Source: a virus
Reading direction: 5' to 3' (one strand)
Length of the DNA stretch: 33,466 nt
Virus record (IMG/VR): IMGVR_UViG_3300047476_000243
Location: 1-33,466 of that record
In this document: in pieces, positions 1 through 33,466 of the stretch
Numbering within the stretch: position 1 is the stretch's first letter
How the letters are laid out: each line of letters opens with the position of its first letter
Notes under the pieces: model-generated
The model's input: only the letters and a program-made list of their open reading frames with translations
Database searches by the model: none
What the model was told of the DNA's origin: nothing
Program-made: the position numbers and the translations under genes

Positions 1-54
1 CTACAAGAATTAGGTGATTCTGTTGATGCTATGTTGCACTCTTTGAGTGTGTGA
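1..54 (+). CDS. 3' end of an upstream gene (partial)
   Basis: The first 54 bases read open in frame 1 for 17 residues and stop at TGA (52-54), so this is probably the tail of a gene that begins before the window. The visible C-terminus (ending DAMLHSLSV) is too short to identify. Its last codons overlap both a short hairpin (36-50) and the putative promoter of the clamp gene. Confidence 0.5.
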   Translation, partial: LQELGDSVDAMLHSLSV

Positions 55-62
55 TTTATACT
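34..62 (+). promoter_or_regulatory. Putative sigma70-type promoter for the sliding clamp gene
   Basis: TTGCAC (34-39) and TATACT (57-62) are separated by 17 bases, which fits a host sigma70 promoter. Transcription would start near base 69, giving a leader of about 20 bases with a TTTGGAG ribosome site before the clamp ATG at 91. The same -35 hexamer, TTGCAC, precedes the primase gene. The site overlaps the end of the preceding gene. It is called from sequence only. Confidence 0.45.
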
Positions 63-90
63 ATGTTTTCTTATTATTTTGGAGTAAATT

Positions 91-789
91 ATGAAGTTAT
101 CTAAACAAACATTAGATATTATTAAAAGCTTTTCTATGATTAATCAAGGCATTTTGATTAGAAAAGGTAATGTTTTAAAAACAGTGTCAACACAAAAAAA
201 CGTTATGGCTGTAGCTACTATTGAAGAAACTCTTGAAAATGAATTTGCAGTATATAATTTAAATGAATTTTTATCAGTTCTATCTAGTTCAGCAAGTGGT
301 GATGTTGACCTTAAAGAACAAAAGTTTGAAATGTCTGATGATTTTTTCACAATCTATTCTAAAAAAGATACTCGAAGACTTCATTACGGTAAAGCTTCAG
401 AAAGTATGATTATTACTCCTCCTGAAAAAGATATTGTTTTTCCTGATATTGAATTAACGTTAACTATACAAGAAGATACACTAACATGGATTTTAACTCA
501 AGCATCAAACTTGAGATTGAATACTGTTGCTATCAAGTCAGACGGAAAAGAAGTTTTAATAGCGACTCATGATTCAACAAATGCTGTTATTCATAGTGCC
601 GATGAAACAATTGGTGAAGGTAATGGTGACAAATTTGAGTTTATTCTAAAAATGGATTGTTTAACTTTATTACCTGGTGATTATGATATTGCATTATCAT
701 CTAAAGGTGTTTCTCATTGGAAAAATAAAAATATTCCTCTTGAGTATTGGATTACAACCGAAAAAGGTTCTTTTTATCAAAAGGCATAA
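91..789 (+). CDS. 45: Sliding clamp, DNA polymerase accessory protein (gp45)
   Basis: This is the ring-shaped processivity factor that tethers the phage polymerase to DNA. In T4 it also activates late transcription. The protein has 232 residues against 228 in T4. Its N-terminus (MKLSKQTLDIIKSFSMINQG) lines up with T4 gp45 (MKLSKDT..LLKNFATINSG), and the pattern continues through the YNLNEFLSVLS segment. A good GGAG ribosome site precedes the ATG. It is followed by a small gene, a terminator and then the clamp loader gene, the usual T4-like order. If the TATAAATA motifs in this window are true late promoters, the clamp probably takes part in their activation, as in T4 (inference). Identity is very likely. 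Confidence 0.95.
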   Translation: MKLSKQTLDIIKSFSMINQGILIRKGNVLKTVSTQKNVMAVATIEETLENEFAVYNLNEFLSVLSSSASGDVDLKEQKFEMSDDFFTIYSKKDTRRLHYGKASESMIITPPEKDIVFPDIELTLTIQEDTLTWILTQASNLRLNTVAIKSDGKEVLIATHDSTNAVIHSADETIGEGNGDKFEFILKMDCLTLLPGDYDIALSSKGVSHWKNKNIPLEYWITTEKGSFYQKA

Positions 790-792
790 AAT

Positions 793-996
793 ATGTTAGT
801 ATATGTTAATTGTGTTTCAGGTGAAACTGAATATAATGTAGCAATCAATCCTAGTCATGTTGTATCAGTTATTGAGATTAAACCAAGCGAATTGGTTACA
901 TACAAATCATTGATTACCTTGACAACAGGTAGAGAGCATTTCACCAATGAAAACTATTTAGAATTAGTTGGTAGATTTTCAGCCGCACTCAATTGA
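793..996 (+). CDS. Small conserved-looking protein between clamp and clamp loader
   Basis: This 67-residue protein starts four bases after the clamp stop and so is probably translated from the same message. It reads as a compact mostly beta protein with a central ITLTTGREHF turn and a C-terminal helix (YLELVGRFSAAL). That layout faintly resembles small FlbD-like domains, but I do not recognise it with confidence. Its stop codon (994-996) lies inside a perfect 16-base palindrome (985-1000), just before a strong terminator. Its place in the clamp operon hints at a link with replication, which is inference only. Confidence 0.75.
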   Translation: MLVYVNCVSGETEYNVAINPSHVVSVIEIKPSELVTYKSLITLTTGREHFTNENYLELVGRFSAALN

Positions 997-1000
997 GTGC
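985..1000 (+). repeat. Perfect 16-base palindrome at gene end
   Basis: GCACTCAATTGAGTGC is a perfect inverted repeat that contains the stop codon of the preceding gene. The same GCACTC/GAGTGC arms recur at 36-50 (one G-U pair) and 12930-12946, each time with a different loop. It could be an RNA hairpin shielding the message end, or a protein-binding site. Confidence 0.6.
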
Positions 1001-1005
1001 ATTTA

Positions 1006-1047
1006 ACACCGCATCATGCACCACTTGATATGATGCGGTGTCTTTTT
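1006..1047 (+). terminator. Rho-independent terminator after the clamp operon
   Basis: A perfect 12-base-pair stem (1006-1017 with 1030-1041, ACACCGCATCAT against ATGATGCGGTGT) closes a 12-base loop and is followed by CTTTTT. This is a textbook intrinsic terminator. It lies just upstream of the clamp loader start and should limit read-through from the clamp gene, so gp44 may be expressed separately or at a lower level. Confidence 0.85.
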
Positions 1048-1061
1048 ATTATGGAGTTAGT

Positions 1062-2006
1062 ATGATTGAAAAAATTGAAAATAAATTTCTTTGGGTTGAG
1101 GCGTATCGACCTAACAAGATTGACGACTGTGTTCTTCCTGAACGTTTAAAAGTTCCCTTTAAAGAATATGTAGTATCAAAATCTATTCCAAACTTAATGT
1201 TGGCTGGCAGTGCAGGTGTTGGTAAAACAACTGTAGCTAAAGCTTTATGTGAAGAGATTGATTGTGATTATATTGTAATCAACGGTTCTAGTAATCGTGG
1301 TATCGATATGGTTAGAACTACAGTAACAGGATATGCATCAACAATTTCTCTTAAGCGTACCAGAAAAGTTGTTATTATTGATGAGGCTGATTACTTAACT
1401 ACAGAGGCTCAAGCCGCTTTTCGTAATCTTATCGAAGAGTTTTCAGATAACTGTTCATTCATCTTTACATGTAACTATAAAGAAAAAATCATTGAGCCTA
1501 TTCATTCGAGATGTGCTGTGATTGACTTTAGATTGAATAAAGAAGAAAAGACAAAGATGGCTAGTCTATTCTTTAAACGTATTCAACAAATTCTAGAGAT
1601 TGAAAAAGTTGATGCTAACGAGAAAGTTGTTGCTGAAGTTATTAAAAAACATTTCCCTGATTTTAGACGAGTATTAAATGAATTACAAAGATTCTCAAAA
1701 TATGGAAAGATTGATGTTGGTGTATTGACACAGTTAAAAGAAGAAGACGTTGAGAATGTTATCGAATTTTTAAAGAATAAAGATTTTGCTTCTATGAAGC
1801 GATGGTTAGCTAATAGTGATTATGAATCAACAACACTGTACAGAAAACTTTTTGATTCATTGTATGAGAAAGTGGAAGCTAGATATATTCCTAGTTTAGT
1901 GATTACTCTAGCTGATTATCAATATAAACATGCTTTTGTAGCGGATAGTCAATTAAATGATTTAGCTATGTTAACTATGATTATGATGGAAGCGGAGTTT
2001 AAATAA
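1062..2006 (+). CDS. 44: Clamp loader large subunit, AAA+ ATPase (gp44)
   Basis: This is the ATPase subunit that, with gp62, opens and loads the gp45 ring onto primed DNA. From the ATG at 1062 the protein has 314 residues (T4 gp44 has 319). It carries Walker A GSAGVGKTT (residues 49-57), Walker B VVIIDEAD (103-110) and the SRC arginine-finger motif (HSRCAVIDF). A GTG at 1038 in the same frame lies inside the terminator, so I chose 1062, which has a GGAG ribosome site at 1053-1056. Its stop overlaps the start of the next gene (TAATG). The partner gp62 is encoded about 1 kb downstream, after two intervening genes. Confidence 0.95.
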   Translation: MIEKIENKFLWVEAYRPNKIDDCVLPERLKVPFKEYVVSKSIPNLMLAGSAGVGKTTVAKALCEEIDCDYIVINGSSNRGIDMVRTTVTGYASTISLKRTRKVVIIDEADYLTTEAQAAFRNLIEEFSDNCSFIFTCNYKEKIIEPIHSRCAVIDFRLNKEEKTKMASLFFKRIQQILEIEKVDANEKVVAEVIKKHFPDFRRVLNELQRFSKYGKIDVGVLTQLKEEDVENVIEFLKNKDFASMKRWLANSDYESTTLYRKLFDSLYEKVEARYIPSLVITLADYQYKHAFVADSQLNDLAMLTMIMMEAEFK

Positions 2007-2491
2007 TGTATACAGACTTATGGGGAGATGAACATTTGGAATCCAATGATTATGCTGATGAGATTATTCAAAAATTAAATCAAGCCACAGAAATTGCTTT
2101 TTCACCAAACTACGACACTGCCGCTGGAGTAATTTTAAATCCATCTGAGTCGTATTTGGTTGAAAATGGATTTCATTGTATCTACAGAAATGGTGTTCCA
2201 ATGTATGTTGGATATGCTGGTGCTAACAACTCAACTCGTGCTAGACTTGGTCGATTTCTTTCTGTTGCTAGAGGTGTGAATAGAGATGATGAAGGTCATG
2301 GTGGTGCTGAACGCTACTTAAAAATGTTCGAGAATCAAAATGTTGATTTGTTTGCAGGTCTCACTGTACGTGCTGTAGAATATTTTGCAGGTCAAGATAT
2401 CATGGTAAGAATGGATGATATAGCTGAAGATATTGCGGTAAAGATTAATGCAGTCTTAAACAATAAGGTGTATTCTTATGGAAAAAGTTAG
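2006..2491 (+). CDS. GIY-YIG-like protein, possible endonuclease
   Basis: The 161-residue product contains CIYRNGVPMYVGYAG (about residues 58-72) followed by RARLGRF. This matches the core of GIY-YIG nucleases, with a CIY/YVG version of the name motif and a following arginine. The rest is unfamiliar, and I cannot assign the metal-binding glutamate with certainty, though VRAVEYF (about 120-126) is a candidate. It starts inside the gp44 stop codon and its end overlaps the next gene by 14 bases, so it is locked into the clamp loader operon. It could be a repair or host-DNA nuclease, or a domesticated homing-type enzyme. Confidence 0.7.
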   Translation: MYTDLWGDEHLESNDYADEIIQKLNQATEIAFSPNYDTAAGVILNPSESYLVENGFHCIYRNGVPMYVGYAGANNSTRARLGRFLSVARGVNRDDEGHGGAERYLKMFENQNVDLFAGLTVRAVEYFAGQDIMVRMDDIAEDIAVKINAVLNNKVYSYGKS

Positions 2492-3029
2492 TGAAGTTGA
2501 AAAGTTAAAAAGAGATATAAAGATATCTCAACTAGGACAATGCGGAGAAAAGATAATTAGAAATATGTTATCTTCTCAAGGTGGAGTTTATATAGAAGAT
2601 TCTATCGATTTGTATGATAGTACAAAAGATATGGTTGTCTATGATATATCTGTTAAAGATATAGATAGGGATTCAATAACATTAAATGTTAATGGTATTA
2701 CTGTCGAAGTTAAAACACAAGTACCTTATATTAAAGATAAATGTTTAAGTATTAGAACGAATCAAATAACAAAATGTCGAAACGTAGACGAATTATATTT
2801 TGTTGCTGTTCCTAGTGCTAGGTATCCATCGATTCTTACAGGTTGGATTTATAAAGTAGACCCTAAAAATTTTGTTGTTGGTGAAAAATATAAAAAACCA
2901 GACAAGTATACTGGAAAAGATAGATGGATGTATCCTATCGCTATAAAACAACCTGCGGTAACTAGAGTTAGAGCATTGACCGAACAAGAAATAGAAGAAT
3001 TGATGTCACACTCAATGTCTGGAAAATAA
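2478..3029 (+). CDS. Possible PD-(D/E)XK-type nuclease, unknown role
   Basis: This protein has 183 residues. It opens with a charged helix containing GQCGEKIIRNML, then two acidic strands (IEDSIDLYD, VVYDISVKDID), then VTVEVKTQVPY-like text around residues 75-85. An early Glu, a central Asp and an E-V-K triad fit the layout of restriction-like PD-(D/E)XK folds, but there is no family-level match I can name. It sits between the two clamp loader subunits and is followed directly by gp62. The start ATG at 2478 has an AAGG ribosome site and lies inside the preceding gene. The nuclease call is inference from a short motif. Confidence 0.6.
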   Translation: MEKVSEVEKLKRDIKISQLGQCGEKIIRNMLSSQGGVYIEDSIDLYDSTKDMVVYDISVKDIDRDSITLNVNGITVEVKTQVPYIKDKCLSIRTNQITKCRNVDELYFVAVPSARYPSILTGWIYKVDPKNFVVGEKYKKPDKYTGKDRWMYPIAIKQPAVTRVRALTEQEIEELMSHSMSGK

Positions 3030-3416
3030 ATGAGTAAACCATTTGATTATGTTAATGAGATTCTTTTAGGAAAAAAGAATTTGATTGTTGATAGAGAAAC
3101 TGAGAAGGAATATAATCCTTATCTTACTAATAAAGCACTAGCCAATCATTTAGACTGTATAGGTTTTGCTAATATGATGAATGAAAGACCTCATCTAGAC
3201 AATAAGTTACAGTTTTTATATTTTATAAATACCGTGAGGTCTAAGAAAAGACCGTTCAATAAGTGGGATAAAGCTGAGAAGCTTGAAGATTTGGAATGCG
3301 TCAAAACATATTATGGCTATTCTGATTCTAAAGCTAAACAAGCACTTCAACTACTTACGGAAGAACAAATCCAAATAATAAGAAAAAAAACCGATATTGG
3401 TGGATTAAGGAAATAA
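3030..3416 (+). CDS. 62: Clamp loader small subunit (gp62)
   Basis: This is the non-ATPase partner of gp44 in the clamp loader complex. At 128 residues it is much shorter than T4 gp62 (187) but about the size of the version in marine T4-like phages. From memory it shares with them the block HLDNKLQFLYFINTVRSKKR followed by FNKW, then KTYYGYSDSKAKQALQLL and a C-terminal GG. The start follows the preceding stop directly, and only one base separates its stop from regA. A TATAAATA string inside it (3224-3231) is probably coincidental. The call rests on family resemblance plus the operon position. Confidence 0.85.
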   Translation: MSKPFDYVNEILLGKKNLIVDRETEKEYNPYLTNKALANHLDCIGFANMMNERPHLDNKLQFLYFINTVRSKKRPFNKWDKAEKLEDLECVKTYYGYSDSKAKQALQLLTEEQIQIIRKKTDIGGLRK

Positions 3417-3417
3417 A

Positions 3418-3822
3418 ATGATTGACATTTCTAGTTTTGTTGAGGTAAAACTCAAAGAACCAGATGACTTTTTAAAAGTGCGAGAAACATTATCACGTAT
3501 AGGTGTAGCTTCAAGAACAGATAAAGTGTTGTATCAATCTTGTCATATATTACATAAACAAGGTAAATATTACATCACACATTTTAAAGAGTTGTTTGCA
3601 CTTGATGATAGACCATCAAGTTTAGATGAAAACGACATACTGAGACGTAATGCGATTGCTAAGTTGTTATCTGATTGGGGTTTAGTAACTATTGCTAATC
3701 CTGAAATTATGGCGGACAAAATTGGTCCATTACATCAAATTAAAGTTATTTCATACAAAGAACGTAATGAGTGGGAACTTGTAAGTAAATATAATATCGG
3801 TAAGAAAAAGACTGATTATTAA
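3418..3822 (+). CDS. regA: RegA translational repressor
   Basis: RegA binds ribosome sites of phage early mRNAs and blocks their translation. The 134-residue product closely follows T4 RegA (122 residues). LKEPDDFLKVRETLSRIG, DKVLYQSCHIL, KYYITHFKE and LLSDWGLV all have obvious T4 counterparts, as does the C-terminal EWELVSKYNIG. Here the N-terminus is about eight residues longer than in T4, and the C-terminus carries a short basic KKKTDY tail. Its stop (3820-3822) is only a few bases before the tmRNA acceptor half, so the regA message and the tmRNA precursor may share a transcript. Confidence 0.95.
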   Translation: MIDISSFVEVKLKEPDDFLKVRETLSRIGVASRTDKVLYQSCHILHKQGKYYITHFKELFALDDRPSSLDENDILRRNAIAKLLSDWGLVTIANPEIMADKIGPLHQIKVISYKERNEWELVSKYNIGKKKTDY

Positions 3823-3897
3823 GAAAACGACGTAAACTCTAAAGTAAGGCATGTTGGACGGCGGTTCGATTCCGCCCATCTCCACCAAAGGTATATT

Positions 3898-4065
3898 ATG
3901 AGAATTTTTAGCAAAGAATATCTAGAGTTTGAACAAAAGCATTTAAAAGAATTAGAAGAACTCTATTATGAAACGTATGATGAAGATTTACGACAAGTTA
4001 TTCTTAAAGCTAGAGAAGTTTTAAAGTGTATCTTTGATGGGGATGACCAGGTTTCGACAGCGTGA
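3898..4065 (+). CDS. Small reading frame inside the tmRNA intervening segment
   Basis: A 55-residue frame starts at ATG 3898, with AAAGG (3887-3891) six bases before it, and stops at TGA 4063-4065. It fills nearly the whole segment between the tmRNA acceptor CCA and coding half. Its last nine codons, including the stop, run through the first 27 bases of the mature tmRNA 5' end. The product is acidic and helical (KHLKELEELYYETYDED in the middle), with no motif I recognise. Processing of the tmRNA precursor would cut this message, so expression of protein and RNA may be mutually exclusive. It may be real or a chance opening; the ribosome site favours real. Confidence 0.5.
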   Translation: MRIFSKEYLEFEQKHLKELEELYYETYDEDLRQVILKAREVLKCIFDGDDQVSTA

Positions 4066-4119
4066 GATAGGATAAGAGCGTCCGTGGAAATAACACGTTA
4101 AAGTTAATCAAATATAACT

Positions 4120-4152
4120 GCAAACGATGAGTTATACGCTGTAGCGGCTTAG
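4120..4152 (+). other. tmRNA proteolysis-tag reading frame (ANDELYAVAA)
   Basis: Starting at the resume codon GCA (4120), the codons read ANDELYAVAA and stop at TAG (4150-4152). The E. coli tag is (A)ANDENYALAA, so only two positions differ, and the AVAA/ALAA-type end is the usual ClpXP degron. The conserved U and A at -5 and -4 before the resume codon are present (TAACT then GCA). An imperfect hairpin (4141-4160) encloses the stop codon, as helix P5 does in other tmRNAs. Confidence 0.92.
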
Positions 4153-4168
4153 TCCACTACTGAGTTTT

Positions 4169-4205
4169 GCTGGTTTGACTTGGAAACAGAACAAATCAGC
4201 TTTTT
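4169..4205 (+). terminator. Hairpin and T-run closing the tmRNA gene
   Basis: GCTGGTTTG (4169-4177) pairs with CAAATCAGC (4192-4200) over nine base pairs with one G-U. It closes a 14-base loop and is followed by TTTTT (4201-4205). It reads as an intrinsic terminator, though it could also be the last helix of the tmRNA coding piece. A ribosome site (AAAGGAG) for the next small gene follows immediately. Confidence 0.7.
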
Positions 4206-4221
4206 AATAAAGGAGTAATAT

Positions 4222-4335
4222 ATGTTAGAAACTTTATTTTGGGTACTAGTTGGGGCATTCATTGGTTGGCACGTTGAGCAACCAGCATGGGCAAAAACAT
4301 TGAAAGCAAAAGTTTTAGGACTTTTTGGTAAATAG
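4222..4335 (+). CDS. 37-residue membrane peptide downstream of the tmRNA
   Basis: ATG 4222 follows a near-consensus AAAGGAG ribosome site (4210-4216). The frame runs 37 residues: a hydrophobic stretch (LFWVLVGAFIGW, residues 5-16), then a Trp/Pro segment and a basic helix (KTLKAKVLGLFGK). It looks like a single-pass or surface-lying membrane peptide. The function is unknown. The strong ribosome site and the tight fit between the tmRNA and the Hsp20 promoter support it as a gene. Its stop lies just before the late promoter at 4338. Confidence 0.65.
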   Translation: MLETLFWVLVGAFIGWHVEQPAWAKTLKAKVLGLFGK

Positions 4336-4337
4336 AT

Positions 4338-4345
4338 TATAAATA
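4338..4345 (+). promoter_or_regulatory. T4-type late promoter for the Hsp20 gene
   Basis: TATAAATA is the exact T4 late promoter -10 consensus, which needs no -35. Transcription would start near 4351, giving a structured leader of about 75 bases before the Hsp20 ATG at 4427. The site lies between genes. Matching elements occur at 12891 and 20043, and one-mismatch versions at 23673 and 25954. Confidence 0.65.
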
Positions 4346-4348
4346 AGT

Positions 4349-4418
4349 TTGTCAGTTCTTTAAAAACTGACAACTATGCCTTCGGGGTAGATTTAATTTA
4401 ACACTCGCTTAATAGGAG
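4349..4418 (+). promoter_or_regulatory. ROSE-like RNA thermometer in the Hsp20 leader
   Basis: The leader can fold into three successive hairpins. The first is a perfect stem, TTGTCAGTT (4349-4357) with AACTGACAA (4365-4373). The second is short and imperfect (4374-4390) with a CCTTCGG core. The third pairs CTCGCT (4404-4409) with the ribosome site AGGAG (4414-4418), leaving one G (4407) unpaired and a UAAU loop. The UYGCU-against-AGGA arrangement with a bulged G is the signature of ROSE thermometers upstream of small heat-shock genes. Melting on warming would expose the ribosome site. The structure is inferred by eye. Confidence 0.6.
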
Positions 4419-4426
4419 AAATTAGC

Positions 4427-4912
4427 ATGACAAACGTAAGACGTATTTCTGTAAATACACTCGGCAATCTGCCACACTCAATCGGCTTCGAAAATGTTAT
4501 CAATCAGATTGATGCATTATTCGACTTCAACAAATCAGTTCCATCTTATCCACCCCACAATGTAATCAAGATAAATGATTATAAGTATATTGTGCAATTT
4601 GCACTTGCAGGTTTCACTAAGGATGAGATAGAATTACAAATAGAAGATAGTAAACTCATTGTCAAAGGCAACAAGAAAGAGCCTACGTCTGATGTAGAAT
4701 ATCTTCACAAAGGAATCGGCACTAGAGCATTCACTAAATCAATCCCTATCATTGATACGGTTGAAGTTGAATATGCTAGTTACGAAGATGGTATCTTACA
4801 TGTAGGATTAGTCAATAATATTCCAGAACATAAGAAACCTAAGAAGATTGAAATTCAATCAGGCGTTAATGTAGTTGAAGTAAAAGATACTAAGAAGTTA
4901 TTAGTAGAGTAA
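4427..4912 (+). CDS. hsp20: Small heat-shock protein, Hsp20/alpha-crystallin family
   Basis: Hsp20 chaperones bind unfolding proteins without using ATP. The 161-residue product has an N-terminal arm with FENVINQIDALFDF, then an alpha-crystallin domain (about residues 40-135): NVIKINDYKYIVQFALAGF, IELQIEDSKLIVKG, and the conserved ASYEDGILHVGL strand. Hsp20 genes are common in T4-like phages of aquatic bacteria. It has its own late promoter and a leader that probably acts as a thermometer. The ribosome site AGGAG is eight bases before the ATG. It may help virion assembly late in infection (inference). Confidence 0.93.
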   Translation: MTNVRRISVNTLGNLPHSIGFENVINQIDALFDFNKSVPSYPPHNVIKINDYKYIVQFALAGFTKDEIELQIEDSKLIVKGNKKEPTSDVEYLHKGIGTRAFTKSIPIIDTVEVEYASYEDGILHVGLVNNIPEHKKPKKIEIQSGVNVVEVKDTKKLLVE

Positions 4913-4922
4913 TTTAAACAAC

Positions 4923-4943
4923 GGGTGCAGTCAATCTGCACCC
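4923..4943 (+). other. Hairpin after the Hsp20 gene
   Basis: GGGTGCAG (4923-4930) and CTGCACCC (4936-4943) form a perfect eight-base-pair stem with a TCAAT loop, ten bases after the Hsp20 stop. No T-run follows (TCATATA), so it is a weak terminator at best. It could instead protect the 3' end of the message. Confidence 0.5.
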
Positions 4944-4960
4944 TCATATAGGTGATTATT

Positions 4961-5128
4961 ATGAAAATGAATGCAACATTCAAAATGTCAAAACCAATTA
5001 AACGTATGCTATCAACCTTATCAGGTGATGCACGTACAGTTTTCAAAAAAGAAATGATTCAAGCAGAATATGCTCGAAGTATCAATGAGCGTGTCATTCT
5101 AACAGGTCGTGAACCTAAAGAAAAATAA
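4961..5128 (+). CDS. Small basic protein upstream of dCMP deaminase
   Basis: This 55-residue frame starts at ATG 4961 after GGTGATTATT. It is rich in Lys/Arg and Met (KMSKPIKRMLSTLSGDART, then FKKEMIQAEYARSINERV). From memory, similar short basic proteins occur in other T4-like phages of aquatic bacteria, but I know of no function. One base separates its TAA (5126-5128) from the deaminase ATG at 5130, which suggests translational coupling. Composition matches the neighbours. Confidence 0.75.
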   Translation: MKMNATFKMSKPIKRMLSTLSGDARTVFKKEMIQAEYARSINERVILTGREPKEK

Positions 5129-5129
5129 A

Positions 5130-5576
5130 ATGAAATTAAAGTGGATTAACGCTTACATAGACACAGCAGAACGATTTGCTGAATTGTCTAGTGCTAGGCG
5201 TTTAAAAGTTGGTTCTATTATTGTCAAAGAGAATAGAATTATCAGCATTGGTTACAATGGTATGCCAGCAGGTTGGGATAATGATTGTGAGTATAAAGAT
5301 TACAACAGTCTTCATGATTCAAATTATTTTGAATTAAAAACCAGACCTGAAGTTCTTCATGCAGAAGAGAACGCTCTTATCAAACTAGCACGTGATGGTG
5401 AGTCTGGTAAAGATGCTTCGTTATTCGTTACTCATGCACCTTGTATTCAGTGTGCTAAATTAATTTATGGTGCTGGTATTAAAGATGTATATTACAAGCA
5501 TACATATAGAGATACAGCAGGACTTGATTTTCTTTTCAAGTGTGGAATTTCAATAACTAAAATAGGAGAAAAATAA
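5130..5576 (+). CDS. cd: dCMP deaminase
   Basis: The enzyme converts dCMP to dUMP, the substrate for thymidylate synthesis by the ThyX encoded at 30077. From ATG 5130 it has 148 residues. The zinc site is clear: H78-A-E80 (VLHAEENAL) and P104-C105-x-x-C108 (PCIQCAKLI). The N-terminal KVGSIIVKENRIISIGYNG strand pair is typical of ComEB/dCMP deaminases, as is a substrate region with WDNDCEY. A GTG at 5109 extends the frame but lies inside the preceding gene, so I prefer 5130. The endolysin gene follows directly. Confidence 0.92.
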   Translation: MKLKWINAYIDTAERFAELSSARRLKVGSIIVKENRIISIGYNGMPAGWDNDCEYKDYNSLHDSNYFELKTRPEVLHAEENALIKLARDGESGKDASLFVTHAPCIQCAKLIYGAGIKDVYYKHTYRDTAGLDFLFKCGISITKIGEK

Positions 5577-6194
5577 ATGGCTTTAGATTTAACAGTCGAC
5601 AAACTTAAACAGTGTGTCAAGAACAACAAACAACCTGAACAGTTGTTTCAAGCACTTCAAGAAGTGTTTCCAAAATATGATATTAATACACCAGAACGTG
5701 CCGCTGGTTTCTTAGCACAATGCGGTCATGAGTCTATGGACTTTACAGTACTAAAAGAAAACTTAAACTACGGTGCTAAAGGTCTTCGTGGTGTGTTTCC
5801 AAAGTACTTCACTGACGATGTTACTGCCGCAAGATATGAACGTAAACCTGAAATGATTGCTAATAAAATCTATGCTTCACGTATGGGTAATGGTGATGAA
5901 AAGTCTGGTGATGGTTACAAGTATCGTGGTCGTGGTGCTATCCAATTGACTGGTAAAGAAAATTATACTAAGTTTGCTGAGTCTATCGGTAAATCTATAG
6001 ACGAGACTATTGCTTACTTAGAGACACTTGAAGGTGCTATTGAGTCAGCTTGCTGGTTCTGGAAGAAAAACGGACTAAACGAGATTGCTGATAAGAAAGA
6101 TATCGTAGCAATGACTAAGCGTATCAATGGTGGTACAATTGGTCTAGAAGACCGTAAGAAACATTATGAACACAACTTGAAAGTATTAGCTTAA
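5577..6194 (+). CDS. Endolysin, glycoside hydrolase family 19-like
   Basis: It probably cuts the glycan backbone of peptidoglycan at lysis. The 205-residue protein is a single lysozyme-like domain: AGFLAQCGHES (His51-Glu52, the likely catalytic acid), KENLNYGAKGLRGVFPKYF, YKYRGRGAIQLTGKENY (about residues 115-131) and a C-terminal ITKRINGG-type segment (here MTKRINGGTIGLEDRKKHY). No signal peptide is seen, so export would depend on the holin encoded at 28245, about 22 kb away. An AGGAG site lies in the end of the preceding gene, and its stop overlaps the next start. Confidence 0.92.
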   Translation: MALDLTVDKLKQCVKNNKQPEQLFQALQEVFPKYDINTPERAAGFLAQCGHESMDFTVLKENLNYGAKGLRGVFPKYFTDDVTAARYERKPEMIANKIYASRMGNGDEKSGDGYKYRGRGAIQLTGKENYTKFAESIGKSIDETIAYLETLEGAIESACWFWKKNGLNEIADKKDIVAMTKRINGGTIGLEDRKKHYEHNLKVLA

Positions 6195-6544
6195 TGATTA
6201 ATCCTCAAGCAGTTTCAATTTTTATTGAAGCAAGTGGTCAAGATGTGACTAAAGAAAATCAAGACCTTTATGCAACTTTAATTGAAGAAGAGTACAAAGA
6301 GTTCTTGCAAGCTAGAGTAGACAATGATAATATTGAACAACTCGACGCTTGTATGGACATGATTTGGGTTATTCTAGGTTATTGTTACATGAAGGGCTTC
6401 GATGTGAAGGGTGCCTGGGAAGAAGTTAAACGTAGCAATCTTGATAAGATTGATTACGAAACAGGCAAGGTGATTCGTAGAGAAGATGGTAAGATTCTCA
6501 AACCAGAGGGTTGGACTCCACCTAATCTTGAATCGTTTGTTTAA
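6194..6544 (+). CDS. MazG-like nucleotide pyrophosphohydrolase
   Basis: The all-alpha MazG family hydrolyses non-canonical or excess NTPs, or alarmones in some phages. This 116-residue protein shows the metal-binding pattern ATLIEEEYKEFLQA (Glu pairs near residues 30-37) and EQLDACMDMIWVILGYCY (Asp pair near 50-56), then a C-terminal EVKRSNLDKID followed by GKIL and KPEGWTPPNL. That tail is typical of phage members related to phosphoribosyl-ATP pyrophosphatase. The start overlaps the endolysin stop (TAATG). The exact substrate cannot be read from sequence. Confidence 0.8.
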   Translation: MINPQAVSIFIEASGQDVTKENQDLYATLIEEEYKEFLQARVDNDNIEQLDACMDMIWVILGYCYMKGFDVKGAWEEVKRSNLDKIDYETGKVIRREDGKILKPEGWTPPNLESFV

Positions 6545-6564
6545 TATTTTATAGTGAGTAAAAT

Positions 6565-6837
6565 ATGTTATTAATTAGAAATCTTATGCGTATGTTTCAA
6601 ACAACACCTAAAGCAAAAGGTATGACTGTTGAAGATGTTGTTTATGAAACAATTAAACAGTATGGTAGTGAAGGTTGTATTAGTGATGATGTGGTTACTA
6701 AGAATCTAAATGTACCATATCCTTCAATCACAGCACGATACAAAGGTATGATTGAGAAAGAAATGATTGAACTTACGGGTGAAACTCGTATTGGTCGAAC
6801 AGGTAAGTCTCAACGTGTTATGCGAGTGAAAGTTTAA
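6565..6837 (+). CDS. Small winged-helix-like DNA-binding protein
   Basis: The 90-residue protein has an N-terminal segment followed by TVEDVVYETIKQYGSEGCIS, DDVVTKNLNVPYPSITARYKGMIEKEMIEL, and a basic hairpin (RIGRTGKSQRVMRVKV). This reads as a winged helix-turn-helix with a wing at the end, the pattern of small phage regulators. Codons at 6565 and 6586 could both start it; the GTGAG upstream of 6565 is a weak ribosome site. The target is unknown. It may regulate phage genes or be a DNA-architectural protein. Confidence 0.7.
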   Translation: MLLIRNLMRMFQTTPKAKGMTVEDVVYETIKQYGSEGCISDDVVTKNLNVPYPSITARYKGMIEKEMIELTGETRIGRTGKSQRVMRVKV

Positions 6838-6838
6838 T

Positions 6839-7078
6839 ATGCAAAATATTCATTTTCCTTCAGTAGCCAAATCAATTGCGATTACTAAGAAATTGGTAAG
6901 AGCACTTAAGTATGATTTACACATTCGTGAGTATGATGGTTTGGTTGAAGTGATTGGTTTGATTGATGACCCAACTCTAAGTTTAGAAAGTTTTGCTGGT
7001 CGTGAGACTTTGTTTCCTAAGCGTTGGGTTACTCTAGATGTTATGAGTCAGAAAGAAGTCGAGGCATTTAATGGCTGA
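6839..7078 (+). CDS. Small protein of unknown function
   Basis: This 79-residue frame starts one base after the preceding stop and overlaps the next gene by eight bases, so it belongs to the same tightly coupled operon. It has a basic N-terminal helix (SVAKSIAITKKLVRALKYDL), a strand-like VEVIGLIDDPTLS and a C-terminal VTLDVMSQKEVEAFNG. I do not recognise a family. Codon use and composition match its neighbours. Confidence 0.65.
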   Translation: MQNIHFPSVAKSIAITKKLVRALKYDLHIREYDGLVEVIGLIDDPTLSLESFAGRETLFPKRWVTLDVMSQKEVEAFNG

Positions 7079-7385
7079 GATTAAACTGATTACATTCAAA
7101 TCTCATCACACAATCATTGGAAAAGTAGACATTCATAAAGAAGAGGGTTATGTTTCAGTTAAACAACCTGTTCAAGTGATTGTTGTACCACCAAAGTCTG
7201 CAAATGACCAAGGCGGTATTGCTTTTTCACCTTATATTGAGTTCTCACAAGAATTCACTTCAGGTTTTAAAATTAGTGCAGAAGACATTCTATTGATTTC
7301 TACACCAGTAGTCGAACTTGAAAATCAATATAATCAGGTGTTTGGTTCAGGCATTCAAATTGCTTCAACTTTGCCTGGAGTGTGA
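7071..7385 (+). CDS. Small beta-barrel-like protein before DNA polymerase
   Basis: This protein has 104 residues. The first half, IKLITFKSHHTIIGKV then GYVSVKQPVQVIVVPP, follows the strand pattern of small SH3/Sm-like barrels (a functional-looking turn after T-x-x-x-I-G-K-V). The second half has YIEFSQEFTSGFKISAEDIL. Similar proteins occur near replication genes in T4-like aquatic phages as far as I recall, without a known role. It overlaps the preceding gene, and its last codons carry the extended -10 element of the polymerase promoter. Confidence 0.7.
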   Translation: MAEIKLITFKSHHTIIGKVDIHKEEGYVSVKQPVQVIVVPPKSANDQGGIAFSPYIEFSQEFTSGFKISAEDILLISTPVVELENQYNQVFGSGIQIASTLPGV

Positions 7386-7391
7386 TATAAT
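7383..7391 (+). promoter_or_regulatory. Extended -10 promoter at the polymerase start
   Basis: TGATATAAT is a perfect extended -10 element (TGn plus TATAAT, 7386-7391) that overlaps the stop codon of the preceding gene. A start seven bases downstream falls on the A of the polymerase ATG at 7398, giving a leaderless message. No good -35 is seen at 17 bases, which extended -10 promoters can tolerate. Confidence 0.45.
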
Positions 7392-7397
7392 ACAAGA

Positions 7398-9947
7398 ATG
7401 AGTAAATCTTATTATACAAATGTTACTGCCGTAGGTAACAACATTCTGTATAGAGGAGTTAAAGACGGTAGGCGTACTAAGTTGAAAATTACTTATGCGC
7501 CTACTTTTTATCTTCCTACTAACAGAGAAACACAATTCAAATCACTTAATGGTGACTATCTAGAGCCTCGTAGGTTTGATAACATGCGAGATGCCAGAGA
7601 CTTCATTCGTCGGTACGATGAGGTTCAAAACTTTAAAATCTATGGTAACAATCGATACGAGTATGCCTACATCGCTGATGAAAACAAAGGCATGATTGAT
7701 TGGGACTTCGAACACGTTTCTATTGCTGTAATTGATATTGAGGTTGGTTCTGAGAATGGATTCCCTGACCCATACAAAGCAGAGCAACCGATAACTGCTA
7801 TTGCTATCAAGTATATTGGTGGCAAGATGGTTGTATTTGGCTGTGGTGACTATCAATTAAAAGCTGATGAGATATACATTAAATGTGCTGATGAGTATCA
7901 GCTATGTAAAAAGTTTTTAAGATTGTGGCAAGACCAATGTCCTGATGTTATATCAGGTTGGAACATCAAGTTCTTCGATATTCCATATTTGTACAATCGA
8001 TTCTTAAAATTGCTTGGTGAAGAAGAAGTCAAGAAGCTATCACCATGGAACATTGTTAATGTTAGACGAACTAATGCTAACAATGGTCAAGAGTTAGATG
8101 CTTATTATCCTATCGGTGTTGCGGTGCTCGATTACATCGAATTATATAAATGGTATTCACCTAGCGGTAAATCACAAGAATCATATTCATTAAATAACAT
8201 TGCTCACGTCGAATTAGGTGAAAGCAAGATTTCATATGACGAGTATGATAACTTACACCAACTATACAAACTAAACTTTCAAAAGTTTATTGAGTATAAC
8301 ATCCATGACGTTGAATTGATTCTACGCTTAGATGATAAACTTAAACTGTTTGAATTAGCACTAACACTAGCATACGATACTAAGACTAACTTTGAAGATG
8401 TCTTTGCTCAAACTCGTATGTGGGATGCACTGACATACAATCATTTATTAGAACGTAACATTATTGTTCCACCTAAAGGTAACAAAACTAAAGATAGTAT
8501 GTTCGAAGGTGCTTATGTTAAAGAGCCTCAAGTTGGTGTGCATGAATGGGTAGCAAGCTTTGACTTAAACTCATTGTACCCACATCTATTGATGCAATAC
8601 AACATCTCACCTGAGACTTTGTTAGAACCTTCTGATTATACACAAGAAATTCGTAATCTTATTTCTGATGGAATATCATTAGAGAAACTTCTTAATAAAG
8701 AAGTAGATACATCACAATTAAAAGATGTAACTTTAACTCCTAACGGACAATTCTTCACTACAACTAAACAAGGTTTCTTGCCTCGTATGATGGAAGAGAT
8801 GTATGAAGACCGTAAGAAGTTTAAAGGCATGATGATTCAAGCTAAGAAAGACTATGAAAAAGAGACTGACAAATCTAAGTTGTTTGAGATTGAAAAACGG
8901 ATTGCTAGATATAACAATCTACAGTTAGCTAAAAAGCTTTCATTGAATTCTGCATATGGTGCACTTGGTTCACAGTACTTTAGATTCTATGACCTACGTA
9001 TGGCTTCGGCTGTTACTTCAGCAGGTCAATTGAGTATTAAATGGATTGAAGCTAAGTTGAATGCTTACATGAACAGCTTACTAAAGACTGATGCTGATTA
9101 TGTAATTGCTTCAGATACTGATTCTATTTACTTGCGCTTATCTGAGTTAGTAAACAGTGTGTATGGTGTTGATGGTAAAGTAACGGCATCTACTTTAAAA
9201 GTTATTGATTTTATGGATAGAGTTTGTGAACACAAGATTCAACCATATATCGATACTAGCTATAAAGAGTTAGCTGAATATGTTCATGCGTATGCTCAAA
9301 AGATGCAAATGAAACGTGAAGCACTATCAAACAAAGGTATCTGGACTGCTAAGAAGCGATACATCCTAAACGTATTTAATAATGAAGGTGTTCAATACAA
9401 CGAACCTGATTTAAAAGTGATGGGTTTAGAGATGGTCAAGTCTTCAACACCTTCAGTCGTTCGAGATAAGATGAAAGAGTCTATTCGAATTATGATTTCA
9501 GGAACAGAAGAAGATATGCAAAAGTTCATATCAGACTTTAGAGAGTTCTTCAGAGGTTTACCTGCCGAAGACATTTCGTTTCCTAGAGGTATCAACGGTT
9601 TGACAAAGTACTCTAATTCATCTACACTGTATAATAGCGGTACACCAATACACGTCAAGGGTGCTATTTTATATAATCATTACTTACGTGAATTGAAGTT
9701 AACGAATAAGTATCCGTTAATTCAAGAAGGTGAAAAGATTAAGTTTACATATCTAAAAGTTCCTAATCCTTTTAGAGATACTGTTATTTCTTTTCCAGCA
9801 AGGTTGCCTAAAGAATTTAATATTCAAGCGTATATCGATTATGATACTCAGTTTGATAAGACATTCTTAGAGCCTATTAAGATTATTCTTAATTGCATGG
9901 GATGGACTACAGAAAAAGTATTTACATTAGAAAGTTTCTTCCAATAA
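7398..9947 (+). CDS. 43: Family B DNA polymerase with 3'-5' exonuclease (gp43)
   Basis: This is the replicative polymerase (849 residues; T4 has 898). The exonuclease domain shows D113-I-E115 (VIDIEVGS), SGWNIKFFDIPYLYNRF and YNIHDVELILRL. The polymerase domain shows motif A SFDLNSLYPHL (Asp389), motif B KKLSLNSAYGALG and motif C ASDTDSIYL (Asp573 and Asp575). All catalytic residues are present. No ribosome site precedes the ATG (ATACAAGAATG), while an extended -10 element sits seven bases upstream, so the message may be leaderless or the gene translated by coupling. UvsX follows with its own GGAG site. Confidence 0.97.
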   Translation: MSKSYYTNVTAVGNNILYRGVKDGRRTKLKITYAPTFYLPTNRETQFKSLNGDYLEPRRFDNMRDARDFIRRYDEVQNFKIYGNNRYEYAYIADENKGMIDWDFEHVSIAVIDIEVGSENGFPDPYKAEQPITAIAIKYIGGKMVVFGCGDYQLKADEIYIKCADEYQLCKKFLRLWQDQCPDVISGWNIKFFDIPYLYNRFLKLLGEEEVKKLSPWNIVNVRRTNANNGQELDAYYPIGVAVLDYIELYKWYSPSGKSQESYSLNNIAHVELGESKISYDEYDNLHQLYKLNFQKFIEYNIHDVELILRLDDKLKLFELALTLAYDTKTNFEDVFAQTRMWDALTYNHLLERNIIVPPKGNKTKDSMFEGAYVKEPQVGVHEWVASFDLNSLYPHLLMQYNISPETLLEPSDYTQEIRNLISDGISLEKLLNKEVDTSQLKDVTLTPNGQFFTTTKQGFLPRMMEEMYEDRKKFKGMMIQAKKDYEKETDKSKLFEIEKRIARYNNLQLAKKLSLNSAYGALGSQYFRFYDLRMASAVTSAGQLSIKWIEAKLNAYMNSLLKTDADYVIASDTDSIYLRLSELVNSVYGVDGKVTASTLKVIDFMDRVCEHKIQPYIDTSYKELAEYVHAYAQKMQMKREALSNKGIWTAKKRYILNVFNNEGVQYNEPDLKVMGLEMVKSSTPSVVRDKMKESIRIMISGTEEDMQKFISDFREFFRGLPAEDISFPRGINGLTKYSNSSTLYNSGTPIHVKGAILYNHYLRELKLTNKYPLIQEGEKIKFTYLKVPNPFRDTVISFPARLPKEFNIQAYIDYDTQFDKTFLEPIKIILNCMGWTTEKVFTLESFFQ

Positions 9948-9956
9948 GGAGTTATT

Positions 9957-11018
9957 ATGAGTTTGATGGACAAATTAAAAAAGAACAGTACAATTAAAGA
10001 GTCAGCGATTCTTTCAAAGTCGACACTGTTCAATGAAAAAGATATGGTCGAGACTGAAGTGCCTATGGTCAACGTAGCACTGTCAGGTCGTATTGATGGT
10101 GGTCTAACACCTGGTCTTACAATGTGGGCAGGTCCTAGTAAACATTTTAAATCAGCATTTAGTCTATTGATGGCTAAGTCATACATGGATAAGTATCCTG
10201 AAGCTGTGATGATGTTCTATGATTCTGAGTTCGGCACACCTAAGAAGTACTTCGAGACATTCAATATTGATATGGACCGAGTGTTGCATACACCATTAAC
10301 TGATATTGAACAATTGAAGTTTGATATCATGAATCAACTTAAAGAGATTGCTAGAGGCGATAAAGTAATTATTGTTGTTGACTCTATTGGTAACTTGGCT
10401 TCTAAGAAAGAAGTTGAAGATGCGATTGAAGGTAAATCAGTAGCTGATATGTCACGTGCTAAACAAGTTAAGAGTTTGTTCCGTATGGTAACACCACACT
10501 TAACACTTAAAGACATTCCAATGGTGGTTGTTAATCACACATACAAAACTATGGAAATGTATGCTAAAGATGTAGTTGGTGGCGGTACTGGTTCATACTA
10601 CTCAGCAGACAATATCTTTATTCTAGGTCGTCAACAAGAAAAAGATACCTCAGGTATTACAGGATATAACTTTGTAATCAACGTTGAGAAATCACGATAT
10701 GTACGTGAGAAATCTAAGATTCTTATTACAGTAGACTTTGAAACAGGTATTCAAAAATATTCAGGCTTGCTTGATGTTGCTATCGAAGGTAACTTTGTAC
10801 AGAAACCATCACCTGGCTGGTATTCTAAGGTTGATTTAGAGACTGGTGAAGTTGGTGATAAAGTTCGTTTTGATAAGACTCAAACATCCGACTTCTGGAA
10901 TGATTTGTTAGCAAACGAAAAGTTTAAAGAATATGTAAGGAAGAAATATGAAATCGCTTATGGAAGCATTATGGGAGACAATACGCCATTGGTTGAGATT
11001 GAAGAAGAAGTCGATTAA
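9957..11018 (+). CDS. uvsX: UvsX, RecA-like recombinase
   Basis: UvsX forms filaments on single-stranded DNA and drives strand exchange and recombination-dependent replication. The 353-residue product has Walker A GPSKHFKS (residues 59-66), a lysine-rich variant like that of T4 UvsX, and a Walker B strand VIIVVDSIGNL. It also has the RecA-type MVVVNHTYKTMEMYAKDVVG segment followed by a GGGTGSYYSADN loop. GGAG precedes the ATG. The gene sits between polymerase and helicase, the usual T4-like order in aquatic phages. The 3' end overlaps the probable start of the next gene. Confidence 0.95.
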   Translation: MSLMDKLKKNSTIKESAILSKSTLFNEKDMVETEVPMVNVALSGRIDGGLTPGLTMWAGPSKHFKSAFSLLMAKSYMDKYPEAVMMFYDSEFGTPKKYFETFNIDMDRVLHTPLTDIEQLKFDIMNQLKEIARGDKVIIVVDSIGNLASKKEVEDAIEGKSVADMSRAKQVKSLFRMVTPHLTLKDIPMVVVNHTYKTMEMYAKDVVGGGTGSYYSADNIFILGRQQEKDTSGITGYNFVINVEKSRYVREKSKILITVDFETGIQKYSGLLDVAIEGNFVQKPSPGWYSKVDLETGEVGDKVRFDKTQTSDFWNDLLANEKFKEYVRKKYEIAYGSIMGDNTPLVEIEEEVD

Positions 11019-11322
11019 AGAAGGTGTTGATTTTAGACTACATGATATAGAAGACTCCGACCTTACCGCTATTGAACTGATTAGCGGTAAGTTCAAAGGT
11101 GTTATATATTACTATAATGGTGCTAAGATTGTAGAAGAAGGAACTATGGCCAGACTTCAGTTTGGCTATAACATTTACAACAAAGCGAATTTTGATGTTG
11201 AATTTTTGACAAACTCACAAGAATTCAATACACTGATGGGCGATATACTTACCCAACTTATATTAAAAGATGAAGTTTATGGACAGACTAGAACTATCGA
11301 TACTGAAGAATTTGATTTATAA
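10948..11322 (+). CDS. Conserved T4-like phage protein between UvsX and helicase
   Basis: This 124-residue frame overlaps the end of uvsX by 71 bases if it starts at ATG 10948. That ATG has a strong AAGGAAG ribosome site (10937-10943). Later starts such as TTG 10993 or 10999 would give a shorter product. The body (EGVDFRLHDIEDSDLTAIEL, SGKFKGVIYYYNGAKIVEEG, ARLQFGYNIYNKANFDVEFL) resembles a small conserved protein found at this position in related phages. Its function is unknown to me. Its end overlaps the helicase start by about 50 bases. Confidence 0.75.
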   Translation: MKSLMEALWETIRHWLRLKKKSIKEGVDFRLHDIEDSDLTAIELISGKFKGVIYYYNGAKIVEEGTMARLQFGYNIYNKANFDVEFLTNSQEFNTLMGDILTQLILKDEVYGQTRTIDTEEFDL

Positions 11323-12673
11323 TGACGAATTCACACGCAAAGCATTACCATTCTTAAACGAAGAATATTTTGCTGATACTTCAGAAAAGATTATATTTAA
11401 AACAACTAAAGACTTCATTGGTAAGTATGAATCGCTTCCTACTAATGAAGCTTTAATCATTACAATTTTAGAGTCAACCAATTACACTGAATTAGAAGTT
11501 CGTTCATGTGTTGATACTCTAAAACAAATTGAACAGAATAGAAATGAAAAGACTGATATAAACTGGTTAGTCGAACAGACTGAAAAGTTTTGTCAAGATA
11601 AAGCTGTCTATAATGCGATTATGGATTCTGTTCATATCTTAGACGACAAATCAGGTAAGACATCTAAAGGTGAGATACCTAAACTATTATCTGATGCACT
11701 TGCTGTCTCATTCGATAGTAACGTTGGTCACGATTACATGGATGACTTTAGTTCTCGTTATGACTTCTACCATAAAGTAGAATCTCGAGTTAAGTTTGAC
11801 TTAGATTTATTCAATAAGATTACTAAAGGTGGTATCCCTAACAAAACATTAAACATTCTGTTAGCTGGTACTGGTGTTGGTAAGTCTATGTTCATGTGTC
11901 ATATGAGTGCCGCATGTATCGCTCAAGGTCTAAACGTGTTGTATATCACCATGGAAATGGCTGAAGAACGTATTGCTGAACGTATTGATGCTAACTTATT
12001 GAATATTAGTTTAGCTGATATTGAAAGTATATCTAAACAAGATTACGAACGTCGATTCAAAGCATTACAAAACAAAACTCAAGGTAAGCTTATCATTAAA
12101 GAATACCCAACAGCAGGTGCTTCAGTGTTACACTTTAGAGCATTGATGACTGAGTTGAGTTTAAAGAAATCATTCAAACCTGATATTGTGTTTATTGATT
12201 ACTTGAATATATGTGCCTCATCTAGAATGAAGCAAGGCGGTTCAATCAATTCATATACTTACATTAAGAGTATCGCAGAAGAGTTGCGTGGTTTCGCAGT
12301 TGAGTATGATGTACCTGTGTTCTCAGCAACACAAACAACTCGTAGCGGTTTCAGTAATACTGATGTAGGTCTTGAAGATACTTCAGAATCGTTTGGTTTA
12401 CCTGCTACCGCAGACTTTATGTTTGCACTAATTAGTACTGAAGAGTTAGAGCAACTAAATCAGATTATGGTAAAACAATTAAAGAATCGATATAACGACC
12501 CTAGCTATTACAAGAAATTTGTGGTTGGTGTTGATAGGTCGAAGATGCGTCTATATGATGCAGAACAATCTGCTCAAACTGATATCAGTGATTCAGGACA
12601 AGATAAACCTGTCAATTCATTTGGTAATAGAGAAAGCAAATTTAAAAACTTTTCAGGTGACATTAAAGTATAG
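11270..12673 (+). CDS. 41: Replicative DNA helicase, DnaB-like (gp41)
   Basis: This is the hexameric 5'-3' helicase that unwinds the fork and works with the primase encoded at 29052. It has 467 residues (T4 gp41 has 475). The N-terminal domain matches T4 in spacing (SWLVEQT-like NWLVEQTEKFCQ; VGHDYMDDFSSRYDFY). The RecA-like core has Walker A AGTGVGKSM (Gly200-Lys205), NVLYITMEMAEERIAERIDA, Walker B DIVFIDYLNIC and the GLPATADFMFALI motif. Starts at 11270 and 11279 are both possible, neither with a strong ribosome site; translation may depend on the overlapping upstream gene. Confidence 0.95.
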   Translation: MKFMDRLELSILKNLIYNDEFTRKALPFLNEEYFADTSEKIIFKTTKDFIGKYESLPTNEALIITILESTNYTELEVRSCVDTLKQIEQNRNEKTDINWLVEQTEKFCQDKAVYNAIMDSVHILDDKSGKTSKGEIPKLLSDALAVSFDSNVGHDYMDDFSSRYDFYHKVESRVKFDLDLFNKITKGGIPNKTLNILLAGTGVGKSMFMCHMSAACIAQGLNVLYITMEMAEERIAERIDANLLNISLADIESISKQDYERRFKALQNKTQGKLIIKEYPTAGASVLHFRALMTELSLKKSFKPDIVFIDYLNICASSRMKQGGSINSYTYIKSIAEELRGFAVEYDVPVFSATQTTRSGFSNTDVGLEDTSESFGLPATADFMFALISTEELEQLNQIMVKQLKNRYNDPSYYKKFVVGVDRSKMRLYDAEQSAQTDISDSGQDKPVNSFGNRESKFKNFSGDIKV

Positions 12674-12684
12674 GAGAAATACAG

Positions 12685-12879
12685 ATGGCAAAATCACAAT
12701 ATAAAGACATCGTAAAAGGTGTTGATAGCGTATCAATTAACATTTTAGATAATGGTTATAATCTAGAATTTACGGGTTACAATTCAAAAGGTGATTGGGT
12801 AACAAGTAAAATTATTGTTCCTTCAGTTGAAGAATTGTGTAATCATATCAAAGAAGTAACGCAAATTCCTCACGATTAG
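12685..12879 (+). CDS. Small beta-rich protein after the helicase gene
   Basis: The 64-residue frame has a good AGGAG ribosome site. The sequence alternates strand-like segments (SVSINILDNGYNLEFTGYNS, WVTSKIIVPSVEEL) and ends with a short helix. It may be a small conserved T4-like phage protein but I cannot name it. A T4-type late promoter begins 12 bases after its stop, so it ends the early/middle replication block. Confidence 0.7.
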   Translation: MAKSQYKDIVKGVDSVSINILDNGYNLEFTGYNSKGDWVTSKIIVPSVEELCNHIKEVTQIPHD

Positions 12880-12890
12880 ATAATAGAACA

Positions 12891-12898
12891 TATAAATA
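12891..12898 (+). promoter_or_regulatory. T4-type late promoter, start site at the next ATG
   Basis: TATAAATA matches the T4 late consensus exactly and lies between genes. Transcription from it would begin about six bases downstream, at or next to the ATG at 12904. It is flanked by the inverted repeat AGAAC/GTTCT (12885-12889 and 12899-12903). Confidence 0.6.
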
Positions 12899-12903
12899 GT
12901 TCT

Positions 12904-13563
12904 ATGCATAATTTTAAAGAATACAAAGAGCACTCTAGCGGAGTGCTTCTTTCAGAGGCTAAGCAAATCGATAATCCTAGAATGTATCTTATAGAAGAAG
13001 TTATATTCAACAAAGGCTTTATTGGTGCTAAACAAACTTTACGTGTGTTAAATTCTATGAAAGACCGTCTTTCAGGAACAGAATTGGTGACTCGTGAAGA
13101 TACCTTAGCTTTATCTGAAAATATCTTAAAAGCAACCAGATTACTATCTGATATTAGTGCATTGACATTAAATAGAATATCAGCATCCGAAATAATCAAG
13201 AATCACTTCAAAACATTCACAAAGTTAAAACGAAACAAACTAAATGATGCGGATAACAAAAATCTGTTCATGAAGTATATTGAGCAGTCGTTGAATGCAC
13301 ATATATTGCAATCAAAGCGTGTTGACACTAGACGTAAACGCCAGATTGAGAAAACTGAAATCTTAAGATTCTATAGAAATATATCTAAAGAGATTACTGT
13401 CATATTTGAATTTGTATCATTGGTTCTTGAAGCTAAGAATCAGATATTAGATAAACTTAAAAACGTCAAAGATGAAGACGCTGAAGTAAAAATTGAAGAA
13501 GGTTTTGTTCAATTTCAATTACAAAACAAATCATCTATCGTACTGTTATACACCGAGGACTAA
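12904..13563 (+). CDS. Phage protein, possibly a core-deleted DUF6267-like protein
   Basis: This 219-residue protein begins with NFKEYKEHSSGVLLSEAKQI then NPRMYLIEEVIFNKG and TLRVLNSMKDRLSG. That resembles, from memory, the N-terminus of large phage proteins that go on to a KWDGAPA nucleotidyltransferase-like motif (DUF6267 type). Here that motif is absent. The C-terminal half (YIEQSLNAHILQSKRVD, ITVIFEFVSLVLEAKNQILD) resembles the far end of the same family, so the middle may have been lost. No ribosome site precedes the ATG. A hairpin (12929-12947) lies within codons 9-15. The family link is a low-certainty memory match. Confidence 0.7.
   Translation: MHNFKEYKEHSSGVLLSEAKQIDNPRMYLIEEVIFNKGFIGAKQTLRVLNSMKDRLSGTELVTREDTLALSENILKATRLLSDISALTLNRISASEIIKNHFKTFTKLKRNKLNDADNKNLFMKYIEQSLNAHILQSKRVDTRRKRQIEKTEILRFYRNISKEITVIFEFVSLVLEAKNQILDKLKNVKDEDAEVKIEEGFVQFQLQNKSSIVLLYTED
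12929..12947 (+). other. Hairpin inside the 5' end of the gene at 12904
   Basis: AGCACTC (12929-12935) pairs perfectly with GAGTGCT (12941-12947) around a TAGCG loop and is followed by TCTTTC. The stem core is the same GCACTC/GAGTGC found at 36-50 and 985-1000. It could attenuate transcription or, since the gene may lack a leader, control translation within the coding region. Confidence 0.5.
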
Positions 13564-13565
13564 AA

Positions 13566-13847
13566 ATGAGCGAAAAGAAATTTGACATATCAGCAGTGAT
13601 TGCTCAGTATGGTGATGATGATTTTGGTTTTACCGCAATAGATGAGGATGAGTATCAATCAGTTATTGCAGAAAAAGATGAGACAGTTGAAGAATACAAA
13701 CAACGTTTAAATCAAGTTGAAAAACTTATTCTTCCGTTTCTAACTAGATTATTACAAACAGCAAATCAACCGGTCATTAAATGGCCAAATCGTGGTCCTG
13801 TTATTGAAGAGCAAATTCAAAAGATACTCAATTTAACTAGAGACTAA
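13566..13847 (+). CDS. Conserved small acidic T4-like phage protein
   Basis: The 93-residue product has an acidic N-terminal half (YGDDDFGFTAIDEDEYQSVI), a predicted coiled-coil helix (EYKQRLNQVEKLILPFLTRL) and a C-terminal part with VIKWPNRGPVIEEQIQKIL. Proteins with this FGFTA / EKLILPFL / WPNR layout recur in T4-like aquatic phages as I recall, without known function. It starts two bases after the preceding stop and ends one base before the next ATG, so it is part of the same operon. Confidence 0.75.
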   Translation: MSEKKFDISAVIAQYGDDDFGFTAIDEDEYQSVIAEKDETVEEYKQRLNQVEKLILPFLTRLLQTANQPVIKWPNRGPVIEEQIQKILNLTRD

Positions 13848-13848
13848 T

Positions 13849-14376
13849 ATGAAATTCAAAGACTTCCTAAGAGAAAAACAAGAATTTGTTTCAAAAGCAG
13901 GTGCTGGTGAAGAAGGTTCAGATAAGTTAGTTAAGACTTATAAGAATGCTACACCAGGACAAAACATCAAAGAAGATGCTACTGAATGTCATCTATATAC
14001 TTATCAAGAAGTAAAAGACCTTGAGAAGTTTGCGGATAGACTACTAAACAAATATGGTGTTGATATTGAGTTCACTAAACACTTTGGTGAGCGCATGAGT
14101 GACACTAGAAACAAACCTTGTATCAAGTTGGCCGAGTTGCAACAACTATTCAAGCGTATTGAAGCAAGCAAAGCAGAAAAGATTCGTAAACAAAAAGACG
14201 GTGAATATGTTATCGTCGATTTACAAAAAGATTTAAACTTGCCTGTAGTTATCGAATATAAACGAGGAACAGGATTTGAAGTGCGAGTGAAAACAATCAT
14301 GCGTAAGAAAAACTTTATGACTACAAACTCAAAAGTAACTGTGGAGTCTTTTAAAAGTCATATAAGTAATATGTAA
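13849..14376 (+). CDS. Conserved T4-like phage protein, unknown function
   Basis: This protein has 175 residues. The first residues (MKFKDFLREKQEF) follow the FKxFLxE pattern seen at the start of several late genes in this window. The middle has IEFTKHFGERMSDTRNKPCI then KLAELQQLFKRI, and the end is a basic beta segment (GFEVRVKTIMRKKNFMTT). The FxxHFxxRxxDxRN block is familiar from phage proteins, but I know no function. It ends the gene group before the glycan cassette. Confidence 0.72.
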   Translation: MKFKDFLREKQEFVSKAGAGEEGSDKLVKTYKNATPGQNIKEDATECHLYTYQEVKDLEKFADRLLNKYGVDIEFTKHFGERMSDTRNKPCIKLAELQQLFKRIEASKAEKIRKQKDGEYVIVDLQKDLNLPVVIEYKRGTGFEVRVKTIMRKKNFMTTNSKVTVESFKSHISNM

Positions 14377-14395
14377 TATAATTTTTGGAGTTATT

Positions 14396-15241
14396 ATGGA
14401 TAAAGATTTGATTATAGGATGCACCACTAACTACAAGTGGGACACAATTAAATATTGGGTAAACTCTATCAATCAGAGTGGTTTTGCTGGTGATAAAGTT
14501 TTGATTATGATGAATGCTGACAAATACACTATGGATAAAGTGATTGAAGCAGGCTTCACAATCATTGGTTTCAATCAAGATGAACAAGGCAACCTTGTTT
14601 ATGATTCACAATTGATGGTTCATGTCGAACGATTCTTACACATTTTCAATCATCTAAACAAAATCGATTACCGTTATGTCATTACGACAGACGTTAAAGA
14701 TGTTGTATTTCAAAGCAATCCTGTTGAATGGCTTGAGTTCATGCTTGACCCATTGAATCCTATGCAATTAGTTTTTGCTAGTGAAAGTATCAAATATAAA
14801 GATGAACCTTGGGGTAATCAGAATCTATTAGAAACTTATGGTGAGTATATCTATAATTACTATAAAGATAATACGATTTACAATGTAGGAGTATTAGCTG
14901 GTCGTGGTTATGCTATGAGAGACTTAGCTATGAATATCTTCCTTGCGTGTTTGAATAAACCTATTCCTATTACAGACCAATCAACGTTTAATGTGATTAC
15001 GTCGATGGAGCCTTACAAGTCAACGAGTTACTATATGAATTCTGAAGATGGTTGGGCATGTCAATTAGGTACGACAGCAGACCCTTCTAAGATTGACGAA
15101 TTTAGAGATAAATTGTTAGAATCTAGTCCTATCATTGATGGTGATATTGTTAAGACAAGCACAGGACATCCTTTTGTGATTGTTCACCAGTATGACCGAG
15201 TGCCAGAATGGCGCAAACTAATTGAGGCAAAATATGGCTAG
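14396..15241 (+). CDS. Putative glycosyltransferase, GT-A-like
   Basis: The 281-residue protein starts a seven-gene cassette. It has a Rossmann-like beginning (DLIIGCTTNYKWDTIKYWV, DKVLIMMNADKY) and a central YVITTDVKDVVFQSNP, where the DVKD stretch is a plausible metal/sugar-nucleotide site in place of the classic DxD. A C-terminal HPFVIVHQYDRVPEW carries a typical late His. TTTTTGGAG precedes the ATG. A TATAAGTA (14361-14368) and a TATAAT (14377-14382) upstream could serve as promoter elements, neither convincing. Donor and acceptor sugars are unknown. Its end overlaps the next gene. Confidence 0.7.
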   Translation: MDKDLIIGCTTNYKWDTIKYWVNSINQSGFAGDKVLIMMNADKYTMDKVIEAGFTIIGFNQDEQGNLVYDSQLMVHVERFLHIFNHLNKIDYRYVITTDVKDVVFQSNPVEWLEFMLDPLNPMQLVFASESIKYKDEPWGNQNLLETYGEYIYNYYKDNTIYNVGVLAGRGYAMRDLAMNIFLACLNKPIPITDQSTFNVITSMEPYKSTSYYMNSEDGWACQLGTTADPSKIDEFRDKLLESSPIIDGDIVKTSTGHPFVIVHQYDRVPEWRKLIEAKYG

Positions 15242-16199
15242 AATTTTATATGTGGTGCATCGCTACGCACCATTTCCTGGTGGTTCTGAAAACTATGTTC
15301 GAGATATGGCTGAAGAGACTCTATCAAGAGGACATGAAGTTTGTGTCTTTACTGGTGAGCATCAAGGTGATTGGAATGGTGTTCGAGTAACTGATTTAAT
15401 TAGTGTTCTAAATGAAAAGTGGGATTTGATTGTAATTCATGGTGGTGATGTTGGAGTACAAGATTTTGTATTACGTCATGCTTCAGCGATTCAATCGCCT
15501 ATTCTGTTTATGTTGATTGTTCCTTCTGAAAGTCAAACATATCTAAATGCTATTAGAGAATGTGATTATATAGGTTGCTCAACAAAAGAAGACTGGAACT
15601 ATGTAATTGATAAAGGTGTTGTTACTAAGTCTAAAGAGATTAGACATGGTATTGACCCTAAAATCTCAACAGGACTTCCTGGCTTTAGAGAGAAATACGG
15701 AATCAAAACTCAATACATGTTCTTATCATGTGGCGGATATTGGCCTAATAAAGCTATGAAAGAACTTGTTGATACATTTAATAGACTTGGTCGTGATGAT
15801 GTCACTTTAGTATTAACTGGTTATGATAACAGACATAATATTAAACCTGAAGAATCAGAATTCGTTAAACCATTGATGGTTGAGAATCGTGATGATGTCA
15901 TGTCTGCTATTATGGAATCTGATTTGTATATCATGCATTCACATAAAGAAGGCTTCGGTCTTGTACTACTTGAAGCTATGTTAAACAAAACACCTTGGAC
16001 TTCAAGAAACATTGCAGGTGCTAAACTCTTAAAAGACTTTGGCTTCACATACGAACACGATGAAGACTTGTTACAATATATGAAAGAATTCTTAGATGCT
16101 GGTTATGTAACAGACGAGAAGATTGATAATGCTTATGAGTTTGTAACATTAAATCACACAATTAAAAATACAGTTGACGATATCTTAAAATTACTATGA
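15234..16199 (+). CDS. Glycosyltransferase family 4-like protein
   Basis: This GT-B fold enzyme would transfer a sugar from a nucleotide donor. From ATG 15234 it has 321 residues. Typical GT4 signatures are present: ILYVVHRYAPFPGGSENYVR at the N-terminus (glycine-rich acceptor-side loop), IRHGIDP, the CGGYWPNKAMKELVD segment at the domain hinge and SHKEGFGLVLLEAMLNKTPW (the EX7E donor-site motif). An in-frame start at 15222 lies deeper in the preceding gene and is less likely. The gene overlaps both neighbours by a few bases, so the cassette is probably translated as a unit. Confidence 0.9.
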   Translation: MARILYVVHRYAPFPGGSENYVRDMAEETLSRGHEVCVFTGEHQGDWNGVRVTDLISVLNEKWDLIVIHGGDVGVQDFVLRHASAIQSPILFMLIVPSESQTYLNAIRECDYIGCSTKEDWNYVIDKGVVTKSKEIRHGIDPKISTGLPGFREKYGIKTQYMFLSCGGYWPNKAMKELVDTFNRLGRDDVTLVLTGYDNRHNIKPEESEFVKPLMVENRDDVMSAIMESDLYIMHSHKEGFGLVLLEAMLNKTPWTSRNIAGAKLLKDFGFTYEHDEDLLQYMKEFLDAGYVTDEKIDNAYEFVTLNHTIKNTVDDILKLL

Positions 16200-16819
16200 A
16201 TTTTACCTTTGCTATAACAACAGATTATTCCAATATGGAACAAATCTATGAAGTCATTGCTTCGATTAGAGAATTGAATGTACCTAAGTATGAAATACTA
16301 CTGATTGGTGACAAACACTTCTATGATGACCCTGATGTTAGATATATACACTTCGATGATACTGAACGTAAAGGTTGGGTAACTCGTAAGAAAAATATTC
16401 TATGCCAAGAAGCGCAGTATGAGAATATTGTATTGATGCATGACTACTATGTTTTTGATAAAGACTGGTACAAATCATATCTTGAGTTTGGTGATGATTG
16501 GGATGTCTGTTCTAATGCTCAGTTATTGATGAATGGTAAAAGACACTTTACTGATTGGGTAACTTGGGATTGTCCTTTGTACCCTAGATATACAGCATTA
16601 CCTTATGATGAATGGGCATTAACTAATTACATGTATCAGTCAGGTGGTTATATGCTAGTCAAGAAACATGTGATGATGACTGAACCATTTAATGAAAATC
16701 TAACTTGGGGTCAAGCTGATGATGTGGAATGGTCTCTAAGAATTCGTACTAAATATAAAATGAAATGTAATGGCAAAGCCATTGTGAGACATAATAAAAG
16801 GCATCGTGATTGTGAATAA
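16196..16819 (+). CDS. GT-A-type glycosyltransferase-like protein
   Basis: The 207-residue product has the order of a family 2-like GT-A domain: FAITTDYSNMEQIYEVIASI, KYEILLIGD, TRKKNILCQEAQYENIVLMH then DYYVFDKDWY (metal-binding position), GGYMLVKKHVM and WGQADDVEWSLRI (the ED-like catalytic region). No transmembrane segment is seen. The start overlaps the preceding stop (ATGA). Similar proteins are found in phage and bacterial glycan clusters. The transferred sugar is unknown. Confidence 0.75.
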   Translation: MNFTFAITTDYSNMEQIYEVIASIRELNVPKYEILLIGDKHFYDDPDVRYIHFDDTERKGWVTRKKNILCQEAQYENIVLMHDYYVFDKDWYKSYLEFGDDWDVCSNAQLLMNGKRHFTDWVTWDCPLYPRYTALPYDEWALTNYMYQSGGYMLVKKHVMMTEPFNENLTWGQADDVEWSLRIRTKYKMKCNGKAIVRHNKRHRDCE

Positions 16820-18185
16820 ACTTGTTATATTTGATTTAGATGGTGTATTAATCGACTCTCGAGAATTACACTATGAAGCATTAAATGAAGCATTAAATGA
16901 AATTGGTGAGCAATATGTTATTAGTCGTGATGAACACTTAAGTTTATATGATGGACTAAGCACAACCAAAAAATTAAAAATGTTGACCGAAAGAAAAGGT
17001 CTTCCTGTTGAATCTCATGATTTGGTTTGGAAAAACAAGCAAAACTCAACTATTAGTTTAGTTTCCGAACTAAAAATAAACCACACAGCAAGTTATATCT
17101 TTGGCCACCTGAAAATGCGTGGTTGGAAGATTGCAGTAGCCTCAAACAGTATTCGAGAGACTGTTCGTGTTGCACTGCATTCTATTGGTGTTTTAGGTTA
17201 TGTTGATTACGTAGTCAGTAATGAAGACGTTAAACATACTAAACCACATCCTGAAATGTATTGGAGATGCATGATTGCACTTAATGCATTACCTGAAAAC
17301 ACAATTATTGTAGAAGACAGTCATATTGGTCGAGAAGGTGCTATCAAGTCTGGCGGTAATCTTTATCCAGTTAAGAACGCAGACGATTTAAATGGCAACA
17401 GATTTTTACAATACGTTGATGATTTTGAATTGACAAATAAAAATATTAATGTACCATGGAGAAATGAAAAGATGAATGTATTAATTCCTATGGCTGGTGC
17501 TGGCTCTAGATTCGCACAAGCAGGATACACTTTCCCTAAACCTTTGATTGAAGTCAACGGTAAACCTATGATTCAAGTTGTAGTTGAAAACTTGAATGTA
17601 GAAGCACACTTCATTTACTTGGTACAAAAAGAGCACTATGAGAAATATAATCTTAAACAGTTGCTCAATCTAATTACACCTGGTTGCGACATCATTCAAG
17701 TTGATGGTGTTACTGATGGTGCCGCAAGAACTACATTGTTAGCAAAAGAATTGATTGATAACGGTGAGCCTTTATTGATGGCTAACTCAGACCAATATGT
17801 TGAATGGAATTCTAATGAAGTGTTGTATGCATTTACTGCCGATGAAGTTGATGGTGGTATCGTAACATTCAAAGCAACTCATCCTAAGTGGTCATTCGCT
17901 AAGATTGGTGATGATGGTTTCATTTCTGAAGTTGCTGAGAAGAATCCTATTTCTGATAATGCAACAGTGGGAATCTATTACTGGAAGAAAGGTTCAGACT
18001 ATGTTAAGTATGCTGAACAAATGATTTCAAAAGACATTCGCACTAATGGTGAATTCTACACATGTCCTTCATTCAATGAAGCGATTGCTGATGGTAAGAA
18101 GATTAGAAACAAATCAATTGAAAAGATGTGGGGTTTAGGTACACCTGAAGACTTACATTATTATTTGGAGAATCATAGAGTATGA
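16806..18185 (+). CDS. HAD phosphatase fused to a sugar nucleotidyltransferase
   Basis: This is a two-domain protein of 459 residues. Residues 1-215 form a HAD hydrolase with motif I VIFDLDGVLIDS, motif II VASNS, a KPHPEMY lysine and IVEDSHIGREGA. From Met223 a nucleotidyltransferase begins: MNVLIPMAGAGSRF, FPKPLIEVNGKPM, LLMANSDQY and MWGLGTPEDLHYYL near the end. It may make an NDP-sugar, with the phosphatase acting on a sugar phosphate. The start is a GTG at 16806 or 16812, after AAAAGG. An internal in-frame ATG (17472) with GAGAAATGAAAAG upstream might give the second domain alone. Confidence 0.88.
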   Translation: MIVNKLVIFDLDGVLIDSRELHYEALNEALNEIGEQYVISRDEHLSLYDGLSTTKKLKMLTERKGLPVESHDLVWKNKQNSTISLVSELKINHTASYIFGHLKMRGWKIAVASNSIRETVRVALHSIGVLGYVDYVVSNEDVKHTKPHPEMYWRCMIALNALPENTIIVEDSHIGREGAIKSGGNLYPVKNADDLNGNRFLQYVDDFELTNKNINVPWRNEKMNVLIPMAGAGSRFAQAGYTFPKPLIEVNGKPMIQVVVENLNVEAHFIYLVQKEHYEKYNLKQLLNLITPGCDIIQVDGVTDGAARTTLLAKELIDNGEPLLMANSDQYVEWNSNEVLYAFTADEVDGGIVTFKATHPKWSFAKIGDDGFISEVAEKNPISDNATVGIYYWKKGSDYVKYAEQMISKDIRTNGEFYTCPSFNEAIADGKKIRNKSIEKMWGLGTPEDLHYYLENHRV

Positions 18186-18922
18186 AAGTAGCCGTTATTT
18201 TAACTGGTCATATGCGTAGTTGGGGAAAAGTATTTCCTAACTTTAAAGAAAAAGTACTTGACAAATATAATCCTGATGTTTTTATTCACACATGGTCAGA
18301 CGAAGGTTGGTGGACTCCTGGTGATAAAGTAACTGAAACAGGTGTATTTGATGATAGTCCTGAGATTAATGTAGGTGCAATCATTCAAGCATATCAACCA
18401 AAAGATATTCGACTTGAAGATTGGAACAAAAGAATAATTGATGATGTTCCTTCATTTAACGAACACTTTGAACAAAGAGGATATGAATATCCTAACTTTG
18501 CACATAAACCTAGAAACATTTTAAGTATGTTTTATAAGTTGAGTGAAGGTGTTTCTCTTATGAATAACTATGCGGCTAAGAATGGTCAGCAATATGATTT
18601 AGTTATTCGTATGAGACCTGATATGATTATTGATGATTTACCTGATTTTGAATTGAACAAGTTCTACACACTTGCTCATAAGAATCATCTTGGTCAAGGT
18701 ACAGGTGACATGATTCAAGTAGGTAGTGTATTGCAAATGAATCTATTTGCTTTATTACCACAAAATATAAACCTTCTATATAATCATACACAGTTATTAT
18801 GTCCTCATGTATTATCTGAAACATGGATTAATGCATTACATTTAAACTGGGAAGAATTCTCAATCAATAAAACTATTATGCATACACCAAAAGGTCCGTA
18901 TGTGGAAATGACAAATGAATAA
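18182..18922 (+). CDS. Glycosyltransferase-like protein of the glycan cassette
   Basis: The 246-residue protein opens with VAVILTGHMRSWGKVFPNF and PDVFIHTWSDEGWW, and later has YDLVIRMRPDMIID, where the RPD stretch fits the DxD-like site of a GT-A fold. Proteins of this pattern appear in polysaccharide clusters and large viruses as putative glycosyltransferases. The start overlaps the stop of the fusion gene and the end overlaps the methyltransferase. Substrate unknown. Confidence 0.68.
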   Translation: MKVAVILTGHMRSWGKVFPNFKEKVLDKYNPDVFIHTWSDEGWWTPGDKVTETGVFDDSPEINVGAIIQAYQPKDIRLEDWNKRIIDDVPSFNEHFEQRGYEYPNFAHKPRNILSMFYKLSEGVSLMNNYAAKNGQQYDLVIRMRPDMIIDDLPDFELNKFYTLAHKNHLGQGTGDMIQVGSVLQMNLFALLPQNINLLYNHTQLLCPHVLSETWINALHLNWEEFSINKTIMHTPKGPYVEMTNE

Positions 18923-19595
18923 TTTCGAAAAGATTGTTACGCTAACAGACGGCCCTGTTCAGTATGAGATGACTGGTACTAATAATATTAAGATGGTACA
19001 GCATCCATATCCATACTCAATTAAAAAAGAAGAGTTTGAATTCTTAACTAAACTGATTGCAGATAATAACCTTAAAAATGGATATGAGTGTGCAACAGCT
19101 TTTGGTGTAAGTTCACTTGCTATTGGGCTAGGCTTTAAACAAACTGGTGGTAAATGTGTGACTATGGATGCATACATTGAAGAAAAGTGTAAGAATCCAG
19201 GTAAGTATAAAGACTTCGCTCGTGAAGTTTATGATAAAGCTGATGGTTTTAAATCAGTCAATTATTTAATTGAAAAATTTGATTTGAAAGACACATTGTA
19301 TCCTGAAATTGGTTGGAGTCCTGATGATACAGAAACTGCCGTTAGAAAACACATCAAAGAACCTTTAGATTTTGTGTTCATTGATGCAGGACACTTTCCT
19401 GAACAAATGATTAAAGATATTGATGCATTCTTACCATTATTAGGTGAAAAGTATATTTTAGCATTTCATGATGTATATGCATGGAGTTTTTCTGAAGCTG
19501 TGCATGAACACTTATTCAATAAAATAGGCAAGCGAGTTGAGATTAAAGTTCCTCATCCTGCTGGTGAAAATTTAGCGATTGTTTGGAATCTATAA
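18915..19595 (+). CDS. SAM-dependent methyltransferase, class I
   Basis: The 226-residue protein has a class I methyltransferase core (Methyltransf_24-like): GYECATAFGVSSLAIGLGF at the SAM loop, GGKCVTMDAYIEE with an acidic residue after strand 2, LDFVFIDAGHFPEQMIKDID at strand 4 and ILAFHDVYAW. Members of this group often methylate sugars in cell-surface glycans, which fits the neighbouring glycosyltransferases. It overlaps the genes on both sides. The methylated position is not known. Confidence 0.8.
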   Translation: MNNFEKIVTLTDGPVQYEMTGTNNIKMVQHPYPYSIKKEEFEFLTKLIADNNLKNGYECATAFGVSSLAIGLGFKQTGGKCVTMDAYIEEKCKNPGKYKDFAREVYDKADGFKSVNYLIEKFDLKDTLYPEIGWSPDDTETAVRKHIKEPLDFVFIDAGHFPEQMIKDIDAFLPLLGEKYILAFHDVYAWSFSEAVHEHLFNKIGKRVEIKVPHPAGENLAIVWNL

Positions 19596-20047
19596 TGATA
19601 CTAATAGCACATAGAGGTAATTTATCTGGTCCTAATCCAACACAAGAAAATAAACCTGAATACATTCAACAAGCACTTGATGAAGGTTATTCAGTTGAAA
19701 TTGATTTAAGAATGAAAGATGATGTTTTATTTTTAGGTCATGATTATGCTCAGTATGAAGTTGATGAAGAGTTTTTAGACAAATATAGTGGAAGACTTTG
19801 GGTACATTGTAAAGATGCTAAAGCTTTCACTAGAGCATTACAACTAAATCTAAATTGTTTTTGGCACAATACAGACGACTATACTATGACTAGTTATGGA
19901 TATGTCTGGTGTTTTCCAAGTAAAGAACCTGTAGGCAAAATGAGTGTTACTGTGTTACCTGAACTATATGCTGATGTATCAGAAATAGATAAAGAAAAAG
20001 TGTTTGCAGTGTGTTCAGACTACGTTTCAAAGATAAAAAACATATAA
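19595..20047 (+). CDS. Glycerophosphodiesterase-like (GDPD/PI-PLC type) protein
   Basis: From ATG 19595 it has 150 residues. The N-terminus follows the GDPD pattern: IAHRGNLSGPNP (catalytic His-Arg), ALDEGYSVEIDLRMKDD (metal-binding Glu and Asp) and LFLGHDYAQYEV (second His). The protein is shorter than full GDPDs (about 230-250 residues) and its C-terminal half is divergent (RLWVHCKDAKAF, CFWHNTDDYTMTSYGY). It may act on a glycerophosphoryl-type substituent of the glycan. It is the last gene of the cassette and ends just before a late promoter. Confidence 0.75.
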   Translation: MILIAHRGNLSGPNPTQENKPEYIQQALDEGYSVEIDLRMKDDVLFLGHDYAQYEVDEEFLDKYSGRLWVHCKDAKAFTRALQLNLNCFWHNTDDYTMTSYGYVWCFPSKEPVGKMSVTVLPELYADVSEIDKEKVFAVCSDYVSKIKNI

Positions 20048-20050
20048 ATA
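20043..20050 (+). promoter_or_regulatory. T4-type late promoter for the virion gene block
   Basis: TATAAATA again matches the late consensus exactly. It overlaps the stop codon of the GDPD-like gene and lies about 30 bases before the ATG of the next gene. A GAGG ribosome site (20074-20077) falls between, so the leader would be normal. Confidence 0.65.
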
Positions 20051-20080
20051 CAGTATATTCTGCTATAGAGGCCGAGGACA

Positions 20081-21904
20081 ATGAAGAAAAAAACAATCAA
20101 AGAATTTATTCAAATGCCTATTGATGTTCTGTTCGAACAAATCATTCAAGAAGGTGTTCACGACAAAGCAATTTTCAAAGCAGTATTCTTAGCTGGTGGT
20201 CCTGGTTCTGGTAAAGACTATGTGTTAGACAACACATTGGCAGGTCACGGTTTAACAGAAATCAATTCAGATAAAGCATTAGAGTACTTGATGGACCGAG
20301 AAGGTCTTGATAAACGTATGCCTAAGTCTGAAGAGGATGCACGTAATCTCATTCGTGGTAAAGCAAAAAACGTTACTGAGTTACGTCAAAGATTAGCACT
20401 TCAAGGTCGTAATGGTCTTATCATTAACGGCACAGGTGATGACCCTGAAAAAATCAAAAAGATTAAAGAACGTTTAGAAGAACTAGGTTATGAATCATCT
20501 ATGGTGATGGTTAATACTGCCGATGAAGTTTCTAAGCAACGTAATATCGAACGTGGTCAACGTGGCGGCCGTACAGTTCCTGAAGAAATTAGAAAAGAGA
20601 AATGGGATTCAGTACAAGCGGCTAGACCAGAATTAGCAAAACTATTTGGTGATGGTTATAGAGAGTTTGATAACTCCGAAGATTTAAGACAAGCACCACC
20701 AGAGGTTGCTCAACAGAAAAAAGATGAGATGTTAGACATCTATAAAGGTGTTAAAGAGTTTGTAGCTAAACCTCCTAAACACGAAAATGCTCAAGCATGG
20801 ATTGCTCAAGAATTACAATCAAAAGACGCACTTAAAGTTAGAAAAGCTGATGTTGGTCGTTTACCAGCAGACCATGCTGATGAAAAAGGTATGTCTAGTC
20901 AAGCTAAACAAATGGGCTTGCAATATCTAGGTTATGGTCGATATGGTAAGAATCATAAAGTTACACATCGTGTTGTTAATGGTAAACTAGTAGAAGTGCC
21001 TAAAGCACCAGTTGCTCAACCTAGAAATGTTCCTATTACAGGTTCATCTATGTCTGCTAAGAATGTTAACACATCTAGCAAAGCTAAAGTACCATTAAAA
21101 GCAAAAAATGTATTATCTACATTAAAAACAAAAGAAGTTCAAAAAGAAGATATCAATTCTACATTCGGTCAGTTGTTCAGTGAAAGTTATGAGTTTTCAG
21201 ATTCTGGTGCTCGTAATCTATTGACGTTAGGTACCGAGATGTCAAACAATGATTCTATTGCAGAATCTAATTTAGAGTTGACATCTAAACAGATGGAAAA
21301 TATGAAGTTACTTAAAGATAGTCACGGCAAAGTGAGAATCTTTATGATGCGTCGTTCGGCCACGGAACACGCAAATCAAAAAGGTGGTGTTGTTTATAAA
21401 GCACCTCGTGGTTATGTTATTAAATTAATGGAGAATGTAAATGAAGAATTTATTGATAAAGATAGTGGATTGGCTGTTTGGAGTGACGAAGTACGACAAG
21501 ATGGCAAGAGAACTTTCGGAAGCTTACGTGAAAGCACAGGAAGAAATCGAGAAGAAAGCGGTAGAGGAATTCTTAGCGAGGGAATCAACGAATGTGCAAG
21601 CGACACCAGTTGCGGTTGCTCCGACACAAAAACCAAAAAGTCGCTCAAACAGACGAAGAAAGAATTACAGCAAAAGTCAGAAAGTAGCATCAACGAAATA
21701 GATGCTGGAACAGAATCAGGTATATCTTTATCTGGATGCGGTGAAAATCCATCAAGAGGTTCTTTAAGCACTAGAGCAAAGAAGAAACCTTTTGATGAGA
21801 TGACTGGTGATGAAACCACATATAGTATTGGTGCTCAAAAAGAAGACGAATTAAAGAAACAAGGTATTAGTTTATCATCATTCAAATCTAAGAAAGTAGT
21901 CTAG
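20081..21904 (+). CDS. P-loop kinase-like late phage protein with an interrupted C-terminus
   Basis: The 607-residue protein starts with TIKEFIQMPIDVLFEQII, then a P-loop AVFLAGGPGSGKDYVLD (Walker A, residues 39-47) and ITEINSDKALEYL-like text, giving a zeta-toxin-like nucleotide kinase domain to about residue 210. The middle is basic and low in structure. Residues 454-540 are Ser/Arg/Gly-rich and odd (one stretch reads CASDTSCGCSD), and coincide with a nested gene in the +1 frame and higher G+C. The normal-looking C-terminus (FDEMTGDETTYSIGAQKEDE then KKQGISLSSF) resumes afterwards. It is driven by a late promoter and is probably virion-associated or expressed late. Confidence 0.82.
   Translation: MKKKTIKEFIQMPIDVLFEQIIQEGVHDKAIFKAVFLAGGPGSGKDYVLDNTLAGHGLTEINSDKALEYLMDREGLDKRMPKSEEDARNLIRGKAKNVTELRQRLALQGRNGLIINGTGDDPEKIKKIKERLEELGYESSMVMVNTADEVSKQRNIERGQRGGRTVPEEIRKEKWDSVQAARPELAKLFGDGYREFDNSEDLRQAPPEVAQQKKDEMLDIYKGVKEFVAKPPKHENAQAWIAQELQSKDALKVRKADVGRLPADHADEKGMSSQAKQMGLQYLGYGRYGKNHKVTHRVVNGKLVEVPKAPVAQPRNVPITGSSMSAKNVNTSSKAKVPLKAKNVLSTLKTKEVQKEDINSTFGQLFSESYEFSDSGARNLLTLGTEMSNNDSIAESNLELTSKQMENMKLLKDSHGKVRIFMMRRSATEHANQKGGVVYKAPRGYVIKLMENVNEEFIDKDSGLAVWSDEVRQDGKRTFGSLRESTGRNREESGRGILSEGINECASDTSCGCSDTKTKKSLKQTKKELQQKSESSINEIDAGTESGISLSGCGENPSRGSLSTRAKKKPFDEMTGDETTYSIGAQKEDELKKQGISLSSFKSKKVV
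21441..21701 (+). CDS. Overprinted nested gene in the +1 frame
   Basis: ATG 21441 has a perfectly placed GGAG (21430-21433) and encodes 86 residues. The product is an amphipathic N-terminal part (LLIKIVDWLFGVTKYDKMAR), a long charged helix (ELSEAYVKAQEEIEKKAVEE), an Ala/Pro/Val linker and a basic tail rich in Arg/Lys. It looks more like a natural protein than the host frame does here. It lies wholly inside the gene at 20081. By hand count, 84 of 180 bases at 21481-21660 are G or C, clearly above the flanks, suggesting recent acquisition. Function unknown; the basic tail suggests nucleic-acid binding. Confidence 0.6.
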   Translation: MKNLLIKIVDWLFGVTKYDKMARELSEAYVKAQEEIEKKAVEEFLARESTNVQATPVAVAPTQKPKSRSNRRRKNYSKSQKVASTK

Positions 21905-21905
21905 C

Positions 21906-22352
21906 ATGAAAAGATTTAAAGATTTAAAAGAAAGCTTAAAGAAAGCTTGTTGGAAAGGCTATGAAGCAATAGGAACAAAAACCAAGAACGGTAAAGAAGT
22001 TCCTAACTGTGTTCCTGTAAAAGAAGAAAATGATGAATATTGTGATGCTTGTGATAGATTAAAAAAAGATTGTATTTGCGATGAGCAAGTCAAAGAAGAC
22101 TGGCAAAAAGTAAACAAGGCTGACAACACCGATGGTATGAGCCAAAAAGCAGTCAATGCGTATCGACGTGAGAATCCAGGTTCTAAACTGAAAACAGCAG
22201 TGACTGAAAAGAATCCTTCAGGTAAACGTGCTTCACGTAGAAAATCATTCTGTGCTCGTATGAGTGGAATGAAGAGTGCTCATGCAAGTGCTGAGACTAA
22301 ACGTGACCCCGATAGTCCAATCAATAAAGCATTACGTCGTTGGAGATGCTAA
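21906..22352 (+). CDS. DUF5872-like basic protein with a CWKGYE motif
   Basis: This protein has 148 residues. The N-terminus (MKRFKDLKESLKKACW) joins a conserved CWKGYEAIGTKTKNGKEV / PNCVPV module, repeated in the gene at 24888. A Cys cluster follows (YCDACDRLKKDCICDE), which could bind a metal. The C-terminal 90 residues fit the DUF5872 pattern: VNKADNTDGMSQKAVNAYRR, ENPGSKLKTAVTEKNPSGKR, RRKSFCARMSGMKS, ending NKALRRWRC. It starts one base after the preceding stop. The role is unknown, probably a late gene product. Confidence 0.82.
   Translation: MKRFKDLKESLKKACWKGYEAIGTKTKNGKEVPNCVPVKEENDEYCDACDRLKKDCICDEQVKEDWQKVNKADNTDGMSQKAVNAYRRENPGSKLKTAVTEKNPSGKRASRRKSFCARMSGMKSAHASAETKRDPDSPINKALRRWRC
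21946..22020 (+). repeat. First copy of the CWKGYE-coding repeat
   Basis: This 75-base stretch is closely similar in DNA and protein to 25735-25809 in the gene at 24888. Both encode CWKGYE, then (A/M)(I/V)GTK, then NGKEVPNCVPV. The spacing and length are identical. Confidence 0.8.
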
Positions 22353-23648
22353 TTGACTCAATTTAGTAAACAAACCAACGAATTTCTAAACAACAACAAG
22401 ACCATTTATGAAGTGGTCATGTTGGCTGACAAGTATGGAAATATTGCTGGTGGTACTGGCGGTACTTCTGTAGATGCTTTTGGTCGTTTACGAGTATCTC
22501 AACCATATACATTATTTGATTCCTCACATCGATATCGAGATAATAATCTTTGGGCAACTTCAAATACAGCAAACACAACCGTTGTATTTTCTCAAAATGA
22601 AGGACTAGTTAATCTTAACATAGATACTACGGCTAATTCTGAAATCATTAGAGAAACGACTAAAGTATTTTCATATCAACCAGGTAAATCTTTGTTGATA
22701 TACACAACATTTGTATTTGCACCAGCACAAACTAATTTAAGACAAAGAATTGGTTATTATGGTGCAAACAATGGTATGTACTTAGAGCAAACTGATTCAA
22801 CTATCAATTTTGTTGAGCGAAGTATAGTTACAGGTAGTGTAACTGAAATTAGAGTTCCTCAATCTGATTGGTCTGTTGATACAATGGATGGCACAGGTCC
22901 ATCAGGTAAAATTCTCGATTTAACTAAAGCACAGATTATGTGGATGGATATTGAATGGTTAGGATTAGGTACTGTCCGTATGGGTTTCATTATTGATGGT
23001 GAATTTGTGTTATGTCACAGATTCAATCACGCAAACTTAGTACAAACAACGTACATTACGACAGCCTCATTACCATTAAGACAAGAAATTAAAAATACTG
23101 GAATAACAACAAGTAATAGCACTATGAAACAAATTTGCTCTTCAGTTATATCTGAAGGTGGATATGAATTAAATGGTTTACAACAAGCTGTTTCAACACC
23201 AGTAAATGCTCCTATAGATTTAACTGTTGACAATACTTTTTATAACTTAATTTCTTTAAGACTAAAATCTGACAAATTAGATGCTATCGCAATATTGACA
23301 GCACTTTCTTTATTGGGACAAACTAATAACGCAGTTTACAATTGGCAAGTTAGAGCGTCTGCAACAACTACTGGCGGTACTTGGACAAGTGCTGGAGTAG
23401 ATTCTGCTATTGAATATAAGTTAGATTCTGCAACTGTTAGTGGCGGTAGAATTCTAGCTTCTGGATTCTTACAATCAACAACACAAAGTAGTGTTCCCGT
23501 AAGCATTCTAAAAGAAGCACTATTCAAATTTCAACTAGAAAGAGATAGTTTAGCTGGAACTTCTTATGAATTGACGCTATGCTGTTCAACTAATACTGCT
23601 GGCGCTGATATATTTGCAGGAATAGACTGGGAAGAAATCTCAAGATAA
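22353..23648 (+). CDS. Large beta-rich virion structural protein
   Basis: The 431-residue product begins at TTG 22353, immediately after the preceding stop, with GGAG about eight bases upstream. It has no Cys-rich or enzymatic motif. It is rich in Thr, Ser, Asn and Gly, with strand-like repeats: SVDAFGRLRVSQPYTLFDSS, HRYRDNNLWATSN, SWSVDTMDG-like text and a C-terminal ADIFAGIDWEEISR. From memory the YTLFDSSHRYxDNxLW block recurs in phage structural proteins. A capsid-decoration or tail/fibre role is likely but not decided. Confidence 0.78.
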   Translation: MTQFSKQTNEFLNNNKTIYEVVMLADKYGNIAGGTGGTSVDAFGRLRVSQPYTLFDSSHRYRDNNLWATSNTANTTVVFSQNEGLVNLNIDTTANSEIIRETTKVFSYQPGKSLLIYTTFVFAPAQTNLRQRIGYYGANNGMYLEQTDSTINFVERSIVTGSVTEIRVPQSDWSVDTMDGTGPSGKILDLTKAQIMWMDIEWLGLGTVRMGFIIDGEFVLCHRFNHANLVQTTYITTASLPLRQEIKNTGITTSNSTMKQICSSVISEGGYELNGLQQAVSTPVNAPIDLTVDNTFYNLISLRLKSDKLDAIAILTALSLLGQTNNAVYNWQVRASATTTGGTWTSAGVDSAIEYKLDSATVSGGRILASGFLQSTTQSSVPVSILKEALFKFQLERDSLAGTSYELTLCCSTNTAGADIFAGIDWEEISR

Positions 23649-23672
23649 TAGTAAAATCAAAGTAATAAGTTA

Positions 23673-23680
23673 AATAAATA
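23673..23680 (+). promoter_or_regulatory. Late-promoter-like element (one mismatch)
   Basis: AATAAATA differs from the T4 late consensus only at the first base and is followed by GA, the same AATAAATAGA string as at 25954-25963. It lies in a 65-base gap and is 34 bases before the ATG at 23714, a sensible distance for a late leader. Confidence 0.4.
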
Positions 23681-23713
23681 GAATAACAACGTAACAATAA
23701 TAAGGAAAAAGAA

Positions 23714-24895
23714 ATGTTTACAGATAAACTTACTTTAGCTATCGCAGAGGCCGCTAAGAAGTGTATGGATGAAGAGTTGAAAGGTAATCAACATAAGATT
23801 GATGCTAATAAAAACGGCAAAATCGATGCTGATGATTTTAAAAAACTTCGCAATAAAAAAGAAGTTAGCGAAGAATTAAAAGGTAATCAACACAAAATCG
23901 ATGCTAATAAGAATGGCAAGATTGATGCTCAAGACTTTAAACTTCTACGCAAAGAAGATACTGTAAACGAAGAAGAAGGACAACACGGATATGTTGCTTT
24001 CTCACATGATGGTAAACGACATGAGTTACATGCCAATTCATCATACGAAGCTAAACAAAAAGCTGTAAAACATTTCAATCCACCTAAATCTAAACAACAT
24101 TTAGTTACTGTTCATCTTGCACAAAAAGATGGTAAAGATGTAGTTCATAGAGCAGTCGAATCTGTACAAGAAGCGGCTATTGATGATTTACGTGACCGTC
24201 AAGCGGCTAAACGTGAAGCTAATCCTTATGATTCTAAAGATAAGAAAGAACCAGTTGCACGTAAAGTTCAAGGTTCTCAATATGGTGGTTCTAAACAAAA
24301 ACAAGAAAAAGAAGTTGAAGTTAACGAAGCTAAAATGTCTGACGAAGATATGCAACAACGTGAGAAAATCGTTAATGGTATGAAAAAGAATCTTAAAGGT
24401 TTCAAAGCACGTTATGGCGATGATGCTAAAAAAGTAATGTACGCTACTGCTACTAAACAAGCAATGAAAGAAGAAGAGCAGTTAGATGAATTATCTAAAG
24501 ACACTTTAGGTTCATACGTTAAGAAAGCTACAGCAGACAAAGATGATTCTATCAAAAGATATAATACTAATGATAGAGATGCTCAAGGAAATAAAGTAAG
24601 AGACCAAGACAGAAGTCCTGCAAGAAAAGCTATTGATAATTTGTTAGACAAACGTTCCAATAAACGTATTGCTGGTTTAAAAGTTGCAAACGCAAAACTT
24701 GCTAAAGAAGAAGCTGATAACGACCAATTCAAAGCTGAATTAGAAGACAACAAAGCTAAAGCCGCAGGTACTAAGAAACAACCTGATGTACATAAAGCGG
24801 CAGTTCAATCAGTTAAACAAGAATCATTTAGCGAAAAACTTTCTACACTTAAAGAAAGTGTTCGTTCATTCTTAAAAGGTAAGAACAATGGCTAA
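23714..24895 (+). CDS. Late phage protein with two EF-hand-like repeats
   Basis: This protein has 393 highly charged residues. Two tandem copies of a 27-residue unit (starting at residues 20 and 53) each hold an EF-hand/dockerin-type loop, DANKNGKIDADD (30-41) and DANKNGKIDAQD (63-74). Position 12 is Asp rather than Glu. The rest contains HGYVAFSHDGKRHELHANSS, a YGDDAKKVMYATATKQAM block and LDELSKDTLGSYVKKA. Similar modules occur in late proteins of related phages. The ribosome site AAGGAAAAAG precedes the ATG. Calcium binding is likely but untested, and the protein may be part of or packaged in the head. Confidence 0.78.
   Translation: MFTDKLTLAIAEAAKKCMDEELKGNQHKIDANKNGKIDADDFKKLRNKKEVSEELKGNQHKIDANKNGKIDAQDFKLLRKEDTVNEEEGQHGYVAFSHDGKRHELHANSSYEAKQKAVKHFNPPKSKQHLVTVHLAQKDGKDVVHRAVESVQEAAIDDLRDRQAAKREANPYDSKDKKEPVARKVQGSQYGGSKQKQEKEVEVNEAKMSDEDMQQREKIVNGMKKNLKGFKARYGDDAKKVMYATATKQAMKEEEQLDELSKDTLGSYVKKATADKDDSIKRYNTNDRDAQGNKVRDQDRSPARKAIDNLLDKRSNKRIAGLKVANAKLAKEEADNDQFKAELEDNKAKAAGTKKQPDVHKAAVQSVKQESFSEKLSTLKESVRSFLKGKNNG
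23771..23950 (+). repeat. Tandem EF-hand-coding repeat, two copies
   Basis: Copy one (23771-23851) and copy two (23870-23950) are offset by 99 bases. They share GGTAATCAACA and GATGCTAATAA, with mostly synonymous differences elsewhere. They encode the two EF-hand-like loops and look like an internal duplication maintained by selection on the protein. Confidence 0.8.
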
Positions 24896-25958
24896 AAAGT
24901 TTTCAGACGTATTCAGTAGCATTAAATATGCTAAGATGCAACCAAAACATGATAAAGGTCATGTTGGTGGTTCTACTGATGATGAAGAACATGGTGCAGT
25001 GAGTGAATTAGAATTTGGTCAACAAGTTGCTCATGCCAAGAAACGCTCTATGACTGAGAGTGAAGCAGTTAAACGCACTCAAACAAACTTGAAGAACATT
25101 GAAGCTTCTAAGACTGGTTATTCTGCTGATGATGAAGAATATAGAAAACACATCGAAAGAATGAAAAAGTCACGTGATGAATATTTGAGAAACAATCCAA
25201 ATACCATTTATAAACGTAACGAAGAAGTAGAATTTACTCAAGAACAGATTGAAGAAGCGATTGACCACGTTATCACTGCTAGACAGATTATCGGTCATGC
25301 TAAAAAGACACCTGGTGGTAGTCATGAATATATGAAGTTTCTAAAATCACTTAGAGATAAGTTTGGTAAAGAGTATTCAACTAATGTACATCAAACAGCT
25401 TCTAAACTTGCTACAGAAGAAGTTGAACAGATTGATGAAGTTTCACTAGACACAGCACGTGAAGTGCATAAAGCACGTTTCAGTAACTGGGAAAAAGCTA
25501 AGAAGTCTGGTGATAAAGAAGCTATTCAAAAGACTCAAGGTAAAATGGTAAAATCTTTCGCTCACGTTAAAGCAAAAGACAGTAAAGAATTAAAGAAAAC
25601 TACTGACAAATTACCTAAGTCACCAGAAGAAATTAATAAGATGCATAGTGACCGTTATGAATATAACAAAAAGAAGGGATATTCAAACGAGTCTGTAGAA
25701 GTTAATGAAGCTGAGAAAATGAAGGGTGAAGACCCTTGTTGGAAAGGCTATGAAATGGTTGGAACTAAAAAGAAAAATGGTAAAGAAGTTCCTAACTGTG
25801 TACCTGTAAACGAATCACGTCAAGCAGATATCGTTAAAGATACAGTAAAAAAAGCAAAACAAAAGAAAAAAGATTTAAACAATGATAAAGATGTATCAGG
25901 GAAAGTAGAGAAATTTGAATCTGACCCTCAATTGACAGACACATTACAAAAACAATAA
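24888..25958 (+). CDS. Charged late phage protein with a CWKGYE module
   Basis: The 356-residue product is Lys/Glu-rich and overlaps the preceding gene by eight bases (ribosome site AAAAGGT). It starts MAKKFSDVFSSIKYAKMQPK, has TQEQIEEAIDHVITARQIIG, and a QIDEVSLDTAREVHKARFS block that echoes QLDELSKDTLGSYVKKA in the upstream gene. At about residues 282-308 it carries the CWKGYE...PNCVPV module shared with the gene at 21906. No enzyme motif is visible. It seems built from modules common to the late proteins of this phage type. Confidence 0.75.
   Translation: MAKKFSDVFSSIKYAKMQPKHDKGHVGGSTDDEEHGAVSELEFGQQVAHAKKRSMTESEAVKRTQTNLKNIEASKTGYSADDEEYRKHIERMKKSRDEYLRNNPNTIYKRNEEVEFTQEQIEEAIDHVITARQIIGHAKKTPGGSHEYMKFLKSLRDKFGKEYSTNVHQTASKLATEEVEQIDEVSLDTAREVHKARFSNWEKAKKSGDKEAIQKTQGKMVKSFAHVKAKDSKELKKTTDKLPKSPEEINKMHSDRYEYNKKKGYSNESVEVNEAEKMKGEDPCWKGYEMVGTKKKNGKEVPNCVPVNESRQADIVKDTVKKAKQKKKDLNNDKDVSGKVEKFESDPQLTDTLQKQ
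25735..25809 (+). repeat. Second copy of the CWKGYE-coding repeat
   Basis: This 75-base stretch aligns without gaps to 21946-22020. CTTGTTGGAAAGGCTATGAA and GTAAAGAAGTTCCTAACTGT are identical in both copies, while the intervening bases differ. Confidence 0.8.
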
Positions 25959-25961
25959 ATA
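25954..25961 (+). promoter_or_regulatory. Late-promoter-like element (one mismatch)
   Basis: AATAAATA overlaps the stop of the preceding gene and is 31 bases before the ATG at 25985, with AGGAG in between. The same variant occurs at 23673. Confidence 0.4.
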
Positions 25962-25984
25962 GAGTATAACTTAGGAGAAACAAA

Positions 25985-26323
25985 ATGTCTTTATGGTCAA
26001 CTACAGATGCTAACACTGGTGCACCAAAATTTGCAGTAGCAGGTGGTCTAGGTCTAGCACAAAACGGTGATGCATTATATGCTAACACAACAGTTGGTGC
26101 CTTTAAATCAGGTATCGCAGTTGGTGTATTTGGTGTAGATGCTGTCGAAGCTAACTTGCCAGCTAACAAAGCTAACAAACCAGCACATACTGGTTGGGTA
26201 TTGCGTAAAGTTGGTTCAGGTGGTCGTGCAGGTCGTGTTCAAACTGAAGTATTAGTTGCTGGTGGTATGGGTGCCGACAACACAATTTCAGCTAATGATA
26301 ACGTTGTATACGCTAACACATAA
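25985..26323 (+). CDS. Small virion structural protein
   Basis: This 112-residue protein is rich in Gly, Ala and Asn and low in charge. It starts SLWSTTDANTGAPKFAVAGG and continues with GIAVGVFGVDAVEANLP, HTGWVLRKVGSGGRAGRVQT and VLVAGGMGADNTI. This is a familiar composition for small head-decoration or structural proteins of T4-like aquatic phages. An AGGAG ribosome site and a late-promoter-like element precede it, consistent with high late expression. The exact position in the virion cannot be read from sequence. Confidence 0.78.
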   Translation: MSLWSTTDANTGAPKFAVAGGLGLAQNGDALYANTTVGAFKSGIAVGVFGVDAVEANLPANKANKPAHTGWVLRKVGSGGRAGRVQTEVLVAGGMGADNTISANDNVVYANT

Positions 26324-26799
26324 TGAGTTTTAAAAACTTTTTAAAAGAATTCTATAATATTGAAACGAGTCAGGCTTTCAAAGCACATGAGCCTGACGAC
26401 TCTCAATCATCTAGTATTCTTAATAATGAGGTGATTTCTAAAATCAACGTTCAGTTATCAACTGAGTTGAATGAAAGAACATTATCACCACAAACTGGAA
26501 TTCAAAAGATTCGTAAAGTATTACATTCTTTTGCATTAGACTTTCCTGTATCATATGATATTGATTCAGAAGGTGACGAAGTTGTTTTTGAAACTAACCA
26601 GTTTGGTAAAGCATATGGACCAACACCAACTTCTACAGATATGACTCATGAAGAAGATGATGTTGCTTATGTTTACGTTCTATACTATCTTACTGATGAA
26701 GGCTACTATGAATTTTATGCTGAAGTATCAAAAGAATATTCTAGAATGGAAGAATTACTAAACGATGGTTTAGAGGACGAAGACGAAAACGAAGAATAA
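26323..26799 (+). CDS. Conserved acidic late phage protein
   Basis: The 158-residue protein starts with SFKNFLKEFYNIE (the FKxFLxE start shared with other late genes here). It contains LSPQTGIQKIRKVLHSFALD and a strongly acidic C-terminus (YVYVLYYLTDEGYYEFYAEV, then LNDGLEDEDENEE). The start overlaps the preceding stop (TAATG). A 29-base hairpin (26369-26397) lies in its 5' part. From memory it is conserved among T4-like aquatic phages with no known function. Confidence 0.75.
   Translation: MSFKNFLKEFYNIETSQAFKAHEPDDSQSSSILNNEVISKINVQLSTELNERTLSPQTGIQKIRKVLHSFALDFPVSYDIDSEGDEVVFETNQFGKAYGPTPTSTDMTHEEDDVAYVYVLYYLTDEGYYEFYAEVSKEYSRMEELLNDGLEDEDENEE
26369..26397 (+). other. Hairpin within the gene at 26323
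   Basis: GTCAGGCT (26369-26376) and AGCCTGAC (26390-26397) form a perfect eight-base-pair stem with a 13-base loop. No T-run follows. It may stabilise the 3' end of the abundant upstream structural-protein message, or be coincidental. Confidence 0.35.
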
Positions 26800-27191
26800 T
26801 GCAATTTGATAATTTGACTAGTGATAATTTTTTACTATATGCAATGAAAGTTTATGATAAACCTAATTGTATTATGAGTGAGTTTAAAGAAGATATGAAG
26901 AGATTTAACTATCTAAAAAGATTGTTTTATCGATATCGTAAAGATGGTGAAGTCAAAGACAGATTAATTATTAATCATTTAATAGTATTATCTAATGTTT
27001 TCGGTGTAGAAGTATCAACAAGATTGTTATTTTTTAAGATGTCGAAAGATGATTATTCGACACTAAAAACATATCTTTTATTTTTAAGTCATATGCCTGA
27101 AGTGGTTAAAGGTATTAAAGGACAAGATATTATATCTTCAAATATTCCTTTAGACATGAATGTTGTATTAGAATTAAGAAAAATAAAATGA
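26799..27191 (+). CDS. Conserved T4-like phage protein
   Basis: This 130-residue, mostly helical and basic protein contains NFLLYAMKVYDKPNCIMSEF, EDMKRFNYLKRLFYRYRKDG and LIINHLIVLSNVFGVEVSTR. This block is well conserved in aquatic T4-like phages in my memory, but I know no function. The start overlaps the preceding stop and the end overlaps the next start, so it belongs to a translationally coupled run. Confidence 0.8.
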   Translation: MQFDNLTSDNFLLYAMKVYDKPNCIMSEFKEDMKRFNYLKRLFYRYRKDGEVKDRLIINHLIVLSNVFGVEVSTRLLFFKMSKDDYSTLKTYLLFLSHMPEVVKGIKGQDIISSNIPLDMNVVLELRKIK

Positions 27192-27517
27192 CAGACAAAA
27201 AGTATATAGAAGAAGATGGTGTAGTTCCAACTAATAATGTTGGTGGCGGTGCTATTGCTGGTGTTGGCGTTGGACCTAATGGTGAACCTGGTGTTAAAAA
27301 GTTTGCAGGTAATAGAGTGTTCAAAGTGCCGACTAAGAATTTTGTTATGGCTAAGATGTTGAAACGTAAGTATCAAAGATTCGAAAGCTATCTTGGTGAT
27401 GATAGTATCACCGAAGAGATAAGAGAATACGCAAACAAAAACTATGGTGCTGGTATTGTGATTGAAGATGAACAAACTGGTGCTATGACCTTTTTAAGAT
27501 ATGGTAAAGGAAAATAA
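27188..27517 (+). CDS. Conserved late protein with a Gly-rich N-terminus
   Basis: The 109-residue product has a Gly/Val-rich start (TNNVGGGAIAGVGVGPNGEP), typical of a set of small late proteins in T4-like aquatic phages. The end is more structured (NFVMAKMLKRKYQRFESYL, REYANKNYGAGIVIEDE). It overlaps the preceding gene by four bases (ATGA) and is followed two bases later by the spanin gene. A structural or assembly role is likely by position only. Confidence 0.75.
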   Translation: MTDKKYIEEDGVVPTNNVGGGAIAGVGVGPNGEPGVKKFAGNRVFKVPTKNFVMAKMLKRKYQRFESYLGDDSITEEIREYANKNYGAGIVIEDEQTGAMTFLRYGKGK

Positions 27518-27519
27518 AC

Positions 27520-27966
27520 ATGTGGCTTTTGTCATGGCTTCCTGATTGGATATTTCATTTAATTACATTCTTAGGTTTACTAGGAATCATAGCAAGTATC
27601 ATATTAGATTACATTCCTTTTGTAGGAAAATACAAACTACCTCTTCAAGTAGTAGCAGTACTACTGTTGACTTTTGGTGTGTGGTTTGAAGGTGGTATGA
27701 GTAACGAAGCCATTTGGCAAGAAAGAGTAACTAAACTTCAAGCTGAGATTGCTCAGAAAGAAGTACAGTCAGCTAAAGCTAACGTAGAGATTCAGACTAA
27801 ATTAATTGAAAAGATTAAGGTAGTCAAAGAAGTAGAATATAAGATTAAAGAAGTAATCAAAGAACACGAAACTATTATTGATGCAGAGTGTAAAGTTGTT
27901 CCTGAAGTGATTGATATTTTAAATGCTTCAGCAACAAATCAACTTTATGTGGAGAATAACAAATGA
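27520..27966 (+). CDS. Inner-membrane spanin-like protein (Rz-like)
   Basis: Spanins connect inner and outer membranes and fuse them at lysis. This 148-residue protein has an N-terminal membrane region (about residues 5-58; LITFLGLLGIIASIIL and LQVVAVLLLTFGVWF). A long periplasmic coiled coil follows (WQERVTKLQAEIAQKEVQSA through VVKEVEYKIKEVIKEHETII), then a C-terminal segment with one Cys (DAECKVVPEVIDIL). The next gene, starting within its stop (ATGA), encodes a small lipoprotein, the usual Rz/Rz1 arrangement. The two membrane helices are more than the single one in lambda Rz. Confidence 0.8.
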   Translation: MWLLSWLPDWIFHLITFLGLLGIIASIILDYIPFVGKYKLPLQVVAVLLLTFGVWFEGGMSNEAIWQERVTKLQAEIAQKEVQSAKANVEIQTKLIEKIKVVKEVEYKIKEVIKEHETIIDAECKVVPEVIDILNASATNQLYVENNK

Positions 27967-28223
27967 AAACATTAATGTTATTACCTGTATTGATGTTAGT
28001 TGGATGTTCAGTATTAGTTCCTGTGAAGCAAAAGTTTCCTGATGCTCCGCCTGAATTACTTACTAGTTGTAATGAACTTAAATTATTAGAAAGAAACACA
28101 ACGAAGTTATCTGTGGTCGTTGAATCTGTGGTTGAAAATTATGCCTCATATCATGAGTGTCGAATTAGACTTGAGACGTGGAAAGAATGGTATGAAACTC
28201 AAAAATCTATTTTTGACAAATAA
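27963..28223 (+). CDS. Outer-membrane spanin lipoprotein (Rz1-like)
   Basis: The 86-residue precursor has a signal peptide and lipobox LVGC, with Cys15 the lipidated residue. The mature part, with VPVKQKFPDAPPELLTSCNE then LKLLERNTTKL, fits the short Pro-containing o-spanins of T4-like aquatic phages. Its start lies in the stop of the Rz-like gene. It would sit in the outer membrane and bind the Rz-like coiled coil, which also implies a Gram-negative host. Confidence 0.82.
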   Translation: MKTLMLLPVLMLVGCSVLVPVKQKFPDAPPELLTSCNELKLLERNTTKLSVVVESVVENYASYHECRIRLETWKEWYETQKSIFDK

Positions 28224-28244
28224 TTATAACTATAAAGGATTCAT

Positions 28245-28547
28245 ATGGCTTCAAAATCAGAAAAGTCTTTACAAGACTGGATGACCACAAAATGGCGTCC
28301 AATGATGGCTATCGTATACATGGCAATTAACGTATGTGATTTCATCATATTCCCTATTCTATGGACACTAGTTCAGTTTTGGGAATCACAAGCGGCAAAT
28401 GACGCATTCCGTCAATGGGAACCAATGTCACTACAATACGGTGGTTTAGTTCACATTGCTTTTGGTGCAATTCTTGGTATCACAGCATGGACTCGTGGTC
28501 AAGAGAAAGTTGAAAGCATCAAATCTGGTAACGCAACAGAAGAGTAA
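28245..28547 (+). CDS. Holin
   Basis: The holin forms lesions in the inner membrane that release the endolysin (5577-6194). The 100-residue protein has a basic N-terminus ending WMTTKWRPMMAIVYMAI, a typical WRP start of a phage holin family. It has a first membrane region through FIIFPILWTLVQFW, and a second, YGGLVHIAFGAILGITAW, before a charged tail. AAAGGATTCAT provides the ribosome site. Spanins upstream and a tail-anchored coiled coil downstream complete the lysis block. Confidence 0.82.
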   Translation: MASKSEKSLQDWMTTKWRPMMAIVYMAINVCDFIIFPILWTLVQFWESQAANDAFRQWEPMSLQYGGLVHIAFGAILGITAWTRGQEKVESIKSGNATEE

Positions 28548-28549
28548 TT

Positions 28550-28987
28550 ATGGCAGACGAGATTGAAGTAAAACTAGCTATGCTTGAGAGAGACTTTGTT
28601 GGCCTCAAAGACGTAGTTGAAAAACTTGAACACAGCATAGATAAGCTGACTTCAATCTCTTCCTGTATGGAAAGAATTGTTGCCGTACATGAAAACGTCA
28701 ATGAAAATCAAAAAGAAGTAAACGATGTACTGTTTGACAAACTCGAACAGGAAAGAGAAAATAATCGACGTGAACATCACGAGTTATCTGATAAGCTATT
28801 AGAAGTAAGTAAATCACTAAAAGAAGATATTAGTGAATTGAAAAAAGCAGACTCAGATAGAATTCAAAAATTAGAAGAAAAAGTATCAACAATCGAAAAA
28901 TGGCGATGGATGGTTATCGGTGGCGGTGCTGTCGTTGGTGCTTCATTCTCAGTAGTATTTAAGTTTATATCTAAACTACTAGAATAA
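28550..28987 (+). CDS. Tail-anchored coiled-coil membrane protein next to the holin
   Basis: This 145-residue protein is almost wholly a charged coiled coil (LERDFVGLKDVVEKLEHSID and later NNRREHHELSDKLLEVSKSL). A single C-terminal membrane segment follows (WMVIGGGAVVGASFSVVFKF). The order resembles XhlA-type or related lysis-accessory proteins, with the helix bundle in the cytoplasm. It starts two bases after the holin stop. A lysis role is inferred from the neighbours. A promoter for the primase gene lies just downstream. Confidence 0.72.
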   Translation: MADEIEVKLAMLERDFVGLKDVVEKLEHSIDKLTSISSCMERIVAVHENVNENQKEVNDVLFDKLEQERENNRREHHELSDKLLEVSKSLKEDISELKKADSDRIQKLEEKVSTIEKWRWMVIGGGAVVGASFSVVFKFISKLLE

Positions 28988-28990
28988 CTA

Positions 28991-29020
28991 TTGCACAAAC
29001 CATAAAGTTTACTATATAAT
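28991..29020 (+). promoter_or_regulatory. Putative sigma70-type promoter for the primase operon
   Basis: TTGCAC (28991-28996) and TATAAT (29015-29020) are 18 bases apart, giving a start near 29027 and a leader of about 25 bases before the ATG at 29052. It lies in the only real gap between the lysis block and the nucleotide-metabolism genes and uses the same -35 as the clamp promoter. It would restore early expression after a late gene block. Confidence 0.55.
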
Positions 29021-29051
29021 ACTGAATAGTTAACGTTTATGTGAGTGTTAT

Positions 29052-30080
29052 ATGTCATTATTGATTGATTTAAAATATACGAATCTTATATCTCCCCGAT
29101 TTGAAAAATTCGTTAAAAAAGAACAGTATCTATTCAACTGTAGATGTCCTCTCTGCGGTGATTCAAAAACAAATAAATCTAAGATGCGAGGTTATATCTA
29201 TCGCAAAGGTAATGATTTATTCTATCGTTGTCATAACTGTAGTGCAGGATTATCTTTAGGTAATCTAATTAAGTCAATTAGTCCTGACATATATAAACAA
29301 TACACACTTGAACGTTACAGTTCAGGTAAGACTAATAATTTTAGTAGTAACAATATTATTAAAATAGAACCACCTAAATTTGACAAAGTGATTAAAATGA
29401 AGACATTCGAACATGCTGAATGGTGTGATAAACTTCCAGAGCAACACTTTTGTGTTGAGTATCTAACAAAGCGAAAGATTCCTAAGAAGTATTGGAATAA
29501 GCTTTTGTTCACAAAAAACTATAAAGAATTTATAAACGCATTAATTCCAGACAATGAAAAGACATTGTATGAAGATGCACGTTTGGTTATTCCTTTTTAT
29601 AATGAATATGATGAGTTGATTGCTGTAACAGGAAGAGCATTAGAATCTGGTGATAAAACTATCAGATATATAACATTACGTACAGTAGAATCGGATAAGA
29701 AATTAATTTACGGAATGGATAGACTAGACCTAACTAAACCTGTTAGAATCGTTGAAGGTCAATTTGACAGTCTATTCTTAGAGAATGCGGTTGCTTCATG
29801 TGATGCTAATCTAGTACACACAGCAAAAGAAATCTCTAGTGCAGACAAAGTTCTTATCTTTGATAATGAGCCTAGAAATAAAGAAATCGTTAATCTGATG
29901 CAGACTGCTATCAATAAAGGTAACAAAGTTGTTATCTGGCCTGATACTGTTAAAGGTAAAGATATTAATGAAATGGTGATGGATAGATTATCAAAAGCCG
30001 AGATTGAAAGAATTATAAGTAGTAATACATTTAGTGGACTACAAGCACAAACGAAATTTGTTTATTGGAAGAAAGTATGA
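29052..30080 (+). CDS. 61: DNA primase (gp61)
   Basis: This enzyme makes RNA primers for lagging-strand synthesis with the gp41 helicase. At 342 residues it is the length of T4 gp61. The zinc finger has C32-P-L-C35 and C60-H-N-C63. The TOPRIM catalytic region includes VRIVEGQFDSLFLENAV (conserved Glu) and KVLIFDNEPRNKEIV (Asp-x-Asp-like site), followed by VVIWPDTVKGKDINEMV. It has its own sigma70-type promoter rather than lying next to gp41. The stop overlaps the ThyX start (ATGA). Confidence 0.93.
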   Translation: MSLLIDLKYTNLISPRFEKFVKKEQYLFNCRCPLCGDSKTNKSKMRGYIYRKGNDLFYRCHNCSAGLSLGNLIKSISPDIYKQYTLERYSSGKTNNFSSNNIIKIEPPKFDKVIKMKTFEHAEWCDKLPEQHFCVEYLTKRKIPKKYWNKLLFTKNYKEFINALIPDNEKTLYEDARLVIPFYNEYDELIAVTGRALESGDKTIRYITLRTVESDKKLIYGMDRLDLTKPVRIVEGQFDSLFLENAVASCDANLVHTAKEISSADKVLIFDNEPRNKEIVNLMQTAINKGNKVVIWPDTVKGKDINEMVMDRLSKAEIERIISSNTFSGLQAQTKFVYWKKV

Positions 30081-30745
30081 AAGTTAAATTAGTAAGCTAT
30101 AGTAAACCAAGCGATGAGATGGTTCAGAATGGACTTGAAGATGTTCAAGATTTAATTGCATTCTGTGCTCGAGTTTCTAACCCATCAAATCAACTTAATA
30201 TGGAAACAGCAGATAAGTTGATTAAGTATTTGATTAAACACAAACATTGGAGTCCATTAGAAATGGCTTCAGCTTGTTTAGAGATTGAAACAACTCGTGA
30301 TATTGCTAGACAAATTCTACGACATCGTTCATTTTCTTTCCAAGAATTTAGTCAACGTTATGCAGACCCAACAAAAGATTTGGCATTCGTAACTCGTGAA
30401 GCACGTTTACAAGATAATATTAATCGTCAGAATTCTGTGGAGACTGATAATGAAGCATTGAAAGATGCTTGGATTGCGGCTCAAACTGAAGTTATTAATG
30501 CGGCAGAAAATGCTTATAAATGGGCTGTAGAAAATGGTATTGCAAAAGAACAAGCACGTGCTGTTTTACCTGAAGGTTTAACAGTATCTCGCATGTACAT
30601 GAATGGAACTCTTAGAAGCTGGATTCACTTCATTGAGATTCGTTCAGGTAATGGCACTCAAAAAGAACATATGGAAGTAGCAAGAGCGTGTGCTGAAGCA
30701 ATTGCTGAAATCTTCCCTATGGCAAAAGAATTTGTACAAGAATAA
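30077..30745 (+). CDS. thyX: Flavin-dependent thymidylate synthase (ThyX)
   Basis: ThyX makes dTMP from dUMP using FAD and methylenetetrahydrofolate. From ATG 30077 it has 222 residues. The signature RHRSFSFQEFSQRY (residues 82-95) matches the ThyX motif RHR-x7-8-S. HKHWSPLEMASACLEIETT and LRSWIHFIEIRSGNGTQKE are also typical. A start at 30065 is possible but lies inside the primase gene. The enzyme fits with the phage dCMP deaminase to convert dCMP to dTMP. Confidence 0.96.
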   Translation: MKVKLVSYSKPSDEMVQNGLEDVQDLIAFCARVSNPSNQLNMETADKLIKYLIKHKHWSPLEMASACLEIETTRDIARQILRHRSFSFQEFSQRYADPTKDLAFVTREARLQDNINRQNSVETDNEALKDAWIAAQTEVINAAENAYKWAVENGIAKEQARAVLPEGLTVSRMYMNGTLRSWIHFIEIRSGNGTQKEHMEVARACAEAIAEIFPMAKEFVQE

Positions 30746-30759
30746 TTATAGAGGATATT

Positions 30760-32556
30760 ATGAACAACGTTCATGGAATTAATATTGACCTTTCACGAGA
30801 TTCGTTATTTGATGAATTGGGGTTAATTCGTTTAAAAGAAAGTTATATGAGAGATGAAGAGACTTCACCTCAAGAAAGGTTTGCTTATGTTTCTAAACAC
30901 TTTAGTTCAAATGAAGCACACGCTCAAAGACTATATGAGTATTCTAGTAAGCATTGGCTTAGCTATGCCACTCCTATTCTTAGTTTTGGTCGCTCAAAGC
31001 GTGGTTTGCCTATCTCATGTTTCCTCAACTATATTGAAGACACTGCGGAAGGTTTAGTAGACAATCTATCAGAAACTAACTGGCTGTCTATGATGGGAGG
31101 CGGTGTTGGTATTGGTTTCGGTATTCGTTCGGCTGATGCTATCTCTACAGGTGTTATGCCTCACTTGAAGATTTATGATGCTTCTTCACTAGCTTATCGT
31201 CAAGGTAAGACTCGTCGTGGTTCATATGCCGCATATCTAGATGTTAGTCATCCTGATATTACTCAGTTCATCGAGATGCGTAAAGCAACTGGTGACCAAA
31301 ACATGAAAGCTTTGAATCTACATCATGGTGTAAACATTTCTGATAAGTTTATGGAAATCATCGAAAGATGTATGCTAGATAAAGATGCTGATGATTCTTG
31401 GGAATTGATTGACCCACACAGTCATGAGGTGCGTGAAGTTGTATCAGCTAAACATCTATGGCAACAAATCTTAGAATTACGTATGCAAACTGGTGAACCA
31501 TATTTGCATTTCATTGATGAATCTAATCGTAAATTGCCTCAATGGTTAAAAGACAAAGGTCTTAAAGTACACCAATCTAACTTATGTTCAGAAATCATTT
31601 TACCTACAAATGAAGAGAGAACAGCAGTTTGTTGTTTATCATCATTAAACTTAGAATATTTCGATGAATGGAGTAAAGATGCTTTGTTTCTTAGAGACGT
31701 TGCAGAAATGCTTGATAACGTTTTACAATACTTTATTGACAATGCTCCTGATACTATTGCTAGGGCTCGTTTTTCTGCTAGTCGTGAGCGTTCAATTGGT
31801 ATTGGTGCTCTTGGCTGGCATGCCTTACTTCAGAAAAAGAATATTCCGTGGGAAAGCGCATTAGCAACAGGTTTAAATAAAAGAATCTTTAGTCATGTAA
31901 GAGGTAAATTGAATGAAGCTAATCAACAACTTGGTAAAGAACGTGGCGAAGCACCAGACGCAGTTGGTACAGGCAACCGCTTTTCTCACCTTATGGCTAT
32001 TGCTCCAAACGCTTCTAGTTCTATCATTATGGGAAATACATCACCAAGTATTGAGCCTTTTAGAGCAAATGCTTACCGTCAAGATACGTTAAGTGGTTCA
32101 CATCTACATAAGAATCAACACTTAGATAAAGTTATTGTTGAATACTGCTTAGATAAAGGCGACCAACTATATTCAGAAATTTGGTCATCTATTATTGCTA
32201 ATGATGGCTCAGTTCAACACTTAGACTGGATGGATGATTATACTAAAGATGTATTTAAAACATCTATGGAAATCGACCAGCGTTGGGTTATTCAACATGC
32301 GGCAGACAGACAAGAATATATTGACCAAGCACAGTCATTGAATGTATTCTTCAGACCTGACTCTAATATTAAGTATATTCATGCTGTACACTTCATGGCA
32401 TGGAAACTTAAATTGAAGACAATGTATTACTGTCGTTCAGATAAGATTGCTAAAGCAGATAAAGTTAGCAAGAAGATTGAACGTGAAGTGATTGATGAAA
32501 TCGATTTAAAATCAATGGCAAGCGACGATGGTATCTGTCTAGCATGTGAAGGATAG
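30760..32556 (+). CDS. nrdA: Ribonucleotide reductase large subunit, class I, short form (NrdA)
   Basis: It reduces ribonucleotides to deoxyribonucleotides together with NrdB. At 598 residues it is far shorter than E. coli NrdA (761). It starts close to the catalytic barrel and seems to lack the N-terminal ATP-cone activity domain. Active-site parts are present: SYATPILSFGRSKRGLPISC (the reducing-pair Cys), SNLCSEIILPT (catalytic Asn, Cys and Glu), a CCLSSLNLEYF pair, the TMYYCRSDK double Tyr of the radical path, and a C-terminal CLAC pair for thioredoxin-type re-reduction. GAGG precedes the ATG. Confidence 0.95.
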   Translation: MNNVHGINIDLSRDSLFDELGLIRLKESYMRDEETSPQERFAYVSKHFSSNEAHAQRLYEYSSKHWLSYATPILSFGRSKRGLPISCFLNYIEDTAEGLVDNLSETNWLSMMGGGVGIGFGIRSADAISTGVMPHLKIYDASSLAYRQGKTRRGSYAAYLDVSHPDITQFIEMRKATGDQNMKALNLHHGVNISDKFMEIIERCMLDKDADDSWELIDPHSHEVREVVSAKHLWQQILELRMQTGEPYLHFIDESNRKLPQWLKDKGLKVHQSNLCSEIILPTNEERTAVCCLSSLNLEYFDEWSKDALFLRDVAEMLDNVLQYFIDNAPDTIARARFSASRERSIGIGALGWHALLQKKNIPWESALATGLNKRIFSHVRGKLNEANQQLGKERGEAPDAVGTGNRFSHLMAIAPNASSSIIMGNTSPSIEPFRANAYRQDTLSGSHLHKNQHLDKVIVEYCLDKGDQLYSEIWSSIIANDGSVQHLDWMDDYTKDVFKTSMEIDQRWVIQHAADRQEYIDQAQSLNVFFRPDSNIKYIHAVHFMAWKLKLKTMYYCRSDKIAKADKVSKKIEREVIDEIDLKSMASDDGICLACEG

Positions 32557-32558
32557 AA

Positions 32559-32744
32559 ATGCCTACATATGATTATCAGTGCTTAAAATGCAATAACGTT
32601 GAAAATGTATTTAAAAGAATGTCAGACCCACATCCTACTATATGTACAAGATGTGGTGAAGACTCGCTAGTAAGATTATACAATTCAGCACCTAGCGTAG
32701 AATACAAAGGCAAAGGTTGGTTTAAAACCGACGGAAAATACTAA
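32559..32744 (+). CDS. FmdB-like zinc ribbon protein
   Basis: This 61-residue protein starts PTYDYQCLKCNNVENVFKRM with a first CxxC and then has TICTRCGEDS with a second CxxC, the layout of FmdB-family zinc ribbons. The GKGWFKTDGKY end is also typical. It lies two bases after nrdA. Such proteins are often near RNR genes in phages, possibly as regulators or chaperones, but the function is not known. Confidence 0.88.
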   Translation: MPTYDYQCLKCNNVENVFKRMSDPHPTICTRCGEDSLVRLYNSAPSVEYKGKGWFKTDGKY

Positions 32745-32747
32745 ATT

Positions 32748-32978
32748 ATGAAAAAACTTGATATAAAATGGATAGCAACTTCGTTATTCATTTTTGGTGG
32801 AACTGCATGTGCTTTAAAGTTACCTATTATTAAATATGCTTTTCCATGTTTCGTAATTGCTCATGGTATACTTCTATACGATTTTTTAAGAACACATAAG
32901 AATAAAGCATTGCTTTTTCAGAATGCTTACTTCTTTATAATCAATTCAATAGCAACATATATATGGTTTTTAGGATAA
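32748..32978 (+). CDS. Small multi-pass membrane protein between nrdA and nrdB
   Basis: This 76-residue protein is mostly hydrophobic: WIATSLFIFGGTACALKL, YAFPCFVIAHGILLYDFL and NAYFFIINSIATYIWFLG, so three short membrane segments with a basic linker (RTHKNKALLF). I do not recognise a family. It is sandwiched in the RNR operon, which might mean a role in precursor uptake or none. It ends five bases before nrdB. Confidence 0.7.
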   Translation: MKKLDIKWIATSLFIFGGTACALKLPIIKYAFPCFVIAHGILLYDFLRTHKNKALLFQNAYFFIINSIATYIWFLG

Positions 32979-32982
32979 ACAA

Positions 32983-33466
32983 ATGGTAAAAAACAAACTA
33001 AAATTAATGGACGAACGTAACTACTTTAAACCATTCAACTATCCATGGGCATATGATGCCTGGTTAAAGCATGAACAAGCACATTGGCTTCATACAGAAG
33101 TACCGATGGCTGAAGATGTGAAAGACTGGAAAAAGAAATTAAACAATGATGAAAAGACGTTTCTAACAAACATCTTTAGATTCTTTACTCAAGGTGATAT
33201 CGACGTTGCAGGTGGTTATGTTAATAACTATTTGCCATATTTCCCTCAACCTGAAGTACGTATGATGTTAATGGGATTTGCGGCACGTGAAGCTTTGCAT
33301 ATTGCGGCTTACTCACATCTAATTGAAACACTTGGTCTTCCTGAAACGACATACAATCAGTTCCTTGAATATCAAGCGATGAAAGACAAACATGATTATG
33401 TTATGGACTTATCATCAAAGAATGGTACGCTAGAGTCTACTGCTCGACACATTGCTGTGTTTAGTG
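32983..33466 (+). CDS. nrdB: Ribonucleotide reductase small subunit, class I (NrdB), 5' part
   Basis: The first 161 residues are visible and the gene runs off the window. It matches the ferritin-like beta subunit that holds the di-iron centre and tyrosyl radical. WLHTEVPMAEDVKDW gives the first iron-ligand region, and AREALHIAAYSHLIETLG gives Glu, His and the radical Tyr with E. coli-like spacing (E-x2-H-x3-Y). No ribosome site is strong (GGATAAACAA). It is the partner of NrdA. Confidence 0.95.
   Translation, partial: MVKNKLKLMDERNYFKPFNYPWAYDAWLKHEQAHWLHTEVPMAEDVKDWKKKLNNDEKTFLTNIFRFFTQGDIDVAGGYVNNYLPYFPQPEVRMMLMGFAAREALHIAAYSHLIETLGLPETTYNQFLEYQAMKDKHDYVMDLSSKNGTLESTARHIAVFS

Follow-up and report, generated by a model that had tools for sequence, protein, structure and literature searches.

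Is the spacer of a permuted tmRNA gene discarded RNA, as it has so far been treated, or can it house a gene of its own? A tmRNA locus in a marine-type, T4-like phage contig raises this question. The contig, from a virus of bacteria, is a 33,466-base virus record in IMG/VR, and we refer to this whole stretch as the window. T4-like clamp loader genes lie near the locus (1062-2006 and 3030-3416), a RegA repressor gene (3418-3822) precedes it, and an Hsp20 gene (4427-4912) comes after it, with genes for dCMP deaminase, an endolysin and MazG beyond. The window's DNA polymerase shares about 49% identity with cyanophage DNA polymerases.

We confirmed by sequence analysis that positions 3828-4205 (+ strand) form a complete circularly permuted tmRNA gene of a known kind, as an earlier sequence-only reading had claimed. 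ARAGORN called a permuted tmRNA (tmRNA*) at 3795-4243 with the tag ANDELYAVAA. Two Rfam covariance models agreed: RF04321 (tmRNA_permuted) matched 3828-4152 over its full model (positions 1-213; 103.3 bits against a gathering cut-off of 47, E 2.5e-19), and RF01850 (beta_tmRNA) matched 3777-4206 (88.8 bits against a cut-off of 84), with a long insert at the intervening segment (IVS) and a poorly fitting 3′ end. Compared with 100 dinucleotide shuffles, the complete element folds better than every one (z = -4.3), and an Rfam scan of the window found no intron family.

Sequence, ARAGORN and Rfam together delimit the parts of the gene, all on the + strand. The acceptor piece (3828-3887) carries the upstream strands of a P2-type helix, the perfect T-arm described earlier (GGCGG-TTCGATT-CCGCC, 3860-3876, read directly), the acceptor 3′ strand CATCTCC (3877-3883), A 3884 and CCA (3885-3887). 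A 151-nt IVS (3888-4038) separates the two pieces and is expected, by analogy with known two-piece tmRNAs, to be removed during maturation. The coding piece (4039-4206) opens with the 5′ acceptor strand GGGGATG (4039-4045), which forms with CATCTCC the seven acceptor pairs previously reported, including G3-U70, and continues through the resume region to the tag frame. The tag, with an alanine-rich C-terminal degron, lies at 4120-4149, is followed by the stop TAG (4150-4152), and is the one that both the earlier reading and ARAGORN gave. A hairpin with an AACAGAA motif and a T-run closes the piece (4169-4205). That hairpin (4169-4200) exists, but its description as terminator-like stood only in part: we assign it to the tmRNA because related tmRNAs have the AACAGAA hairpin too, usually lacking the T-run, and the window's copy may end transcription as well. 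The window's tmRNA most likely acts as an ordinary tmRNA with the host's SmpB and protease. The roles put forward for it (ribosome recycling, tagging, replacing the host tmRNA) are plausible.

Permuted tmRNAs are already known in phages, and the suggestion that this one might be new in kind did not survive comparison. They were published in 2022 (PMC9004378), in a study whose tmRNA passages report a tmRNA in 402 of 18,146 phage genomes, 53 of them two-piece (from cultured phages) and 50 of these aquatic. The same passages describe two-piece forms in the OM43 phage Melnitz, the pelagiphage Mosig and 17 of 47 Melnitz-like contigs; those of Melnitz and Mosig resemble the window's in being two-piece tmRNAs of marine T4-like phages. 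A 2025 tmRNA database, in which RF04321 was created, holds 79 phage tmRNA sequences (PMC11915505), and we parsed 255 distinct phage permuted tmRNAs from IMG/VR. Members of RF04321 and RF01850 share with the window the gene order, the acceptor stem with G3-U70, the T-arm, the tag and the resume region.

The unusual part is the spacer, where the sequence-only reading had overlooked a protein gene. An open reading frame (P0001; 3898-4066, +) begins at an ATG 10 nt past the CCA, behind a Shine-Dalgarno (SD)-like AAAGG (3887-3891) that adjoins the CCA within an 11-nt stretch of SD and leader (3887-3897). The frame runs for 47 codons to the last base of the IVS (3898-4038) with no stop; in the unprocessed transcript it continues for 8 more codons into the coding piece and ends at TGA 4064-4066. 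An AlphaFold2 model of the IVS protein is a two-helix hairpin with a mean pLDDT of 91.3. Fold searches with this model gave no informative match and nothing at E ≤ 0.001, searches of named families and of PDB sequences gave no significant match, and 50,697 cultured-phage records contained no match. The ribosome-rescue factor ArfA was considered as its identity and set aside, there being no similarity in sequence or fold.

The protein recurs in the spacers of other viral permuted tmRNAs, and its family comprises only four distinct IVS members, including the window's. One came from a protein search of viral contigs (L122, with the tag ANDQVYALAA, inside a tRNA cluster) and another from parsing viral tmRNAs (L112, the same as L127; tag ANDELFALAA). 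The last (L494), also obtained by parsing, lies in a tmRNA with an alpha-type T-loop and the tag ANENFAPTGYALAA. Identities to the window's protein are 77% for L122, 77% for L112/L127 and 57% for L494, all gap-free, and tags, tmRNA types and neighbourhoods differ between the three. The L112 frame opens at a TTG codon, and the SD of L122 is weak. For all six pairs among the four homologues, dN/dS lies between 0.14 and 0.45, indicating purifying selection at the codon level. As an aside on the parsing, next to the permuted tmRNA in L112 (8991-9715) and L048 (3588-4175) ARAGORN calls a second, overlapping one of standard form whose tag is implausible; these standard-form calls are likely false.

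A further relative places the protein outside any intact tmRNA. In L636, a protein nearly identical to that of L494 is encoded with an SD at 4001-4156, flanked by the acceptor strands CGACTCC-ACCA and GGGGTCG, but the upstream T-arm and the downstream tag are missing. Acceptor-CCA hairpin modules stand in tandem at 3866-4164, with a tRNA-like gene (44.4 bits) in the first spacer and the IVS protein in the second. A complete second permuted tmRNA follows at 4244-4635; its 81-nt spacer has no ORF. Since L636 keeps the reading frame where the surrounding RNA gene has been lost, this sequence points to selection on the protein. Such decay could also suggest that the window's tmRNA is itself a pseudogene, a decaying remnant kept for the nested ORF alone. 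We consider this very improbable, as every tested tmRNA element of the window is intact and the gene scores above the Rfam cut-offs.

We then asked how often viral spacers carry such frames. Two pattern scans not selected for ORFs yielded 129 distinct permuted tmRNAs of viruses, which clustering reduced to 108. We counted an ORF as IVS-spanning when its ATG lay 4-18 nt after the CCA and its frame ran across the IVS, and 1,000 dinucleotide shuffles served as the null. Of the 27 clusters whose IVS measured 100 nt or more, 13 had a spanning ORF, compared with a shuffle mean of 0.74 and a maximum of 4 in 1,000 shuffles. For spacers of 76-99 nt the count was 8 of 33 against 2.75 in shuffles. The excess is accompanied by translation signals: among IVSs of 76 nt or more, 12 of the 21 with an ORF and 1 of the 39 without have an SD-like motif within 14 nt of the CCA (p = 2e-6). 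In a third sample, drawn from alpha-type viral tmRNAs and again not chosen for ORFs, the excess was weaker (3 of 13 IVSs that reached 100 nt, 0.35 expected). A targeted scan for an SD and an ATG after the CCA, biased by design, added dozens more IVS ORFs of 20 to 90 residues.

Could the window's frame nonetheless be an accident in the non-functional spacer of an ordinary phage two-piece tmRNA? The tmRNA needs no such frame, given that 62 of the 129 viral tmRNAs have an IVS of at most 75 nt and that these show no ORF excess over shuffles. Accident accounts poorly for the excess in longer spacers, the SD enrichment and the conservation of codon pattern in 12 protein families, for the free-standing homologues of two other IVS proteins, or for the ORF that outlives its tmRNA in L636. 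We therefore judge the accidental reading improbable and put the probability that the window's IVS is a genuine nested protein gene, as these sequence comparisons suggest, at about 0.8.

The 12 families, the window's and eleven further ones, each occur in at least two distinct IVSs, with pairwise dN/dS below 0.6 in nearly every case. They include small membrane-type peptides, soluble helical proteins and one strongly basic family of 46 residues (MRIPMKGGDEFDGL...KRKYNKRRRKTFYD; L405, L422, L472, L491 and L505), which is nonstop in the IVS frame. Scanned against family databases, the IVS proteins had no convincing named relative, bar a weak match (E 1e-4) of the basic family to phrog_16066, a PHROG of unknown function. 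By eye, the spacers of five alpha-type phage tmRNAs (L557, L605, L533, L592 and L572) hold two overlapping ORFs, encoding a short acidic peptide with a GDSDEEPS motif and a membrane peptide (MKNPLVREVSKWMFKAYILWSICADITLLAGIIYLVFF in L572). A CxC...CxxC pattern in the L014 and L163 proteins would suit a ferredoxin-like (Bfd-like) reading; Pfam gave no support for it, and we dropped it.

Two known arrangements resemble these nested genes. A group I intron-containing tmRNA with a homing endonuclease gene (PMC11915505) likewise has a protein gene in a removed segment of the tmRNA gene. The phage segment, by contrast, is the spacer between two RNA pieces and no intron, and its proteins have 20-90 residues; the scanned IVS proteins had no significant match to homing endonuclease families, the one NUMOD1 hit being non-significant (E 0.1). 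A permuted tmRNA from one nominally archaeal MAG has a second gene, a tRNA-Ala, in its IVS (PMC11915505). That case is an RNA gene described as unique, whereas the phage spacers hold protein genes and do so recurrently. tRNAs as a general cause of long spacers were rejected: ARAGORN found none in IVSs of at least 50 nt, and L636 provides one tRNA-like case.

Some spacer proteins also exist outside spacers. The L162 IVS protein has free-standing relatives directly upstream of the tmRNA in L034, L179 and L182, and the L014 IVS protein has them directly upstream of the tmRNAs in L163, L174 and L217. Spacer genes and tmRNA-adjacent genes are therefore interchangeable over evolution, and we propose from these comparisons that phage tmRNA spacers serve as cargo slots for microprotein genes. 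Whether the cargo has anything to do with the tmRNA is a separate matter. The spacer might be a neutral haven into which genes adjacent to tmRNAs and tRNAs recombine, to be tolerated there and translated like any gene of an operon, functionally independent of the tmRNA. This is a real possibility, though one we hold at less than even odds. It would explain why the same small genes lie either directly upstream of a tmRNA or within its IVS, why the spacer proteins are mutually unrelated, and how the tandem module of L636 came to hold a tRNA-like gene in its first spacer. It fits less well with three features of the frames: start codons at a nearly fixed distance past the CCA, frequent stops at the last UGA of the spacer, and a leader that pairs with the last codons. 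Because of these features, the ORFs appear fitted to the tmRNA architecture.

In the window, TGAT (4035-4038) lies opposite ACCA (3884-3887), one position being mismatched. The acceptor stem is prolonged by pairing of 3888-3897 with 4025-4034; the 3′ end of the IVS (4025-4038, +) consists of codons complementary to the leader and SD strand, then the TGAT. The last four IVS bases are TGAT in nearly all viral permuted tmRNAs and apparently pair with ACCA. Across 49 independent ORF-bearing IVSs, the first and last 16 nt pair at a mean of -9.0 kcal/mol, compared with -4.75 (s.d. 0.31) after ends were exchanged between IVSs. This end stem is also present in ORF-less IVSs, and we therefore regard it as a tmRNA feature onto which the SD and last codons of the ORF fit. 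As the IVS ends extend the acceptor stem, the SD would lie within a helix in the folded precursor.

This geometry suggests a tentative mechanism that couples the nested gene to the tmRNA. Ribosomes would start on the phage transcript at the IVS start codon. Folding of the pre-tmRNA would bury the SD in the lengthened acceptor stem, and host tRNA-processing enzymes would cut the ends to yield the two tmRNA pieces; a ribosome on the IVS would instead open the stem. A single transcript would thus either be translated into the small protein or mature into tmRNA, the two outcomes competing. In general form, phage two-piece tmRNAs would be bifunctional transcripts, each becoming either tmRNA or mRNA, with the spacer a microprotein gene under regulation, its ribosome-binding site hidden where the acceptor stem is extended; where the frame lacks a stop, the nonstop product would be tagged by the tmRNA from the same transcript. 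The nested gene is very likely real and its regulatory coupling plausible; the complete scheme we regard as less likely than not.

Stop codons divide the spacers into classes. In 22 of the 49 clusters the ORF stop is the UGA of the conserved UGAU abutting the mature 5′ end. In 16 there is no stop inside the IVS (11 in frame 0, the window included, and 5 in frame 2); these span the window, L122, L112 and other families. A released spacer of this stop-less class would therefore be a nonstop mRNA. In the window's class, ribosomes on the released IVS would become trans-translation substrates and the protein would be degron-tagged, which by analogy could form a self-limiting loop like that of arfA, whose nonstop mRNA is repressed by trans-translation (PMC10107115). 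The proposed logic is the same as in arfA, and there is no sequence relation. Such feedback cannot be general, since many IVS families stop at the last UGA.

The nonstop class also invites the idea that the nested protein itself acts in ribosome rescue or tmRNA control, as an ArfA-like backup or a regulator of tmRNA or SmpB, and is repressed by trans-translation as a nonstop product. The stop-less frames of the window, L122 and L112 would suit such a role, as would the strongly basic character of one stop-less family, the L405 group. We find it unlikely: no similarity in sequence or fold links the protein to ArfA or any rescue factor, and many other IVS families have a stop and encode membrane-type peptides.

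The alpha- and betaproteobacterial-type host tmRNAs sampled differ from these phage genes in their spacers. A first host control scan returned mostly one-piece tmRNAs, so we used a class-wide search of Alphaproteobacteria, in which 263 of 289 genomes scored above the RF04321 cut-off. From these we took 30 of the best and 20 with long spans, and parsed 49. Among the 49 alphaproteobacterial tmRNAs, no IVS of 60 nt or longer had a spanning ORF, and their spacers were mostly 10-90 nt (longest, 165 nt). Five betaproteobacterial-type tmRNAs had spacers of 3-4 nt. These host two-piece tmRNAs thus combine a short IVS with no spanning ORF, whereas the window's IVS encodes what appears to be a conserved protein.

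The cultured phages searched contained no IVS-ORF tmRNA; two further coding pieces from phages, searched as DNA, found no match in them, nor did the L143, L173, L405-type, L599-type and cysteine-motif IVS proteins. Three cultured-phage permuted tmRNAs examined had no comparable IVS ORF: Mosig has only a short frame in a 44-nt IVS, and the tmRNA passages of PMC9004378 mention no IVS protein. The IVS-ORF phages that we recognized have no cultured relative in the searched collection. In the open-access tmRNA literature, a scope that leaves out preprints and most subscription journals, we found no mention of conserved, SD-led protein genes in phage permuted-tmRNA spacers.

If phage spacers routinely house conserved small-protein genes, searches for host-takeover peptides overlooked by gene callers would have a new target. 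The overlap of an RNA gene with a protein gene would also be of a new kind, and ribosome rescue might be tied directly to phage protein expression. Such an arrangement could give phages a reason for keeping the permuted form.

Two further features of the window deserve mention. Directly after the tmRNA, a small ORF (4222-4335, +) with a strong SD (AAAGGAG) encodes MLETLFWVLVGAFIGWHVEQPAWAKTLKAKVLGLFGK, likely a single-pass membrane peptide, for which a Pfam search gave no match. Between the replication and structural genes, positions 14396-20047 hold a series of glycosyltransferase-, nucleotidyltransferase- and methyltransferase-like ORFs, as judged from their translations only.
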